NCBI RefSeq assembly: GCF_040958695.1
Contig: NZ_CP162599.1
Span: 3,072,001-3,136,000 of the forward strand
Length of the DNA: 64,000 nt
Source: Ornithinibacillus sp. 4-3
GTDB taxonomy: Bacteria; Bacillota; Bacilli; Bacillales; Amphibacillaceae
Direction of reading: 5' to 3'
Positions 1 to 64,000 of the stretch are shown in pieces (position 1 is the first letter of the stretch; each line of letters opens with the position of its first letter). The position numbers and the translations under genes are program-made. Under the pieces are notes generated by a model. It made no database searches and was not told where the DNA came from. It was given only the letters and a program-made list of their open reading frames with translations.

Positions 1-80
1 CAATTTTTTTTGTAAAATGCCAAAAATCAGAGAAAAAGTTTTAAAAAATAACCCAACTGAATATTAAGTAAGCGTCAAAT

Positions 81-113
81 AGCCCCCACCTTTATGCATT
101 AATGGTGGGGGCT
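81..113 (-). terminator. Hairpin at the IS66 left end
   Basis: A perfect 10-bp stem (AGCCCCCACC with GGTGGGGGCT) lies just downstream of the tnpC stop, inside the IS66 terminal repeat region. It probably ends tnpABC transcription and blocks read-through from outside. There is only a short T stretch after it. Confidence 0.6.
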
Positions 114-120
114 TATATTA

Positions 121-1734
121 TTAATTAGATAACTTATTAAAAGCTATGCAAGAAACAGGAAGTGTTGTAGACCAAGGCAGTAACTGGTCTAAGGCATTTT
201 CATCTGTCGTATCCAAATTGGGAAGCTGCTCAAATAGGTAGCGAAGATAATAATATGGATTTAATCCATTTGCTATCGCTGTCTCTACAATGCTATAAAT
301 AACTGCGCTGGCTTGTGCACCTTGCGGTGAATTTGAAAAGAGCCAAGCTTTTCGACCAATCACAACGGGCTTGATCGAGCGTTCACTTCGATTATTATCT
401 ATCTCCAAACGTCCGTCCTCTAAAAAGGCCACTAATTTGTCCCATTGGTTTAGACAGTATGCAATGGCTTTTCCAAGTCCGCTTTTAGGTAATACTTTCT
501 GTTCTTGTATTTTTAGCCATGACAAAAAAGCATCTAGCAGGGGTTTACTTTTTTCAAGGCGTTTCTGATGGCGTTCTTCAGGTTCTAATTCTTTTAACTG
601 TCGCTCAATAGCGAAGAGTTGATTACAGAATTGTAGACCTTCCGTTGCCGTTACAGGCTTTAGATTATTGGCAGGCACGGCTTTCAGTACATCTGTGAAT
701 CCCCTTCGAGCATGTGCCCAACAGCCAACGAGGGTTACATCTTGCACTTTATGATAACCAGCGTATCCATCAACCTGTAAATATCCTTTAAACCCTTTAA
801 GAAATTCTTTCGGGTTCTCTCCTGCTCGAGTTTCTTTATAATCATAAAGGATGATAGGAGGCCCTTCTTTTCCAGTGCGATACAGCCACAGATAGGATTG
901 GGAAGTGGCCGATCTGCCAGGTTCACGAAGCACTTGAAGCGTGGTTTCATCGGCATGCAAAATATCAAGCATCAAAAGAAGGAGATGCATCCGGTCATAC
1001 AGTATACTCAACCACCGTTCTGCACCAATTATCATCCAATTGGCGAAAGTTTGGCGAGAAAGATTGATACCCATTCTATTAAATTGTTTCTCTTGGCGAT
1101 ATAAAGGGAGGCCCTCTACGTATTTTTGAGTCATTATATGTGACAAGATAGAAGGAGATGCAAGGCTCCCCGAGATGGCCGGTTTCGGCATAGGGGCTGT
1201 TTTAATAGGTGTTTCAATCTCAACATGTTCACAACGACGGCAAGAATAAACATATTGAACATGCTTTACAACCTTCAATTCCGCAGGAATATAGACAATT
1301 TCTTGGCGTACTTCCGTACTCATTTCGTGCAGTGTTCCATTGCAGCACGAACAGACCTGATCCTCGGCGGATAAACGGTATTCAATCGTTTCCACAGGCA
1401 GGTTTTCTAACATCGCTTCGCGATGACCGCGTTTTTTTCGGCGGCGCTGATAGGTGATGGATTCTAAAACAGGTTCTGGTAAATCAGGATTTGCTTCTTT
1501 TTCAACCTCATTAAAAAGCTCTAATTGACCAGGGAGGGTTTTTTCGCTAGAAGCACCGAATCTCTTAAGCTGCAGAAGGCGAAACTGTTCTTCGAACCAT
1601 TTTAATTTGGCCTCTAACTCACTTTGCTTTTTTAGCTTCGCCTCTAATTCTGCATTTTGCTTTTCCAGTGTTTCTAAGCGTTTTAGAAGTTCTTCAATTG
1701 TAGTAGTGGTGGGTAATGTCGCTGACTTATTCAT
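121..1734 (-). CDS. tnpC: IS66 transposase TnpC
   Basis: 537-residue DDE transposase of IS66. Residues 10-60 form a predicted coiled coil rich in Leu, Glu and Lys. Next comes a zinc-finger-like segment with CSCC and CRRC pairs (about residues 125-170), then the catalytic core. Candidate acidic residues are in LHADETTL, LQVDGYAGY and IDNNRSERSIKP. The last of these is the usual IS66 signature around the final Glu. Length is normal for the family and no lesion is seen. It is the last gene of the tnpABC set and depends on the two small upstream proteins. Confidence 0.95.
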   Translation of the reverse strand: MNKSATLPTTTTIEELLKRLETLEKQNAELEAKLKKQSELEAKLKWFEEQFRLLQLKRFGASSEKTLPGQLELFNEVEKEANPDLPEPVLESITYQRRRKKRGHREAMLENLPVETIEYRLSAEDQVCSCCNGTLHEMSTEVRQEIVYIPAELKVVKHVQYVYSCRRCEHVEIETPIKTAPMPKPAISGSLASPSILSHIMTQKYVEGLPLYRQEKQFNRMGINLSRQTFANWMIIGAERWLSILYDRMHLLLLMLDILHADETTLQVLREPGRSATSQSYLWLYRTGKEGPPIILYDYKETRAGENPKEFLKGFKGYLQVDGYAGYHKVQDVTLVGCWAHARRGFTDVLKAVPANNLKPVTATEGLQFCNQLFAIERQLKELEPEERHQKRLEKSKPLLDAFLSWLKIQEQKVLPKSGLGKAIAYCLNQWDKLVAFLEDGRLEIDNNRSERSIKPVVIGRKAWLFSNSPQGAQASAVIYSIVETAIANGLNPYYYLRYLFEQLPNLDTTDENALDQLLPWSTTLPVSCIAFNKLSN

Positions 1735-1782
1735 AAAATTATTATACGATAAAAAAGCCCCATCTCTTCAAATTTTCATTAT

Positions 1783-2139
1783 TTAAATTACTGTTCTTTC
1801 CATTACAACAGGATGGGCTTGTTTCTGTTCCAACGTAAGTCCATCAAGCAGCCATCGAAATTGGCGCGGACTAATTTTCAAAGGATCCGAACTATTATCG
1901 GATGGCCAATGAAATTTACCGCGCTCTAGCCGGCGATAATAAAGCCAAAAACCACTATGATCCCAAAATAAGATTTTTAATTTATCCCTATTTCGATTGC
2001 AGAAAACAAACAGATTTGAAGAAAATGGATCTAGGTCAAACCCCTCTTTCACAAGAATCACTAGCCCATCAATGGATTTTCTTAAGTCGGTACTACCTCG
2101 AGCGAGGTACACTTGGTTAATTGAAACTTCACTTAACAT
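1783..2139 (-). CDS. tnpB: IS66 accessory protein TnpB (Orf2)
   Basis: 118 residues with the IS66 Orf2 hallmark VYLARGSTDLRKSIDGL near the N terminus and the NRNRDKLKILFWD segment in the middle. The family is needed for IS66 transposition, but its biochemical role is not established. The start overlaps the end of tnpA by 11 bp, which suggests translational coupling. It looks intact. Confidence 0.93.
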   Translation of the reverse strand: MLSEVSINQVYLARGSTDLRKSIDGLVILVKEGFDLDPFSSNLFVFCNRNRDKLKILFWDHSGFWLYYRRLERGKFHWPSDNSSDPLKISPRQFRWLLDGLTLEQKQAHPVVMERTVI

Positions 2140-2455
2140 GTTTGAGCACCTTTACAACTTCCATTAAAAATGATGGATTAAATCCAGGTCTGACTTCTAT
2201 AGAAGCCGAGCCAACTGTAATTTGTAATGATTCATTTAACGTTCTGGTAGATTCGTTCTCAATCGCTAATGAAACCCATTCTTGTTTTGATCTGGTTTTA
2301 GAGCTTTGATGTGAACCCCCAATTTTCCTTAACCAGTACTTAAGTTGATGAATGTTTACATTATTGGCATCACACCATTTTGCATGAGTCATTCCACTGG
2401 ATTTTAAATCGGCAATTCGCTTTTCCCACTCTTCACGTAAATCAATTTTCGGCAT
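2129..2455 (-). CDS. tnpA: IS66 accessory protein TnpA (Orf1)
   Basis: 108 residues, first gene of the IS66 operon. The N-terminal half (about residues 5-45) looks like the helix-turn-helix of IS66 Orf1 proteins (EEWEKRIADLKSSGMTHAKW, then HQLKYWLRKIGG). It probably binds the element ends. A GGGGG-type ribosome site precedes the ATG. It looks intact. Confidence 0.9.
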   Translation of the reverse strand: MPKIDLREEWEKRIADLKSSGMTHAKWCDANNVNIHQLKYWLRKIGGSHQSSKTRSKQEWVSLAIENESTRTLNESLQITVGSASIEVRPGFNPSFLMEVVKVLKHVK

Positions 2456-2776
2456 AAAAAAACCCCCTCTATAAATAATTTTCCTGAGGTGATTATTGCA
2501 TAGATTCTACGTTGTGCATATGTGGGGAAAGTTTTACGCTTACAATATTAACAGTTAGGTAGAATCATTTTTATTATTAAGAACCAAAACAAGAAATACT
2601 TTAAATGTCAAACTCTATTTTATTACAATTTGTTTAGTGCAAAATAAAAGTTAAGAGTATTGCAACAAAAATGTTAGAAGATTGTACAAAGAAAAAGGCT
2701 TGCCAGTCCCTTCGAAATACCCTACCGTTATTGGTGTCGAATCAATCAATGGTGGGAGGACGAAAGGATGCTAGCA

Positions 2777-4243
2777 ATGCCTGAAATTAATCATATCAAA
2801 AAGTTAAGGAATATTAAATCACTGTCAATCAACGAAATTTCTAAACGGACTGGTTTTAGTTGGGTAACGGTAAAAAAATACGCTGATGAAGATCAAATAC
2901 CCCAAGAAAAAAATATAGTAAGGAAAGGCATGATGTACGAAGATAAATGGGGAGAAATTGTAATCGATTGGTTAAGTGAAGATTATTCGCTAAAAAAGAA
3001 ACTTAGACGGAACAACAAGAACATTTTTGAAGGATTAAAAAAGATGGGTTTTACTGGTTCTTATCGAACCATTTGCAATTTTATCAAGGAAGAATGGAAA
3101 GAAAAAATACTAGAAGATTCGGAAGGATTGAGAGAAGAATATGAAAGGTTAACTCATCCACCAGCTGAAGCACAAGTGGATTTTGGCGTTACAGAAGCCA
3201 TCGCAGATGGCAAAACAAAAGATATCCATGTTTTGGTGATGAGTTTTCCTTACAGTAATGCAGGTTATGTCGTACCACTACCAGCCGAAAATCAAGAATG
3301 TTTTTTAGAAGGTCTGAAAGTACTTTTTAACCAAGCTGGATTTGTACCTAGGAAGCTCCGTTTAGATAATCTTTCAGCTGCAGTTGTAAAAGCAAGAGGA
3401 CGTGGTCGAGAAACAGTCTTTAATGAAACATTTTTACATTTCGCAAATCATTACGGTTTTGAAGCACAAGCTTGCAACGCTAGGAAGGGAAATGAAAAGG
3501 GTCATGTAGAAAACAAGGTAGGATATATTCGCTATAATTTTTTCACACCGTCCCCTATCATGAAAGACTTCGCTCACTTACGTGATCGTTTATTTGAAAA
3601 GTGTAAAGAGGATCAACAACGGTCTCATTATATAAAAGGCTGTTTAATTACAGATTTATTTAAAGCAGAAAAGAAATATGGACTGGCATTGCCCGAATCT
3701 GAATATCCAGTTTTTAAACAAGCGATGACTTCTGCGAATAAATACGGAGAAGTGCGAATTGACGAAACGTTAGTCCATGTACCTAAAAGTTATCATTACG
3801 GTAAGTTACAACTCATTTTATATTGGAATACATACAAAGTTGTTTCCCTGAACGGCGAGCTACTTTCCAAAGGGCCTAGACCATACATGAATCAAGAAAG
3901 AGAAATCCCATGGCAAGCTATTCTAAAAAATTGGAGAAAAAAACCACGTTCAGTTGTATATTCAAGATATTTTTCATACTTACCAGGCCGCATTTCTTAT
4001 TACTTGAACATAGATTCGATGAAACTAAGAAAAGAACGTATAGATTGGTTATTAAACTTGATTATTCATCATGATATGAGAGAAATAGATTTAAGGTTTT
4101 ATGAATTATTACCCGAAGAGTCACTTTATAATAATCATTCTAGAGACTCAATAAAACATCCCTATGATGTAGATTGGAATATATATGATTCGTTAAGACC
4201 TACCGGTCAAACAGATGTGAATGAAGGTGCTCAGCATGACTGA
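2777..4243 (+). CDS. istA: IS21 transposase IstA
   Basis: DDE transposase of about 488 residues. An N-terminal helix-turn-helix (about residues 16-36, SINEISKRTGFSWVTVKKYA) is followed by the integrase core. The catalytic residues are visible as Asp in AQVDFGV, Asp in LRLDNLSAAV and Glu in NEKGHVENKVGY. An ATG lies at 2768, but the one at 2777 has AAAGG at better spacing (9 nt), so it is preferred. It overlaps istB. It is a different subtype from the IS21 element at 31.8-34.2 kb. Confidence 0.93.
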   Translation: MPEINHIKKLRNIKSLSINEISKRTGFSWVTVKKYADEDQIPQEKNIVRKGMMYEDKWGEIVIDWLSEDYSLKKKLRRNNKNIFEGLKKMGFTGSYRTICNFIKEEWKEKILEDSEGLREEYERLTHPPAEAQVDFGVTEAIADGKTKDIHVLVMSFPYSNAGYVVPLPAENQECFLEGLKVLFNQAGFVPRKLRLDNLSAAVVKARGRGRETVFNETFLHFANHYGFEAQACNARKGNEKGHVENKVGYIRYNFFTPSPIMKDFAHLRDRLFEKCKEDQQRSHYIKGCLITDLFKAEKKYGLALPESEYPVFKQAMTSANKYGEVRIDETLVHVPKSYHYGKLQLILYWNTYKVVSLNGELLSKGPRPYMNQEREIPWQAILKNWRKKPRSVVYSRYFSYLPGRISYYLNIDSMKLRKERIDWLLNLIIHHDMREIDLRFYELLPEESLYNNHSRDSIKHPYDVDWNIYDSLRPTGQTDVNEGAQHD

Positions 4244-4958
4244 TAGGGTTAAAGAAAAATGTAAAGTTTTACGTTTAGCTTATATTGCCGATATATACGA
4301 GAAAATTAGCTTTGAGAATCCAGAGCAATATTTAGTAGATGTATTAACCCAAGAAATAGAGCTTAGAGAAATAGCAAAAGCAGAACGTTTAATAAAAAAG
4401 GCAAAATTTATGAATAAGAAAGAACTAACGGATTATCAATGGGATGATCAAATCCATTTTCCGCAAAATTTTAATAGAGACACTCTTGAATCCCTTAGTT
4501 TTATTAAAAGGGAAGAGAATATAATTCTAACAGGAGCACCAGGAACTGGAAAATCCCATTTAGCAACAGCATTGGGAAGAAAAGCTTGTAGAAATGGATA
4601 TGAAGTTCGTTTTTACAGAGTAGCAGATTTAATTGAGATATTGGAGAAGTCGTGGACCGAAGGTCGATTTCAGACCTTCCGCAATCGCTTTCAAAAGGTT
4701 GATATGATTATTCTAGATGAGATGGGATACGTGCCATTTAGTAAAGATGGAGCTGAATTATTATTTCAATTAATTTCCGATTGGTATGAACGAAAAAGTC
4801 TCATCATCACATCAAATTTAGAATTTAGTCAGTGGAATAAAATATTTGTGGATGCACGTTTAACTGCGGCTTTAGTAGATCGAGTAATCCACCACGCACA
4901 TATTTTGAGCTTTACTGGTGGTAGTTACCGTGTAAAATACGCTTTATCAAATCGTTAA
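4236..4958 (+). CDS. istB: IS21 helper ATPase IstB
   Basis: 240-residue DnaC/DnaA-like AAA+ ATPase that helps IstA choose and capture the target. Walker A is GAPGTGKS and Walker B is MIILDEMGYVPF; the IstB-typical ELLFQLISDWYERKSLIITSN follows. The start at 4236 is chosen because GAAGGTG precedes it at good spacing and it overlaps the istA stop by 8 nt. An upstream ATG at 4221 lacks a good site. It looks intact. Confidence 0.93.
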   Translation: MTDRVKEKCKVLRLAYIADIYEKISFENPEQYLVDVLTQEIELREIAKAERLIKKAKFMNKKELTDYQWDDQIHFPQNFNRDTLESLSFIKREENIILTGAPGTGKSHLATALGRKACRNGYEVRFYRVADLIEILEKSWTEGRFQTFRNRFQKVDMIILDEMGYVPFSKDGAELLFQLISDWYERKSLIITSNLEFSQWNKIFVDARLTAALVDRVIHHAHILSFTGGSYRVKYALSNR

Positions 4959-5039
4959 TCAAATTAAAAATAAGGGATGGCAAAGTTCTAAACTTTCCAC
5001 TGCATTTTTCTAAACTTTTTGCTTGCAAAATACACAATT

Positions 5040-5377
5040 CACATAAAAACTAATCGAACATAATAATGAATAATACAAAAATAAAGTTTTTTTAAAATCA
5101 TTTCTTATCTGTTAAACGTAATGAAACTTGAAAGGTCCAGCTAAATAAAATAGTAAGAACATAAAAATATAACCAAATAAAAATCTTAAATAAAGTATTT
5201 GAGCCTCAGTCGATTTTCAAAAGTCATAGCATATGCATGTTGAAACCATGGATAATATTTCCCATACTTGGAACTGGAGATAAAAAGAGGACATATAACT
5301 TTGATTTATCGTGGTATTAATAGAACCATTTTTGAAAAGTTCGATCAAAAAATAATAAAAACCTGTTATAGCTATTT
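5040..5377. other. AT-rich non-coding stretch
   Basis: Between the IS21 copy and the decayed CPBP gene. No reading frame, hairpin or repeat that I can support was found. It is probably decayed sequence. Confidence 0.5.
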
Positions 5378-6330
5378 TCAATTACTCATTTTTTTATCAA
5401 TTAGTAATAATACTGTCAACATAACCACACTAAATACCACTATAAACAGAAATAACAAGTATAACGTCATCAATCCTTCAAATGTCTTATCAAACTCCAA
5501 AAGAGTAAAATCCGGATCATACATCGCACCCATGGAAATATATCTAGCAACTTCAAGATAAATAATATGAAAGATAATACTCATCCATAGTGTTCCTGCA
5601 TACTTTCTATATAGCTGTAAAGCAATTCAAAAAGTGAAGAGCAATATAAAATAAACTATAGTAATTTCAATTAGCTCACTAAAGAATATTGGCTCCAATG
5701 CCATCACCATAATCGGCACACAGATGAAAATTAATGGTTGTAAATCAGCTAGATGATGAAACGAAATTTCTTATGTAACTCTTCAAATATTAATCCATGA
5801 ATAAAGACTTCCTCTGGAAATGCCTCATAGATAAATGCTGTCACTGTATTGATTAAAACTGTAGTTAAAACACTTGCTGTTAAGTTTAACCTGACATTTT
5901 CAATGCCAATAAATAAAAAACTGTTAAAATACCTGATACAAGTAATGTAAAAGGTAACGTAATTACCACGATCAATTTAGATCGTGAATTTACACCCTTC
6001 AATCCTATTTTTAGACATGGATGGATTTTTACTTTTAAACATATAGAGTACCTTGTAAAAGCATACCTATTTGCGAACCATACCTAGAATTTCTATCAAA
6101 TATGTCAAACATTACCGAATACAAAGAGAAATAATGAAACGGGTATAAAATACAAAAGTAACCGACTAATACTGAATTTCGACGAATCCAATTGAATGCT
6201 CCTTTTTTATTAATGTAATATTGATTTAAACTACGTATTAAGTCTATAGTTTCAGTTCACTTATTGTTTTTAAATTAAGATCGATCCTACTATCGACATC
6301 TACTGTTGGAAACAATTCACTAAACCTTAT
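5378..6330 (-). pseudogene. Decayed CPBP-family intramembrane protease
   Basis: Reading the minus strand and allowing at least two frameshifts gives a continuous membrane protein. From N to C terminus it reads KKGAFNWIRRNSVLVGYF, then a hydrophobic LIVVITLPFTLLVSGIL segment, then TAFIYEAFPEEVFIHGLIFE, then a last segment ending in LLLIDKKMSN. The Glu-Glu in PEEVFIHG with a preceding hydrophobic helix is the signature of CPBP (type II CAAX prenyl protease) enzymes, which often give immunity to peptide antibiotics. It is broken by frame changes near 6060 and 5920. It lies next to BceRS-BceAB, so it may once have belonged to the same immunity locus. Confidence 0.7.
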
Positions 6331-6582
6331 TTAATTTAATAGCTCTTATAAACAAAAAATCCGCCGGTCTTCTTCCATTCTAGCTCCAGATAATTGAATA
6401 TTTTTTTACGTCTTTTATTACCTTATTTTTGGTTGCGTTAACCTTTTGTTACCCTAATTCACTTACTATTGACTATATTATTTAATATTTATTAAGCCTT
6501 ACGATAAACATTATTCTACTCGAACACCTTTAATTTGATACTTATTTTCCGATTAACCAATTTCTTTAACCCACCATTATAC
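6260..6582. other. Stretch with little recognisable content
   Basis: The high-coordinate flank of the CPBP remnant, before the bceS stop. A start-less frame ending TISELKL may be the upstream end of the decayed gene. Nothing else can be supported. Confidence 0.4.
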
Positions 6583-7608
6583 TTATAGATGATAATAATT
6601 TCTGATTTTTGGAAAGTGGATGATGACCTTCGTATATTTCCCATCTTCTGAATGAATGGAAAGGTCATGTCCTAATTTAAGAGCCATTTCTTTTGCAAGG
6701 TAGAGACCTAAACCGGTAGATTTGGCATGACTTCTCCCAATAAATCCTGTAAATCCTTTTTCAAATACGCGGCTGATATCCTCTGGCTTAATTCCAATGC
6801 CTGTATCTTGAATCTGTAGCCGCTTTTCTTTTCGATCTTCCTCAAATTGTACGGAGATTTCCCCGCCTTCACCTGTATATTTTAAAGAATTTGAAAAAAC
6901 TTGATCCATAATAAAACCAAGCCATTTACTGTCGGTATGGACAACCTGTTCAATATTGTCCATATGAAAACGAATTTGCTTGTTAATAAAAGATTTGGCA
7001 TATTTCTTTACACTGTTTTTAGCGACTTGATCCAACACTACCTCGGAAATAAAATAATCTTTGGAAAAAGAATCAATGCGAGAATAATAAAGAGCCTGCT
7101 CTACGTAATTTTCTATTCTATCCAACTCATCTTCAAACTTGTCCACAAGGTATTCAACAGTTCTTCCATTACTGTTTTCCATAAGCAAGCGACCTGCCGC
7201 AATCGGAACCTTGACTTCATGAATCCAAGATGTAATAAAGTCTTGATGATCCATTTTTCCGTTATACAACTTTTGTAATTGATCGCCATGCACACTATTT
7301 ACTTTTTTTAATAACTCAAGATATAACAGTTGTTCATCGTTTCGCGGTTTAGGCAGAGTTGCGAGAAATTCTTCATGATTACTTTCAACCAAATCATTTA
7401 ATTCCCGATAAAATTCTCTATTGTAATAGTATTCGATGATTACGTATATAGCTACAATAAAAAAGATAACCATATTGGTATATACGATATTACTTACAGC
7501 GTTTCTGGAATCTGTGCTCACAATCATCATCAAAGAAACAAAGAACATAATGATCATGTTTAATATAAAGAAATTCCGTTTATCTTTTAAGTAATGAAAG
7601 AAATTCAT
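6583..7608 (-). CDS. bceS: BceS-like intramembrane-sensing histidine kinase
   Basis: 341 residues. Two transmembrane helices (about 13-31 and 42-60) with only about 10 residues between them define the intramembrane-sensing type, which has no extracellular sensor and reads the activity of its partner transporter. The phospho-accepting His130 is in SWIHEVKVPI. The ATP-binding domain has NSLKYTGEGG (N box), DTGIGIKPEDI (G1) and GFIGR...STGLGLYLAKEM. The start overlaps the stop of the regulator gene by 4 bp (ATGA), so the two are co-translated. The neighbouring BceAB-type transporter is the likely partner. Confidence 0.93.
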   Translation of the reverse strand: MNFFHYLKDKRNFFILNMIIMFFVSLMMIVSTDSRNAVSNIVYTNMVIFFIVAIYVIIEYYYNREFYRELNDLVESNHEEFLATLPKPRNDEQLLYLELLKKVNSVHGDQLQKLYNGKMDHQDFITSWIHEVKVPIAAGRLLMENSNGRTVEYLVDKFEDELDRIENYVEQALYYSRIDSFSKDYFISEVVLDQVAKNSVKKYAKSFINKQIRFHMDNIEQVVHTDSKWLGFIMDQVFSNSLKYTGEGGEISVQFEEDRKEKRLQIQDTGIGIKPEDISRVFEKGFTGFIGRSHAKSTGLGLYLAKEMALKLGHDLSIHSEDGKYTKVIIHFPKIRNYYHL

Positions 7609-8276
7609 TGAATTATATAACCTTGTCCTTTCTTAGTTGTAATAAAGTGTTCTTTTCCAAGTTCAACAAGTTTTTTACGCAGGCGAGCAATATTAACCGT
7701 CAATGTATTTTCGTCCACGAAATTTTCATTCTTCCAAAGGCTACGCATCATTTTCGTACGACTGACAATGATTCCTTTATTTTTCATAAGAATTTTTAAA
7801 ATAAGAAATTCTGTTTTCGTGAGTTCCGATTTTCGATCTCCATGTAAGACCTCTCCGTTTTCAAGATTTAATATAATTCCATCATGTTCCATTGTCTGAG
7901 ACTGTGTTTCCATATAGGAATACGTTCTGCGAAGGAGTGCATTAATTTTTGCAATCAATACATCCATATGGAAAGGTTTTTGAATATAATCATCTCCTCC
8001 CATGTTCATCGACATCACTATATCCATTGGTGTATCACGGGAAGAGAGAAAGATCATAGGGACCTTTGAAATTTCTCTGATTTTATTACACCAGTAAAAT
8101 CCGTCAAACGATGGCAAATTGATATCCATGATGACTAGGTGAGGATCATGATTAAGAAATACCTGCATGATTTGGTCAAAGTCTTCAATCTTAACGGTTT
8201 CAAAACCCCACTTTTCTAATGTTTCCCCTACCATATCACGAATGGTCAAATCATCTTCCACAATCATGATTTTCAT
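7605..8276 (-). CDS. bceR: BceR-like OmpR-family response regulator
   Basis: 223 residues: a receiver domain (phospho-acceptor Asp51 in VIMDINLPSFDG, conserved Lys in YIQKPF) and a winged-helix DNA-binding domain ending RLRKKLVELGKEHFITTKKGQGY. The frame is open to 8351, but the ATG at 8276 has GGAGGGAAGAGG just upstream and matches the family N terminus (MKIMIVEDD), so it is chosen. It should bind the dyad ahead of the divergent transporter operon. Confidence 0.93.
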   Translation of the reverse strand: MKIMIVEDDLTIRDMVGETLEKWGFETVKIEDFDQIMQVFLNHDPHLVIMDINLPSFDGFYWCNKIREISKVPMIFLSSRDTPMDIVMSMNMGGDDYIQKPFHMDVLIAKINALLRRTYSYMETQSQTMEHDGIILNLENGEVLHGDRKSELTKTEFLILKILMKNKGIIVSRTKMMRSLWKNENFVDENTLTVNIARLRKKLVELGKEHFITTKKGQGYIIQ

Positions 8277-8378
8277 TCCTCTTCCCTCCAAACAATCATC
8301 CTTCTGTAACATCATATTAATTGAATATCGACCAATATACAAAGAAAACATAATGTTTAAAGATACTTTTTATCAATG

Positions 8379-8392
8379 TGACGAAAATGTAA
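8379..8392 (+). promoter_or_regulatory. Candidate BceR operator upstream of bceAB
   Basis: TGACG-AAAA-TGTAA closely matches the published BceR-type motif TNACA-N4-TGTAA, with one mismatch in the left arm. It lies about 90 bp upstream of bceA in the divergent bceR/bceA gap. A TACAAT at about 8437-8442 could be the -10 box. Confidence 0.6.
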
Positions 8393-8482
8393 GGTTACGA
8401 GATCAAGCTGTAAGTTTATATTAAGGTTTCCTATTGTACAATTAAATTGTAGAAAAAACAGCTCTGAATGGAGGATTTATAT

Positions 8483-9250
8483 ATGAATATTGTAGTCGAA
8501 GCAAAACAAATAAAAAAAGTCTATGGTGCAAAGGGAAATATATTTTCAGCTTTGGAGGATATAGACTTAACGGTCATGGAAGGTGAATTCGTCGGTATTA
8601 TGGGACCCTCGGGTGCTGGTAAATCAACTTTACTAAATATATTGGCAACTATTGACGAGCCGACTACGGGTAACATCGTGGTTGACGGAATCAATTTGAC
8701 AAAGATGAATGAAGAACAATTATCTGCCTTTCGCCGTGACAAACTTGGTTTCCTTTTCCAAGACTATAATTTATTAGATACTTTAACTGTGAAAGAAAAT
8801 ATTATCTTGCCGTTAGCCTTGGCAAAATTGAACATTAAAGAATTGGAACGAAGAGCAGATGAAGTGGCAGATAAATTTGGAATTCGCGACATTTTAAATA
8901 AGTACCCGTATCAAATTTCTGGTGGACAAAAGCAACGCACGGCAGCTTCTCGAGCGATTATTTCAAAGCCAAGCCTAATATTGGCAGATGAACCAACAGG
9001 TGCGTTGGATTCGAAATCAGCAACAGACTTGTTAGAAAGTTTAAAGGATCTAAATGAACAAGACAAGGCAACCATTTTAATGGTTACCCATGATGCTTAT
9101 GCGGCAAGTTATTGTAATCGCGTCCTATTTATTAAAGACGGTAAAATCTTCACAGAACTTGTGAAAGGGAAAAGATCCCGCAAAGAATTTTTCAACAAGG
9201 TGTTGGATGTTCTATCCGCACTGGGGGGTGGAGCAAATGACGTTATTTAG
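8483..9250 (+). CDS. bceA: BceA-like ABC transporter ATPase
   Basis: 255 residues. Walker A GPSGAGKS (41-48), Q-loop FLFQDYNLL, signature SGGQKQ, Walker B LILADEPTGALDS and switch His in MVTHDAYAA. It belongs to the MacB/LolD-like subgroup that drives BceB-type permeases freeing lipid II-cycle intermediates from peptide antibiotics such as bacitracin. The ATG at 8483 is preferred because GGAGG lies 8 nt upstream. It overlaps the permease gene by 14 bp. Confidence 0.95.
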   Translation: MNIVVEAKQIKKVYGAKGNIFSALEDIDLTVMEGEFVGIMGPSGAGKSTLLNILATIDEPTTGNIVVDGINLTKMNEEQLSAFRRDKLGFLFQDYNLLDTLTVKENIILPLALAKLNIKELERRADEVADKFGIRDILNKYPYQISGGQKQRTAASRAIISKPSLILADEPTGALDSKSATDLLESLKDLNEQDKATILMVTHDAYAASYCNRVLFIKDGKIFTELVKGKRSRKEFFNKVLDVLSALGGGANDVI

Positions 9251-11162
9251 TTTAGCAAGGAAAAATATTAAAGGTAATTTCAATAATTATTTTGTCTATT
9301 TTGTTACGCTCGTATTCAGCATGGTTATTTATTATACGTTCACTTCCTTGCAATATAGCGAAAAAATTCAGGAAAGCATTGAATTGTCGGATACAATGAG
9401 TTTCATGTTTGGGGTATCATCAATTATCTTAATTTTATTCGTAGCAATCTTTATTTTGTACTCCAATTCATTCTTCACAAGAAAAAGGAAGAAAGAAGTC
9501 GGATTGTACGCCATACTTGGTTTACGCAAGAAAACCATTGCAAAAATGTTGTTTTATGAAAATTTGATTATGGGAATCATTGCAATAGTTATTGGAATTA
9601 TTCTTGGGACCTTACTTTCCAAATTATTTGCAATGATTTTAATAAAACTTACGGGTTCAATTGCCGAGATGGACTTCGGTATTTCCATTTTAGCGATTAC
9701 CCAAACAGTCATAGTCTTTATGGTCATTATTTTATTCACTTCCGTTCAAGGTTACCGTTTGATTTATCGTTTTACATTAATCGAATTATTCTATGATGAG
9801 AAAAAAGGAGAACAAATTCCAAAGGTTTCACTTATTTCGGCTGTTATCGGAGTTATATTGCTTGTCGTTAGTTACTGGCTGATATTAAAACCATTTCCTG
9901 ACGAATTTACTACGGAATATTTAATAAAAAATTATGGGATTGCTTTTGTTGCTCTCGTCATTGGCACCCAATTATTTTTTCGATCTGTAACGGTCTATTT
10001 ATTAAGATTTTCACAAAAAAATAAGTCGCGTTATTACAGAGGAACTAGAATAATTGAAACATCTCGTTTACTGTTTCGTATTAGAGGGAATGCACGTACC
10101 TTTACAGTCATTGCATTGTTGAGTGCTGCTACGATCTGTTTCTTAGGTGCAACTTACAGTGGGTATTACAGCAACGAAAAAAGAGCTAAGGAAGTTGTTC
10201 CGTTCAGCTATTCACATTTGTCAAAAGGTCCAGAAATTGATTCGCAGGTGGAGAGCATAATAAAAGCAGATCATCGACATCCAATAAAAGCCAAACTAGA
10301 CATACCCGTCATTCAGGTAAAAGGAATACTCTCATTTCAACTGGATTATGACATAAATCCTGTGAAATTAATCTCAGAAAGTACATTTAATAAAGTAGCG
10401 AATGCTTTAAATAAGGATGAAACAGTCTCACTATCAGGAAATCAAGCAGCAGTAATCCAGCCAAGGTTTACTGAATATACGAAGTCGGTTTTTAAAGGAG
10501 AAAATATAACGATTCAATTGCCTCAAGGAAGCAGCGAACTGCCATTTGTCCATATGGTTGAAAGTAATGTGCTACCTTTCGATTATCCCGATTTCTTTCT
10601 CGTAGTCAGTAACGAAATGTTTGCCAAGATAGCCAAAAAAGAGGCACCATTAACTTATAAAGTGTATGAAGTGGAAAATGAAGTAACGGCACAAGCCACT
10701 TCAAGGAAAGTAAATAAACTGGTTGGAAACGATTTTCAAGTTTCTTCATCATTTTATACGGAGTATAAGCAAGGTAAAGAAGGAAACGCAATTACTCTCT
10801 TTATTTTTGGTTTTTTGGGACTTGTATTTTTAGCGGCAAGTGGAAGTATCATTTATTTCAAACAGTTAACAGAAGCGAATGAGGCGAAAGGACAATATGA
10901 AATCCTTAGAAAAATCGGTGTCAATAAAAAGGATATACGTAAATCAATCAAAAGACAGTCATTATTTGTGTTCGGATGGCCACTAACCGTAGGAATATTG
11001 CACAGTTGTGTGACATTGTACTTTACTAGCAACTTTATTTCTAATCTAATTGGAATCAATCTTATCTTCCCTATTCTAATGGCTATAGTCTTCTTTGTTA
11101 TCATCTATGCAGTCTATTACGTATTAACTGTTAATACGTACAATCGCATTGTAAACAAATAA
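9237..11162 (+). CDS. bceB: BceB-like permease for antimicrobial peptide detoxification
   Basis: 641 residues. One N-terminal helix and further helices in FtsX-like blocks (about 55-75, 105-160, 195-300) precede a large extracellular region (about residues 320-500). The last three or four helices include LFIFGFLGLVFLAASGSIIYF and FPILMAIVFFVIIYAVYYVL. This is the BceB layout, where the large loop binds the drug complex and also signals to BceS. The ATG at 9237 follows GGGGGTGGAGC. No lesion is seen. The exact peptide specificity cannot be read from sequence. Confidence 0.93.
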   Translation: MTLFSLARKNIKGNFNNYFVYFVTLVFSMVIYYTFTSLQYSEKIQESIELSDTMSFMFGVSSIILILFVAIFILYSNSFFTRKRKKEVGLYAILGLRKKTIAKMLFYENLIMGIIAIVIGIILGTLLSKLFAMILIKLTGSIAEMDFGISILAITQTVIVFMVIILFTSVQGYRLIYRFTLIELFYDEKKGEQIPKVSLISAVIGVILLVVSYWLILKPFPDEFTTEYLIKNYGIAFVALVIGTQLFFRSVTVYLLRFSQKNKSRYYRGTRIIETSRLLFRIRGNARTFTVIALLSAATICFLGATYSGYYSNEKRAKEVVPFSYSHLSKGPEIDSQVESIIKADHRHPIKAKLDIPVIQVKGILSFQLDYDINPVKLISESTFNKVANALNKDETVSLSGNQAAVIQPRFTEYTKSVFKGENITIQLPQGSSELPFVHMVESNVLPFDYPDFFLVVSNEMFAKIAKKEAPLTYKVYEVENEVTAQATSRKVNKLVGNDFQVSSSFYTEYKQGKEGNAITLFIFGFLGLVFLAASGSIIYFKQLTEANEAKGQYEILRKIGVNKKDIRKSIKRQSLFVFGWPLTVGILHSCVTLYFTSNFISNLIGINLIFPILMAIVFFVIIYAVYYVLTVNTYNRIVNK

Positions 11163-11167
11163 GAGCG

Positions 11168-11204
11168 AAACATCTCTCGAATGTTCGGTTCGAGAGGTGT
11201 TTTG
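11168..11204 (+). terminator. Terminator after bceAB
   Basis: A 13-bp stem (AAACATCTCTCGA with TCGAGAGGTGTTT) followed by TTTTG, immediately after the bceB stop. Confidence 0.85.
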
Positions 11205-11367
11205 TCATGTATTCCTTTGTTAAAAAAATCCTCATTACTCTGGAATCTAGACCGATTATATTATTGAAGTTCAAATTGAACATCCTTAAATCTTCTAACA
11301 ACAAAAAATCGAATGATTGGAAATATGATAACTCCCATACAAAATGTATCGCCAATAGAAACACAAT

Positions 11368-11514
11368 TCAGCCTGTAATATCAGAAATGATGTCATATTC
11401 TTTCATTAATTTATTTTTAACCATGTAATATTCTTTCTCAGTAATCAATTTACGGGTTAGCAGTTGTTTTAACATAGCAATTTGCATACTATAAGGAATC
11501 AAGTTCTGTTTCAA
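11368..11514 (-). CDS. SHOCT-like small protein at the ICE recombination end
   Basis: 48 residues from a TTG start with GGGGG about 10 nt upstream. The body MLKQLLTRKLITEKEYYMVKN has the pattern of SHOCT-like small proteins that precede large serine recombinases. A comparable protein sits before the recombinases at 45.8 kb. Here no recombinase follows; BceB lies downstream instead. Probable remnant of the integration module. The function of the small protein is unknown. Confidence 0.65.
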   Translation of the reverse strand: MKQNLIPYSMQIAMLKQLLTRKLITEKEYYMVKNKLMKEYDIISDITG

Positions 11515-11878
11515 AAAAACACGCCCCCTTATAATTAATCAATTAAAATCAGACGGCTGTTGGTACAGCTCCACGGGAATTTCACCCCTGCAAGTATTCC
11601 TTCCAGCTCTACTCATAGCTTGCGACGCTTTGAACGTTCGAACCATGACGGTAGAGGAGTATCATTATCCATACTGATGGGTTATCGCCAGCAATCCACC
11701 ACGATTGTATTAGACTCATAGATAATCGCTCGTTTCTATCGAAAGTCATGGCGTATGAATCAAGTAGCTCATCATCAGTAGAACGTATCTGATTTTCGGT
11801 CTATACTGCACGGTGTTATCTTCCGTGCTTTCTTTGTCAAAGAACAATATATGTGAAAGGGAAAACTTAACCATGTAA
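11515..11878 (-). other. Conserved-looking ICE spacer between SHOCT-like gene and orf8 homologue
   Basis: No open frame. It corresponds to the gap between the regulatory and integration genes of Tn916-type elements. Several short dyads, such as GCACGG with CCGTGC near 11800-11830, suggest structure. I could not assign an RNA family. Confidence 0.4.
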
Positions 11879-12133
11879 TCAAATCTTGAAAGCTAAAATG
11901 CTATGCATAAGCTTCGAACGTAAACGATCATGTGTGTCTACATCAATGCCCCAATACGTATTACCACGCTCATCATAAAGTTTACGCATAGACAAACTTG
12001 CCATATAGCTTCCATAATGCAAAATAACGTAATTCATCGCTTCTGGATCACCCTTATTTGCAGCTAAAATAATTGGATACGGTAATAAGCCACATTCGTT
12101 GTCTTTTGTGTTAGCATCAATCATCCCAGTCAT
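11879..12133 (-). CDS. Orf8-like helix-turn-helix regulator of Tn916-type elements
   Basis: About 84 residues. LPYPIILAANKGDPEAMNYV followed by LHYGSYMASLSMRKLYDERGNTYWGIDVDTHDRLRSKLMHSILAF matches the small helix-turn-helix protein that follows the sigma-like gene in Tn916 relatives. Of three in-frame ATGs the one at 12133 has GGAGG at 9 nt, inside the end of the upstream gene, so translation is probably coupled. Confidence 0.85.
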   Translation of the reverse strand: MTGMIDANTKDNECGLLPYPIILAANKGDPEAMNYVILHYGSYMASLSMRKLYDERGNTYWGIDVDTHDRLRSKLMHSILAFKI

Positions 12134-12554
12134 CTGCATGTTCCTCCAAAAATCGCTTTAACCTTTTGAAAGAGCTTGTCCGCCTATACTGAACGGTACT
12201 ACGTGGAATATCGAGTAGTCCAGCTATTTCTACATCTGATTTGTCAAAAAAGTAGTATAATAGGACAGTCTTACGCTTTTCTTTTGGCAAAGTACGCAAC
12301 GCTTCAGCAAGTAATTTCGGAGTGATTTTCTTTCCAGCCACTTGAAAACTTTGTCCTTCTTCTCCTTCATATTGCTTATCTAAGGTATAGAGTTGATTTT
12401 CTTCTTGTGGTGTGAGATCAGAAAATGTCATCTCCCTTGCTTGTTGTTGGCGCCTTTCGTTATAAGTATTGATTGCTTCATTCTTCAATACACGTTTACA
12501 AAAAGCATTGAATGCACAGCGAACTTGCCATTCGGCACGATCTGGTTCTATCAT
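12117..12554 (-). CDS. Orf7-like sigma-70 family regulator of Tn916-type elements
   Basis: 145 residues. The C-terminal half holds a sigma region 4-like helix-turn-helix: LLAEALRTLPKEKRKTVLLYYF, then KSDVEIAGLLDIPRSTVQYR. Tn916 Orf7 is the same kind of protein and promotes expression of the recombination genes. The frame is open upstream to 12707, but the ATG at 12554 has GAGAGGAAG ahead of it and gives the family length, so the extra 51 residues are rejected. Overlaps the orf8 homologue. Confidence 0.88.
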   Translation of the reverse strand: MIEPDRAEWQVRCAFNAFCKRVLKNEAINTYNERRQQQAREMTFSDLTPQEENQLYTLDKQYEGEEGQSFQVAGKKITPKLLAEALRTLPKEKRKTVLLYYFFDKSDVEIAGLLDIPRSTVQYRRTSSFKRLKRFLEEHADDWDD

Positions 12555-12876
12555 GCACTTCCTCTCCCTTCGCAACTGCAAAGGTGGGTGATGATTTCCC
12601 CTTTCATAACCTTCAACAAGATTTTTTATAAAATGCCAACAAATGAATAAAATCTTTATGAAATATTTATTAGACAAAAAAATAATTAAGGCACAAGTTG
12701 GATGCACATAAAAGTTTATACACGTTATTAAATAATGTATTAAACTATATTACAGTCGTTATATTCCTAGAAAACTTCAAACGATTACCCATGCATTTGG
12801 AACAAAGCCACCTTTTACTAGCTAAATTTTTTTTAAACTACACTCTGATTGAATTTCACATTATATTTAACCAAAA
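12555..12876. other. AT-rich spacer upstream of the sigma-like gene
   Basis: No supportable coding frame. This is the join between the ICE regulatory genes and the adhesin cargo. Confidence 0.4.
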
Positions 12877-12912
12877 AAATACCCCTGAGATTAACTTGAT
12901 CTCAAGGGCACA
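12877..12912 (-). terminator. Terminator downstream of the adhesin gene
   Basis: On the minus strand CCCTTGAGAT pairs with ATCTCAGGGG and is followed by TATTTTTTT, about 50 nt past the adhesin stop. Confidence 0.75.
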
Positions 12913-12962
12913 CATCAATTGACTTGTTTCTTTAAAAAATTCACTATTTCTAAGCCTATGAG

Positions 12963-15434
12963 CTAGGCTTTCTTATGATTAAATCTGTAAGTCAATAATG
13001 CACCACCTAGTAGCAGTAATATCCCTACCAACATTATATTAAATATGTTTGTTGCTGTAGTAGGTAATTTATTACCAAATGTTTCTGGTGTTTCTGGTGT
13101 TTCTGGTGTTTCTGGAATTATCTCTACTGGTACTTCTGGTTCTTCCGGATTCTCTGGGTCTGTTGGATCTGTAACTGTCGCTACGTTCACAATCTCACCT
13201 GAGGCATCTTCCGATACTTTCGCTGTGAATGTTACTAGTGCTGTCTCTTCACCTTTTAATTCAGGGATTACTACTGTTAATGTATTACCATCAATTTCTG
13301 TTTCAACATCCTCACCGTTTAACTGAATCGTATCGTCTACTAGTGTTAATCCCTCTGGTAAGGCATCTGTGACTTCTAAACCTTTTAATGTTGAACCTTT
13401 TACCGTATTCGTAACTTCGATTGTGTATTCTAATTCATCACCTGGTTTTGCTTCATCTTTATTAACGAGCTTCTCCGCTGTGAACTCACCATCTGGAGTC
13501 ACTTGTACTGGTACTTCTGGTACTTGTGGTTCATCTGGATTATCTGGATCTGTGACTGTCGCTACGTTCACAATCTCACCTGAGGCATCTTTCGATACGT
13601 TAGCTGTGAATGTTACTAGTGCTGTCTCTTCACCTTTTAATTCAGGGATTACTACTGTAAATGTATTACCATCAATTTCTGCTTCAACATCCTCGCCGTT
13701 TAACTGAATTGTTCCGTCTACTAATGTTAAGCCCTCTGGTAATGCATCTGTCACTTCTAAACCTTTTAATGTTGAACCTTTTACCGTATTCGTAACTTCG
13801 ATTGTGTATTCTAAATCATCACCTGGTTTTGCTTCATCTTTATTAACGAGCTTCTCCGCTGTGAACTCACCATCTGGAGTCACTTGTACTGGTACTTCTG
13901 GTACTTGTGGTTCATCTGGATTATCTGGATCTGTGACTGTCGCTACGTTCACAATCTCACCTGAGGCATCTTTCGATACGTTAGCTGTGAATGTTACTAG
14001 TGCTGTCTCTTCACCTTTTAATTCAGGGATTACTACTGTAAATGTATTACCATCAATTTCCGCTTCAACATCTTCACCGTTTAACTGAATTGTTCCGTCT
14101 ACTAATGTTAAGCCTTCTGGTAACGCATCAGTAACTTCTATATCCTTTAATACTGATCCTGCAACAGTGTTCGTAACGTTGATTGTGTATTCTAATTCTT
14201 CACCTGGTTTGGCTTCAGCTTTATTTACTAGCTTCTCAGATGTGAATTCACCTGGTATTATTTTAGCCTGATTTTTTATTACAAGTATGTGACCTTTATC
14301 GTCATTTCCTATAGTAAACTCATGTTTTTGATCTGGATCAAATTCTACATGATCAGGAGCAGATACTTCTGTAACATAATAATCTCCTGGTTCTAAATTT
14401 GGAAATTCGAATATACCATTTGATCCAGTTGTCAATTCTTCCCCACCTGGTACTGGCACTCCATCACTGGTATATAAATTAAAAGTTACACCTGGTAAGG
14501 GTGAAGTTTTACCATCCTTTTCTAATAACTTTATTAATCTAACAACACCTTTTCCTGGAAATACCTCCCCTCCCGCTGAAGGTGGTTTTACTTTACTTGT
14601 CTGTGTATCTTGAATTTCCTGACCATCCTTTGTATAGTTAGCAACGGCTGTGTTTTCTATTTCCGGGAAATACTTTCCTTCATCTGTTATCCGTGTTCTA
14701 TAGTTTAATTCAAATCTCATATTGTCAGGTATACTATTTTTATGGAAAGTAAAAATAACCTCCATATCATTTACTATATTAACACTGACAATTCCCTGGG
14801 CTACCGCATTTTCTAATGACAATTGAGGTTGTGTTACTATATCCCCATCGTCATTCATTATCCATATTCTAAAAAAAGAACCTGATAAGAAATCATCGGG
14901 ACGATACTGTCCCTCTCCTAAGATATCGTGTACAACAACATCACTTTCCAAACCACTATGATTATCATTCACTCGAATAAACCATCTTATTACTTCAGCA
15001 TTAGAAGAAGCTATATCCCCAACTTTAGTAAATAATGGAGCTACAGTTCCATGAGGATTTCGATAAATTGTATATGATGCTTCAGGTGCATCGGTTCCTA
15101 AATTTGTTGTAAAATCCATAGAGTAATAAATGTTATCAGGATGCACCGGTAATGGAGCAGTCCTCACATCCATCTCTAGTAATCCACCCGTGATAAACTG
15201 ATAGTTTTCTATTATTTCACTAAAGACAACTGTCACCTTTTTAAGATTATTAGATTCCACAATTGCATGACCAATTACTTGTCCATTCATATATATTTCC
15301 ACAGGATTTTCCCTGTAAAATGCACTTAGATTATCAGGTAAAGTTAAGGTTATATAGTCACCTGGAAAAACTTTCATTTCATCCTTTGACGAAAATCTTA
15401 CAGTCATTCTGGTGTTATTTCCTCCATTTATCAC
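12963..15434 (-). CDS. Sortase-type surface adhesin with three DUF11-like repeats, N terminus unresolved
   Basis: 823 residues in the open frame. An N-terminal adhesin-type region (about 1-300) starts in a strand pattern typical of Cna/SdrG folds. One SpaA/CnaB-like domain follows (about 305-400: KDGKTSPLPGVTFNLY, YYVTEVSAP). Then come three nearly identical 127-residue DUF11-like repeats (about 400-770). The tail is a PETPETPET spacer, sorting motif LPTTA (790-794), a hydrophobic helix and RFNHKKA. The GTG at 15434 has no ribosome site and no signal peptide. The frame stays open about 85 nt further upstream without a start. A weak signal-like stretch (ATALALGGLFLT) lies in another frame at about 15480-15545, so the front end is probably frameshifted or cut off. 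Function as an adhesin is inferred from domains. Confidence 0.8.
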   Translation of the reverse strand: MINGGNNTRMTVRFSSKDEMKVFPGDYITLTLPDNLSAFYRENPVEIYMNGQVIGHAIVESNNLKKVTVVFSEIIENYQFITGGLLEMDVRTAPLPVHPDNIYYSMDFTTNLGTDAPEASYTIYRNPHGTVAPLFTKVGDIASSNAEVIRWFIRVNDNHSGLESDVVVHDILGEGQYRPDDFLSGSFFRIWIMNDDGDIVTQPQLSLENAVAQGIVSVNIVNDMEVIFTFHKNSIPDNMRFELNYRTRITDEGKYFPEIENTAVANYTKDGQEIQDTQTSKVKPPSAGGEVFPGKGVVRLIKLLEKDGKTSPLPGVTFNLYTSDGVPVPGGEELTTGSNGIFEFPNLEPGDYYVTEVSAPDHVEFDPDQKHEFTIGNDDKGHILVIKNQAKIIPGEFTSEKLVNKAEAKPGEELEYTINVTNTVAGSVLKDIEVTDALPEGLTLVDGTIQLNGEDVEAEIDGNTFTVVIPELKGEETALVTFTANVSKDASGEIVNVATVTDPDNPDEPQVPEVPVQVTPDGEFTAEKLVNKDEAKPGDDLEYTIEVTNTVKGSTLKGLEVTDALPEGLTLVDGTIQLNGEDVEAEIDGNTFTVVIPELKGEETALVTFTANVSKDASGEIVNVATVTDPDNPDEPQVPEVPVQVTPDGEFTAEKLVNKDEAKPGDELEYTIEVTNTVKGSTLKGLEVTDALPEGLTLVDDTIQLNGEDVETEIDGNTLTVVIPELKGEETALVTFTAKVSEDASGEIVNVATVTDPTDPENPEEPEVPVEIIPETPETPETPETFGNKLPTTATNIFNIMLVGILLLLGGALLTYRFNHKKA
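13120..14252 (-). repeat. Three tandem 381-bp repeats in the adhesin gene
   Basis: The unit is 381 bp: for example the string GTGAACTCACCATCTGGAGT begins at 13480 and again at 13861. Copies 1 and 2 are almost identical in DNA, and copy 3 (next to the cell-wall anchor) has more changes. Such arrays readily change copy number by slippage or recombination. Confidence 0.9.
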
Positions 15435-15562
15435 CTGAGGTTCAAAAGAGATACTATCCAGAAATTGGAGTTCATGTGGGTTAGGAAGAGGCCACCAAGC
15501 GCAAGCGCGGTAGCCTTAACCCCAACATTTGACATAGAACCATTTTTAATAAAACGTTTGGA

Positions 15563-16513
15563 TCAATTCCAGAAATATTTCATTTCCTTAACCCCTGCAT
15601 CCCAAAGCTTTACATTTCCCTTAACGATTATCGTAATCTTACTTGCACGTTCAAGTGGAATTTCAAACAGTTGTGGAAACAATTCCGGATAATTCAGTTG
15701 CTCCGTTCCAGAGCCGGATAATACCTCACGATCATCGACTAAAACTCGTATACTTCCATCACGATCCATTACGTCCGGTATTCCATAATAAAATGAAAAC
15801 ATAATCTCCTTCTCGGACGTATACGTGTAGGTTTCACTTCCTTTGCCTTTGGCGTCAAATACATTATATTCCGGTTCGACGTTTTGACCGCTAACTTTAA
15901 AGCTGTACGGTTTTGTTCCCGCTGTTGTCTGCCCGGAACTATCTTTCAGTTCATTCAAAGCGATAAAGGGACCTTCTGCTTTGGTGAACGTTTTCTCCAC
16001 AATTCCGCAAATTGCTAATACCCCGATTAGAAGAACAATACACAAGATACCGGTAATGGCCATATTTAGCCAAAAGTTCTTTGTTCGATACCCCAGTTTG
16101 TACGCTCCGAATCCGATGCTTGCACCTAAAGAGTTTTGGATGGCATCGTTAATATCAAAGCTTCCGAGCAAAGTTAGTGCCTGTATGGTTTCGATCACGA
16201 GAATAGACAGGAAGAACAATGAAAAGAAACGAATAAACCTCACACGGAATAATAATGGAATCAAGATGCCGAATGGAATGAAGGCTGCTACATTTCCTAG
16301 ATCTACGAAATCCATCAGAGTAGGATGCAGAAAATCAGAAATCTTTGGCAAATGGTAGAACTCAATCGGAAAAAAAATAAAGGTGGCCCCAGTCGTGCTG
16401 GCAGATGCACCTATTCTGCCGAAAGCGAAAAAAATAAAATATAGTATCAAAATAGTATAAAGAATAGTTACGGTAAAAATAACTGTACGTTTTTGCGGCA
16501 ACTTGTCAGTCAT
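15563..16513 (-). CDS. VanZ-family membrane protein with C-terminal lectin-like domain
   Basis: 316 residues from the ATG at 16513, which follows GAGGTG; an upstream start at 16543 is less likely. The N-terminal half is a VanZ-like membrane domain of four or five helices (DFVDLGNVAAFIPFGILIPLLF, then ILVIETIQALTLLGSFDINDAIQNSLGASIGF). The C-terminal 130 residues are extracellular (VRVLVDDREV-like strands, QLFEIPLERASKITIIVKGNVKLWDAG) and resemble an NPCBM-type carbohydrate-binding fold. VanZ proteins can lower teicoplanin binding, but most chromosomal members have no proven role. It is upstream of the adhesin; the join at about 15480-15562 looks rearranged. Confidence 0.85.
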   Translation of the reverse strand: MTDKLPQKRTVIFTVTILYTILILYFIFFAFGRIGASASTTGATFIFFPIEFYHLPKISDFLHPTLMDFVDLGNVAAFIPFGILIPLLFRVRFIRFFSLFFLSILVIETIQALTLLGSFDINDAIQNSLGASIGFGAYKLGYRTKNFWLNMAITGILCIVLLIGVLAICGIVEKTFTKAEGPFIALNELKDSSGQTTAGTKPYSFKVSGQNVEPEYNVFDAKGKGSETYTYTSEKEIMFSFYYGIPDVMDRDGSIRVLVDDREVLSGSGTEQLNYPELFPQLFEIPLERASKITIIVKGNVKLWDAGVKEMKYFWN

Positions 16514-16958
16514 ATAAAAACACCTCTTGAAACAGTGTATCAAAAGTCATGTGTAAAATACATCGTATTGGAGAAAGTTGGATTACAAAAGAGGAGGACA
16601 TTCAGACAGGATGATCCTCCGCACCGACGAAATATATTTATGGTCATTTCCGCAAATGTATGGACAGACTTTTAGGACCGTTTCACAGCGGCAAACCGTG
16701 CAGGAGTAACCCTGCCACCTTTTCGAAAGAGTGGATGGAACATAACTCACTGCGAGTATATAAGCCATAATCACTTTTCAAAAATTACCAGTGATGAAAA
16801 TGCTCCCCAAAGGTAGAAGAAAATTTTTCTTTTTCATCTGTCTACCAATGAGGAGTATTAAATCACTTTCTTCAAGTAGCTTGGCCTTACAAAAGGGTCA
16901 TTTACAAAGGGCACATGATAAATGTAACGTCCTCTTTATAGTATATTTAGAATTTGAA
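16514..16958. other. Non-coding gap between vanZ-like and oxidoreductase genes
   Basis: About 445 bp. A few small frames exist on both strands, but none has a ribosome site or a recognisable product. Base composition is more mixed than in the neighbours. Confidence 0.4.
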
Positions 16959-17873
16959 TCAAATGTTGCTTTTCTGCCATTCTTCTTGATTTAATTCTCC
17001 GTTTATTGCGGCTGCGGATACAGCGCCTGAAGCAGCTGCCACAATAGATTGGTGCAAGTGTGTCGTTGCATCGCCGGCTGCATAAACACCAGGTACACTT
17101 GTTTTTCCAGACTCATCGACTTCAATGATTCCTGTATCCGATATACGGCAACCAAGTGCGACAGGCAATTCCGAACCAAGTACCAACTCTGATCGGAAGA
17201 AAATTCCTGTGCACGGAATTTCTGTTCCATCTTCAAGCTTAACATGGTTTACCATGCCCTCATTTGATTGGATGGAATGAATCGGCGTATTGAATACCGG
17301 GATATGATGTGCACGCAATTCTTCACGTTCTGCTTCACTCAATTCATCGGGACCATTTGTACAAACTACAATCCGCTTCGTCCACCCGGAAAGCAATGGG
17401 ACAAAATGCATTAATGCCGCTCCTCTGTTTATGACAACTAATTGCTGATCCCTTAGTTCCCAGCCGTCACAATACGGGCATACAAATGCGCTCTTGCCAT
17501 AGACTTCCGCCAACCCTCGTATGCCAAGATCGCGATCCTTCATTCCGATAGCAAACAACAGTTTTCGTGCGGCTATATTCAACCCTGAAGCAGTTTCCAA
17601 CAAAAATTGGCCATCTGCCCCTTCTATCAACTCGACCGTATCTTCCAAATGGGAAACCGACGGATACGTGTGAAGCTGTTCTTTTGCAATGTTTCGAAAG
17701 TCATGCGGGCTAATGCCATCGCGGGTTAAAAAGGCATGAGCCTCCCTCGTCACTGCATTACGCGGTTGCCCCTCATCGATAATCAACGTCTTCTTCCTAG
17801 CCCGTCCCAGTATAAGTCCAGCACTTAAACCGGCAGGACCTCCACCAATAATCACAACATCAACTTCCTTCAT
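16959..17873 (-). CDS. Thioredoxin reductase-like FAD/NAD(P) oxidoreductase
   Basis: 304 residues. The FAD-binding motif is VVIIGGGPAGLSAGL (residues 6-20), the redox pair is Cys132-Cys135 in VCPYCDG, and the second FAD motif is GVYAAGDATTHLHQSI near the end. The NAD(P)-binding region is atypical: the usual GxGxxA loop is replaced by VVINRGAALMHF, a feature of the small stand-alone TrxR-like group often found with Rrf2 regulators. Likely reduces a thiol partner protein. Ribosome site GAAAGGTAGTGAATC precedes the ATG. It probably belongs to the same regulon as the Rrf2 gene upstream. Confidence 0.88.
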   Translation of the reverse strand: MKEVDVVIIGGGPAGLSAGLILGRARKKTLIIDEGQPRNAVTREAHAFLTRDGISPHDFRNIAKEQLHTYPSVSHLEDTVELIEGADGQFLLETASGLNIAARKLLFAIGMKDRDLGIRGLAEVYGKSAFVCPYCDGWELRDQQLVVINRGAALMHFVPLLSGWTKRIVVCTNGPDELSEAEREELRAHHIPVFNTPIHSIQSNEGMVNHVKLEDGTEIPCTGIFFRSELVLGSELPVALGCRISDTGIIEVDESGKTSVPGVYAAGDATTHLHQSIVAAASGAVSAAAINGELNQEEWQKSNI

Positions 17874-18004
17874 GATTCACTACCTTTCTCTGATTCGTTT
17901 AACTTTAAAGATGTGCATGCGTTCAATAATTACTCTGTACATCTCATCTAACCAGTACTACTGAAAATATCCGTCATTCCGTTTATCCTATATTCTTACT
18001 CTTC

Positions 18005-18041
18005 TAAGGTGATTGCATTACATGTTGGCATCACCTCCTTA
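18005..18041. promoter_or_regulatory. Imperfect palindrome ahead of the oxidoreductase gene
   Basis: TAAGGTGATTGC pairs with GCATCACCTCCTTA, giving an interrupted stem around a GGAGGTGATG sequence. It could be an Rrf2 operator or a leader hairpin that hides a ribosome site. Neither is proven. Confidence 0.35.
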
Positions 18042-18110
18042 CATAAAAGTTTCATTTCATCAAGGACTTTAAAGATACGTATTGTCTATAATTGGTCGAA
18101 AAAATATGTG

Positions 18111-18512
18111 CTAGAAAACGATGTTCGTTTCCTGCACAAGATCGGACATTTTTTTATTTCGTAAATGCTCTTCCATTTTTTCCTCTGCTGCCAATACGAC
18201 TTTTTGAATCGGACAATCTGGTCCGTGATCGAAACTACAATCAAACAAGGAGGCCGATCCCTCAATCGCTTGAATAATGTCAAGAAATGAAATATCTTCC
18301 CAATTTCGTTTCAGTCTGTATCCACCATTCACTCCTGTTATAGATTCAATCATGCCAGCCTTTACTAGTTTGGTCAGGATCTTGGACAGATACGTTGGTG
18401 ACACCTTTTGCTTCTCAGCAAGCAGCTGAACGCCAACAGGTTTTTCCGGAGTCGCTGCAGCAAGAAAAAGCATCGTATGTAGAGCATAATCAGTAGCCTT
18501 TGAAAACTTCAT
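18111..18512 (-). CDS. Rrf2-family transcriptional regulator
   Basis: 133 residues. Winged helix at residues 1-65 (FSKATDYALHTMLFLA, VSPTYLSKILTKLVKAGMIES, GVNGGYRL). Two cysteines, Cys92 and Cys100 (FDCSFDHGPDC), are spaced like the first two Fe-S ligands of IscR/NsrR; a third cysteine is absent. It may therefore sense redox or thiol stress without a classical cluster. A -35/-10-like pair TTGGCG-17-TATTAT lies upstream. It probably controls itself and the downstream oxidoreductase. Confidence 0.88.
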   Translation of the reverse strand: MKFSKATDYALHTMLFLAAATPEKPVGVQLLAEKQKVSPTYLSKILTKLVKAGMIESITGVNGGYRLKRNWEDISFLDIIQAIEGSASLFDCSFDHGPDCPIQKVVLAAEEKMEEHLRNKKMSDLVQETNIVF

Positions 18513-18871
18513 TCCTCATCACCCTAATTAAGGATTTTATTTATCTATAATAACTTGAATGTTGTTAAACGCCAAGCATCATGCATGGGCTATTTATTAT
18601 AGCAGCTAGTCGAACTTCTTGAACATGCTCTAATCGTATGGCAATGCTTCTCTTATTTATTTTTCTGCAGACACATTTTATTGTTACTCTATGCCACGCA
18701 ACTTACAGCTTATAACCTATCCTTCTTTCTTATAATAGCTTGTCTAGTTCTTTTTTTATTATATTTGATTGGAGGAAGGCTTCCATGATTTTCATACATT
18801 GAGAATTAAGTGGAGTTTTAAATTTAGTATTTGAAACGTAACTTCGATTTGGCTTTTCTCTTTATTTCATT
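18513..18871. other. Non-coding gap downstream of znuB
   Basis: It holds the putative rrf2 promoter near 18545-18580. The remainder is AT-rich and I see no gene or repeat in it. Confidence 0.45.
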
Positions 18872-19714
18872 CTAGCCTTGACTTTTATTAAATAGTTTAG
18901 CAAATTTCAAGTAATGTAACATGTACTTAGCAAGTGTGATGACTGCAAAAATCAACATTAAAATGATTGTGATGGAAGCGCCTGGCGGTGTACCCAATTC
19001 ATAAGAAGCGACTAAACCGCTTAACATGCCAACAAGTGCAATGACCATTCCATTTAGTATGACACCGTAGAAGCTTTTGCTTAAACGAAGCGAGATCGCT
19101 GCGGGCAAAATGATAATGGCTGAGACAAGCAAAGCCCCGACAATCGGCATGATTACGGCTATTGTGACTCCTGTTAACACATTAAACAAAATCGACATCG
19201 CTTTAATAGGCAGGCCAGCTGTAAAAGCTGTTTCCTCATCAAATGTAAGAACATACATCGGTTTTCGATATATTAAATATAATAATCCGATCATGATCGT
19301 TAATCCTAGTAACATCCATATTTGTTCTTTGTTAATCGTAACGATGGAACCGAATAGAAATTGCGTTACACTTAATGTAGCTCCACCATCACTTATTTCC
19401 ATCAGGACAAGCGCTGCTGCCATTCCGACAGACATTAATATGGCAATCGAAATTTCAGAATATGTGCGGTACATTTGCCGCAAAAGTTCAAGTAAAATTG
19501 CAATGACGATTACCATGAGAATATTGGTCCATGTCGGATTGATACCAATGAACAGACCTAGCGCTACCCCAGCTAACGAGACATGGGATAAAGTATCTGC
19601 CATTAGTGATTGTCTGCGCAATACTAAAAACAATCCTAATATTGGAGCGATGAATGAGATTAAAAATGAAGCTTGGAAAGCTCTTTGCATGAATCCATAG
19701 AAAAACATCTCCAA
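18872..19714 (-). CDS. znuB: Zinc ABC transporter permease ZnuB/AdcB
   Basis: 280 residues with eight or nine predicted helices of the ABC-3 metal permease family. Family motifs are FMQRAFQASFLISFIAPILG at the N terminus, RRQSLMADTLSHVSLAGVALG (cytoplasmic coupling region) and MPIVGALLVSAIIILPAA. A TTG start at 19714 has AAGGAG 8 nt upstream; an ATG at 19708 is the alternative. It overlaps znuC by 55 bp. Last gene of the zinc uptake group. Confidence 0.92.
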   Translation of the reverse strand: MEMFFYGFMQRAFQASFLISFIAPILGLFLVLRRQSLMADTLSHVSLAGVALGLFIGINPTWTNILMVIVIAILLELLRQMYRTYSEISIAILMSVGMAAALVLMEISDGGATLSVTQFLFGSIVTINKEQIWMLLGLTIMIGLLYLIYRKPMYVLTFDEETAFTAGLPIKAMSILFNVLTGVTIAVIMPIVGALLVSAIIILPAAISLRLSKSFYGVILNGMVIALVGMLSGLVASYELGTPPGASITIILMLIFAVITLAKYMLHYLKFAKLFNKSQG

Positions 19715-20367
19715 GGTGAGTTCTCCTTCCGTATCAACGCAATGTGTTTATTAGCGTAGTGACGAATCTCTTCATGATCGTGTGTAACCATTAAGATACC
19801 TTTGCCATGCTCTGTACTATGGTGCTTCAATAATTGATAAAATTCTTGACGTGAACGTACATCCATTCCAATTGTAGGTTCATCTAATATAAACAAATCT
19901 GGATCTGTTGAGAATACACGAGCAATTAATATCCGCTGCTTTTGTCCGCCTGATAATTCTCCTATCTTTTTATGACGCATCTCCCACATTCCCACTGATT
20001 CAAGGGAACGACGAACATGCTCTTTATCTTCTTGATCTAACCTTTTAAACCATTTGCCTCTTTGAAAACGCCCAGACTCCACCAGTTCTAGTACAGTGCT
20101 CGGAAAACCTGCATTAAAGGAAGCGACCTGCTGGGAAACATAGCCTACAACTAACTTTTCACCGATACGGTTTTTCGGTGAAAGTTGAACACTTCCTTTT
20201 GAAGGTTTGAGGAGGCCTAAAATATTTCGCAAAAGTGTTGTCTTCGCCGCACCATTTTCTCCCGTAAGCATTACAAAATCTCCTGGAGCTACTTCAAAAG
20301 AAATATTTTCTAGTACGGGTTGATCTTCATAATGAAAGGCAAGATTTTCCACTTTGACATAATGCAT
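19660..20367 (-). CDS. znuC: Zinc ABC transporter ATPase ZnuC/AdcC
   Basis: 235 residues. Walker A is GENGAAKTT. The Ala in place of the usual third Gly is normal for AdcC-type zinc ATPases and is not damage. Signature LSGGQKQR, Walker B LFILDEPTIGMD, switch His MVTHDHEE, and the AdcC-like tail NSPWRCF. The start at 20367 has GGGAGG 9 nt upstream; the TTG at 20376 is too close to it. Works with znuB and znuA. Confidence 0.93.
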   Translation of the reverse strand: MHYVKVENLAFHYEDQPVLENISFEVAPGDFVMLTGENGAAKTTLLRNILGLLKPSKGSVQLSPKNRIGEKLVVGYVSQQVASFNAGFPSTVLELVESGRFQRGKWFKRLDQEDKEHVRRSLESVGMWEMRHKKIGELSGGQKQRILIARVFSTDPDLFILDEPTIGMDVRSRQEFYQLLKHHSTEHGKGILMVTHDHEEIRHYANKHIALIRKENSPWRCFSMDSCKELSKLHF

Positions 20368-20520
20368 ATTAAACAACCTCCCGCAAAAAAAGTTCGTTTT
20401 TCTTAAAATATCGCTGTTTTTCTTTCTATTAGTCCGTTTATTCTTTCTGCATAATCAAAATATGCAGCATATATAGCGTTCTATGAATTTTTTAATATCC
20501 ACTCATCTATAATCAACATA

Positions 20521-22047
20521 TTATTGAATACTTAACTGCAGAGATTTCAAGTTCTCACGCATTGCTTCTACATAGCCTAAATTTTTATCCTGCAATTCTT
20601 TCGATAATACTTCTAAATCATATAGTACTGCTGTCTCCGTTCCTGTTTCATTGGCGACAGTTTGGGCAATTGCTGAGTTAGCTCCTTGTTGATAATAGAT
20701 AATTGGCACATTATATTCTTTTAATAAGTCGCCAATCTCTGCAATACGTGAAGGACTTGGTTCGATTTCTGTCGATAAGCCGCCAATCGCAATCTGCTCT
20801 AAATGATAACGCTTCGCAAGGTATCCAAATGCTTGGTGTTGTACGACAAACACCCGATGTTTTGCATCTTTAAATGCGGATTCATAATCTTTATGTAATT
20901 CTTGAAGTTCTTTTATAAATGATTCCGCATTTTGTTCGTAAATGTCTTTTCCGTCTGGATCCGCATGAATAAGTGCGTCACGGATCACCTTTACTTGCTC
21001 TTGTGCCAAAACGGGATCTAACCAAATATGAGGATCCTGATTGTCATGATTGTCAATGAGAACGGACACAGGCTCTGATTCAGCGTAAACATTATGGTCA
21101 TGATCGTAAAGTACTGCTTTGACTTCAAAGCTTTCTTCAGACATTTTATACTCAAAATGGTCCGTTTCTTGACCAGTGACTACTTCCCATTCTTCATCAT
21201 GGTTTTCGCGTGTAAACCAGTGCCAATTCTTAAAGTCCGTCTCTTCTTTAAGCTTAGCAACAAGTGTAACGACATCTCCTGTATGATAATGATCATTAAG
21301 CCCGATGATATCTACTGTTGCAGCTGTTTCTTCACTTCCATGTTCGTGGTCATGGTTTGGATCATGTCCGTCATGATTATCTATAACAATTTCTATTATT
21401 TCTGACTGTGCAACTTCATGATGGGCTTCATCATATAATACCGCTCGCACCTCAAAACTTTCTTCCATTGCTTCAGCATGGAATTCAGGTCCAAATTGAT
21501 TGGGAACCGTTTTCCACTCTTCGTCAGAACCTTTTCTTGTATACCAATGCCAATGATCAGCATCTACATCTTCCTCTATTTCCGCAATTAACTGAATCCT
21601 GTCACCCGTATGATAATGGTCCTCAACACCTTTAATTGTTATCATTTCAGTAGCTTCATGATGATGAGGATGTCCGTGGTCATGATTGGCTAAATCAACA
21701 CCATCCGCGGCACGAGCTATAACAAGATTATCGTTTTCTATTGTTTTGAGCAGGCTATTTACCCAATGCTCCATATCTTCACTACTATAAACAAACACGT
21801 CTGCTTCATTGACACGTGCCACGTCTTTAGCACTTGGTTCATAGTGGTGTGCATCTTGCCCATCAGAGACCATTAACGCTACGTCTGCCCGGTCCCCAGC
21901 TACTTGTTTCGTAAATTCATACATTGGATAAAATGATGCTATCACTGAAAGCTTATCAACTGATGTGCTTTCTTCATTTTGACAGCCGAAAAGAATCACA
22001 CTAATCATTGAAATAAGTAAAATTGCAGCTAGGCAATTTCTTTTCAT
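20521..22047 (-). CDS. znuA: Zinc-binding lipoprotein ZnuA/AdcA with two inserted His-rich modules
   Basis: 508 residues from the ATG at 22047 (GGAG upstream; the frame is open to 22113). Signal peptide with lipidated Cys22 (ILFGC). It has the ZnuA fold: ASFYPMYEF, metal ligands in QDAHHYEPS (about 67), DPHIWLDP (about 340), VVQHQAFGYL (about 404), then LSTEIEPSPSRI. The His-rich loop after residue 120 is expanded by two tandem 90-residue modules (about 134-224 and 244-333). Each begins HYHTGD, has WHW(Y/F)TR and EEW in the middle, and ends IDNHD. These resemble an Ig-like fold and are also present in the adjacent ZinT protein. ZnuA proteins are normally near 310 residues. The ZinT domain that streptococcal AdcA carries at its C terminus is absent here and encoded separately. 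Confidence 0.92.
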   Translation of the reverse strand: MKRNCLAAILLISMISVILFGCQNEESTSVDKLSVIASFYPMYEFTKQVAGDRADVALMVSDGQDAHHYEPSAKDVARVNEADVFVYSSEDMEHWVNSLLKTIENDNLVIARAADGVDLANHDHGHPHHHEATEMITIKGVEDHYHTGDRIQLIAEIEEDVDADHWHWYTRKGSDEEWKTVPNQFGPEFHAEAMEESFEVRAVLYDEAHHEVAQSEIIEIVIDNHDGHDPNHDHEHGSEETAATVDIIGLNDHYHTGDVVTLVAKLKEETDFKNWHWFTRENHDEEWEVVTGQETDHFEYKMSEESFEVKAVLYDHDHNVYAESEPVSVLIDNHDNQDPHIWLDPVLAQEQVKVIRDALIHADPDGKDIYEQNAESFIKELQELHKDYESAFKDAKHRVFVVQHQAFGYLAKRYHLEQIAIGGLSTEIEPSPSRIAEIGDLLKEYNVPIIYYQQGANSAIAQTVANETGTETAVLYDLEVLSKELQDKNLGYVEAMRENLKSLQLSIQ

Positions 22048-22674
22048 TTCTTTCTCTCCTTTTTCTGCATTAAAAATTTCTCTCCTTTTACTCCCTCTAA
22101 CAATGAGATTCACTATTCAATGTGGTGGTGAGGAATACATCTTTTTCGCTTCTTATTTCCTGGACCCGCACAAAAAAATCACCAATGCAATCACTCGTAA
22201 CCGTTCTTTCCTTTTTTTCATTTTTCGTTTATCAAAAAGACGAATCCAGCGATTGCTATCCGTGCCGCCATTGTAAAGGAACGCATCAAGCTTGGATGGA
22301 AGGGCACTTAAACAACGTTTGATTGTACGAACCATTTGAAGACGTTCAAAAAATGTAGAGTTACACTTCTTACAATGAGTTACGATATATTTTGACTAGA
22401 GTCTTTCCTTCTTTTGTTTCCCAGCTTTTGGTTAACAAAGAGGGTGGGGGAGTGTGTTTTTTGTCCTCTTTTTAGGAATTGATTCAACTCACCACCACAT
22501 GCAGTATTGAGCCCGATAAATCTATAAAGATTTATTTTTTTCTAGATAATGAGAAGAATAGAAACAGACATTGTCGCTGATCCTATTTTTCACACCTTTA
22601 TAGGCAAGCAAATGCCACTAATGTGCTGGCACTGTGCCTTCCTCATCTGGCATTACATAATAGTAGATGCCATA
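22048..22674. other. Long gap between zinT and znuA
   Basis: No gene recognised and no convincing Zur box; the closest half-site, GTTACGA near 22380, lacks a partner. The string ACTAATGTGCT near 22617 repeats the zinT stop region at 22674, hinting at a small duplication. Confidence 0.4.
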
Positions 22675-23655
22675 CTAATGTGCTAACATATCACGCACGA
22701 GACTTTCTGCATCTAACTCTGCTGGATAATATGTTGGCCAATTCGTCACTTCTTCTAGTAGTTCATCTCGATCATCTCCCCAGTATAAATGGAAATGATT
22801 GGAGTCGACTGGGAAAATGTTATGATCGCTAAATTGAATATATTGCGGCATACCTTCTGTTCCATCTACTAATTTATAAATAAAGCGAACTCCTCGATTG
22901 CCTTTTTCATAAGTAAGGATTTCATATCCATCTGATTCGTACTTACCTGAGTATTCTTTGCCATTTTGGTAGAATGTTACTACATTATTCGCAATCTTGA
23001 TGTGATCTACATCTGTTTCATATCCTGCTGTGTAATACTCTTTATACTCTTCAGCAGTCATATCTCCGTTTTTTGCTTTATGTTCAAACACAACATCTAA
23101 ATCTCCAGATAAAAGATATGGATAAACAGACTGCCACTCTCCATCCCAATCCGATAATTCACGGTCTTTCACTTGCGCGTCTTCAAAATATCCTTGATAG
23201 ATTTGTTTACTTGCTTCGTCATGTCCATGATGATCATCAATGACGATTTTAACTGGCTCTGATTGAACGATTGGTTCGTGATGATCATCAAACAAAACGA
23301 CTTTTAGTTCTAAGCCATCAGTTGTTGCCTCGCCTATGAATGTTGCTGTTTCCTGACCAGAAACGACTTCCCATTCTTCACTTGCACTTTCTCTGCTATA
23401 CCAGTGCCAATGTTCATGCTCTGATTCTTCATCTAATACCGCGGATAACTCAATCTTATCACCAGTATGATAATGGTGAGCGAGACCTTCAATTTTTATC
23501 CCAACAGGTGTCTCTTCATCATTCGAATGCTGAGCGTGTTCCTCATCATGAACTTCTTCTTCCCCTGTTACATGCTCTTCTTTCGTTCCTTGACACGCTG
23601 TTAAAACGAAACAAAGTAAAAACAAGCTGAATAAACGAATTAGCAGTTTCTTCAT
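22675..23655 (-). CDS. zinT: ZinT-domain zinc lipoprotein with one His-rich module
   Basis: 326 residues. Lipobox VLTAC with Cys21, a His/Glu-rich linker (25-50), one copy of the HYHTGD...HWHWYSR module (about 52-140), then a ZinT/YodA domain (about 148-326: DRELSDWDGEWQSVYPYL, QFSDHNIFPVDSNHFHLYWG). ZinT proteins bind zinc and hand it to ZnuA. Here both partners carry the same extra module, which suggests it mediates transfer or extra binding. A Zur-type operator lies 37 bp upstream of the start. Confidence 0.93.
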   Translation of the reverse strand: MKKLLIRLFSLFLLCFVLTACQGTKEEHVTGEEEVHDEEHAQHSNDEETPVGIKIEGLAHHYHTGDKIELSAVLDEESEHEHWHWYSRESASEEWEVVSGQETATFIGEATTDGLELKVVLFDDHHEPIVQSEPVKIVIDDHHGHDEASKQIYQGYFEDAQVKDRELSDWDGEWQSVYPYLLSGDLDVVFEHKAKNGDMTAEEYKEYYTAGYETDVDHIKIANNVVTFYQNGKEYSGKYESDGYEILTYEKGNRGVRFIYKLVDGTEGMPQYIQFSDHNIFPVDSNHFHLYWGDDRDELLEEVTNWPTYYPAELDAESLVRDMLAH

Positions 23656-23691
23656 TTTCTCATCTCCAATTTTTTATTTTTATATAAAACA

Positions 23692-23714
23692 TAAAACGTA
23701 ATTGTTACGTTTTA
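23692..23714 (-). promoter_or_regulatory. Zur box upstream of zinT
   Basis: Arms TAAAACGTAAT and GTTACGTTTTA around one base closely match the Bacillus Zur consensus (TCGTAAT-N-ATTACGA core). Position just upstream of zinT fits repression when zinc is plentiful. Confidence 0.85.
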
Positions 23715-24025
23715 TACCTCATACTTATTTCAATCAATACATCTTTGTGTCAAGATTTTCGTTTCCCGATGTAGAGAATGTCTTTTCAAACGAGGACAAA
23801 ATTTTTGTTAGCGCTACGGTCAAAATTTGTTCGCTTATTTTTTGCAGGAATATAATTTCTATCGCCTGTTTATGTAGAGGCTAAAGTAATTTTGACTCCC
23901 ATAATTATCCCTCCCAAATCATTGATATGTTTCTTTGCTTACATATTGTTGCTTCAAAAAATAAAATTATTTCGTAAACTCGATGTATTGAATTACTTCG
24001 ATAATATGCAATCGATGCTTAAGGA

Positions 24026-24048
24026 TAAAACGTAATGATTACGATTTA
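24026..24048. promoter_or_regulatory. Zur box with no recognisable downstream gene
   Basis: Arms TAAAACGTAAT and ATTACGATTTA around a central G; the right arm matches the consensus fully. No intact gene lies within 450 bp on the plus strand. zinT is about 370 bp away on the minus strand. Confidence 0.8.
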
Positions 24049-24067
24049 AAAAAGTACTTCATAATTA

Positions 24068-24090
24068 TAAAACGAAATCATTACGATTTG
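24068..24090. promoter_or_regulatory. Second orphan Zur box
   Basis: Arms TAAAACGAAAT and ATTACGATTTG around a central C, spaced 42 bp (four helical turns) from the previous box, so two Zur dimers would sit on the same face. The regulated gene appears to be lost or displaced. Confidence 0.75.
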
Positions 24091-24394
24091 CAACTATTTT
24101 TTCTCACACCTAATAAATAATAGCAATTAGCTGATTTTTTAAGTGTGTTGTGGCAAATATGGCAATTCGAAAATCGCAATTTTAATTTTTCAACCTAAAT
24201 GGACTTATAAAAATTCCAAAGTTCAGATGTTAAAAAGATGCTGTACAATGCCTTAAATGGCATTTATTTGTTCAGTTTGGTTCGAGATTTCCATACATTT
24301 TTTATCCATATCACAATTCCCGAAACGTTGATATTAATGGATTCCGGGGTGTTCAATACACTTAGCGTTTATCTGTATATGTCCCGAAAAATCA
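24091..24394. other. Gap between the orphan Zur boxes and the IS200 element
   Basis: A plus-strand frame from 24238 runs into the IS200 end but matches nothing I recognise. It may be debris of the gene that the Zur boxes once controlled. Confidence 0.35.
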
Positions 24395-25121
24395 AAACCA
24401 CCAGTGTGAACTGGTGGTTTGTTCTGCGGCTAGAAGCCTCTGTTACCGGCCTTGGCCTTAAAGGCCCACTGAATGGGTTTCCCTTTTGCACCACACTTAC
24501 TCACTGATTCTAAAAGAATCTCTTATTTCTTTTTATTTTTCTTCCCTGTAAATGGATCAAATTCTTCGAATAAAGTTAATTGATCACTCATGTAGTCATC
24601 TTTAAGCTGATTTCTTATGTATTCTTGTATTTGATTTTTATTTCTTCCCACTGTATCTACAAAGTAGCCTCGACACCAGAATTTTCGATTACCGTATCTG
24701 TACTTTAAATTCGCGTGACGATCAAATATCATTAAGCTACTTTTTCCTTTTAAGTATCCCATGAAGGAAGATACACTTAATTTCGGTGGTATACTCACTA
24801 ACATATGAATATGATCTCTACACGCATTTGCCTCGTGTATATCAACTTCTTTTCTTTCACAAAGCTCTCTTATAATTTCTCCAATACTTTGTTTGTATTT
24901 TCCATAAATCACTTGTCTTCTATATTTTGGAGCAAATACTATATGATACTTACATCTCCACTTTGTATGTGCTAAACTATTCTTGTCCTGCATAGGGCTT
25001 TGCCTCCTTCTTTGGTGAGTTTTGGTGGTCGGGAAACCAACCTTAGCTTACCATGAAGAGAGGCTTTTTTTGACCCCACGCTTGAAGCTCTTTAGAACCC
25101 CCGGCATAGCCAGGGGTTTTC
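24395..25121 (-). mobile_element. IS200/IS605-family element
   Basis: A single Y1 transposase gene bracketed by two hairpins: AAACCACCAG with CTGGTGGTTT at 24395-24420 and a CCCC(C)GGC...CCAGGGG hairpin near 25097-25118. Such subterminal hairpins are what TnpA recognises. These elements have no inverted repeats and no duplication, so exact ends are approximate. No TnpB is present. Confidence 0.85.
24523..24993 (-). CDS. tnpA: IS200 Y1 transposase TnpA
   Basis: 156 residues. The metal-binding HUH motif is in CRDHIHMLVSIPPK, and the catalytic Tyr is probably in QIQEYIRNQ. Typical opening KWRCKYHIVFAPKYRR. Catalyses single-strand excision and insertion. Length is normal and no lesion is seen. 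Confidence 0.95.
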   Translation of the reverse strand: MQDKNSLAHTKWRCKYHIVFAPKYRRQVIYGKYKQSIGEIIRELCERKEVDIHEANACRDHIHMLVSIPPKLSVSSFMGYLKGKSSLMIFDRHANLKYRYGNRKFWCRGYFVDTVGRNKNQIQEYIRNQLKDDYMSDQLTLFEEFDPFTGKKNKKK

Positions 25122-25133
25122 TAAAATCATAAA

Positions 25134-25170
25134 AAGAAAACAGCCTGCATGTGCACAGACTGTTTCACAA
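25134..25170 (-). terminator. Terminator after ardA
   Basis: On the minus strand AAACAG.CTG pairs with CAG.CTGTTT, followed by TCTTTTT, directly after the ardA stop. Confidence 0.8.
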
Positions 25171-25183
25171 TTTTTATATTTAC

Positions 25184-25684
25184 TTATCCAACATATTCAA
25201 ATACACCATGTGACGTAACGAGAAAGTTTCCGTTTAATTCTAAATCTCTCCCAAGTGCTCGATAGTCAATATAGTTCTGTAAATTAGTAGGAACTTCCCC
25301 AAGCATGCCTGTTTCTTCCACATAATACCGAGCCACATCTTCCATATCTTCACAATCTGTATAACAGATAATATCATCTTGATTTTCTAGTAATTCTTCT
25401 AAACTATCAAACCAATAATTTTTAATTTCGGATAGCTCATGATAAATTGGCGATCCTTTCAATTCTTCTACCATCGCACATAACCGATTGATTTCAGAGA
25501 TTGGTGTGTATTCATCAATTTCAAATGGCAACTCGTAATCATGCACGGCATACTCTTCATATTCGCTATTTAATCCGATACGCTCTTTTACGTCTTCCAT
25601 ATCAATCGGAGGCGTAAACCAAGCGCCAACCAATTCGCCCTCATTGTATTTTCCGAGGTTGGCAATGTAAACTTGCATGTCCAT
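25184..25684 (-). CDS. ardA: Antirestriction protein ArdA (Tn916 Orf18 type)
   Basis: 166 residues, acidic throughout (for example DIICYTDCEDMEDVARYYVEE), which is the DNA-mimic composition of ArdA. These proteins block type I restriction enzymes and protect an incoming conjugative element. It begins MQVYIANLGKYNEGELVGAW, the family N terminus, and ends GVFEYVG. In Tn916 it follows orf19. Here a DHFR-like gene and a terminator separate the two, so it is probably expressed alone. Confidence 0.95.
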   Translation of the reverse strand: MDMQVYIANLGKYNEGELVGAWFTPPIDMEDVKERIGLNSEYEEYAVHDYELPFEIDEYTPISEINRLCAMVEELKGSPIYHELSEIKNYWFDSLEELLENQDDIICYTDCEDMEDVARYYVEETGMLGEVPTNLQNYIDYRALGRDLELNGNFLVTSHGVFEYVG

Positions 25685-25719
25685 TAGTTTTCACATCCTT
25701 TTTATTAAAAATGGGCATA

Positions 25720-25752
25720 AAAAAACAGCTAACTGTTCATTGTAGCTGTTTT
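25720..25752 (-). terminator. Terminator between the DHFR-like gene and ardA
   Basis: AAAACAGCTA pairs with TAGCTGTTTT, followed by TTTTTT on the minus strand. Confidence 0.8.
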
Positions 25753-25876
25753 CATTTTCGTATTTTGATTTCACTAGAGCCAACAATTAATAAAAATATT
25801 TGTTGAATAAGATCTAAGAGATATCTGCGTTAAACTTTTATTAAACAATCGCACCCTTTAGTTGAAGAGTGTTCCA

Positions 25877-26413
25877 TTAATTTTTGACATCGTAGTGTAG
25901 TTCAACAAATTGATTGAAATTCCTAGTTCCTTTCAACGAAAGATCCAATTGATAATCTCCCTCTTTAAATAATGGAATCCCTTTACCAAGTATTGTTGGA
26001 GCAACCGTTAAGATCAGTTCATTAACCAATTTTTCTTGTATAAATGACTGTAACAATTCTCCTCCACCAACAATCCATATGTTCTTTCCTTCTTGATTTT
26101 TCAATTTATGAATAAAATTAGTTACATCATCATTAACAAACCTTACATTTTCGGTATCTTCAACAACCGATCTTGTAAACACATAACATTCTTTGTTTTT
26201 ATATGGGAACTCCTTTATATCTTGCTTCATTATCCAATCGTAAGTTCTTTTGCCCATTAAAACCGTATCGACCGTTTCATAAAACTCTGTAAATCCGTTA
26301 TCTCCTTCACCTTCAACCTTAAATAACCATTCAAGAGATTCCTCTTTTGTAGCAATATATCCATCCAAACTTGAAGCAATAAATAATACTAAATTACGTT
26401 TTTTGCTCATCAT
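25877..26413 (-). CDS. DHFR-like / RibD C-terminal domain reductase
   Basis: 178 residues. NLVLFIASSLDGYIA at the N terminus, VLMGKRTYDWIM in the middle, IWIVGGGELLQSFI and TILGKGIPLF toward the end. This is the YyaP/YwjB-like group of the dihydrofolate reductase superfamily, which often has no known substrate. It is not a Tn916 gene and lies between the orf19 and orf18 homologues, so it is an insertion into the transfer region. Start is one of two adjacent ATGs. Confidence 0.88.
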   Translation of the reverse strand: MMSKKRNLVLFIASSLDGYIATKEESLEWLFKVEGEGDNGFTEFYETVDTVLMGKRTYDWIMKQDIKEFPYKNKECYVFTRSVVEDTENVRFVNDDVTNFIHKLKNQEGKNIWIVGGGELLQSFIQEKLVNELILTVAPTILGKGIPLFKEGDYQLDLSLKGTRNFNQFVELHYDVKN

Positions 26414-26530
26414 TTTTCCCTTGCTTTTATTCCATTAACTGACCCGTTTGTTGAATAAACGACTCTTTTTCTAGTATTAATATTTCATACTATACAGTAA
26501 ACACACATTTTTTTCTATAAATCACATTAT

Positions 26531-26752
26531 CTAAGCTCCAATAATTCTGTTGAATAAGTTTAACAATACATCTTTCACTCCACTCGCATTAAAGACTAAT
26601 CCCACCGCAATTAAGGCAACAATCAAAAAGCCAATCAGCTTAGAAAATTCACGCTTAAATCCTAAATAAATCCCGATAACAACAATTGCCATCAACACTA
26701 ACGATTGTGCATTACTTAAAAACCAATTATAGAGATTTTGACCAAAATTCAT
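26531..26752 (-). CDS. Tn916 Orf19-like membrane protein
   Basis: 73 residues with two hydrophobic helices (about 15-32 and 38-58) in the pattern of Tn916 Orf19 (NAQSLVLMAIVVIGIYLGFKREFSKLIGFLIVALIAVGLVF split by a short basic turn). It is a conserved small gene of the transfer operon. Its exact role is not established. GGAG ribosome site upstream. Confidence 0.85.
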   Translation of the reverse strand: MNFGQNLYNWFLSNAQSLVLMAIVVIGIYLGFKREFSKLIGFLIVALIAVGLVFNASGVKDVLLNLFNRIIGA

Positions 26753-26774
26753 TGTTTATTTCTCCTTTCATTCT

Positions 26775-26864
26775 CTAATACTTTGTCACTTGACGCATAC
26801 ATTCGATAACCCATAAAATAACACCGCCCATAATCGTAATAAAAATGTACTTTAATAACTTCAT
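26775..26864 (-). CDS. DUF3789-type 29-residue membrane peptide
   Basis: Peptide MKLLKYIFITIMGGVILWVI followed by ECMRQVTKY: one hydrophobic helix and a short polar tail, as in the DUF3789 peptides encoded between orf20 and orf19 of Tn916 relatives. A GGAGG site precedes the ATG. Function unknown. Confidence 0.75.
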   Translation of the reverse strand: MKLLKYIFITIMGGVILWVIECMRQVTKY

Positions 26865-26878
26865 ACAATCCCTCCAAT

Positions 26879-28066
26879 CTATCGGTTAATGACTTCTTCT
26901 GTCGCAAGTGCTTGTTGCATCAATAATTGTTGGTGACGCTTAGTTAACTTTGCCTGGTCTAACATATCTTTAATCACAGTCGTTTGATTGATTTCATCGA
27001 GCTTCGTTGCTAATTTCCAAGTAGGAGCCACTTGTCGAGCCAACCATCTAAGTGTTTTATCAAATGTGTACGGTTCAGGTTTTGTTGTTAAAGTAATTTT
27101 TCTACTTACACCTAAATCCAGAAATCGTTTCCATTCTTTATTGATTTTCCAATGACTACGACGCTTTTTCTCATCCTTATCGACAAAACGAATATATCGG
27201 TTAATGATGGAAAACGCTGTTCGTCCAGCGTCTTCATAGGTCATTAAATCAACAATCGCGTGATACGCACGATCATTTTTTAAGCGTATTTCAAAGCGAT
27301 TTTTCACTTTTGTATCTTCTAGTGATGCTCCATGCTTTACGTATTGTTCGTAATCCTTCTCGTAAGCACAGAAATATACGTCACTTTTTAACGAGCCAAT
27401 ATATAACGTATTTCCCATATCAGGCTTTTCTCGATTCTGTACAAGTTCACCCGAACGATAGCTTTTAAAGCTACGGAAAACAGAGATACATTCTTCCTTA
27501 CGACATTTGTGTGTGAGAAACGGAATATCTAAGATGCTTGCCCTGTCATTGATCGCAAGGTCAATGCGTTTAAATACGCCACCAACACGAAATACGTCCA
27601 TAAAAAAATCAAACCATGTTCGCTGTTGGGCTAGTAGAAAATTTTCAAATTGGCGACAACCTTTTCCTTTCAGTTCCAGTAAACAACCTTTATCTTCATC
27701 AGGTGAAACCATGACGACAATATCTCCAAACACATATTGTTCCATGTACGAGTAAAATGCGTAATCCTCATGCATCATATATTCCATTTTAAGTTTCAAA
27801 ATTTCTTTAATGACAGGCTTCGGATTGGTCGTTATAAAACGAATCCGTACATAGTCAAACAAAATTTCCAAAGGTGCATCTGGATTAAATTGTTCTAAAA
27901 CATTGAATAGAGCATTTTTTAATGTTGGAGTCGGAGTTACTTTTCCTGTTTCGATTTCACTGATATATTGTCTAGAAATCCCTACATGTACAGCCAATTT
28001 ATTTTGTGATACGCCATATTCCACTCGTCTTTCCTTTAAACGTTGATACCAAGGCACTTGATTCAT
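26879..28066 (-). CDS. Relaxase / replication initiation protein (Tn916 Orf20, MobT)
   Basis: 395 residues. N-terminal Xre-type helix-turn-helix (about 14-62: VSQNKLAVHVGISRQYISEIETG) followed by a Rep_trans (rolling-circle initiator-like) domain. MobT relaxases nick oriT, start strand transfer and support element replication. The ATG at 28066 has GGAGG 7 nt upstream; the one at 28072 is too close. The frame is intact and lies next to its probable oriT, so mobilisation by another element's machinery remains conceivable. Confidence 0.93.
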   Translation of the reverse strand: MNQVPWYQRLKERRVEYGVSQNKLAVHVGISRQYISEIETGKVTPTPTLKNALFNVLEQFNPDAPLEILFDYVRIRFITTNPKPVIKEILKLKMEYMMHEDYAFYSYMEQYVFGDIVVMVSPDEDKGCLLELKGKGCRQFENFLLAQQRTWFDFFMDVFRVGGVFKRIDLAINDRASILDIPFLTHKCRKEECISVFRSFKSYRSGELVQNREKPDMGNTLYIGSLKSDVYFCAYEKDYEQYVKHGASLEDTKVKNRFEIRLKNDRAYHAIVDLMTYEDAGRTAFSIINRYIRFVDKDEKKRRSHWKINKEWKRFLDLGVSRKITLTTKPEPYTFDKTLRWLARQVAPTWKLATKLDEINQTTVIKDMLDQAKLTKRHQQLLMQQALATEEVINR

Positions 28067-28087
28067 GTGCATTCCTCCAAACTAAAA

Positions 28088-28123
28088 AAAGATGTCAACT
28101 TTTTCGTTTGAGTTGACATCTTT
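28088..28123. terminator. Bidirectional hairpin between oriT and orf20
   Basis: Perfect 13-bp stem AAAGATGTCAACT / AGTTGACATCTTT. It would separate orf21-side transcription from the relaxase gene. Confidence 0.7.
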
Positions 28124-28149
28124 GTGATATCCTTTAAACTATTGTGCCT

Positions 28150-28290
28150 ACAGGTGTTAAGGCATTTCTCGGACAGTTTCCTATTGCTTTTCTACCCCCC
28201 TGTTAGAAACGGGGGGTTAAGGCGTGGCTGTCGCCACGCAGGCTTCGCCCAGCACGTCGGCTTTCGCTTCGCACGCCGCCGCACTGGGCA
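28150..28290. other. oriT: Origin of transfer (oriT), Tn916/ICEBs1 type
   Basis: The core is an inverted repeat ACCCCCC / GGGGGGT around TGTTAGAAAC at 28194-28217, very like the nic regions of Tn916 and ICEBs1. GC-rich dyads follow: GCGTGGC / GCCACGC at 28222-28239 and GCCCAGC / GCACTGGGC at 28246-28287. Location between the orf21 and orf20 homologues is the one known for this family. Confidence 0.88.
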
Positions 28291-28294
28291 GCCT

Positions 28295-29634
28295 TTATGG
28301 AGCTAGTTTTTCTATCTCTTTTAAAAAGTCATGATCCTTTGGCACAAGTGGTGTGTAAAATTCAGTTATGACATTATCCCCTTTATCGACATAGCCACGT
28401 CCTTTGATCTGTTTTAAGAAAAATTGTTTTTGCACGTCGCTTCCAAACATCATGCCATATCCTAGTTCAGACATCCTTCCTAAAGCAACCCGAAAATTAA
28501 ATTGATCTCGAATTCCATCGCCTAAATATTTTGCATCTGGCCGCTGACAGGCAAGAATTAAAAAGAAGCCTGCTTGCCGTCCCAACATAACAATCTGTTT
28601 TAATTTTGTTAATACGGCAGTACTTTCCTTAGAAGCAAGCATTTCCATAAATGCTACATATTCATCAAAAATTAAAAAGTGGGGAGATAAGCCTAAATAC
28701 GCATAGTTTTCTCCTGTTTTATAATTAGGCATCTGTTTCATTTCTTCACTGCGAGCCATCATAGATTCATAAAACTCATCGATACAGGTTATCATGTCTT
28801 CCTTTTTGTAGTACACATCAGGCATAACGGTAGCTTAGTCCGCTAAATCAGCATTTTTTGGATCTAAAACATACAATTTTGCATCTGTTTTGAGCAGCGC
28901 TTCAATCAAGGTTAAAATAAAGTACGTCTTTCCGCCACCTGTTCCACCAGCAATCAACATATGTGGCAACTTATCATATTCCCAATAGAGGAATTTCATC
29001 AGTTTTAAGCTGCCATTTTGTACAGTAACTTCCTCAATCGAAATACGATTTGCAATCATATCATAAAAAAGGACATACTCTACATAAGAGTCATGTAATT
29101 CTTTTGATACCAATTCACAATACAGCCCACTTTCTAACTTGTTTTCAAGGTTCAGCAATTGATCTTGATATTTTCCGAGTGTGATTTCTACTTGAATACG
29201 AATCATCCCTTTTTCAAGGCGATAGTATTTTTAGGAAAATAACTGATTTTCTCTTTTGTTTTTCCATTTGGTATATCTTCAAAAAAACTATTGGATTGCA
29301 CTTGTTTCATTTCATACCATCCGTTTTCCAAAATCATTTTTGCGAGCTTTTGACGATGAATGACTTGTTTGATCTTGTCATACCGATAGTGATAATAAGC
29401 AAAAGCACAACAAGCTACCAGCCCTAGACTAATTATTAGTGAAACTAATCCATACGCACCCATAAAGTGTGCTTGAAAGTCATCCAATTGCCATGTGGTC
29501 GAGAGTAAAAAGGATAGATGAAAAGGGAGAAAGAAAACGAGCCATACACTAACCAGCCCAAAGAATATAAATTGAAAGACGAGGGAACCATCTTTTTCTT
29601 TAATGCGTTTCCCTCGCCTTCGGAAGGTCTTCAT
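28295..29634 (-). pseudogene. Tn916 Orf21-like coupling ATPase (FtsK/TcpA family), broken twice
   Basis: The three open pieces (29203-29634, 28835-29206, 28295-28825) together make one protein of about 446 residues, close to the 461 of Tn916 Orf21. The N-terminal piece has two membrane helices. The middle has Walker A GGTGGGKTYF, and the last piece has Walker B FLIFDEYVAF and LACQRPDAKY. Lesion 1 is a frame change in a run of five A near 29232-29236 (expected reading YYRL.KGMIRIQVE). Lesion 2 is an in-frame TAA at 28835-28837 where relatives have Leu after NADLAD. This protein would feed DNA to the mating channel, so transfer is blocked. Confidence 0.92.
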
Positions 29635-30014
29635 TATTTATCCTTTGTTGGCGAAGCTTTTGAAGTGTTACTACCCGTTGTTCCTGTTTTTCCCCTTAAA
29701 ACCAAATCATCTGCCTTCACATACCAATCGACATCAGCGCCACGAAAAGTCGCATTTGCAACGGTATCTGCGACAGGATTAATCAGTTCGACTTCCGCAT
29801 TATAATCAAATTCCTTTAAAGGAACGGAAGCAGGTATGCTTACTTGAATCATGCGTCCTTGTTCACGAGACTTTAAATCATATGTGCGTTCCTTGACTTC
29901 AGAAGATACGGTACCATCTTCATTTTGAAGAAACACCTCTCGACGTAAGGCCGAAAATTTTAATAAACCAAATGTCTTTTCTTTATCAATCACGATTCCT
30001 TGTGCTAATCTCAT
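29634..30014 (-). CDS. Tn916 Orf22-like DUF961 protein
   Basis: About 126 residues starting MRLAQGIVIDKEKTFGLLKF, with the DUF961/YdcP pattern (REVFLQNEDGTVSSEVKERTYDLKS...VELINPVADTVANATF). GGAGG lies upstream of the ATG at 30014; the longer frame from 30086 overlaps orf23 and is rejected. First genes of the Tn916 transfer operon; function not established. Confidence 0.88.
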   Translation of the reverse strand: MRLAQGIVIDKEKTFGLLKFSALRREVFLQNEDGTVSSEVKERTYDLKSREQGRMIQVSIPASVPLKEFDYNAEVELINPVADTVANATFRGADVDWYVKADDLVLRGKTGTTGSNTSKASPTKDK

Positions 30015-30027
30015 CTTATTTTCCTCC

Positions 30028-30342
30028 TTATGCTTTGACCATATCGTCAGCATGTAAAATATAACTTGTGAAACCACGATCACCAATTTTATAACCTTCT
30101 GCGGTAATGCGAGGATTGATCAGTTTCACTTTTTCCTCATGTTCAAAAAACTTTTCTCCAGCATCTTGGGGGAGAATCACTTCAATATCATCTGCCCGTT
30201 GAATATCAGAATACAGATTGTAGCTTCGAGAAAGGGTGGTCATACGGCCATTAATTCGTCTCTGTTCAACTTTACCTTCACCAGCATATTCTAAATTTCC
30301 AAACGTTTTTTCCATGTTTGGAATGACATATTTTAATTCCAT
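30028..30342 (-). CDS. Tn916 Orf23-like DUF961 protein
   Basis: 104 residues, ELKYVIPNMEKTFGNLEYAG at the N terminus and VKLINPRITAEGYKIGDRGF near the end. Paralogous to the next gene, as in Tn916. It is the outermost recognisable ICE gene on this side. Confidence 0.88.
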   Translation of the reverse strand: MELKYVIPNMEKTFGNLEYAGEGKVEQRRINGRMTTLSRSYNLYSDIQRADDIEVILPQDAGEKFFEHEEKVKLINPRITAEGYKIGDRGFTSYILHADDMVKA

Positions 30343-30449
30343 GATATAGCCCTCTTTTCTTGTTTTAATTTTTGATTATCTATTCAAATGGAAAGCAAGA
30401 GCAGAAGGGAGGGGAACGAGAATAATACATCTTCATGAATGAATCACTC

Positions 30450-30634
30450 CTATGCTTCTTGTAGTCGATAATCTACACGTCCATAAATGACACACCAAAA
30501 TATAATCATCGTTTCTCCATTCTCATCACGTATCAACTTCCCACAAGGAAAGAATGGAAAATCTTCTATTTCAATTTCATTGATTACAAATGATCCTCAA
30601 TCCATTCCATCACTTTTATTTCATTTTCTTCCAA
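30450..30634 (-). pseudogene. Small frameshifted hypothetical gene
   Basis: A TTG start with GGGGGAG upstream gives EENEIKVMEWIEDHL and then stops. The neighbouring frame continues NEIEIEDFPFFPCGKLIRDE, then NGETMIIFWCVIYGRVDYRL, and ends. One indel near 30580 would join them into a peptide of about 60 residues. Function unknown. Confidence 0.4.
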
Positions 30635-30667
30635 AGAAATCACACTCCCCCTTGATTGAGACAATAA

Positions 30668-30698
30668 AAAAAGCATGACAGGTAGAATTTGTCATACC
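30668..30698 (-). terminator. Terminator after the methyltransferase gene
   Basis: ATGACA pairs with TGTCAT, followed by TTTTTTT on the minus strand, 15-45 nt past the stop. Confidence 0.75.
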
Positions 30699-30711
30699 TT
30701 TGTTTGTTTAT

Positions 30712-31773
30712 TTATAAAACTTCTGTAATACCAGCCATAATATATGCCGCACATGGTACCGCAATCGCATTTCCAATTGCTTTGTATCTAGCATAATCAC
30801 TTATCGCTTCGTCTTTATACCCAAGAGATGTCCATCCCTCTGGTAATCCCATCAAACGTTCACATTCCAATGGAGTAAGTTGACGAATAAACCCTTCTTT
30901 TTCTTCTCCTTCGTACCAAAATGAAAAATAGTTTACGGAACCTGCGAGCAAAGTGGGAAAAGGGTCATTTGTCCGTCCAAAACTTGCATGGAAGCCTGTT
31001 TTATTTTTGTCTTTTGCGGTGCTTCGCATACGTCTTTCTTGAAAGGGTCGGACAACGGGTATTTTCCCCCTTGTTTTTGGAGCAAATATTCGACCAGTGC
31101 TGGTGGAGGACAGCCTGTCCTCTTCGCAAGACGTAAGAACCGATTGCAGATGGCGGGTTTTAAATAATATTTCTCTGGCACGTGTTCCTCCAAAATCTGC
31201 CACGAGGAAGATACGTCTTCTTCTTTGAGCGAGCGTGGGCTTTCCCCAATATCGGGCATCCAACACGCGCCAGCACAACTCAACATCCTTCCCTCGGACC
31301 ATTCCGGCATTTGCCCAGACTCCAGAAGCAGGCATTGGAATATCGGTTTTTGTGAACGACTCCAGTACGGCTTTAAAATCCAGCCTGTTATTTGATAAAA
31401 AAGCTCCCATGACGTTTTCCCAAACAGCGATAACTGGATATGTTCCATTCGTTGCACACCTCATTTCCTCAATAATTCGTATAGCGTGATAAAACAAACT
31501 AGATTGACTTCCTGTAAGACCTTCTCGATTTCCGATATTGGATAAGTTCTGACAGGGTGAACCAAAGGTAATGATATGAACAGGTGGAATTTCTCTACCA
31601 TCTATCTTTGTAATATCTCCGAGATGGAGCATGTTAGGGAAATGCCGTTTTGTAATAGAAATAGGTGCTTTCTCTACTTCACTTGCCCATATAGGAATAA
31701 TTCCATAACGAGATGCAGCTAATGGAAAAACACCGATACCATCAAATAAACTTCCTAAAGTTAGTTCAATCAT
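30712..31773 (-). CDS. DNA (cytosine-5) methyltransferase
   Basis: 353 residues. Motif I LFDGIGVFPLAA (9-20), catalytic Cys74 in GSPCQNLS, ENV (motif VI), QRRRRIFLV (motif VIII) and the closing LTPLECERLMGLPEGWT and YKAIGNAIAVP (motif X). The target-recognition region between VIII and IX is short. No restriction enzyme gene is adjacent, so it is an orphan that may protect the element from host restriction or be left from a lost system. GAAGGTG precedes the ATG. An IS21 copy sits 26 bp upstream and may have cut off its promoter. Confidence 0.95.
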   Translation of the reverse strand: MIELTLGSLFDGIGVFPLAASRYGIIPIWASEVEKAPISITKRHFPNMLHLGDITKIDGREIPPVHIITFGSPCQNLSNIGNREGLTGSQSSLFYHAIRIIEEMRCATNGTYPVIAVWENVMGAFLSNNRLDFKAVLESFTKTDIPMPASGVWANAGMVRGKDVELCWRVLDARYWGKPTLAQRRRRIFLVADFGGTRAREILFKTRHLQSVLTSCEEDRLSSTSTGRIFAPKTRGKIPVVRPFQERRMRSTAKDKNKTGFHASFGRTNDPFPTLLAGSVNYFSFWYEGEEKEGFIRQLTPLECERLMGLPEGWTSLGYKDEAISDYARYKAIGNAIAVPCAAYIMAGITEVL

Positions 31774-31864
31774 GTTTCACCTTCTATTCTCCATTTGCAT
31801 GTATTTGGCAATTAAAAAATGTACCAAATGGCATTTAAATATGCATGCCACTTGTCACTTCAAA

Positions 31865-32584
31865 TTATTGATGCAATAAAGACTCTTTATAACGAAAACT
31901 ATCTCCTTTAAAAACAAGTAAATGAGAATGGTGAATCAGGCGGTCAATGACAGCTTCTGTTAGAATCGGGTCGCCAAAAACATGATTCCATTGACCGAAT
32001 TGAAGATTGGTTGTAATCACTATACTTCGGTTTTCATAACACATAGAAATCACTTGAAATAAAAGCTCTGCTCCTTCTTTGTTTAACGGAATATAGCCGA
32101 GCTCATCAAGTATTAAAAGGTCTAGCTTTTCGATTTGTTTCATCAGCTTTGGTAGAGTGTTTTTCTGGTTTGCTTCAATTAGTTTATTAACCAAGCCTGC
32201 CACTGTATAGAACTTTACCTGGCTGCCAAATCTATGTATGGCATTTAAGGATAGTAATGTTGCCAAATAAGTCTTTCCTGTACCGACACCACCGTATAAA
32301 ATAAGGTTTTCCCTCTCCTTAATAAAGTCACCATTAATGACAGCTGTACGTTCAATTCCTTGTGGAATTTGTATATGTTCCCATTGGAAAGGAGTAGAAC
32401 CTGTCTTCGGTAGCTGAGCTTGACTTAGTAATAAATTAACTTTTCTTTCTTCTCGATTTTGGACTTCCTTTTCAAAAAGCTTTAATAGGTACTCTTCATT
32501 TGTTTCTGCTTCTATTTGATTAAAATTCTCTCTAATCCAACTTAACTTTAGTCGCTTTGCGTAGGCTTGTATTTGCTCGTTCAT
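31865..32584 (-). CDS. istB: IS21 helper ATPase IstB (copy B)
   Basis: 239 residues. Walker A GGVGTGKTYLATLL, Walker B LLILDELGYIPLN and the IstB segment ELLFQVISMCYENRSIVITTN. GGGGG lies upstream and the ATG overlaps the istA stop by 4 bp. Intact. Confidence 0.93.
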   Translation of the reverse strand: MNEQIQAYAKRLKLSWIRENFNQIEAETNEEYLLKLFEKEVQNREERKVNLLLSQAQLPKTGSTPFQWEHIQIPQGIERTAVINGDFIKERENLILYGGVGTGKTYLATLLSLNAIHRFGSQVKFYTVAGLVNKLIEANQKNTLPKLMKQIEKLDLLILDELGYIPLNKEGAELLFQVISMCYENRSIVITTNLQFGQWNHVFGDPILTEAVIDRLIHHSHLLVFKGDSFRYKESLLHQ

Positions 32585-34071
32585 TCACTCGTACCCCCTT
32601 GAAAGAAAGCATCGTAATGAGAAAGCCCACGAGTTGCGCTAGGTACTGTTGGAACATTAAGACGAGGAGTAATCGCCTCATAAGATGTACCTTGATTTAG
32701 TAGAGAATAGAAACAATGCTTGATTTGATCCGCACTAGGATGACCATGTGAAGAAGCTAACTCTAATGCCTCATTCAATAAAGTAAAATCATCATTTTTT
32801 AAGAGCGTAGCTAAAAGACGTAAAACTTCTTTCTGCTCTTCTTCTGTACAATCTCTTAAAAAGTTGGACCATTCAAGGGGAAATTGGTCATATAAACTAG
32901 AATATTTAATTGCCTTTGGACGTTTTGATAGTAAGTGTAAATATGGTTGCCAGTTCATCGACCTTCTTTTTACTCCATATAAACGAGAATGCTTTACAAT
33001 AACCTGACGTTCTTCGTTCAATACAATAATAGAGTTATAGGTTACACAAATATTTATGCGCTGCTTGGCAAATCTAGGCGACGTTGAATATTCCTTGTTA
33101 TCGATGTTTATAATCCCGTATTTATCTGCCTTCACTTCCTGATAACGCACACATTCAAACTTCTTCTCAGGAAGGATAAGCCATTCCTTTTTGTCTTCCT
33201 TATATAACTCTGATTGAAGCGTTTCTTTTAAGTAGTGTGGACGATTTCGGTCTTCCTCTGCGCATTGCCAAAGTGTTTCATTAAATTGGTCGAGATCCAC
33301 TATGGTGCACTCGGGTAATAAGAAGTTATTTCGAACATATTTCACCATTGCTTCAACGTGTCCTTTTTCATTCCCCTTCCCAGGATTACAAAATTCGTAA
33401 CTGAACCCATAGTGTAAGACAAAACGTTCAAATGTATCAGTGAGTTCACGTTCACCCTTACCTTTTATCTTTTTCACAGCGGGGGATAAGTTATCGAATC
33501 GTATCGTTGTCGGCACACCACCCATATAGTGAAACATACGTTGTAGACCCTCTAGTAAACACTCAGTGTTTTCCGAAGGAAATACCTGAAACAGGAATGA
33601 ATTACTGTACGGAAATGACATCACTAAATACGGTAGGTCTATTATCTCTGATTCATATAAGAAGGGTGCTGTACCAAAATCAACTTGTGCTGTTCCTGGT
33701 ATGGATTCAAGAGGTAATGAAGCTCCTTCTATATATTCTTTTAGCTCTTTCTTCCTTCTTGAAACATAGTCACGAACTGTACGTGCAGAACCTTCGAAGC
33801 TATGAAACTTAACTAACTGCTCGTACATTCTTTTGGCAGTTCTATGATTCTTCTTTTTCTTTTTTAAGTCTTCTCGAATCCACTTATCTAAAATAGGCTT
33901 CACTGGATCCATCACTCTAGAGCTTCTTTTCTGTGGTTTTTTTACTGGAAACTCTTCTTGATTCGCATACTTAGAAACTGTACGAGGATCCAGCTCCATC
34001 TTTCTTGCCACACTGGAATAAGTTCCACCTTTTTGATTCACTTCATGTCTGATATAATCAATTTGTGCCAC
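32581..34071 (-). CDS. istA: IS21 transposase IstA (copy B)
   Basis: About 496 residues. N-terminal helix-turn-helix (GTYSSVARKMELDPRTVSKYA), catalytic Asp in AQVDFGTAPF, Asp in IRFDNLSPAVK and Glu in NEKGHVEAMVKY. A GTG at 34071 with AGGAG 9 nt upstream is preferred over the ATG at 34080, which abuts the AGGAG. Intact. Confidence 0.92.
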   Translation of the reverse strand: MAQIDYIRHEVNQKGGTYSSVARKMELDPRTVSKYANQEEFPVKKPQKRSSRVMDPVKPILDKWIREDLKKKKKNHRTAKRMYEQLVKFHSFEGSARTVRDYVSRRKKELKEYIEGASLPLESIPGTAQVDFGTAPFLYESEIIDLPYLVMSFPYSNSFLFQVFPSENTECLLEGLQRMFHYMGGVPTTIRFDNLSPAVKKIKGKGERELTDTFERFVLHYGFSYEFCNPGKGNEKGHVEAMVKYVRNNFLLPECTIVDLDQFNETLWQCAEEDRNRPHYLKETLQSELYKEDKKEWLILPEKKFECVRYQEVKADKYGIINIDNKEYSTSPRFAKQRINICVTYNSIIVLNEERQVIVKHSRLYGVKRRSMNWQPYLHLLSKRPKAIKYSSLYDQFPLEWSNFLRDCTEEEQKEVLRLLATLLKNDDFTLLNEALELASSHGHPSADQIKHCFYSLLNQGTSYEAITPRLNVPTVPSATRGLSHYDAFFQGGTSE

Positions 34072-34159
34072 TGCTAACATCTCCTAATAGCCTCCTGTTA
34101 AACGTTGTTGGTCCAACGAGGAGTTTAAAGTTATTTTGAGAAGTTGACAAGTGGCTTTT

Positions 34160-34198
34160 TTAATTTGTGTAGGGCCCTCCGGGCCCTACACAAATTAA
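34160..34198. repeat. 18-bp perfect hairpin inside the IS21 copy B right end
   Basis: TTAATTTGTGTAGGGCCC and its exact complement flank a TCC loop, placed between the terminal repeat and the inner repeat. It probably blocks outside transcription or impairs translation across the end. Confidence 0.85.
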
Positions 34199-34424
34199 CT
34201 GCCATTCCCTACATATTTAGTTTGCCATAAACAATTTGCATGCATAAAAAAAAGACACTCATTTTAATTGAACGTCTAAATACAATAGGTTTTATTAAGT
34301 TAAAAATTATTATTATATTTTATTTATAAAAATTTCAAACATGGTGATACTCTTAAAGTTAATCTACATAAGAACCTTTTAAAAAATAAATAGCTAACAT
34401 CAATTTTTTCATGAATTACTAATG

Positions 34425-35159
34425 TTAAAAACTTATTATACAAAACAGAAACTCACAAATAGATATTTTAACACTAATATTGTGATCTTCATCAAAATAA
34501 ACAAGATAACGATAGATTCCCTTTTGAACATCTATCCAATTCAAATAGATGCTTGATTCACCATTTTGAAAATTCAATCCCGATTCGATGCGATTAAAAA
34601 CCCTTGATCCTACTTCTGGCATAATATCTACAGACGGAATCATGTTAAAGCTTTCTATTTGTTTTGCATTTAAATTAAATTTCCAATCATACCACAAAGT
34701 AGTTACTCCATCGACATCAACATAATCAAACTCAAACCCTGCATGACCTTTAGCTAATTTAATAATAATATTTTGAAATTTATCTTTATCAAACGAATAA
34801 TAAATTTCCTGTTCTACTGTATTAATTTGTGAATCCAATAACTCTTTTAATTTTCTATCTCGTTTTAATGCTTTATCTATTTTCTCATTGAAAAATCTTG
34901 GGTCTAACTTTCTTCTGAATACATTAATATAGGATGCTACATAAGATTCATCAAAAGAAAATCCATTATTACATGGTTCACAAGCCGATATTGTAGGCAA
35001 ATTATCTGGATAAGGTTCAATCATGAATGCTTTCGATGGAACATGATCTCTTGTTTCAGCAACATCTCCGCAATAAATACAATAATTTTCATCATTTTTA
35101 TTCCATTCTGTAAACTTTCCTACTCTTCTATCCCCACCCAAACGTTTAAATTGTTGCAT
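34425..35159 (-). CDS. HNH endonuclease-like protein beside SIR2-HerA
   Basis: About 244 residues. A zinc-binding HNH-type core near the N terminus: CIYCGDVAETRDHVPSKAF, then CEPCNNGFSFDE. The Cys pairs and the Asp-His fit an HNH nuclease; the C-terminal 150 residues are unassigned. The ATG at 35159 follows GGGAG at 8 nt; a start at 35195 with AAGG is possible. It has the same strand as herA and lies about 195 bp downstream. It may be part of the defence locus or an independent gene. Confidence 0.75.
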   Translation of the reverse strand: MQQFKRLGGDRRVGKFTEWNKNDENYCIYCGDVAETRDHVPSKAFMIEPYPDNLPTISACEPCNNGFSFDESYVASYINVFRRKLDPRFFNEKIDKALKRDRKLKELLDSQINTVEQEIYYSFDKDKFQNIIIKLAKGHAGFEFDYVDVDGVTTLWYDWKFNLNAKQIESFNMIPSVDIMPEVGSRVFNRIESGLNFQNGESSIYLNWIDVQKGIYRYLVYFDEDHNISVKISICEFLFCIISF

Positions 35160-35353
35160 ATTTTTCATCTCCCATGTTTTACTAATCTTAAGCATACTAC
35201 CTTAACAATATCTCATGCTCTTTTTCGTTTCCTTTGACTAGATTCAGCAATATCTGTTGATTTTAATCGTTTTAATTATCGTCAAAATAGTATCGAACAA
35301 ATGTTTTAACTTCAAATACTCTTGGGGAGTAGCCGTCGATAAAGCTATATCAA

Positions 35354-37075
35354 TTAACTCATCTTTCTGAATACAGGAGTTTTTGAATCAGGTGGAATAA
35401 CAGGTGGATTAACTTTTATACTAAGTGGCATAGAAAAATCTACACCTGTTAGAATAGCTTCACCTTCACCTAAAACTGGTAAAAAGTCTAGTATTGCAGC
35501 ATTAGCGGATGAACACGCTTGTCTTACTGCTTCTTTGTCGTTGTAATTTATTAATCTATGAACTAAAAATGTTCCCATTTGACTTAAAGTTCCTAAAGGT
35601 ATATCCCTTGGCATTTGTGTAGCTAGGCAGAGAAATAAGCCATATTTCCGACTCTCTTTTGCAATTTGATCAAATGCAGAGAGATTCTTAGTATCAAAAT
35701 AGTCATCAACAATACTATTATTAAGAAATTGATGTGCTTCATCAATAAATAAAACAATAGGATCTTCCTTAAAAACCTTATCTCTAGCTTTGTTAAGTAA
35801 ATATTTTCCTATTGCATTTGCTACAATTTCTCTAGCCTGAAATTCAAATCCAATATTTTCAAACCCTATTCTTAACAAAGTACTATCACTTGAAATAAAT
35901 GAATTGATTCTATCAGTTAAGCTATCAGATGTTAATGAGTTATCAAAATTGAATATAGAATTAAATAAATCTGTCTTCATTAAGTTACCAATTCTAGTAA
36001 TCATACTTAAACAATATCCAAAATCCTGTTCATTAATACGACCAAACAATTCCTTATTTTCCCAATCATTAGCCCAAATACATTCTTCACGAATTTGATG
36101 TTCTAATTTACTTATATCAAAATCAAGATATCCTGTTTCAATTTCTTTATATTTTAAATACACAAACCTCTCGAAATTCTTTATGTTTTTTCCACTTTTT
36201 ATTAATAGGTCAGTATTAACAAATTCCTTTATATAATCATTATACTGATCTTCTTGATTTTCTTTATAAACTCTAACACATTTTAATGATCGTATTGCTT
36301 CTAATAATTTAGGTGCTTGAGTTTTTTCAGAAGGTTTAATCAAAAAAAATAAATCCTCAATCGTGAGATTTTTATATGAAAAATGTATGTCTTCCCCTAA
36401 TATTAATGATTCAACAGTATCCAACTCAGATAAAGTAGAGTACTCACCAGTAGGATCTAATAATATTGCTTTCGTTCTGTTTTTAGAAATACCTTCAAGT
36501 AATTTAGATATAGTCCAACTTTTACCTCCACCAGTTGTTCCAACAACGGCACAGTGTCTACTAAACACTGATTGTTGAGAGACAACTACTTTCGTATCTT
36601 TATTGGAAGTCAGGCGTCCTAAATCTAAAAATAAAGTTTTATCAGATTTTTCTTTTTCTCCAAATCTCAAAACATATTTTTGAATGAATGAACTTGAACA
36701 TACATAAACTTTTGAACCTATGCTCGGAAATGTATTGAAGGAATTATTAGCTTTATTACTTTCAAAGTAATCGAAAGACAATAATATTTCTATTTTTGCA
36801 GTTGGATGAAGATCTGAACTTCTAAAAGATTTATCACTAAGTGCTAATCGTTCTTTTTCCGGTAAATCAATTTCAGAGATTTTCCCAATAAAACCATGAT
36901 TTTCTCCTTCTATTGTTACAAAGTTACCAACTAATCCCCCATTAAATTCTTCACCAGAAAAGAATGTTTTGCTCAATAAAGTTGAAGAAGGAAAATGTAC
37001 TTTTACATATTGGGGATTTACATGATTAATATATCCAAGAAAATATTTGTTATCAAACGGATTACTATTAGTCAA
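35354..37075 (-). CDS. herA: HerA-like ATPase of a SIR2-HerA defence system
   Basis: 573 residues from a TTG start at 37075, chosen because AAAGGAG lies 8 nt upstream and it overlaps the sir2 stop by 8 nt. Contains an N-terminal HAS-barrel-like region, Walker A GTTGGGKS (about 179-186), Walker B PIVLFIDEAHQF (about 440-450), LATQMPRDIP and an arginine-finger-like FLVHRLINYND segment. HerA hexamers act as DNA translocases. With SIR2 partners they form an antiphage complex that depletes NAD and/or cleaves DNA. Confidence 0.92.
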   Translation of the reverse strand: MTNSNPFDNKYFLGYINHVNPQYVKVHFPSSTLLSKTFFSGEEFNGGLVGNFVTIEGENHGFIGKISEIDLPEKERLALSDKSFRSSDLHPTAKIEILLSFDYFESNKANNSFNTFPSIGSKVYVCSSSFIQKYVLRFGEKEKSDKTLFLDLGRLTSNKDTKVVVSQQSVFSRHCAVVGTTGGGKSWTISKLLEGISKNRTKAILLDPTGEYSTLSELDTVESLILGEDIHFSYKNLTIEDLFFLIKPSEKTQAPKLLEAIRSLKCVRVYKENQEDQYNDYIKEFVNTDLLIKSGKNIKNFERFVYLKYKEIETGYLDFDISKLEHQIREECIWANDWENKELFGRINEQDFGYCLSMITRIGNLMKTDLFNSIFNFDNSLTSDSLTDRINSFISSDSTLLRIGFENIGFEFQAREIVANAIGKYLLNKARDKVFKEDPIVLFIDEAHQFLNNSIVDDYFDTKNLSAFDQIAKESRKYGLFLCLATQMPRDIPLGTLSQMGTFLVHRLINYNDKEAVRQACSSANAAILDFLPVLGEGEAILTGVDFSMPLSIKVNPPVIPPDSKTPVFRKMS

Positions 37076-38237
37076 TTCCAATTCTCCTTTCTTCCGAGAG
37101 GTCATAAACATCAGATAATGGATAGTATTTTACAAAACTCTCAAATGTTTCATTAATTAAATTAATGTTTCCTGACTTTTCAGCTTTTTCTTTGAAGAAT
37201 TTATACTGATCTTTTTCTTCATGAACATCAGGTGAGACAATAAGCATTGTAATACTTAAATTCACATTCAAAGCTTCTTTAATCATTGCTGTAATGTGGG
37301 CATCACCAAAACTAAATCCTATTATGATTAGTAGGGTATTCTTGCTTCTCGTTTCCTGTTGAAACCTTGACATCATTTCAAAAAAAGGTTGTCTATAGGA
37401 AGACTCATACTTAGTTGAACTAGGATAAATCATTAATGGTTTTTTAGTGTTATTTGTTTTGAATATCTTTCCATTACTCTCTTCCCAATCAATTGAGCCA
37501 TGTGGCTTGTATAAATGAATAACATTAGAAACAAAATTTTCTTCAGATAATAATTTATGACTTGCACGTGAAACGATGTCATAATCAAAATATGCTCCAT
37601 TAAACTGTCTTGGTGAACTAAATGAAAAACCATCTATAATAATATACCCCCTGTCGGAAGCGGCTTGTTCAAAAAGGGTGTCATAATTTAAAGTGAAAAT
37701 TTTAGTTCTAGAATACTTTGTTTTTCGAGAGGTAAGTTTTTTTATAAATTCATGATGCGGTGCATTTTCAGGAATAATAATATGACAATTATTACGAATA
37801 ATACTTTTTATTTCATTAATTGTAGAAGTAATTTTATTATCAGACGTAGAAATTTTTTGGTATAAATCGGCATGTGAAATAAAATCCTCTAAATTAGTAT
37901 TTTCCTCGGACACATCTAAAAAGTTTATTTGATAAGCAAATTCTTTTATCTTCTGATAAGAAAGCGCTTCTTTCACTTCATTCCATAATCCAGTCATTAA
38001 TTTGCCTTGATTAGTTTTACCAATATTATATGAGCTACCTGCACCTGTCAAAACAACTATATTTTCATATTGTTTAGCTAAAATATTTTGATAAGTATTA
38101 CGCATTAATCTATTTGCGCAGTCTTCATTGCTTTCGTTCTCTTCTTTATCTTCTTCAGATAATATCTTACCATCTACATATACACCTTTTTCATCATAAG
38201 CGATTGTATTTACATTGGAAAAAAAGATTTTTTTCAA
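37068..38237 (-). CDS. SIR2-domain effector of a SIR2-HerA defence system
   Basis: 389 residues from a TTG start with AGGAGG upstream. SIR2 motifs: VVLTGAGSS (61-69), TLNYDTLFE (182-190) and the catalytic-type His in YKPHGSIDW (about 245). Defence SIR2 proteins hydrolyse NAD when triggered by infection. The C-terminal half includes LLIIIGFSFGDAHI, usual for this group. Co-translated with herA. The pair matches the known SIR2-HerA (Nezha-type) layout. I see no lesion. Confidence 0.92.
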   Translation of the reverse strand: MKKIFFSNVNTIAYDEKGVYVDGKILSEEDKEENESNEDCANRLMRNTYQNILAKQYENIVVLTGAGSSYNIGKTNQGKLMTGLWNEVKEALSYQKIKEFAYQINFLDVSEENTNLEDFISHADLYQKISTSDNKITSTINEIKSIIRNNCHIIIPENAPHHEFIKKLTSRKTKYSRTKIFTLNYDTLFEQAASDRGYIIIDGFSFSSPRQFNGAYFDYDIVSRASHKLLSEENFVSNVIHLYKPHGSIDWEESNGKIFKTNNTKKPLMIYPSSTKYESSYRQPFFEMMSRFQQETRSKNTLLIIIGFSFGDAHITAMIKEALNVNLSITMLIVSPDVHEEKDQYKFFKEKAEKSGNINLINETFESFVKYYPLSDVYDLSEERRIGID

Positions 38238-38717
38238 TATTGTTCCTCCTAGAAGACTAATAGTCTATAGTAATTATATCACTCTTACAATAGGAGTACT
38301 AAATATTCCCATCAACATATCACATAGTCATAATTTATATGTGAAACATTTTAATCTTAAACTTTTTATATTATAAGTGGTATTGTAAACGAATTTTTAA
38401 CCATTCTATTCTAGGTTAACAAATAATTTCGTTATATTTAATAACCAAGTTAAAAATCTAAGCTGATAAACATCCCATTGATTTTTTAACAAGTAAACGG
38501 CGACTGTAAATTTTCTTATCCTACAATCACCGTTAAAAGAGCTACTATTAAATATGAACTATCAAATAATAGTTTTATACTTTTTCTATTGTGTTCCCAC
38601 ACCCCAGATCAATTACCACTGAAACGGTAATGTGGTTTTTCAGTACTTTATTTCTCGTTTTTTCACCTTCTCCTACAAACACGAAATACTTGTAAAAGTG
38701 TTTAAAACTAAGGATTT
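38238..38717. other. Gap between SIR2 gene and rlmD remnant
   Basis: A TATAAT about 30 bp upstream of sir2 could be its -10 box. A small hairpin (ATTACC/GGTAAT near 38606-38626) is visible. No gene recognised. Confidence 0.45.
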
Positions 38718-38860
38718 CTATATAGTTTCTCTTTGTAGCAACGATACACACTCCACATGCAACGAGCGGGGTGGATTGATGTCTTTTACATTGTCGGTAG
38801 TCGGGAACAAGTCAAAGGCTCTTTTTGCACTATCGGTAGGCGGGAACAAATCAAAATCTT
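38718..38860 (-). pseudogene. rlmD: 3' end of rlmD (23S rRNA uracil methyltransferase), target of integration
   Basis: The minus strand reads FDLFPPTDSAKRA, then FDLFPTTDN, then a short insert, then HVECVSLLQRETI and a stop. The pattern D-L-F-P-x-T followed by HVExVxLL is the C-terminal signature of RlmD/RumA-type RNA methyltransferases. Only this end is present; the rest of the gene is not in the window. rlmD/rumA is a known insertion site for elements with several serine recombinases, which fits the cassette next to it. Confidence 0.72.
38802..38855. repeat. Two attachment-like direct repeats, 39 bp apart
   Basis: CGGGAACAAGTCAAA at 38802-38816 and CGGGAACAAATCAAA at 38841-38855, each preceded by TCGGTAG. 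A related TGGGAACAGGTCGAA is at 46042-46056 on the other side of the recombinase cassette. Likely att sites, as they fall in the FDLFP codons of rlmD. Confidence 0.6.
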
Positions 38861-38872
38861 ATGAAAAACTTA

Positions 38873-39841
38873 TTATTTCCCAATACTATTGTATACAGCT
38901 AATGCATCAGTAATATTATACTGTTCAGAATGGATATCTCCTTTTGCACCAGCTGTAATCAATATATATTCTTGGTTACCCACTTTTGCAAGACTCGCAA
39001 GACACAGACCAGCTTCATCGGTATATCCAGTTTTCCCTCCTAAAATTTCTCCTCCAATAATGTTTTGATTGTTGAGTTTTTCAAACATGGTACTATAAAA
39101 TGTTATCCCTTCAGGGTGCTTATTCGTGGGTTGTGTGGAATGTCGAGACGAAGTAAAAATCTCCCTGAAAGTTTTATTTTTCAAAGCGTAATTTAGAAGA
39201 ATAGCCAAATCTTTGACTGTTGTGTAATGACTTTTATTGTGAAGTCCTGTGGTATTTTCAAAATGGGTGTTGTACATCCCTAGTTCTGCTGCCTTTTGAT
39301 TCATCATCGTTACAAAGTCTTGCTCCGAACCAGCAATCTGATCCGCAAGACCAATACAAGCTTCTGCACCACTTGGAAGCATCACTCCGTATAAAAGGTC
39401 AATAGCTCTTACCTTCTCTCCTGGCTGGAAACCGGCCATAGAAGCATTGGCGCTATAAAGACCATTAAAGGTATTATGGGTTAGTTGTATTTCTTTCTGC
39501 AAATTTGTCAAATTTTCTATCGCAACAATAGCTGTCATCATTTTAGTTAACGAAGCAGGGTAGATCTTTTCTTCGCTACTTTTTTGCATCAGAATATTTT
39601 GATCTTCTAATCGGATTAGGATCGCATGGCTACTGTTTAGTTTATCGAGAGATATAGAAACAGAGGAATCGGGTTCTATATCTGCAGAGGGAACAAGCGA
39701 TGTATTATCGTCATATTCTGTTTCAAACCTATGTTGGTTTCCTGGAGTAATGATGAATTTGAAAACAAAAACAGCAACTATCAATGAAAATATAACAAAT
39801 ACGCATATTCCAGTCTTTCTCTTTTTCACTTTTCGTACCAC
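38873..39841 (-). CDS. D-alanyl-D-alanine carboxypeptidase, VanY(D)/DacA-like
   Basis: 322 residues from a GTG start with AAGGAG upstream. An N-terminal anchor helix (about 11-30) precedes a penicillin-binding-protein fold: SLTK (97-100), SGA (157-159, in place of the usual SxN) and KTG (270-272). It removes the last D-Ala from peptidoglycan stem peptides at the outer face of the membrane. Next to vanRS it resembles the PBP-type VanY of vanD clusters, which lowers vancomycin binding. No ligase (vanA/B/D) or vanH/vanX is present, so full resistance is not expected. Confidence 0.9.
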   Translation of the reverse strand: MVRKVKKRKTGICVFVIFSLIVAVFVFKFIITPGNQHRFETEYDDNTSLVPSADIEPDSSVSISLDKLNSSHAILIRLEDQNILMQKSSEEKIYPASLTKMMTAIVAIENLTNLQKEIQLTHNTFNGLYSANASMAGFQPGEKVRAIDLLYGVMLPSGAEACIGLADQIAGSEQDFVTMMNQKAAELGMYNTHFENTTGLHNKSHYTTVKDLAILLNYALKNKTFREIFTSSRHSTQPTNKHPEGITFYSTMFEKLNNQNIIGGEILGGKTGYTDEAGLCLASLAKVGNQEYILITAGAKGDIHSEQYNITDALAVYNSIGK

Positions 39842-39937
39842 AATAAATCAACTCCTTATTCTGCGATGATAGTATTATTTAAACACAGGACAAGGAGCTA
39901 TGTTGGAATTTCATCTTATGAATTTCTTAATATTTTC

Positions 39938-41086
39938 TTAAAGCAATGGAAGTTTTACTGTAAATATTGTATTTTCCGAATTGCTTTCTACAGAAATCGT
40001 CCCACCGTGAGCTGTGACAATTTCTTTTGCGATTGCCAAACCTAGCCCTGCTCCACCAGTATTTGTGGAACGAGCAGAATCTAATCGGTAAAATTTTTCA
40101 AAAATAGTATCAAGTTTTGTCTGTGGGATTGGATCTCCCTGATTCATAAACGTTATAACAATATTTTTATCCTGTTGCTCTGCAGAAATGTCAATGACAC
40201 TATTTTCATCGCTATAGGCTATGGCATTTTTCAGAATATTATTGAACACACGGGCTAGTTTGTCTGCGTCTCCCCACAGAGTGAGTCCGTCAGGTACATT
40301 GACAGATACCTTCTTTCCCTGTGGAGTCAGCATCGGATAGAATTCATCTGCCATCTGCTGGAGCATGAACAGTAAATTTATTTTTTCTTTATTCAAAACA
40401 ATAGTTTGAAGATTGAACCTTGTGATCTCAAAAAACTCATTGATAAGGTGTTCTAATCGATAAGCTTTTTCCAAGGTAATTCCGATATATTTTGCCTTCT
40501 GTTCAGGTGGCATATCAGGAGCCTCATCCAGTAGATTTAAGTATCCTATAACGGAGGTCAGAGGTGTCTTTATATCATGAGCCAAGTAAACGACCAAATC
40601 ATTTTTGCGCTGCTCGGCATCAAGTGCAGCTTTTTTTTGTTTTTCCAAGTTGTTTTTTATCTGATTAATCTTAATTTCCATAAAATCCAATTCCGGTGAT
40701 AATGTAATTTCATTATCGGATTCTTCAACAAGTTTATCCATTGCGTTAATTACTTCATCGAAATATTTAGTAAACCAAGAAATTGAAAATCTAAGCAAAA
40801 TAACTAAGAATATGGTAATCACAATAAGTGTGATAATATCTTCATTATAAAGAAATGTATACCGATAAATTATTACAGCATCGCTTTCACTCAAGTAAAA
40901 CTTATTCTTTAAAAATTCTACAATGCTCTCTCCAACACTGAGGTTGTCTTGAATTACAAAACGCAAGAAAATAACAGTTGCGACTGTGGCAAAAACAGTA
41001 AGGAGCATTCGAAAAAATATTTTCCCTTTTAATTTTGCATAATAATCCCTTCTCTTACCTCTGTTACTTTTCAATTTTATAGCCAA
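39938..41086 (-). CDS. vanS: VanS-like sensor histidine kinase
   Basis: About 382 residues. Two transmembrane helices (about 26-46 and 82-102) flank a short extracellular loop. The phospho-acceptor His is in YLAHDIKTPLTSVIGYLNLL, then NILKNAIAY (N box) and GGAGLGLAIAKEIV (G2). It is closest in style to VanS of VanD/G/C-type systems. The start is uncertain: a TTG at 41086 or at 41074, both overlapping the vanR stop region. Forms an operon with vanR upstream and dacA downstream. Confidence 0.9.
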   Translation of the reverse strand: MAIKLKSNRGKRRDYYAKLKGKIFFRMLLTVFATVATVIFLRFVIQDNLSVGESIVEFLKNKFYLSESDAVIIYRYTFLYNEDIITLIVITIFLVILLRFSISWFTKYFDEVINAMDKLVEESDNEITLSPELDFMEIKINQIKNNLEKQKKAALDAEQRKNDLVVYLAHDIKTPLTSVIGYLNLLDEAPDMPPEQKAKYIGITLEKAYRLEHLINEFFEITRFNLQTIVLNKEKINLLFMLQQMADEFYPMLTPQGKKVSVNVPDGLTLWGDADKLARVFNNILKNAIAYSDENSVIDISAEQQDKNIVITFMNQGDPIPQTKLDTIFEKFYRLDSARSTNTGGAGLGLAIAKEIVTAHGGTISVESNSENTIFTVKLPLL

Positions 41087-41762
41087 CTCCCCATACCGTT
41101 TTTATATATTTTGGATGTTCCGCACTATCGCCCATTTTTTCTCTTAAATGCCGAATATGAACCATTACCGTATTATTGCTGTTACTAAAGTACTTGTCTC
41201 CCCATACCTTGCGAAACAATTCTTCAGAGCTTACCACTCGTCCTCGATTGGAACAAAGAACCCAAAGAATTGAAAACTCTGTAGGAGTGAGAGATAACTT
41301 TTTTTCATTCAGTGTACATTCATGGCTCTTTATGTCCAATACCAATCCGGAAAAAGCAATCAGGTGTTCTTCCTGCTTTTTCTCTGGAGAATTATATTTG
41401 GTAAATCTCCTGAGCTGCGCCTTTACACGAGCAACTAGTTCTAAAGGACGGAATGGTTTAGTGATATAGTCATCAGCACCTAATGTCAGTCCGGTAATCT
41501 TATCGATTTCTTCTTCTTTGGCTGTCAGCATGATAATTGGAAAATTATGCTTTTCCCTAATTTTCTGACATATAGTAAAACCGTCAATATCTGGTAGCAT
41601 AACATCAAGTATCGCAAGCTCCAACTGTTTTGAATCAACACATCGTAACGCATCTTGACCGTTATAAAATTTGTAAACTGTAAAACCTTCATTTTTCAGA
41701 TAAACTTCAATTAGATCTGCTATAGCTTGTTCATCGTCGACAACTAAAATATTGATACTCAT
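41064..41762 (-). CDS. vanR: VanR-like response regulator
   Basis: 232 residues. Receiver domain with acceptor Asp in LAILDVMLPDIDGF and Lys in YITKPFRPLEL, then an OmpR winged helix (LSLTPTEFSILWVLCSNRGRVVSSEELF split over two strands, then VWGVGYKIEK). Very VanR-like throughout. AAGGGA precedes the ATG. It should activate the dacA operon and possibly its own promoter at 42071-42099. Confidence 0.92.
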   Translation of the reverse strand: MSINILVVDDEQAIADLIEVYLKNEGFTVYKFYNGQDALRCVDSKQLELAILDVMLPDIDGFTICQKIREKHNFPIIMLTAKEEEIDKITGLTLGADDYITKPFRPLELVARVKAQLRRFTKYNSPEKKQEEHLIAFSGLVLDIKSHECTLNEKKLSLTPTEFSILWVLCSNRGRVVSSEELFRKVWGDKYFSNSNNTVMVHIRHLREKMGDSAEHPKYIKTVWGVGYKIEK

Positions 41763-41780
41763 AAATTTTTTCCCTTCTTT

Positions 41781-42023
41781 CTACTTGCCAATTGTCTTTT
41801 TATACCTCTGCTGATTAGATGAAGTCTTTTCAATAGCTTTTATATTACCTTCCATTTTATTTACGTAGTTTAAAAATAAAGTCCCAAGCAAAAGTCGATC
41901 CTTTCTGGGTATTCTATTCCATACATAACCCTTGAACAGGTCTTTAACAAGAAAGACTTCACCTTCATTCAAGTTTTCAGTTTCCTTAATAGCTTCTTCT
42001 AGTAGCTCATTAACATCACTCAT
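41781..42023 (-). CDS. DUF1413-domain protein
   Basis: 80 residues: SDVNELLEEAIKETENLNEG, then EVFLVKDLFKGYVWNRIPRKDRLLLGTLFL in continuation, the DUF1413 pattern. Function unknown. It is the first gene of the operon with vanR, vanS and dacA, 18 bp upstream of vanR. DUF1413 proteins recur beside serine recombinases, so it may belong to the element's control. Confidence 0.85.
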   Translation of the reverse strand: MSDVNELLEEAIKETENLNEGEVFLVKDLFKGYVWNRIPRKDRLLLGTLFLNYVNKMEGNIKAIEKTSSNQQRYKKTIGK

Positions 42024-42070
42024 GTTGTCATCTCCTTATCAATAACAATATAAACAACATTGTCAATAAG

Positions 42071-42099
42071 ATTATATGCTTTTTACCAATTCCAGTCAA
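42071..42099 (-). promoter_or_regulatory. Sigma-A promoter for DUF1413-vanR-vanS-dacA
   Basis: On the minus strand TTGACT, a 17-bp spacer and TATAAT. It is followed by an ACAAT-N9-ATTGT dyad between -10 and the ribosome site, which may be an operator. Confidence 0.8.
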
Positions 42100-42108
42100 T
42101 ACGAAGAA

Positions 42109-42146
42109 AACCACCAATCAAGAGAATATATCTCCTGAATGGTGGT
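42109..42146 (-). terminator. Terminator after the recombinase operon
   Basis: ACCACCATTCAGGAGA pairs imperfectly with TCTCTTGATTGGTGGT, followed by TTTTCTTC on the minus strand. Separates recombinase and vanRS transcripts. Confidence 0.8.
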
Positions 42147-42164
42147 CATTCATGAAGGTTATGT

Positions 42165-43730
42165 TTATACATCTACTTCTACACCAGATTTAAATTCAAT
42201 AGTTAGTTTACCATCATAGACCGTTATTTTCTCTATAAGTCTCCTTACTAGTTGCTCATCATACTCCTCAAGGAGGGTGGATTGTTCATTTAGGAATTTT
42301 TCCATATCTTCTAGCCTTTGCTTGGAGCCTTTTTTGCCAGCTTCTTCTGCTAAAGCCTTATGCCTTTCCTCTCTGAGCCTATAAATCTCATCGGCTATAT
42401 CGTTATAATCTTCTTTGGAATTGGCCAGTCTCAAAAGGTCTTTTTGTAATTCCTCTAGCTTTTTATCTATCTCGGCGACAATATTATTGTCTGTTTCACT
42501 TATTACTGTTTCTATATTTTTCTTTAAAGTAACCAAAAGGTCATCTTTTTGTCCAAGTAGCTTATTAATTGCATCCACCGTAGCAAGACCTATCATATCC
42601 TCCAGCACGGTTCGGGAATGACAAGTTAACCCTGTATTCTCAAGTCTACTGACGCATCTCCAAACAATCGATTTTTTGCCTCTGTTATTCCAATGAACTC
42701 TACGGTATATTTCACCACACTCTCCGCAGAAGATAATTTGCGAAAATACATGATTTGAACTAAAGTTTCTTTTCTTTCCACTAGTACTTATATGTCCTCT
42801 ACTTCTACGAACTAACTCTTCTTGTACCTGCATGAAAATTTCACGTGGGATAATGGCTTCATGGTTATTCTCTACATAATACTGAGGTACGATTCCGTTA
42901 TTCACAACCCTCTTTTTTGTAAGAAAATCTACCGTATAAGTTTTTTGGAGCAATGCATCACCAATGTATTTTTCATTGCTTAATATTTTCCTTATAGTAC
43001 TGGTATGCCACCTTTTTTTCCCCGCACCTGTAAGTATGCCATCAGCTTCAAGTCCTTTTTTGATTTTATCCATACTTGAGCCTTCAAGATACTCTCGGTA
43101 AATCCTTTTGACTATTTCAGCTTCCTCCGGCACAATTACTAATCGCTTATTTTCATCTTTGGTATATCCTAAAAACCTAGAACAATTGACCATTACCTCT
43201 CCCTGTTGGTATCGGTATTGATAGCCAAGCTTTACATTCTGGCTTAATGACTGGCTCTCTTGTTGCGCTAAGGATGCCATAATGGTAAGCATAATTTCAC
43301 CTTTGGCATCCAGTGTATTGATATTTTCTTTCTCAAAATATACCGCAACATTTTTATCTTTAAGTTTTCTGATGTATTGTAGACAGTCCAAGGTATTTCT
43401 AGCAAATCGGCTTATTGATTTGGTAATAACCATATCAATTTTCCCAGCCATGCACTCATCAATCATTCGATTAAATTCGTCGCGATTTTTTGTATTTGTG
43501 CCGCTGATACCATCATCAGCAAAGATCCCTGCAAATTCCCACTCTGAATTCTTCTTGATAAACTCTGTATAGTGTTCAATCTGCACTTCGTAACTACTAG
43601 CCTGCTCATCACTATCTGTAGAAACTCTGCAATAAGCAGCGACCCGAAGTTTTGGTGTTTCATCTTCTTTTCGATTGTTGCCTACACGTTTTATTGCAGG
43701 TATAATCATTACATTTTTATTAACTGCCAT
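42165..43730 (-). CDS. Large serine recombinase 2
   Basis: 521 residues from the ATG at 43730 (GAGGTG upstream, overlapping the previous stop by 11 bp). Resolvase domain with catalytic Ser37 in [13 protein letters not shown] and [15 protein letters not shown], then a recombinase domain, a zinc ribbon ([11 protein letters not shown]...[14 protein letters not shown]) and a long coiled coil (about 390-480). Typical phage/ICE integrase architecture. It probably acts with the partner recombinases on rlmD sites. Confidence 0.93.
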
Positions 43731-44157
43731 CTTGCTGCACCTCACTTTCTATTAAGCTATATACAAATTCCGCTTGTGTAAAAGGATTTGTATACTTCTG
43801 AACTACTTGTCCTATGGTAAATTTCTTAGAAATAGTAGGTTTATCTTCTATCTTGGGTTCAAAGATTCTTCCTAGCTTTTTCGCTCTCTTTACCCTCTCT
43901 GCTTCTGCTCTTTCGTATGTCTCTTTATCAATGATGGCAGGGTAATAATCATCACCAAGATAACGTTCATTTCTTAGCATCCTTCCAGCAGTTCCATGAT
44001 AAGCATCTATTCCAGCAGTCTTTGCCGCGACCGATAAGGAAAGGCCTGATAAGTAACCCTTATACAAATTCCTAACCTTTTCAGCTTTTTCTTCATCGAT
44101 AACTGCTATTCCATTCTCTATCCTATAGCCATAAGGCGTATGCGCCACTTTTCTCAC
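43720..44157 (-). CDS. Small recombinase-domain protein without catalytic domain
   Basis: About 145 residues from a GTG at 44157 that overlaps the previous stop (GTGA) with AAAGGA upstream; the ATG at 44184 is less likely. [29 protein letters not shown] and the following part match the DNA-binding recombinase domain of serine recombinases ([21 protein letters not shown]), but there is no resolvase domain or zinc ribbon. A conserved third member of such sets; probably helps choose sites or direction. Confidence 0.82.
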
Positions 44158-45713
44158 ATCCTTTCCCTTAGTGTGATTCCACATTTCAGAACAAAACCTA
44201 TCTCTACCCTTGAGAAAACGATAATTTTTTCAACATAATCATTGAAAAGTTGGTCGTTAAATGAATTTATCATTTTAGCCTTATTAGTAAACTTTATTAA
44301 GTTGCTTACTTCCTGCACCTTTGATAATTCTCCATTTAAAGCATGAATTAAAGCTTCTTTTTGCTCCATATAATTATCTGCTTCCATTTGCAGTTCATTG
44401 TTTTCTCTGTTAAAAAGGGCAGGTTCTAGATAACCCTTTGCCATAAGCTTTACAAGCAGTTCTCTCTGTTCTGCATTTTTTTCAATTTGCCTCTCTAATT
44501 CCTGAATTCTTGAAAGGTTATCTGAGTTGCTCATTCCACGCAAAGCATCTAATAGTGGTTGTAGAATAAGTTTTCTACCGAAAATCAGCTTGTTAATCAT
44601 AGTAGCAAAGGCCTTCTTTATATCCTCATCTCGAATAAACTGCATTGAACATTCTGTTATCTGCTTTAAGTGTTTACTACAACACCAGGCTACATATTTT
44701 CTTGTGCCGGATGAATGAATTCGTCTTTTAAAGGTGCTACCACATTCCGAGCAAATAATTTTTCCGGAGAAAGAATACCGGTTTTGGTACTTATCATTAC
44801 GCTTTTCTATTCCCTTTTCTTTTGCCCTTTGATTTAAGGCAGCCTCTACTGCTTCAAACACTTCATGGCTGATAATTGCCTCATGGTGATTTTCTATTAA
44901 ATATCTGTTTTTCTCACCATAATTGGTGCGCTTATTAAAACGGGAATCTGTATAGGTTTTTTGCAGTATAACATCCCCGGTATATTTCTCATTTTTTAGA
45001 ATTCCTCGAATTGTCGTAGCCGTCCAACGGCCGCCTCTTTTAGAGGGGATACCCTTTTGATTAAGATCATCTGCTATTTTCTGTGTACCCTTGCCTGATA
45101 ATACTTCTGCGAAAATATACTTTACAATTTCAGCTTGCTCAGGATTTACCACCATTTGACCGTCAATGTTGTCATAACCATATGGTGGGTATGAAATCTT
45201 AAAAGTTCCGTTCTGAAATCTCTTTTGAATTGCCCACTTGTTATTTTCTGAAATGGAGATTGACTCACTTTCTGCAAGCCCGCTTAATATAGAAAGCATC
45301 AACTCACTTTCCATTGATTGGGTATTGATATTTTCTTTTTCGAAATAGATATAAATCCCTAGGTCCAACAGTTTACGAACCATCTCCAAACAATCCGTAG
45401 TGTTTCTCGCAAACCTACTAATGGACTTTGTAATAATTAAGTCAATCTTCTTATTTTCACAATCTGACAGCATTCTGAGAAGTTCCGTTCGGTTTTCTTT
45501 TTTGGTGCCACTAATTCCCTCATCATAATACAAGCCAACATACTCCCATTCTGGGTTTGCCTTTATGTAAGTCTCATAATGGGATTTTTGTGCTTGTAGA
45601 CTTACTAACTGTTCATCACTACCCGTAGAAACACGACAGTATGCGGCCACTCGTAGTTTAGGTTTGATAATCGATGCAACCTTATTTCCTTCTATTTTCG
45701 TTATCTTTTTCAT
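44154..45713 (-). CDS. Large serine recombinase 1
   Basis: 519 residues from the ATG at 45713 (GGAGGTGAGG upstream; the frame is open to 45740). Catalytic Ser29 in [28 protein letters not shown], recombinase domain PPYGYDNIDGQMVVNPEQAEIV, zinc ribbon ICSECGSTFKRR...WCCSKH and a C-terminal coiled coil. About the same layout as recombinase 2, but clearly diverged. First recombinase of the operon. Confidence 0.93.
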   Translation of the reverse strand: MKKITKIEGNKVASIIKPKLRVAAYCRVSTGSDEQLVSLQAQKSHYETYIKANPEWEYVGLYYDEGISGTKKENRTELLRMLSDCENKKIDLIITKSISRFARNTTDCLEMVRKLLDLGIYIYFEKENINTQSMESELMLSILSGLAESESISISENNKWAIQKRFQNGTFKISYPPYGYDNIDGQMVVNPEQAEIVKYIFAEVLSGKGTQKIADDLNQKGIPSKRGGRWTATTIRGILKNEKYTGDVILQKTYTDSRFNKRTNYGEKNRYLIENHHEAIISHEVFEAVEAALNQRAKEKGIEKRNDKYQNRYSFSGKIICSECGSTFKRRIHSSGTRKYVAWCCSKHLKQITECSMQFIRDEDIKKAFATMINKLIFGRKLILQPLLDALRGMSNSDNLSRIQELERQIEKNAEQRELLVKLMAKGYLEPALFNRENNELQMEADNYMEQKEALIHALNGELSKVQEVSNLIKFTNKAKMINSFNDQLFNDYVEKIIVFSRVEIGFVLKCGITLRERM

Positions 45714-45774
45714 CGCCTCACCTCCTTCTTGGTAGGTCACATATTACCTCTGAAACCCTTATATATCAACGACT

Positions 45775-46014
45775 TCAGGGCATTATCTCTGCTAAAAAAG
45801 GAGAGAAAGTTTGGCGGTTGAGTGCGTCTATCTTGTTGAATTCTGCCTCCGTTATTAAACCTTTTTGAAGCATCTTTCTCAGCAATTTTTCTGCTTGGAT
45901 ATAATCAAACTCACGTTGTAACTGTTCCTGTGATACTCTCTTAAGTACGGTGGTGCTTTTGTCTACAACCTCATCCGAGATCTTAGTAACTTTTTTATCC
46001 TCGTGCTGATTCAC
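45775..46014 (-). CDS. SHOCT-domain small protein
   Basis: 79 residues from a GTG start with GGAGGTGATT upstream. The SHOCT pattern is QAEKLLRKMLQKGLITEAEF. It precedes the recombinase gene by about 60 bp, as in many serine-recombinase elements. Function unknown. Compare the shorter protein at 11368-11514. Confidence 0.85.
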   Translation of the reverse strand: MNQHEDKKVTKISDEVVDKSTTVLKRVSQEQLQREFDYIQAEKLLRKMLQKGLITEAEFNKIDALNRQTFSPFLAEIMP

Positions 46015-46041
46015 TAAGAATCACCTCCTACCTAATAGCCG

Positions 46042-46056
46042 TGGGAACAGGTCGAA
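46042..46056. other. Third attachment-like sequence upstream of the SHOCT gene
   Basis: TGGGAACAGGTCGAA, related to the two repeats in the rlmD remnant. The minus strand here also reads FDLFPR. It could be an attP-type site or a relic of an earlier insertion. Confidence 0.45.
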
Positions 46057-46092
46057 GTTGAGGATTTGTAAAATTTAATTTGAATCAGAGCA

Positions 46093-46130
46093 TAAAAAAA
46101 GAGCCTGCAAGGGAAGAACCCCTACAGGCT
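46093..46130 (-). terminator. Terminator after the amidase gene
   Basis: AGCCTG(TA)GGG pairs with CCC(TTG)CAGGCT, followed by CTTTTTTT on the minus strand. Confidence 0.88.
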
Positions 46131-46193
46131 AGATAATCTAACAGTTTAATATTTTATTCAGGAATCTCGATGATTTTTAACTCGCCCCATTTG

Positions 46194-46718
46194 TTAATCA
46201 TACTTAATAAATGCATCCGTAAAGCCTGCCTTTTTAGCTTTAGCAAGCTGTGCCTCAGCATTTGCACTGTCAGAATAAGCACCGATCTGCACTCGATAAT
46301 ATTTCTTTTTCACAGAGTCTACTGGTTTATTTTCAGCACTTAATAGTTTCTTCACATCCGCTCGAAAGGTGTCCATGCTCTTCCCATGTTTAGGGAACCA
46401 GTGCATCACATCGCCATGGTTACTGGCAATGCCCTGTTTATAACCTTCGCTGTGACAGATGATATCTTTTTCACTAAACCCATAGAGTTTGCAAAGATAT
46501 ACACAAAGCTCCAAGGCTTCCTTGTAAACAGCAGAAAAATACGAGGCATCGGTCAAACCGTCCTCGCAAATTTCAAATCCAATATGAGAATTGTTTGCAG
46601 TTCCTCCAGCATGCCAACCTCGGTGATTCCAAGGCAATGTTTGATAGGTTGCAATGGAACCATCTGCTAATTTACCAATAAAGGCATGGACACATACTTG
46701 ACGGCCTCTCTTTATCAT
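46194..46718 (-). pseudogene. Phage N-acetylmuramoyl-L-alanine amidase, N terminus lost
   Basis: 174 residues. The body GRQVCVHAFIGKLADGSIAT, YQTLPWNHRGWHAGG, HIGFEICEDG and SNHGDVMHWFPKHG is the amidase_2 (PGRP-like) fold. A C-terminal SPOR-like repeat (YYRVQIGAYSDSANAEAQLAKAKKAGF) binds cell wall. About 50 N-terminal residues with the first zinc-ligand His are missing, and the four codons before GRQ look like foreign sequence, so the gene was cut at about 46706. Probably inactive. Confidence 0.82.
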
Positions 46719-46819
46719 TAATATTATTATACTTATACCCCTATATGTATTATATGGGGCTGGATATGCCGTGTCAATTCATCTTAACGAGCGAATGTTT
46801 TCTTAGTCTCCGCTAAAAA

Positions 46820-46860
46820 CAATAAGGCCGATGAAGCTTAATACTCCATCAGCCTTATTG
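46820..46860 (-). terminator. Terminator after the first SLH gene
   Basis: CAATAAGGC(C)GATG pairs with CATC(A)GCCTTATTG immediately after the stop. Confidence 0.8.
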
Positions 46861-46865
46861 ATCTA

Positions 46866-48737
46866 TTAAGAATGGTCCTCGGATTCGACTAAAGTGTACA
46901 CATTGAATGTTGTAAAGATATAGTTGTCGTCGACATATAGGATTTGCTCCCTTTCATATAGCGAGAAACTTTGATCATAATCTGCCGCTTTAATTTCGCT
47001 AAACTCTTTAAAATCTTTGGTCACATACAAGGTAGGCTCATGGGACATAACCTTCTTCATAAAATAGTAGCCCTTATAATAGATTGCTCGAGATGAATAA
47101 GAATGACCATTTGTGAACATGTCACTCGCTTCGAATGTTTCGCTTCTCCAGTTTATGCCGTCATCAGATACCACTATTTTGTCGCCATTTATGACATAAT
47201 ATTTGCCGTCATTTATAAAAATTCGATGCGCATGGAAATGAAAGTTCTCAAAATCTGTACGCGGATCAAAATAGACAAATTCCCAGTTGATCACGTCCGT
47301 TGAGCGGATGATCCCGAATCCAAAATAGTCTGATATGGTGTTATAATACGCCTTACCGTCGAAGGCTAATTTCTGGTCGCCAGTAGTGAGACTTGTGCCC
47401 TTGCCTAAGTAATTGTATCCCGGAGGTGTTACGTTACGAGGATCGGTAATCGTGTACTTCGTCTCGCTTGTGAAATCTTCTCCATTTGATGAGAAGAACG
47501 CCCTCATGCTATGTAACAGGACAATCAACCCATCTTTTTCAAAAAGGAAAATGTCCGGTGACCTGGAGGAGCCTCCAGTTCCAGGCTCATGGTATCCCGA
47601 TATGACCTCCCAGTTTGACCCGTCCTTTGAAGCGGCCACGTTAATTTGATCAGTCCCTAATAAGTCAAATTCGTTTCGTCCGTTTCCTTCATACAGCTTT
47701 CGTTCACCATTCTCGTCGACATAGTACATCGTTGCCGAATTGCCCACGGGTGTAAAATCTCCCACTGCCATATACTTAGAACCGTCGTAAATTAGTTTGC
47801 TGAGACCGAAAACAGGAATAGGGCCTTGATCCTCCCAATTTACACCGTCGGTGGAGATGAACACATGCGGCACATGGTATCTTCCTACGTCCCCAAGTGC
47901 AATATATTTTTCTCCATCCCATATCAAATCATGGAATGGTTGTGTGTATGTTTGCGTTTCGCTGGATGCATGATAGACGATCTGATAGCGGACTTGCTCC
48001 AATTGAATATTGGGCTTCTGCAGCATTTCATAAATGGTCGGCTTCCCTTCGAATTTGGCGACTAAAGTGCTGATGTCGGGAGCCGTTTCTCTAGCTTGTA
48101 AATATCGGGCGAGCATAACAGCTGCTTCTGCTCTCGTTGCTAAACCATCAGCGCGAAATGATCCATCTGTCAAACCGTTAACGATGCCCGAACCACTAGC
48201 TAATGCGACATACGGTTTGTCCGCACTCGCCAGATGTATTCCATCTGTAAAAGGTAATTTTATATACTTCATTTGCTGCAGTTCATGCAATGCTTCTTGC
48301 CAAACTGAGTGTTCTGTAGCCAAAGCTCTGCTGATCATTTGGCTCATCTCTAATCTCGTAATCGCTGCATTCGGAGCATATCCATGGGGATATTCACTCG
48401 GTAGTATAACCCCTTTATCAACAAGCCCGCTAATGTACGATTGTGCCCAATGTCCTGCGATATCCGTGAAAGCTGGATTCTCGCTTGATACATCCATTAA
48501 GCTCCCTAATATTTTACTAAATTGTGCCCTTGAGATGCTTTCGTTCGGCTTAAATGTGCCATCAGGATACCCTGCAAGAGCACCTGTTTGGACGATGAGT
48601 TCGATGTCGGATTGCGCCCAATGTCCCTGAATATCCTGGAAATTCACTTCTTCGTCATTCGTCGAACCAGTAGCAATAACAGGATGTCCAATACATAATG
48701 CGAATAGGAGCATTCCGGTAATCAGTATTTTTTTCAT
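46866..48737 (-). CDS. SLH-domain surface protein with beta-propeller-like C terminus
   Basis: 623 residues. Signal peptide (1-22), three S-layer homology motifs (about 32-75, 90-140, 160-210: DIQGHWAQSDIELIV, GYPDGTFKPNESISRAQF, DGSFRADGLATRAEAAVML). About 350 residues follow of repeated WDGEKYIALGD / STDGVNWE / VSDDGINW blades resembling a BNR or YjiK-type propeller. SLH motifs tether the protein to pyruvylated cell-wall polymer. Ligand unknown. It is G+C-richer than the phage and ICE genes. Confidence 0.9.
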   Translation of the reverse strand: MKKILITGMLLFALCIGHPVIATGSTNDEEVNFQDIQGHWAQSDIELIVQTGALAGYPDGTFKPNESISRAQFSKILGSLMDVSSENPAFTDIAGHWAQSYISGLVDKGVILPSEYPHGYAPNAAITRLEMSQMISRALATEHSVWQEALHELQQMKYIKLPFTDGIHLASADKPYVALASGSGIVNGLTDGSFRADGLATRAEAAVMLARYLQARETAPDISTLVAKFEGKPTIYEMLQKPNIQLEQVRYQIVYHASSETQTYTQPFHDLIWDGEKYIALGDVGRYHVPHVFISTDGVNWEDQGPIPVFGLSKLIYDGSKYMAVGDFTPVGNSATMYYVDENGERKLYEGNGRNEFDLLGTDQINVAASKDGSNWEVISGYHEPGTGGSSRSPDIFLFEKDGLIVLLHSMRAFFSSNGEDFTSETKYTITDPRNVTPPGYNYLGKGTSLTTGDQKLAFDGKAYYNTISDYFGFGIIRSTDVINWEFVYFDPRTDFENFHFHAHRIFINDGKYYVINGDKIVVSDDGINWRSETFEASDMFTNGHSYSSRAIYYKGYYFMKKVMSHEPTLYVTKDFKEFSEIKAADYDQSFSLYEREQILYVDDNYIFTTFNVYTLVESEDHS

Positions 48738-48949
48738 TTTCCTCTCCTCTGTGTTGTGTTTTAAATCATTCGGCTCGGCTGATAGCGACCATTACAGGTC
48801 AATCGACATCATCTCCTCTAGTATAAAAATCCTAAAATGTTATTTCAACATTTTACATCGCTTCCAAGTTTCCTCCGCTGCAACCAATGACTTACTCACT
48901 CGCGACTTTATGTGCATCTCCCGGCTAATTACGCTCATTTACGCACCTC
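48738..48949. other. Upstream region of the first SLH gene
   Basis: The ribosome site GGAGAGGAAA lies at the start of the gene. I see no further gene or structure. Confidence 0.45.
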
Positions 48950-49195
48950 CGTCATTCGGTTCTTGTGTAATAACTGTAATAACGGAAGTAAAATTTCTCT
49001 TATTTGCTCATTTTGGGCGATTTCCGTGAAATAGCGGAAGTGGAATTTCCTCTATATCGGAAATTTCGGCCGAAATCGCAGTGAAATTGCCAAATTCCAG
49101 CTTATAGCGGAACTTTGGCTTCCCTTATTTCGCGTAAAACCGCTCTTTTCCTCGAATAGCGGAATTTTCTGTTCCGCTATTCGGCACGGGCATGG
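48950..49195. repeat. Cluster of AGCGGAA-type intergenic repeats
   Basis: Seven or so variants of (A/T)AGCGGAA or its complement within 250 bp, ending in an ATAGCGGAA...TTCCGCTAT inverted pair at about 49155-49181. Similar repeats are common between genes in Paenibacillus chromosomes, which supports a host origin of this block. Confidence 0.6.
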
Positions 49196-49253
49196 CTGGC
49201 GAGACACCGTCACCGAACACACCTCTCAACTAAACGTTTGACGATAATGCCGA

Positions 49254-50231
49254 TTACGATAAGCTTGCTAGTGGCTCTATATGTTTTTGGATAAAGGCCA
49301 CTCGATCAAACACTCGCGGTTTGAATGTGGAAGCAATGGACACAACCAAATCTATACTTTTATTCACGTAGATGATATTCCCGCCATCTCCCATTGCTGA
49401 CACGATCCCCTTCTCCGCATCGTGAACCCACCACAGAAAACCATATTGCATAGAGATGAACTTTTCGCCACATGATTGTTTGGGAGAAAGCATGTGCGTG
49501 AACCATTCCTCAGACACAATCCTCTGTTGTTGATACATTCCATCATTCAGACACATTTGACCGATTTTTAACATTTCATCAGCGGATAGACATAACCCGA
49601 AGCCTGCTACCGCTGTCCCTTGCGGATCGCATAGCCAGACCTTATCTTTAGGACTCTTAGAAGTTATAAATTGGATATGTTCTTCTTTATTTTGCACGGT
49701 AATACCAGACCGTGGTTCGATACCTAATGGCTCAAATAAATATGTATTGGCAAAGTCAATTGTACTCATTGCGCTTGCACGAGTCAGGATCTCGCTTAAT
49801 ATATGAATGCCCAATGTCGTATAGTGAAATTGGCCAGTTACCCCTTTACGCCCTCCCAACAAATCCAAAACTTCCTGCGTCCAATCTTTAGATGAGCATA
49901 CCTTCGTCCAAGGCTCCGACTTGAATTTGAATGGGGCCGTCATCGTAAGCAAATGATGCAGCGTTACTTCTTGGATCGTTTTTTCGCCCCGCTTCACCTT
50001 ATATTCAGGGAAAAAATCTAAAATCCTCGTCTCAACGCTTTCCATGAGATTTTGATCTATTGCAATGCCAATCAACAATGAAATGATACTCTTGGTGACG
50101 GAAGCAACATGTAAGTGGTGTTCAGAGCTGTAATTATTCAAGGATTGTTTGTACAATACCCTGCCACCTTTACTGGCTACGATCTGACAAATGTTTGGAT
50201 AGTTTTGTTTCACAATTTCATATAAATCCAT
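49254..50231 (-). CDS. Beta-lactamase-family serine hydrolase
   Basis: 325 residues, class C beta-lactamase/esterase fold. The nucleophile is Ser44 in SVTK (44-47), followed by LHHLLTMTAPFKF, a Tyr motif in FHYTTLGIHIL and a C-terminal SAMGDGGNIIYV. No signal peptide is seen, so it is probably cytoplasmic. Such proteins can be esterases or D-amino-acid peptidases; the substrate cannot be told. The ribosome site is weak (GGGGA at 11 nt). Confidence 0.88.
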   Translation of the reverse strand: MDLYEIVKQNYPNICQIVASKGGRVLYKQSLNNYSSEHHLHVASVTKSIISLLIGIAIDQNLMESVETRILDFFPEYKVKRGEKTIQEVTLHHLLTMTAPFKFKSEPWTKVCSSKDWTQEVLDLLGGRKGVTGQFHYTTLGIHILSEILTRASAMSTIDFANTYLFEPLGIEPRSGITVQNKEEHIQFITSKSPKDKVWLCDPQGTAVAGFGLCLSADEMLKIGQMCLNDGMYQQQRIVSEEWFTHMLSPKQSCGEKFISMQYGFLWWVHDAEKGIVSAMGDGGNIIYVNKSIDLVVSIASTFKPRVFDRVAFIQKHIEPLASLS

Positions 50232-50340
50232 ATTTCACATAGTCCCCATTCTTGATTATTCTCTATGAAAATTGTCAAATGATGATATGTATAGCAAGAC
50301 TATGTCAATATAAAAAAATTTGCAACCATGTGATGGCACC

Positions 50341-50374
50341 AAAAAAATCGAGGGTGCGAATGACTCGCATCCCC
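50341..50374 (-). terminator. Terminator after the large SLH gene
   Basis: GGGATGCGA pairs with TCGCACCC, followed by TCGATTTTTTT on the minus strand. Confidence 0.8.
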
Positions 50375-50401
50375 AGATTTGTAAGTATGGTAGTATAATC
50401 A

Positions 50402-53400
50402 TCACGATTCAATAATGCTGATGATACGGAGCATGATCATGGCAGCTTCAGCACGGGTGGCAGACGCATTCGGAACGAACTGGTTATTCCCTCTGCCCTG
50501 AATAATCTCTTGCTTACGCATCGCTTCTACTGCGGCTTTCGCCCAGGAAGGGATGTCCTCATCATCCTCGAACCGGGTGTGCTCCACCGTCTCTTCGCTG
50601 AGACCGATCGCCCTGGCAATCATCACGGACATTTCCGTTCGCGTAATTTGCTGGTGCGCTCTGAAGCTTCCATCTCCATACCCTTGCACGATGCCGAGCT
50701 TCAATGCCTGTGCTATTGCCCGTTCTGCCCACGAGCCGATATGCTCGCGATCAACGAAGGCGAGTTCGGCTTCCTCTTCTTCCGGTCCCAGGAGACGCAT
50801 CAGCATCACGAGAAATTCCGCACGGGTGATCGGATTGTCTGGCCGGAAGGTGCCGTCCGGATAACCGGATATAATCCCGCGAGCGGATAATTGTTGCATG
50901 GCTTCTTGCGCCCAGTGGTTTTCAATATCGGTGAGGTTCAGAGGCTGTAATTCCTCTTCATCCGCTTCGATCTCATCCGTCACATCTGGCTTATCCGATT
51001 CATCCGGCTTATTCGTCCGAATCGGGCTTATCGTCTTGCTATCATTGCTGCTTGGACTATATACGATTACGGTGCGTATGACCGGATCTGCTTCATTGCC
51101 GGCACGATCCGCAACCCGGTACTCCAATTGGTACGTGCCTGATAGATTTGAATTCACCACATCTCCGCTTACTACGATCGCCGCACTTAGGTCACCGTCC
51201 TGTTCATCCCAAGCGGTTGCCCCCGGATCTGTGAACACACCGCCCCTTGGAATCTGCATCCGGTCAAGACCAATCAATTGGATAACTGGCTTATCCCGGT
51301 CGATGTTTGTAATTTCCAAATATTCTACTGCTTCGTTTCCGGCATAATCTCGGACATACACCGACACCCAACCGTTATCCTTCATTTCAATCGGGTCTGA
51401 CCCGAGCGTTTCTCCACTTGTTGCAAAATATTCGAGCGGATGCTGTCCGAAGTCATACTTCTGCACCTCAATCCCATGCTGTGCATAGACAGACACCGTC
51501 ACCGACACCGAACTGTTCGTCGGATCAGTAGGCATGGCAGTTAGCGTAATGTCCGGCTTTTCTCTGAAAATATGAGAGACTGTAAACGATGCAACAGCTT
51601 GATTTCCAGCTTCATCAAGCGCGTAGATCGTGTAGGTACCGTTCATCTTTACGACGAAGGAGCCATCAAACGATGTGCCGCCCAAATCAAAATATTCTAC
51701 TGGCTGCTCGCCGATCGTCCATCTCGTATCGACAATGCCACTTGACTGATCGTATACGGCTACAGTTACGGTTACATTCTGATTCGTCAGCTTATCCGGA
51801 TTGAAAACAGCCGGCTCGATAATCGGCTTATCTTTATCGATGTTGCTCACCACATAAGTCGCTTCGTCACTCACATTACCTGCCTCATCGATCGATCGGG
51901 CGTACACGGTTCCGTTCTCACTCAGGACGACCGGGTCCTTATACTCCTGCCATGGTTCTTCTTCACTCATTCGGTATTGTCGCAAGTAGGCGTCCCCCGG
52001 GTAGACAATCGTGACGGTGACGTCTTGATTGGTCGGCCCTGAGTTATCAGGATGTAAGGTCGCAGATGCTGGTGGCGTGCGGTCGAATTTCACTTGCGAT
52101 CCGTCCGCTGTCGTTGTAATTTGGGCACCGTCATGACCTGCCAAGTCTGTGTAATCGATCGTAAATGCTACAACGTCCTCAATCTCGGTTCCTTGCATCG
52201 TGTACGTCGCTTGGTAAGCATCAGAGCCCAAAGATGTGACAGCTGCTGGTTGCTCGGCGATGGTGACGACCGGCAAAGCAGCCAACGTCTCTGATGCTTT
52301 AAATGTCAGCGAGATCACATCGCCGACTTTCGCCCACTCACGGTTGTCATTGCTGGACGTGATCGAGACGTCAAAGACAGTCGGCGGCTCATGGTCAATA
52401 TTATCGACGGTATATTCAGCAATACCACTTACATTTCCTGCTTCATCTACAGCTCGGGCATAGATGGTGCCGTTCTCATTCATTTCAATCGGCTGGACAT
52501 ACACCGTCCATGAAGCGTCATCCTCGATTCGATACTCACAATAATCTGCATCCCCTGGGCAACCGACCGTTACCTTAACGGTTTCTTTCGTGGGCACTGT
52601 AATATCGGCTGAAAGCGTTGGTGCAGATGGAGGATCACGGTCAATATTATCGACGGTATATTCAGCAATATCACTTACATTCCCTGCTTCATCCACAGCA
52701 CGAGCATAGATGGTGCCGTTCTCGTTCATCTCTATCGGCTGGGCATACGCCGTCCATGAAACGTCATCCTCGGTTCGGTACTCACAATGGCTTACATCCT
52801 CTTCCTCTGGGCACACAATCGTTACCTTTACATTACTCTGTGTGGGCACCGTTATATCGGCTGAAAACGTTGGCTTGGCCGGAGGTGTCCGAACAAACCG
52901 AATCTCGAAGCCGTCGCTGGTTGAAGTCACCCCTAACCCCACGTTGCCAGCCAGATCGCGATAGTGAATGGTGAACTTGATAACTCCTTCCGGGTCTGTT
53001 TCCTGCATGGTGTATGTAGCCTGATACTCCAAGCCACCCATATCCGCAATGGTTGCCGTTTGTCCGGATATGGTCACCTGTGGTAGGCCACTAAGTGCTT
53101 CAGAAGCCTTGAACGTCAGCACAATCTCATCACCGACTTTTGCCAGCGCCGGGTTCAAGTTGCTCGAAGAGATATACACGTCTGATAACTCCGGAGGGTC
53201 TCTATCAATGGTGGTAATTGTCATAGATTCCACCGCATCATATCCGGCAGCGTCTTTGGCATATACGGTATAGTTACCGTTTTCGGTCACAACAAATGAG
53301 TTGCCCTCGATGTCATCTCCAGATCCAGTACGGAAGTAATGAATATCTCGAATTCCCATCGCCCAATTAAATTCTACGATGTCGCTTGCGTCCTTTACAT

Positions 53401-54436
53401 TTACCGTTACTGTTACATTCGTATTTGATGGCGTCGATGGCACTTCAATATCGAATGTTGGTGGATCGACATCGATAACGGTCGCTTCCACCTGGCCACT
53501 TTCCGCCTTACCAGGCTGGGTAAAGGTCACATATACCTTGTCTTTCCAACGCAAGTCTTTGCTGACCGATACGGTCACCGTGCCCGGGCTGCTTCCGTTC
53601 TTATTTGAACCGATCAGCGTCGTGCCGTCGGCCGCATACACGTTGACTGTTATATAAGCCGGTACGTTCTGTACAGTTACTTCGTTGGTTGTTCCATTGG
53701 CTTCAATAATATTTGCTCCTGTCGGGTCACTCGTCACCGAGAGCACATACGGATTCGTATTGCTCCCCGTCCCTCCTCTGATTCTCACCGAATCTTTCAA
53801 ATATAGAACAGGCTGAACTCCGATGGTAGAATTGTTTGCATTAGGAGTGTCGAACCCGCACCCAGCGCCTGAACTTCGCGTAGCAATAATTTGCACGGTA
53901 TTATAATAGCTAGGTGTGCGCGTCCAAACAGCAGTGCTGCTCAACACTGGCTGAAAATTGGAGCACAATGAGTTATCCTTATGTGAAGGTAAACCCAGCT
54001 TTTGCGTAATTGAAAGAGGATATATATCACTGCCTCCTGCCGTGTCATATTCAGTGTTATATTTAGCCGGTTCCATACTACGAATTTGCCATTCTGTCTC
54101 CGCAATCAAATCCCGATCTTCCTCAGCAGTAATGATCTGATCAAATTCATCATTCAAAAATCCGAATATTTGGTTCGCATTCCTATTATCATTAAAGGTG
54201 TGCCATTGCCTTTTCTTATAAATGGAATCCATCATTAAGTATGGTTTTCCATCAACTACATCGACCACGATCCACTTTCTTCCGCCCATCTCCACATACT
54301 TGCGGACATGATCTGATGCATTGAATTCGATATTCATGCTTGCCTTGACCGATTCCACCGGCACGGCAAACAACGTCAATGCCAACACGCATAACAGCAT
54401 GGCCGCAAGCTTGCCATCGAAAAATGTAACCTTCAT
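50402..54436 (-). CDS. Large SLH-anchored surface protein with Ig-like repeats
   Basis: 1344 residues from the ATG at 54436 (GGGGATC upstream; a GTG one codon earlier is possible). Signal peptide about 1-34. A globular N-terminal domain (about 35-240) has WTRTPSYYNTVQII, like DUF6273-type domains. About eight Ig-like repeats follow (240-1080), many starting IDRDPP and including YTVYAKDAAG or TIYARAVDEAGNVS. Next is a DUF5011/HYR-like repeat (GGVFTDPGATAWDEQDGD), and three SLH motifs close it (1150-1344: DIENHWAQEAMQQL, GYPDGTFRPDNPITRAEF). Long stalk-like protein held on the cell wall; partner unknown. Confidence 0.92.
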   Translation of the reverse strand: MKVTFFDGKLAAMLLCVLALTLFAVPVESVKASMNIEFNASDHVRKYVEMGGRKWIVVDVVDGKPYLMMDSIYKKRQWHTFNDNRNANQIFGFLNDEFDQIITAEEDRDLIAETEWQIRSMEPAKYNTEYDTAGGSDIYPLSITQKLGLPSHKDNSLCSNFQPVLSSTAVWTRTPSYYNTVQIIATRSSGAGCGFDTPNANNSTIGVQPVLYLKDSVRIRGGTGSNTNPYVLSVTSDPTGANIIEANGTTNEVTVQNVPAYITVNVYAADGTTLIGSNKNGSSPGTVTVSVSKDLRWKDKVYVTFTQPGKAESGQVEATVIDVDPPTFDIEVPSTPSNTNVTVTVNVKDASDIVEFNWAMGIRDIHYFRTGSGDDIEGNSFVVTENGNYTVYAKDAAGYDAVESMTITTIDRDPPELSDVYISSSNLNPALAKVGDEIVLTFKASEALSGLPQVTISGQTATIADMGGLEYQATYTMQETDPEGVIKFTIHYRDLAGNVGLGVTSTSDGFEIRFVRTPPAKPTFSADITVPTQSNVKVTIVCPEEEDVSHCEYRTEDDVSWTAYAQPIEMNENGTIYARAVDEAGNVSDIAEYTVDNIDRDPPSAPTLSADITVPTKETVKVTVGCPGDADYCEYRIEDDASWTVYVQPIEMNENGTIYARAVDEAGNVSGIAEYTVDNIDHEPPTVFDVSITSSNDNREWAKVGDVISLTFKASETLAALPVVTIAEQPAAVTSLGSDAYQATYTMQGTEIEDVVAFTIDYTDLAGHDGAQITTTADGSQVKFDRTPPASATLHPDNSGPTNQDVTVTIVYPGDAYLRQYRMSEEEPWQEYKDPVVLSENGTVYARSIDEAGNVSDEATYVVSNIDKDKPIIEPAVFNPDKLTNQNVTVTVAVYDQSSGIVDTRWTIGEQPVEYFDLGGTSFDGSFVVKMNGTYTIYALDEAGNQAVASFTVSHIFREKPDITLTAMPTDPTNSSVSVTVSVYAQHGIEVQKYDFGQHPLEYFATSGETLGSDPIEMKDNGWVSVYVRDYAGNEAVEYLEITNIDRDKPVIQLIGLDRMQIPRGGVFTDPGATAWDEQDGDLSAAIVVSGDVVNSNLSGTYQLEYRVADRAGNEADPVIRTVIVYSPSSNDSKTISPIRTNKPDESDKPDVTDEIEADEEELQPLNLTDIENHWAQEAMQQLSARGIISGYPDGTFRPDNPITRAEFLVMLMRLLGPEEEEAELAFVDREHIGSWAERAIAQALKLGIVQGYGDGSFRAHQQITRTEMSVMIARAIGLSEETVEHTRFEDDEDIPSWAKAAVEAMRKQEIIQGRGNNQFVPNASATRAEAAMIMLRIISIIES

Positions 54437-54990
54437 CACTGTGATCCCCCTTAGTTGATATGATTCGCATGTCCTGGCAGGACACCATCACGAACGATCA
54501 CTCCTCTTTTGAAATGCTGAGGAGCCGCTATTCTACTACTTAATTTATCGGCTAGCATCGGAAACCACTAGTTACTGCGGTCACATTTTTCACGAAATCC
54601 GATTCTTAATACGAATACTGGCTTCAATATGCATGATCTAGGTATTTCCCGAAGCTGCAAAAGGGTCTTCATTCCTTCCGGGAAGGATGTTTTATTTAAT
54701 TGTGTCTGCATTCTTTTATTCATTTCTGACCATTGTTTATTCATGAAATTCATGCTTCCTTCCCATGCTATGAAACAATTCCATTTCTGAATACGTTGTT
54801 ATATGAGGTTTTGTTATCCATTGAATTGTTTATTGTATTTCGCCGAGTTAACAGGATATCCTGCTGAAATTTGTCTGTTATGTATTTATCATTGATTGCA
54901 ACTTTATCATCAGTTGCAAGTTAAATAGAGAGCAATATGTTTTCATGCTATGATGGAAATGTATTGAATTTATCATGCGGGGGAGTCGAT
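54437..54990. other. Divergent gap between the large SLH gene and the macro-domain gene
   Basis: Holds promoters for both directions and the remnant listed below. No other gene recognised. Confidence 0.45.
54568..54744 (-). pseudogene. Possible DinB-family N-terminal fragment
   Basis: The frame reads NKQWSEMNKRMQTQLNK and then FPEGMKTLLQLREI, as at the start of DinB-like four-helix proteins, with AAGGAAG ahead of it. It then loses similarity and stops at 59 residues. Probably a leftover 5' end. Confidence 0.3.
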
Positions 54991-55500
54991 ATGCCATTAG
55001 AAATCATCCAAGGCGATATTACGAAGTTGCAAGTAGATGCCATCGTGAACGCGGCGAATTCGTCACTACTTGGTGGAGGAGGAGTGGACGGAGCCATCCA
55101 CAGAGCAGCGGGGCCCGAACTCCTTGAAGAGTGCCGCAAACTGGGCGGCTGCGAGACTGGACACGCCAAGATCACCAAGGGGTACAGGCTGCCCGCTTCC
55201 TATGTGATTCATACCGTCGGCCCCGTGTGGCGCGGTGGAGATTACAACGAGGAAAAGTTGCTCCAGGACTGTTACCGCCATTCCCTCACATTGGCCCAAG
55301 AACGTCAACTTAGGAGCATCGCTTTCCCTCTGATTTCGGCTGGAGCTTACGGGTATCCCAAAGAGCAAGCATTAAAAACAGCCGTTGCAACGATTCGCGA
55401 CTTCTTATCGAACCATGAGTTGAGCGTATACTTGGTTCTGTTCGATGAAGAGTCGATCGCGTTAGCAAGGGAGTTGTTTCCCTCTGAAATGAAACTGTGA
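54991..55500 (+). CDS. Macro-domain ADP-ribose deacetylase
   Basis: 169 residues from the ATG at 54991 (GGGGGAG upstream; the frame is open to 54937). Macro motifs: [21 protein letters not shown] split by [14 protein letters not shown], then [23 protein letters not shown] and [17 protein letters not shown]. YmdB-like members remove acetyl groups from O-acetyl-ADP-ribose or ADP-ribose from proteins. Single gene, transcribed against its neighbours. Confidence 0.94.
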
Positions 55501-55552
55501 TGAAACTGTAGAAAATAATGCCCGCATCAGCTTACTCGTATAAATTTTTACC

Positions 55553-56284
55553 TTAATCCATCCATTGATGTGCAGAGGCGGCAAGCAATGCGCGCACTTC
55601 ATCCGTTGACTTGGTGTTCATCAACTGATTTCTTAATTCACCAGCACCGCGAAAGCCTTTGACATATATTTTGAAGTGCCTTTGAAGTGATGAGAAAGAA
55701 AGCGGCAATTGTTCCGCATATTGATCATAAAGATCCAGGTGATAATTTAGAAGCTCCAAATATTCTTGCGGGCTATGTTCTTTCGGTTCTTGTTCGAAAG
55801 CGAACGGATTCTTAAATATCCCGCGGCCAATCATAATGCCATCAACACCGTACTTCTCCCAAAGCTCCAGACCTATTGTGCGGTCAGGAATGTCCCCATT
55901 AATAGTCAGGAGGGTGTCTGGTGCTACCTCATCACGTAATTTTTTAATCTCTGGAATCAGCTCCCAGTGCGCAGGAACTTGACTCATTTCCTTCCTAGTA
56001 CGCAAATGTATAGACAGATTTGCAATATCCTGCTGGAGCAGATGCGTTAGCCAACTACGCCACTCATCAACGTCTGTGTATCCAAGTCTTGTTTTCACAC
56101 TAACTGGCAGCCCGCCCGCTTTAGCCGCTTGGATAAGTTCTGCTGCTACATCTGGGTGTCGTATCAGGCCAGCACCTTTGCCCCTTGCTGCCACATTAGG
56201 AATTGGACAGCCCATATTGATATCTACGCCTTGAAAGCCCAGCTCCGCCATCCCGATACTCATTCGCCGGAAGAATTCGGGCTT
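55553..56284 (-). pseudogene. dus: tRNA-dihydrouridine synthase, 5' end replaced by phage sequence
   Basis: About 243 residues of a Dus enzyme of some 320. It keeps [29 protein letters not shown] with the catalytic Cys region, [34 protein letters not shown] and [13 protein letters not shown] (FMN phosphate site). It lacks the N-terminal FMN-binding PMEDVTD-type strand. The frame continues upstream through phage tail sequence to 56326, but those residues are out-of-frame phage DNA. The join is at about 56285. Likely inactive. Confidence 0.85.
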
Positions 56285-56609
56285 GTGCACGAAACCCAAC
56301 TGCAACGGGTGTACCCACGTTTTCACTGGCTGAGATTAATACTCCGTTATCATCTGTAGAAGCACCAGTTAAATCCGCTGCGACTGTCGGACCAATGTCG
56401 TCTACACCGAGAGTGAGAGTACCACTGTTAAAATCTTTCACAACCTCAGCCGCTCCGTCGTCAGCATACAGAATTGCTTCCACCAGTTCTACCGAGAGTT
56501 CAGCAGTGATGGCTTTTGCAAGTACAGAAGGTTGGGCATAAGTTTCCTCACCGTTAGTGTCCTCGGTTATTTTTGAATAGTACAGTCTATCAAGACCGAT
56601 CGTTGCCAT
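56285..56609 (-). pseudogene. Phage major tail protein, 3' end lost at a junction
   Basis: The first 108 residues (ATIGLDRLYYSKITEDTNGE ... [14 protein letters not shown]) match a siphovirus major tail tube protein. Relatives continue with about 80 more residues, but here the DNA changes to dus and the frame runs out of register to a stop at 56196. The first gene of the tail module is therefore cut, and none of the remaining tail genes are present. Confidence 0.82.
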
Positions 56610-56612
56610 GTG

Positions 56613-56954
56613 TTATTCCTCCAATCTATAGTTTTTTGCCACATCGATGGCATAATGATGATATCCAGTATCATCCTCGTGACCGATATATCTTCGTTCG
56701 GTCAAAGTAAAATCTGCATTTATTAAAGCAGTTGTGAGCTGTCTTTTCTGCTCTAGGTAGTTATTTTTTGAGAACAGTGATATCCTCGCTTCCTGCACAT
56801 CAAAGCCTGGACGGTTATCCGCATGAACTTCAAAAATATCCGAAAGAGGGAGAATCACGACATACTCATCTGGTGCCAAACCTGAAAAAACCCCAGTTTC
56901 CACGGGGAGCGGTATAGTGGAAACAAGGGTATTCAATTCCTCTAAAATATTCAT
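56613..56954 (-). CDS. Phage tail terminator-like protein
   Basis: 113 residues from an ATG that overlaps the previous stop (ATGA) with GGAGGAGG upstream. NILEELNTLVSTIPLPVETG at the start and YHHYAIDVAKNYRLEE at the end. Its position, just before the major tail gene, and its size fit the tail-terminator/completion proteins. Confidence 0.7.
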   Translation of the reverse strand: MNILEELNTLVSTIPLPVETGVFSGLAPDEYVVILPLSDIFEVHADNRPGFDVQEARISLFSKNNYLEQKRQLTTALINADFTLTERRYIGHEDDTGYHHYAIDVAKNYRLEE

Positions 56955-57382
56955 ATCTTCTCGATCTCCTCCTCCAGCTTGGCGACCATTGCGTTGATGC
57001 AAGGTTTCCTAGATGCATTCCTCGCAGGCTTTAGGAAGGGTTTTGCAGGCTGACCATGTTTGCCATATTCAATGATGCTGGCAAGTTTAGCATTGCTCTC
57101 ACCATCAGATCGCGGCTCAGCAAAGCCAACTTTTACATTGAAGTTACCATTTCTATCCTGCTTTGCACTCGAGAGTCCTAATGAAGATAGCAACTCGCCA
57201 GTGCTTTTGGATGGATATTTCGTGCCCTTGCCAACCACCTTGCTCAAATTTCCCTTAACTTTATCCAGCACCACTTCACCGCCAACTTCCAAAACCTTAG
57301 GAAGAATCACATCGGTCTGGTCAGCTAATCGAGATACCTTTAAAAGGAATTCTTCTGGCATCTTTATATTCGCTTTTGCCAT
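56951..57382 (-). CDS. HK97 gp10-like head-tail joining protein
   Basis: 143 residues from the ATG at 57382 (GAGGTG upstream). VLDKVKGNLSKVVGKGTKYP, STGELLSSLGLSSAK and IIEYGKHGQPAKPFLKPA follow the HK97-gp10 family pattern (AxxxEfGt...rPFlrPA). Confidence 0.88.
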   Translation of the reverse strand: MAKANIKMPEEFLLKVSRLADQTDVILPKVLEVGGEVVLDKVKGNLSKVVGKGTKYPSKSTGELLSSLGLSSAKQDRNGNFNVKVGFAEPRSDGESNAKLASIIEYGKHGQPAKPFLKPARNASRKPCINAMVAKLEEEIEKI

Positions 57383-57387
57383 ATCCA

Positions 57388-57723
57388 TCACCTCACAGTT
57401 GGTTCTAGCTTTTCGGCTAAAACCTCGACATACATCCCTCGGTTTCTTACATCCTCAACACTTAAAATCTGATATCTACCATCATCACAGACGATGACCA
57501 TTTCATTCGTCACCTTAAGTCCATAAATTTTCCTAAACCGAAACAAAGAAGTTGCAGATGAAAATGATGCCATATTCGTCCACCGCTCACTGCCATGACG
57601 ATCTTCCTTGTAAGCAAGTACACTTGCGAGTATGTTGTCATCTTTTGTGGCGAAGCCTTCCTTATCCTTTGTGGGTATCGTGCAAATGATATCGATAAAG
57701 GTGTTCATCTTCCCAAAGCTCAC
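57388..57723 (-). CDS. Phage head closure protein
   Basis: About 111 residues. The GTG at 57723 has GAGTGGGG upstream and overlaps the previous stop; a longer frame from 57747 is less likely. Contains EDRHGSERWTNMASFSSATSLFRFR and DGRYQILSVEDVRNRGMYVEVLAE, the usual pattern of SPP1 gp16-like closure proteins. Confidence 0.82.
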   Translation of the reverse strand: MSFGKMNTFIDIICTIPTKDKEGFATKDDNILASVLAYKEDRHGSERWTNMASFSSATSLFRFRKIYGLKVTNEMVIVCDDGRYQILSVEDVRNRGMYVEVLAEKLEPTVR

Positions 57724-57724
57724 A

Positions 57725-58045
57725 CTAAACACCCCACTCTCGATCAAGTCGTAAAAGCAAGTTCACTGTATTCCATACTTGTTGTCCCGCCTGTACGCTA
57801 TCAGCAAAGAAACCTGCCGTCGAGCCATCTCTACTTTCATAGAAATGACTCGACAACATGATCACTGCTTGTTCTGTTGTTGGAGGCATGGCATGGGTTT
57901 CATAATAGTCTTCAGGAACGTGCTGATAGCTCTGTGCATATGAGACTGCAGCAGTGATAAATCCGATAAGGAGGGCATCATCCTGATCATGCGTTAAAAT
58001 TAAGTTCGCTTTAACTTTAGGCAAAAGATTATCTGCCACTGCCAT
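57725..58045 (-). CDS. Phage gp6-like head-tail connector
   Basis: 106 residues with an all-helical pattern: LLPKVKANLILTHDQDDALLIGFITAAVSYAQ and later QAVIMLSSHFYESRDG. This is the gp6/gp15-like adaptor that docks under the portal ring. Confidence 0.88.
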   Translation of the reverse strand: MAVADNLLPKVKANLILTHDQDDALLIGFITAAVSYAQSYQHVPEDYYETHAMPPTTEQAVIMLSSHFYESRDGSTAGFFADSVQAGQQVWNTVNLLLRLDREWGV

Positions 58046-58071
58046 ACCACCAACCTCCTTTACGTTCCACC

Positions 58072-58284
58072 TTAGTCAGTCTCCATAAGCCCCACTGCTT
58101 TTAGTTTGGCAAGCAGAGCATTAAAGTCCGTAACTAAACCAGCAACATCGGTGGCTGTGCTGTCTGCTTGGTTTCCTGCAACAGGAAGCCCCGTAACCGA
58201 GGCTCCCTCTTTAATTTCTAAAACACCGCCAATTACAGTTTTTTCTCCGCCTTGTTCGGTATAGTTCTTCGTGTTATAACTCAT
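58072..58284 (-). CDS. Phage head fibre-like protein
   Basis: 70 residues: NYTEQGGEKTVIGGVLEIKEGASV and then a helical tail DFNALLAKLKAVGLM. Similar small proteins after the capsid gene decorate heads of Gram-positive siphoviruses. AGGTG ribosome site upstream. Confidence 0.75.
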   Translation of the reverse strand: MSYNTKNYTEQGGEKTVIGGVLEIKEGASVTGLPVAGNQADSTATDVAGLVTDFNALLAKLKAVGLMETD

Positions 58285-58296
58285 AAAGCACCTCCG

Positions 58297-59490
58297 TTAC
58301 GCCTTCTGTTGGAGTACCTTAACGGCCTCCGGCAAGATAAGCTTTCCATCAACACGCTGTGTAGCAATAAACCCTACTTGACCTGTGACAGCAAAGAGTT
58401 CATTTAATCGTTTGAATACTCGTCCTTGACGGTCTGCCACCCAGTAATAACTAAAATCACCGAATACCACAGTTTTTGCACCTGCTTCAGCAGTAGGTAC
58501 ATATGATGAGGTATACAGCGGGCGGTTAAGAATCGTATCAGGTGTTCCCGCTTGGATGGAAGGTTGCCATAGGTATTGCCCATTACCGTCTTTCAATTTA
58601 CGAATAGCCTTTATAGTGGCATCGTTCATTACGAATACGGCCTTATTACGATAAGGTGCTTTCAAACTGTAGAATAAATCTAAAACCTCATCCAAAGTGA
58701 TGGCAGTGGCACTTGCCGCAGTAACCCCAACTTGACCACCACCAGTAGCATTCAGAATTCCTGTTGGCTTTCCTGTACCGTCACCTATGAAGAAGGCTTC
58801 CTCCTCCTTGTTACCAATGCGACGGGCGAATTCTCTTGTGATGTAGCTTTCGAGATTAAACACGGAATCATTTAGCAGTTCCTCAGAGACTTTGATCATC
58901 GTTGCTAGTTTATAAGCACCAATCGATACTTGACCGAAGCTGTCATCACTCTCTGGTATAGCTCCCTCTTCATCGATCCAACTTGCAGTGCCTTTGCTTG
59001 CAACAACAGGAATCTTGCGGTCACCAGAAGATGTCGTGATTACATTGGCCAGTCTACGGAAAATATTTTCTTCCTCCAGAGCTTCTACTAGCGTACGTTC
59101 AAACTCATCTGGCACAAGGAATCCGCCTTCAGAATCAGTGCCAATCTTTAGAGCGTTCCTTACTTCATAGCTGACATTGTCACGCATCGCATTCCAGAAA
59201 GCTTTTTTGTATTCAGCACTTGCACGACCAGTCTTTTCTTCTCCAGTTCTAGTAGGTTCATTCATAATTGGGTTACTGGTTGCTTTCGACAGTTCCAAAT
59301 CGATAGATGCTTGGCGTTCCAAACGTTCAATTTCCTTACCAAGAGCCACCACATCGGCTTCCATTTTTTCATAGGTTGTCGTGTCCTCAGCTGATAACAG
59401 TCCATCACCGCCACGTTTTGAATCAAGAAATGCCTTTGCTGCGTCCCATGCTTTAGCGCGTTTCTCGCGCAATTCAAGAATTTTACTCAT
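58297..59490 (-). CDS. HK97-family major capsid protein
   Basis: 397 residues. A coiled-coil delta domain (about 1-100: ELREKRAKAWDAAKAFLD, EKMEADVVALGKEIERLERQ) is removed by the neighbouring protease. The HK97 fold follows (ALKIGTDSEGGFLVPDEFE, FFIGDGTGKPTGILN, GFIATQRVDGKLILPEAVKVL). No lesion. Confidence 0.95.
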   Translation of the reverse strand: MSKILELREKRAKAWDAAKAFLDSKRGGDGLLSAEDTTTYEKMEADVVALGKEIERLERQASIDLELSKATSNPIMNEPTRTGEEKTGRASAEYKKAFWNAMRDNVSYEVRNALKIGTDSEGGFLVPDEFERTLVEALEEENIFRRLANVITTSSGDRKIPVVASKGTASWIDEEGAIPESDDSFGQVSIGAYKLATMIKVSEELLNDSVFNLESYITREFARRIGNKEEEAFFIGDGTGKPTGILNATGGGQVGVTAASATAITLDEVLDLFYSLKAPYRNKAVFVMNDATIKAIRKLKDGNGQYLWQPSIQAGTPDTILNRPLYTSSYVPTAEAGAKTVVFGDFSYYWVADRQGRVFKRLNELFAVTGQVGFIATQRVDGKLILPEAVKVLQQKA

Positions 59491-59509
59491 TGTTATTTCC
59501 TCCTTTAAA

Positions 59510-60199
59510 TTAGTGCGAAATTAAAGAAAGCCGCTTATCTAGCGACTCAATGGGTGTACCTGTTTTCTGTTTTGGTTGTTTTGGCAGTTTGCTGATAAGC
59601 GAGTTAGTAACTGCCATCCTGCTAAAGATAAGACTATCCGTCAAATCCGATGTTTCACTTTCCATGAACATAATCTTGTCTGCAAAACCAAGTTCAATGG
59701 CTTTATTTGCATTCATCCATGATTCTGCATCCATCAGATGAGAGAGTTTTGTTCGAGACAGACCCGTCTTTAACTCATAGGCATTAATAATGCTTTCCTT
59801 GACTTCATCCAATAGAGCCTTTGCTCGCAACATTTCCTCACTGTCACCAATAGCAATTGTTGAGGGGTTATGAATCATAAGCATAGATACAGGAGACATA
59901 TATACATCTCCACCAGCCATTGCAATAACGGAAGCCGCACTTGCCGCAAGCCCATCAATCTTTACAGTGACTTTTCCGGTATACTCCATCAGCATGTTAT
60001 AAATCTGAGCTGCTGCGAACACATCACCGCCAGGGGAATTAATCCACACCGTAATATCGCCGGTGCCTGCCAGCAATTCATCTTTAAAAATCTTAGGTGT
60101 AACCTCATCCCCCCACCACGTTTCTTCAGATATCACTCCATTTAAATAGAGGGTACGTTCTTCATCAGAATCTCGCACCCAGTTCCAAAACTTCCTCAT
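59510..60199 (-). CDS. ClpP-like head maturation protease
   Basis: 229 residues, S14 family. Catalytic Ser87 in DGLAASAAS and His110 in MLMIHNPS, the Asp probably lying further on. WINSPGGDVFAAAQIYN is the typical strand-helix near the active site. It would trim the capsid delta domain. Start abuts the portal stop. Confidence 0.94.
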   Translation of the reverse strand: MRKFWNWVRDSDEERTLYLNGVISEETWWGDEVTPKIFKDELLAGTGDITVWINSPGGDVFAAAQIYNMLMEYTGKVTVKIDGLAASAASVIAMAGGDVYMSPVSMLMIHNPSTIAIGDSEEMLRAKALLDEVKESIINAYELKTGLSRTKLSHLMDAESWMNANKAIELGFADKIMFMESETSDLTDSLIFSRMAVTNSLISKLPKQPKQKTGTPIESLDKRLSLISH

Positions 60200-61444
60200 T
60201 TACTGACCTCCTTCGGTTTTGGCAAACGCACCTGCGTCAGCCAGTTTTGTCATATTTCCGTTAACCAGATATAAATCGCCACCTTCCTCAGCTGGTATTC
60301 TGTTCATGTCCTCCAGTTCACGGATATCGTTGGCTGACATCCAGCCATTTTGACGACCTGTAGCGTAGCCATTCATACGACTTTGGTAATCACCACGAAG
60401 CAGACCGTCCAAATTGAACTTGATAAACAGTGAAGTTTTCTCAGAAGGCAAAATAAGCGATTGCTGGAGACTTTGTTCCCATCGCACCACCCACGGATCA
60501 AGGGTGTATTTTACAAACTCCAAAGACTGCTGTTCAATATTGGAGAAACTGGATTTCTCTAAATCTCCCACCATATGGGGCGGCACACGGAAAATTCTCG
60601 CAATCTCATTAATTTGAAACTTCCGTGTTTCTAGAAATTGAGCCTGTTCTGGAGGGATGCCGATGGCTTGAAACTTCATCCCCTCTTCCAACACAGCAAT
60701 TTTGTGAGCATTGCCTGTGCCTTGGTAGGCACTATTCCAACTATCCTTGACCCTCTGTATATCTTTGATTACTCCTGGGTGTTCCAGCACACCTCCGGGA
60801 TTAGCACCATTGGCAAAGAATGCCGCACCGTACTCTTCAGTAGCAAGTGACATACCGATTGCATTTTTCGCCATAGCAATTGGGCTATAGCCAATGAGTC
60901 CATCAAAACCTAAGCCAGGTATGTGTAGAACTTCATCTTTACGGAGTGTGACATAGCCACCTTTTGGGTTTAGGCCACTTTCATCAGTATCACGGTAATA
61001 GGTGTAGACCAGCTCACCATTAGTTGCTCGGCTAACTTCCATTTTGTTGGGGAGTAGGGGATAAAGAGCCACTGCCTGCCCACGACCATTTCTGACCACC
61101 TGTGCATAGGCATTTCCCCAAAGCAAAAGATGACTCATCAGTGTTTCTCGAAATACGAATGAAGTCATCTCTGAATTTGGTTCATCATGAAGAAGGTAAT
61201 ACAGCGGGTGGAAAGGAATCCTTTCTTTACCTCCATCAGAACGATATCTATATACATGAAGTGGCAGTCCGGCAATCGCTTCAGCTAGTATCCTTACGCA
61301 AGCATACACCGCTGTTGCCTGCATTGCAGTACGCTCATTCACTGTTTTGCTAGATGACGTACCACCAAATAGGAAGGAAAATGCACTGCCCACACGGTTT
61401 TGCGGTTTGTCTCTTGACCGAAACAGTCCTTTTATTAGATTCAT
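60200..61444 (-). CDS. Phage portal protein
   Basis: 414 residues from the ATG at 61444 (GGAGGTGACG upstream; the frame is open to 61474). HK97-type portal: ATAVYACVRILAEAIAGLPL, HPLYYLLHDEPNSEMTSFVF, GLIGYSPIAMAKNAIG and IARIFRVPPHMVGDL. Forms the dodecamer through which DNA enters. Confidence 0.95.
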   Translation of the reverse strand: MNLIKGLFRSRDKPQNRVGSAFSFLFGGTSSSKTVNERTAMQATAVYACVRILAEAIAGLPLHVYRYRSDGGKERIPFHPLYYLLHDEPNSEMTSFVFRETLMSHLLLWGNAYAQVVRNGRGQAVALYPLLPNKMEVSRATNGELVYTYYRDTDESGLNPKGGYVTLRKDEVLHIPGLGFDGLIGYSPIAMAKNAIGMSLATEEYGAAFFANGANPGGVLEHPGVIKDIQRVKDSWNSAYQGTGNAHKIAVLEEGMKFQAIGIPPEQAQFLETRKFQINEIARIFRVPPHMVGDLEKSSFSNIEQQSLEFVKYTLDPWVVRWEQSLQQSLILPSEKTSLFIKFNLDGLLRGDYQSRMNGYATGRQNGWMSANDIRELEDMNRIPAEEGGDLYLVNGNMTKLADAGAFAKTEGGQ

Positions 61445-61495
61445 AGGCGTCACCTCCGAATAAAAAACTAGCAATATTGTGTTAACTATTAAAGT

Positions 61496-63100
61496 TTAAA
61501 AGATAATCAAACCTCTCTCGTCATACACCGAATCTCCACTATTACCTGAGCCGCAACGGATGGCACGGTCAAGTGCCATGATAGTCGCTACCGCACCATC
61601 TATTTTTTCTGTGCTTTTTTCCTTGTCCGGCTTCACGTTGCCAGCCGGATCAGTTTTTATAAAGATGTTGTCCATCATCCAACGAAGTACTGGATGCCCA
61701 CCGTGCGCTATTCTTTCTTCTAATGTCAATTTCATCAGTTCTTTGGTTGGTGGTGACATATCTTTAAAGCCTTGACCGAAGGGAACGACGGTAAAGCCTA
61801 ATCCCTCAAGGTTCTGAACCATTTGAACAGCTCCCCATCGGTCAAAAGCAATCTCTCGAATGTTATACTTTTCTCCAAGTTCCTCAATAAACCGCTCAAT
61901 GTAGCCGTAATGCACTACATTGCCTTCTGTGGTTAGAATATACCCTTGCTTCTCCCAAAGATCGTATTGCACATGGTCTCTTCGCACTCGGAGGTCAATG
62001 TTGTCCTCTGGCATCCAAAAATACGGAAGAACAATGTATTTATCTGTCTCATCCTCCGGTGGGAACACCAACACAAAGGCTGTAATGTCTGTTGTAGAAG
62101 ATAGGTCAAGACCTCCATAGCATACCCGCCCTTCAAGACTTTCTGGTATAACTGGAAATGCACAGGCATCCCACTTTGCCATTGGCATCCATCGGACAGA
62201 CTGTTTAACCCACTGATTCAAGCGCAATTGCCGGAAGCTATTTTCCTCAGCTGGGTTCTGCTTTGCACTTTCACAAGCAGCCCTTACCTTGTCAATCCCC
62301 ACCGTAATTCCCAAGCTTGGATTTGCTTTCTTCCACACTTTTGGATCTGTCCAATCATCCTCTTCTTTGGCACCATAGATTACGGGATAAAAGGTAGGAT
62401 CGTATTTTCTGCCCTCAATAATATCAACCGCTTTTTGGTGTGTTTCGTAGCAGATACTCTGAGTATCCGTCCCCGCAGTGGTGATAAGAAAATACAGCGG
62501 TTGGGTCCTTGCATCCCCAGATCCTTTCGTCATAACATCAAATAGTTTCCGATTTGGCTGAGTATGAAGTTCATCAAAAACAACACCATGTATATTGAAG
62601 CCGTGTTTGGAGTAGGCTTCAGCCGACAATACCTGATAGAAGCTGTTGGTCGGCAGGTACACCAATCGCTTAGTTGAAGCAAGCAACTTTACTCGTTTAT
62701 TCAGCGCTGGACACATCCGCACCATATCGGCTGCTACTTCAAATACAATTGATGCCTGCTGGCGATCTGCGGCACAACCGTATACCTCTGCTCGTTCTTC
62801 ACCATCTCCACAAGTGAGGAGAAGTGCGATTGCTGCTGCAAGCTCGCTTTTTCCCATCTTTTTAGGTATTTCTATATAAGCCGTGTTAAACTGACGGTAT
62901 CCATTAGGTTTTAAGATACCGAATAAATCACGGACAATTTGCTCCTGCCAATCGATAAGTTCAAAAGGCTTGCCTGCCCATGAACCTTTCGTATGGGAGA
63001 GTGCTTCTATAAAAGCCACAGCGTAATCAGCAGCGTCCTTATCGTAATATGACCCTTCAGCTATAAAGGCGGTCGGCTTATATTTCTTCAGTTTCCGCAT
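61496..63100 (-). CDS. terL: Phage terminase large subunit
   Basis: 534 residues from the ATG at 63100 (GGGGCGGTG upstream; the frame is open to 63130). ATPase Walker A PKKMGKS (79-85) and Walker B VVFDEL (173-178), then a nuclease domain with GGLDLSSTTDITAF and a C-terminal Asp in KEKSTEKIDGAVATIMALDRA. Cuts concatemers and pumps DNA into the head. The small subunit would lie beyond the window edge. Confidence 0.95.
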   Translation of the reverse strand: MRKLKKYKPTAFIAEGSYYDKDAADYAVAFIEALSHTKGSWAGKPFELIDWQEQIVRDLFGILKPNGYRQFNTAYIEIPKKMGKSELAAAIALLLTCGDGEERAEVYGCAADRQQASIVFEVAADMVRMCPALNKRVKLLASTKRLVYLPTNSFYQVLSAEAYSKHGFNIHGVVFDELHTQPNRKLFDVMTKGSGDARTQPLYFLITTAGTDTQSICYETHQKAVDIIEGRKYDPTFYPVIYGAKEEDDWTDPKVWKKANPSLGITVGIDKVRAACESAKQNPAEENSFRQLRLNQWVKQSVRWMPMAKWDACAFPVIPESLEGRVCYGGLDLSSTTDITAFVLVFPPEDETDKYIVLPYFWMPEDNIDLRVRRDHVQYDLWEKQGYILTTEGNVVHYGYIERFIEELGEKYNIREIAFDRWGAVQMVQNLEGLGFTVVPFGQGFKDMSPPTKELMKLTLEERIAHGGHPVLRWMMDNIFIKTDPAGNVKPDKEKSTEKIDGAVATIMALDRAIRCGSGNSGDSVYDERGLIIF

Positions 63101-63188
63101 ATACACCGCCCCTTTTATGGAAAAGGACATAAGAAAAGAGCCTCAATCCTATAGATGAAGCCCTTTTCTCTATCCTATTTAGATTTAG

Positions 63189-63377
63189 TTATTTCTTTAT
63201 ATCCACTTCACCCGTCAGTATGAAATGGGCATATTCTGCTTTATGGTCTATTAAATAGACTACCAATTCATAAAACCCTCGTTCATTTGCCTCATACTGT
63301 ACTCGGTCCACATCAAACATATTTGTGACTCCACTTTCTCGGATGGAAAGGATTTGTTGCTTAATTATCTCATTCAT
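63189..63377 (-). CDS. DUF5049-like phage protein
   Basis: 62 residues: NEIIKQQILSIRESGVTNMF, then YELVVYLIDHKAEYAHFILTG, the DUF5049 pattern. Overlaps the upstream gene by 8 bp. Function unknown; commonly sits between the cyclotransferase-like and terminase genes. Confidence 0.8.
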   Translation of the reverse strand: MNEIIKQQILSIRESGVTNMFDVDRVQYEANERGFYELVVYLIDHKAEYAHFILTGEVDIKK

Positions 63378-63828
63378 TGGCTACCTCCTCCGATTCTATT
63401 GAATCAATTGTAGCTTTGCGCAGAATTTCCACATCGAAGCCCGCACTCTTATAGCCTTCTAAAATTGTACTGTAATAATAACAACTCGGCTGTCCAAGCG
63501 GTCTACCATCATTCATGATGTAGACCATCGCCTTGACGGTTTTGCTTCCCAACTTCACTTTTATTGTTTCCTTTCGATAAAGGAACGGCCATCCCTCGTA
63601 ACGGTCAAGTGCCGCTTCATCGGTCGGTGTAATCTCCCAAACTAAAACTGGTACGTTGCCACCCTCAAAAGGCTCGATTGTCGCCACAGCACCCGCGTGT
63701 GCCCCTCTAAATAATAGGCGGTGGTCATTAATTTGGCTTGCTCCTACCACCTTCGCTGTGGGGCATCTGTCGGCCATTTGCTTTAGATTAAGGTTGGAGC
63801 CATAGGCAAGGTATAATTTATTCTTCAT
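63370..63828 (-). CDS. Phage-encoded gamma-glutamylcyclotransferase-like protein
   Basis: 152 residues. Binding loop YLAYGSNLN (6-14) and candidate catalytic Glu in LDRYEGWPFLYRK. GGCT-like fold. In phages it pairs with an amidoligase and probably reverses or processes gamma-glutamyl links. GGAGG ribosome site upstream. Confidence 0.88.
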   Translation of the reverse strand: MKNKLYLAYGSNLNLKQMADRCPTAKVVGASQINDHRLLFRGAHAGAVATIEPFEGGNVPVLVWEITPTDEAALDRYEGWPFLYRKETIKVKLGSKTVKAMVYIMNDGRPLGQPSCYYYSTILEGYKSAGFDVEILRKATIDSIESEEVANE

Positions 63829-63866
63829 TGTAATCCTCCTTCTTAGCTTTGTGGGTTAGGGGCAGC

Positions 63867-64000
63867 TCAGGCCGCCCGAAACCGCCATGCAGCTGAACCC
63901 GAAAGTGCTGCTGTCAAATGTTCTCTGCAGTTTGCAAATTCATCCCCAATGAAACCAATCCGGTTTAGATAGGTTCTCATGGCAAATTTCTCGTTTTCCA
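63867..64000 (-). CDS. Partial phage gene at the window edge, possibly amidoligase C terminus
   Basis: 43 codons of an open frame that enters from outside: NEKFAMRTYLNRIGFIGDEF then REHLTAALSGSAAWRFRAA and stop. The position beside a GGCT gene and the sequence suggest the C terminus of a phage amidoligase-type ('virulence-related') protein. The identity is tentative. Confidence 0.5.
   Translation of the reverse strand, partial: ENEKFAMRTYLNRIGFIGDEFANCREHLTAALSGSAAWRFRAA

Follow-up and report, generated by a model that had tools for sequence, protein, structure and literature searches.

The His-rich module that recurs in ZnuA and ZinT of the Ornithinibacillus zinc-uptake locus described here is probably an uncatalogued, extracellular accessory zinc-binding unit of the zinc-uptake machinery, with an immunoglobulin (Ig) fold, that raises the supply of the ABC receptor. 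The case is built on the sequence family itself, its predicted fold, its conservation, its association with Zur-type boxes, its host proteins and its co-occurrence in ZinT and ZnuA. Stated as narrowly as all hosts allow, the claim is that of a domain outside the cell that binds zinc in support of its uptake.

Three copies of one module in a zinT-znuA-znuC-znuB locus

The window, the whole stretch of 64,000 nucleotides that was analysed, lies within a 3.69-Mb Ornithinibacillus chromosome close to Gracilibacillus; the best named match of its ZinT among the matches listed came from G. dipsosauri (91%). The genes follow each other on the minus strand in the order zinT, znuA, znuC and znuB, with these features:

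18872-19714, minus strand: znuB, ABC-3 permease (PF00950)
19660-20376, minus strand: znuC, ABC ATPase (PF00005)
20521-22113, minus strand: znuA reading frame, 530 aa from GTG (PF01297)
21052-21318, minus strand: module copy 2, ZnuA residues 266-354, HYH at 275-277
21319-21378, minus strand: Asp/His-rich linker between the ZnuA copies, residues 246-265, read from the sequence
21379-21645, minus strand: module copy 1, ZnuA residues 157-245, HYH at 166-168
22675-23655, minus strand: zinT, 326 aa lipoprotein, module plus ZinT domain (PF09223)
22678-23211, minus strand: ZinT domain, residues 149-326 (PF09223), with H278, H287 and H289 invariant among relatives
23233-23505, minus strand: module copy 3, ZinT residues 51-141, HYH at 61-63
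23696-23710, no strand assigned: Zur-type box directly upstream of zinT, 2 mismatches to TCGTAAYNRTTACGA
24030-24086, no strand assigned: two more Zur-type boxes (24030-24044, 1 mismatch; 24072-24086, 2 mismatches)

The three copies, each of about 89 residues, showed pairwise identities of 44-48% in gap-free alignments, with Smith-Waterman scores of 246, 232 and 235 against means of 32-33 for shuffled copies (sd 6.1-6.4; largest of 500, 60-64), giving z = 35, 33 and 32. Each begins its signature with HYHTGD (from residues 166 and 275 of ZnuA and residue 61 of ZinT), continues with HWHWYTR, NWHWFTR or HWHWYSR, then EEW, and closes with a D/H-rich tail. The first-pass annotation had read this series three times, as a tandem pair in the His-rich loop of ZnuA and a single copy ahead of the ZinT domain, and both the repetition and the placement were confirmed; its count of three holds for the window, but the genome contains five. 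The two extra copies are in a second ZnuA at 900 kb (L247:5564-8567, about 899.6-902.6 kb); its gene has a Zur-type box without mismatches and is followed by a cobW-type GTPase gene.

The znuA product is a zinc ABC substrate-binding lipoprotein with both modules inside its His-rich loop, matching PF01297 in two stretches with 247 bits (Pfam cut-off 29). Its true start is likely the ATG at 22045-22047, where the lipoprotein signal peptide appears to begin. ZinT matched PF09223 over residues 149-326 with 277 bits (Pfam cut-off 27). The core zinc ligands of both proteins look intact: in ZnuA, H362 and H426 are invariant and H89 and E501, the glutamate that we take to be the fourth zinc ligand, are at least 90% conserved among relatives, and the three-His site of ZinT listed above is invariant. 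The spacings are the same as those of the AdcA ligands 140-204 and 452-461-463 given in the available text of PMC7858048. Module copy 2 of ZnuA ends 8 residues ahead of H362, and N-H356 follows it, six residues before H362, so that the module tail adjoins the receptor's own site.

Several observations were made around these genes. Between zinT and znuA, positions 22110-22510 hold a 23-nt imperfect inverted repeat (83%) with arms 355 nt apart; it is like a small IS remnant or MITE, is present as a single copy in its own genome and had zero matches in the plasmid collection. The Zur-type boxes at 24030-24086 are 42 bases apart with no obvious attached gene, and an IS200-like transposase gene (24523-24993) lies beside them. 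An ArdA antirestriction gene (PF07275) within 25184-28072 and a frame at 26879-28072 that appears replication-initiator-like by eye suggest a mobile element next door.

The module has no assigned family in the catalogues searched

No Pfam or NCBIfam family scored above cut-off over the modules of the window ZnuA and ZinT, the ZinT copy searched alone matched none of these families, and a PDB sequence search with the module returned no significant match. Among the titles and abstract openings listed from the open-licence PMC literature, none concerned the module, and the strings HWHWY, HYHTGD and HYHTG led to two unrelated papers. When 46 module copies were compared with Pfam, all matches were weak (best E 6.2e-4), and the candidates were rejected: SCAB-Ig matched 2 of the 46 copies (best E 6.2e-4) and Phage_tail_2 matched 7 (best E 8.5e-4). 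PF24264 (DUF7465), the precomputed label on the ZnuA relatives P0198 and P0209, covered 18-19 residues with 25.6 and 25.9 bits against a cut-off of 27, too short and too weak to name the module, and matched 2 of the 46 copies (best E 0.018). Big_3_5 (PF16640), listed for several wall proteins, had its best stretch near the C-terminus in P0280, P0297, P0301 and P0313, and in P0297 this stretch was outside the module (385-475). Profile-profile comparison (hhalign) gave a probability of 0.3% for a relation to choice-of-anchor M (TIGR03769). As the label "unassigned" in the first-pass annotation had implied, none of the catalogues searched has an entry for this domain. Of the different proteins among the matches listed, 231 of 231 matched the module profile.

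AlphaFold predicted the module as a confident Ig-like sandwich (pLDDT 91.6), in line with the Ig-like character proposed earlier; the model of full-length ZinT reached a pLDDT of 83.9 and was left out of the reading of module orientation. The sole PDB match in Foldseek at E ≤ 0.001 was 9d7z_J, a particle protein of phage Moo19 (9.5e-4, 23% identity), followed by Fn3 and V domains, and we read these model-based matches as the generic Ig fold.

The H-x-H motif is as invariant as the structural residues

The module consensus has a mean column identity of 54%, and its HxH varies no more than the structural Gly and Trp do. Within the fetched loci, H[YF]H was kept in 68 of 69 ZinT, 121 of 122 ZnuA, 3 of 3 stand-alone and 16 of 18 wall copies, and the D-x-H tail, scored with a loose pattern, in 67/69, 111/122, 2/3 and 14/18, respectively. 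H-W/Y/F-H-W was kept in 59/69 ZinT, 76/122 ZnuA, 3/3 stand-alone and 14/18 wall copies. Across a wider set of 110 proteins (107 wall-type and 3 ZnuA), only 143 of 280 copies kept H[YF]H, so some wall-protein copies are structural at best; at least one copy with H[YF]H was present in 86 of the 107 wall-type proteins.

From the topology of Ig domains, HYH would be expected at one pole of the module and HWH at the other, and the second Trp of HWHW should be buried as the core Trp with the His facing out. His and Trp residues placed apart and buried had been named at the outset as speaking against a zinc site: HYH and HWH would indeed be apart and the second Trp buried, but the histidines would point outward.

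The module is found on receptors, ZinT, free lipoproteins and actinobacterial wall proteins

ZinT had 2460 relatives in all. In ZnuA hosts the His loop contains a single copy or a pair, with C-terminal copies only in L111 and L112; a C-terminal module in Oceanobacillus ZnuA was ruled out, the copies there being loop inserts. Stand-alone module lipoproteins of 165-191 residues were found in Oceanobacillus oncorhynchi (L062; genome G077, without a ZinT match), in O. jeddahense (L063; genome G072, which also has a module-bearing ZinT) and in Desemzia (L037, directly upstream of a module-bearing znuA). Those of L062 and L063 still have a Zur-type box, a signal of the lipoprotein type and an extended D/H tail, and no ZinT relic was detected beside either gene or in L037:7700-8460. 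The named sources of the wall-type matches listed were Actinomycetota, and the module occurred together with a choice-of-anchor M domain in 99 of the 110 proteins examined. The wall genes were directly upstream of a substrate-binding protein (SBP) gene in all 8 fetched loci with room for a neighbour (L058, which ends at the wall gene, was left out), and none of these 8 SBPs carries the module. The transporter encoded beside the wall proteins is of the anchored-repeat ABC kind: NCBIfam assigned three tested SBPs to TIGR03772, one ATPase to TIGR03771 and one permease to TIGR03770. The description of the module as shared by ZnuA and ZinT is correct for 38 of the 40 genomes with a module-bearing ZinT, but was too narrow in view of the stand-alone and actinobacterial hosts.

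Some hosts were of other kinds. Five proteins of 463-486 aa (P0242, P0250, P0251, P0252 and P0255; P0242 is from Patulibacter) contain modules and no anchor-M domain, and in three that were looked at the modules were three in tandem. P0274 (named HAF-repeat protein), P0297 and P0325 are secreted-looking with His-rich N-termini and one module each; all three are HAF-repeat-like, with no known zinc role, and two of them lack HYH. A cobW-type GTPase gene (L055:4991-6229) lies upstream of a Streptomyces module-bearing wall gene.

The distribution of the module is patchy. It was present in 36 of 159 genomes of the family sample, 19 of 397 of the order sample (after dropping four weak matches), 3 of 398 of the class sample and 1 of 299 of the phylum sample (the own genome, after dropping one weak match), and in one Streptomyces family in 1 of 91 genomes, the centre genome only. 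The weak profile matches (G386, G947, G975, G992 and G1154; 1070-1898-aa frames, E 6.7e-6 to 6.3e-4) were dropped because they start after the HYH part.

Most Bacillota module genes lie behind Zur-type boxes

We scanned 300 bases upstream and 60 bases inside each gene for CGTAATNATTACG-type boxes with at most 2 mismatches. Such a box was upstream of 46 of 55 module-ZinT, 28 of 50 module-ZnuA and 3 of 3 stand-alone genes, compared with 82 of 1500 random stretches from the same loci, and every one of the 22 boxless module-ZnuA genes immediately follows a module-ZinT gene or, in the case of L037, the stand-alone gene. As judged by these pattern matches, most Bacillota module genes are behind Zur-type boxes, which agrees with the zinc context first proposed; none of 10 wall genes had a Bacillus-type box. 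Over the whole window, the 15-base pattern with up to 3 mismatches gave 16 matches against 9.2 expected, with as many in 1 of 100 shuffles, and the three matches with at most 2 mismatches are those near zinT. The window znuA, unlike many relatives, has no adjacent Zur-type box, and membership of the window in a Zur regulon is proposed from the sequence match at 23696 upstream of zinT. The available texts describe B. subtilis yrpE as ZinT-like (PMC3842936), with a proven Zur box (PMC4324032), and report that zinc and Zur repress the related anchored-repeat operon of C. diphtheriae (PMC6711530).

Modules in ZinT and ZnuA co-occur

Pairing was scored in 104 genomes with a usable ZinT. ZnuA carried the module in 38 of 40 genomes with a module-ZinT, in 2 of 35 with a lone module-free ZinT and in 0 of 29 with a ZnuA-ZinT fusion (Fisher p = 1.6e-23 for module-ZinT versus the rest, ignoring kinship), and the earlier proposal that an add-on module stands in place of the fusion accords with the last count. 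The exceptions were G095 and G1013, with the module in ZinT only, and G894 and G927, with it in ZnuA only. In 39 of the 40 genomes scored positive, the module and the ZnuA core shared one frame, and G154 was scored by frame length. Left out were six genomes in which the ZinT match was broken, fragmentary or very weak (G015, G024, G089, G1058, G1075 and G1143); among them G1075 has a module-ZnuA, and G089 has an interrupted module-ZinT together with a module-ZnuA, the latter by frame length. Seven family genomes have a module-ZnuA and no ZinT match, one of which (G002) is only 86% complete.

A quickly searched ZinT-domain tree requires no fewer than 5 changes of the module, of which well-supported branches force 2. 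An independent-pairs test on this tree found 2 pairs, of which on average 1.8 went the same way and none the opposite way; with only 2 well-supported pairs, significance is out of reach. Since the tree holds only 2-5 independent events, the co-occurrence is strong and falls short of proof of coupling. A tree of the module itself, built from few columns, grouped the copies by host position (28 changes versus 121 when shuffled), which suggests that the host positions are old.

Two explanations of this pairing deserve weight. The modules may descend from one ancestral zinT-znuA operon, inherited as a cassette without any functional coupling, as the few changes on the ZinT tree and the linkage of zinT and znuA in 22 of 38 genomes would predict; the two genes are nevertheless separated by more than 10 kb or placed on separate contigs in the other 16, and the module also sits on other hosts, in another phylum and beside another metal receptor. 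Cassette ancestry explains part of the ZinT-ZnuA pairing, and as a full account we give it somewhat less than an even chance. Alternatively, the modules of ZinT and ZnuA could bind each other, tethering donor to acceptor as a non-covalent substitute for the AdcA fusion. Such docking could account for the pairing in Bacillaceae, its persistence where the genes are unlinked and the exclusion of the module from fusions, and, according to the available text (PMC7858048), the ZinT-like domain of AdcA touches its His-rich loop at the base, the position taken by the modules in the present ZnuA. However, the seven module-ZnuA genomes without a ZinT match, which likewise count against the transfer or docking role that the first-pass annotation had proposed, and the wall proteins beside module-free SBPs in 8 of 8 loci mean that docking is not general; G894 and G927 pair a module-ZnuA with a module-free ZinT, and the 2 well-supported independent contrasts are too few for significance. 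We consider homotypic docking doubtful. Both explanations concern the pairing and can be compatible with an accessory zinc-binding unit.

A predicted zinc-capture site next to the receptor

We infer zinc binding, a two-site geometry and hand-over for the accessory unit. Zinc would be captured by the near-invariant H-x-H of strand A' and the adjoining D-x-H after strand G; a second, more variable cluster would probably be formed at the other pole by the HWH of strand C and the D/H-rich FG loop. The module would in this way increase the zinc available locally to the ABC receptor. In ZnuA it may act directly, from the His-rich loop just before the core ligand H362, and on ZinT, a stand-alone lipoprotein or an actinobacterial wall protein it would capture zinc and then hand it over. 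Counted against the zinc-binding reading are the lower conservation of HWHW in ZnuA, the loss of H[YF]H from about half of the copies in the wider wall-protein set, the HAF-repeat-like hosts, the boxless wall genes, the few independent events and the near-absence from the Streptomyces family.

A bolder version, in which a single portable, two-poled relay domain serves two Gram-positive phyla, passing zinc pole to pole between copies on wall proteins, free lipoproteins, ZinT and the receptor loop, with the module pair replacing the ZnuA-ZinT fusion in Bacillaceae, seems to us rather unlikely. Least probable of all is a passive spacer with histidines incidental to His-rich proteins: many bacterial Ig-like repeats do lengthen or rigidify surface proteins, and the generic Ig fold, the tandem wall arrays with decayed motifs and the acidic, D/H-rich surroundings would suit that role, but HxH matches the structural Gly and Trp in invariance, with D-x-H close behind, while many columns vary, the module sits in the ZnuA metal loop and not between anchor and receptor, and stand-alone copies retain Zur-type boxes.

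The module offers a new part to test in zinc-uptake research. A compact, foldable domain that is common to ZinT and ZnuA and tracks the fusion state of ZinT is a clean experimental handle that lends itself to expression on its own, deletion, mutation or exchange, and it provides a candidate function for unannotated repeats of actinobacterial surface proteins.

Comparison with known systems

The usual neighbour of the module in wall proteins, the choice-of-anchor M domain of anchored-repeat ABC systems (TIGR03769/NF038134), also occurs in the SBPs tested and has its own His motif; it is a separate domain. The module consensus lacks the conserved Cys pair of V-type immunoglobulin folds and has no membership there at the sequence level. 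The Pht histidine-triad proteins have a sequence motif that differs from that of the module, and no Pht or AztD family was among the Pfam/NCBIfam matches of the window host proteins. As described in the available texts, the Pht proteins of S. pneumoniae, which supply AdcAII (PMC3842936), resemble the module hosts as accessory surface zinc binders feeding an ABC receptor, and the zinc chaperone AztD, which supplies AztC (PMC6689063), resembles them as an accessory donor to a zinc ABC receptor.

AdcA, the ZnuA-ZinT fusion of Streptococcus, Staphylococcus and many Bacillales, has the same two zinc domains with the same ligand spacing and, where the domains meet, a His-rich loop (PMC7858048, in the text available). 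It differs in its covalent fusion and in having no Ig module, which was matched in none of the 29 fusion genomes; the separate genes here scored 160 and 260 bits against the cut-off of 700 for AdcA (NF033605). The same text calls the contribution of the His-rich loop poorly defined and the aid of ZinT to uptake unclear, and reports that growth of AdcA strains in low zinc was hurt by losing both the His-rich loop and the ZinT-like domain, and not by losing either alone (PMC7858048). By analogy, this growth defect suggests that such zinc-uptake parts act redundantly, as recruiters.
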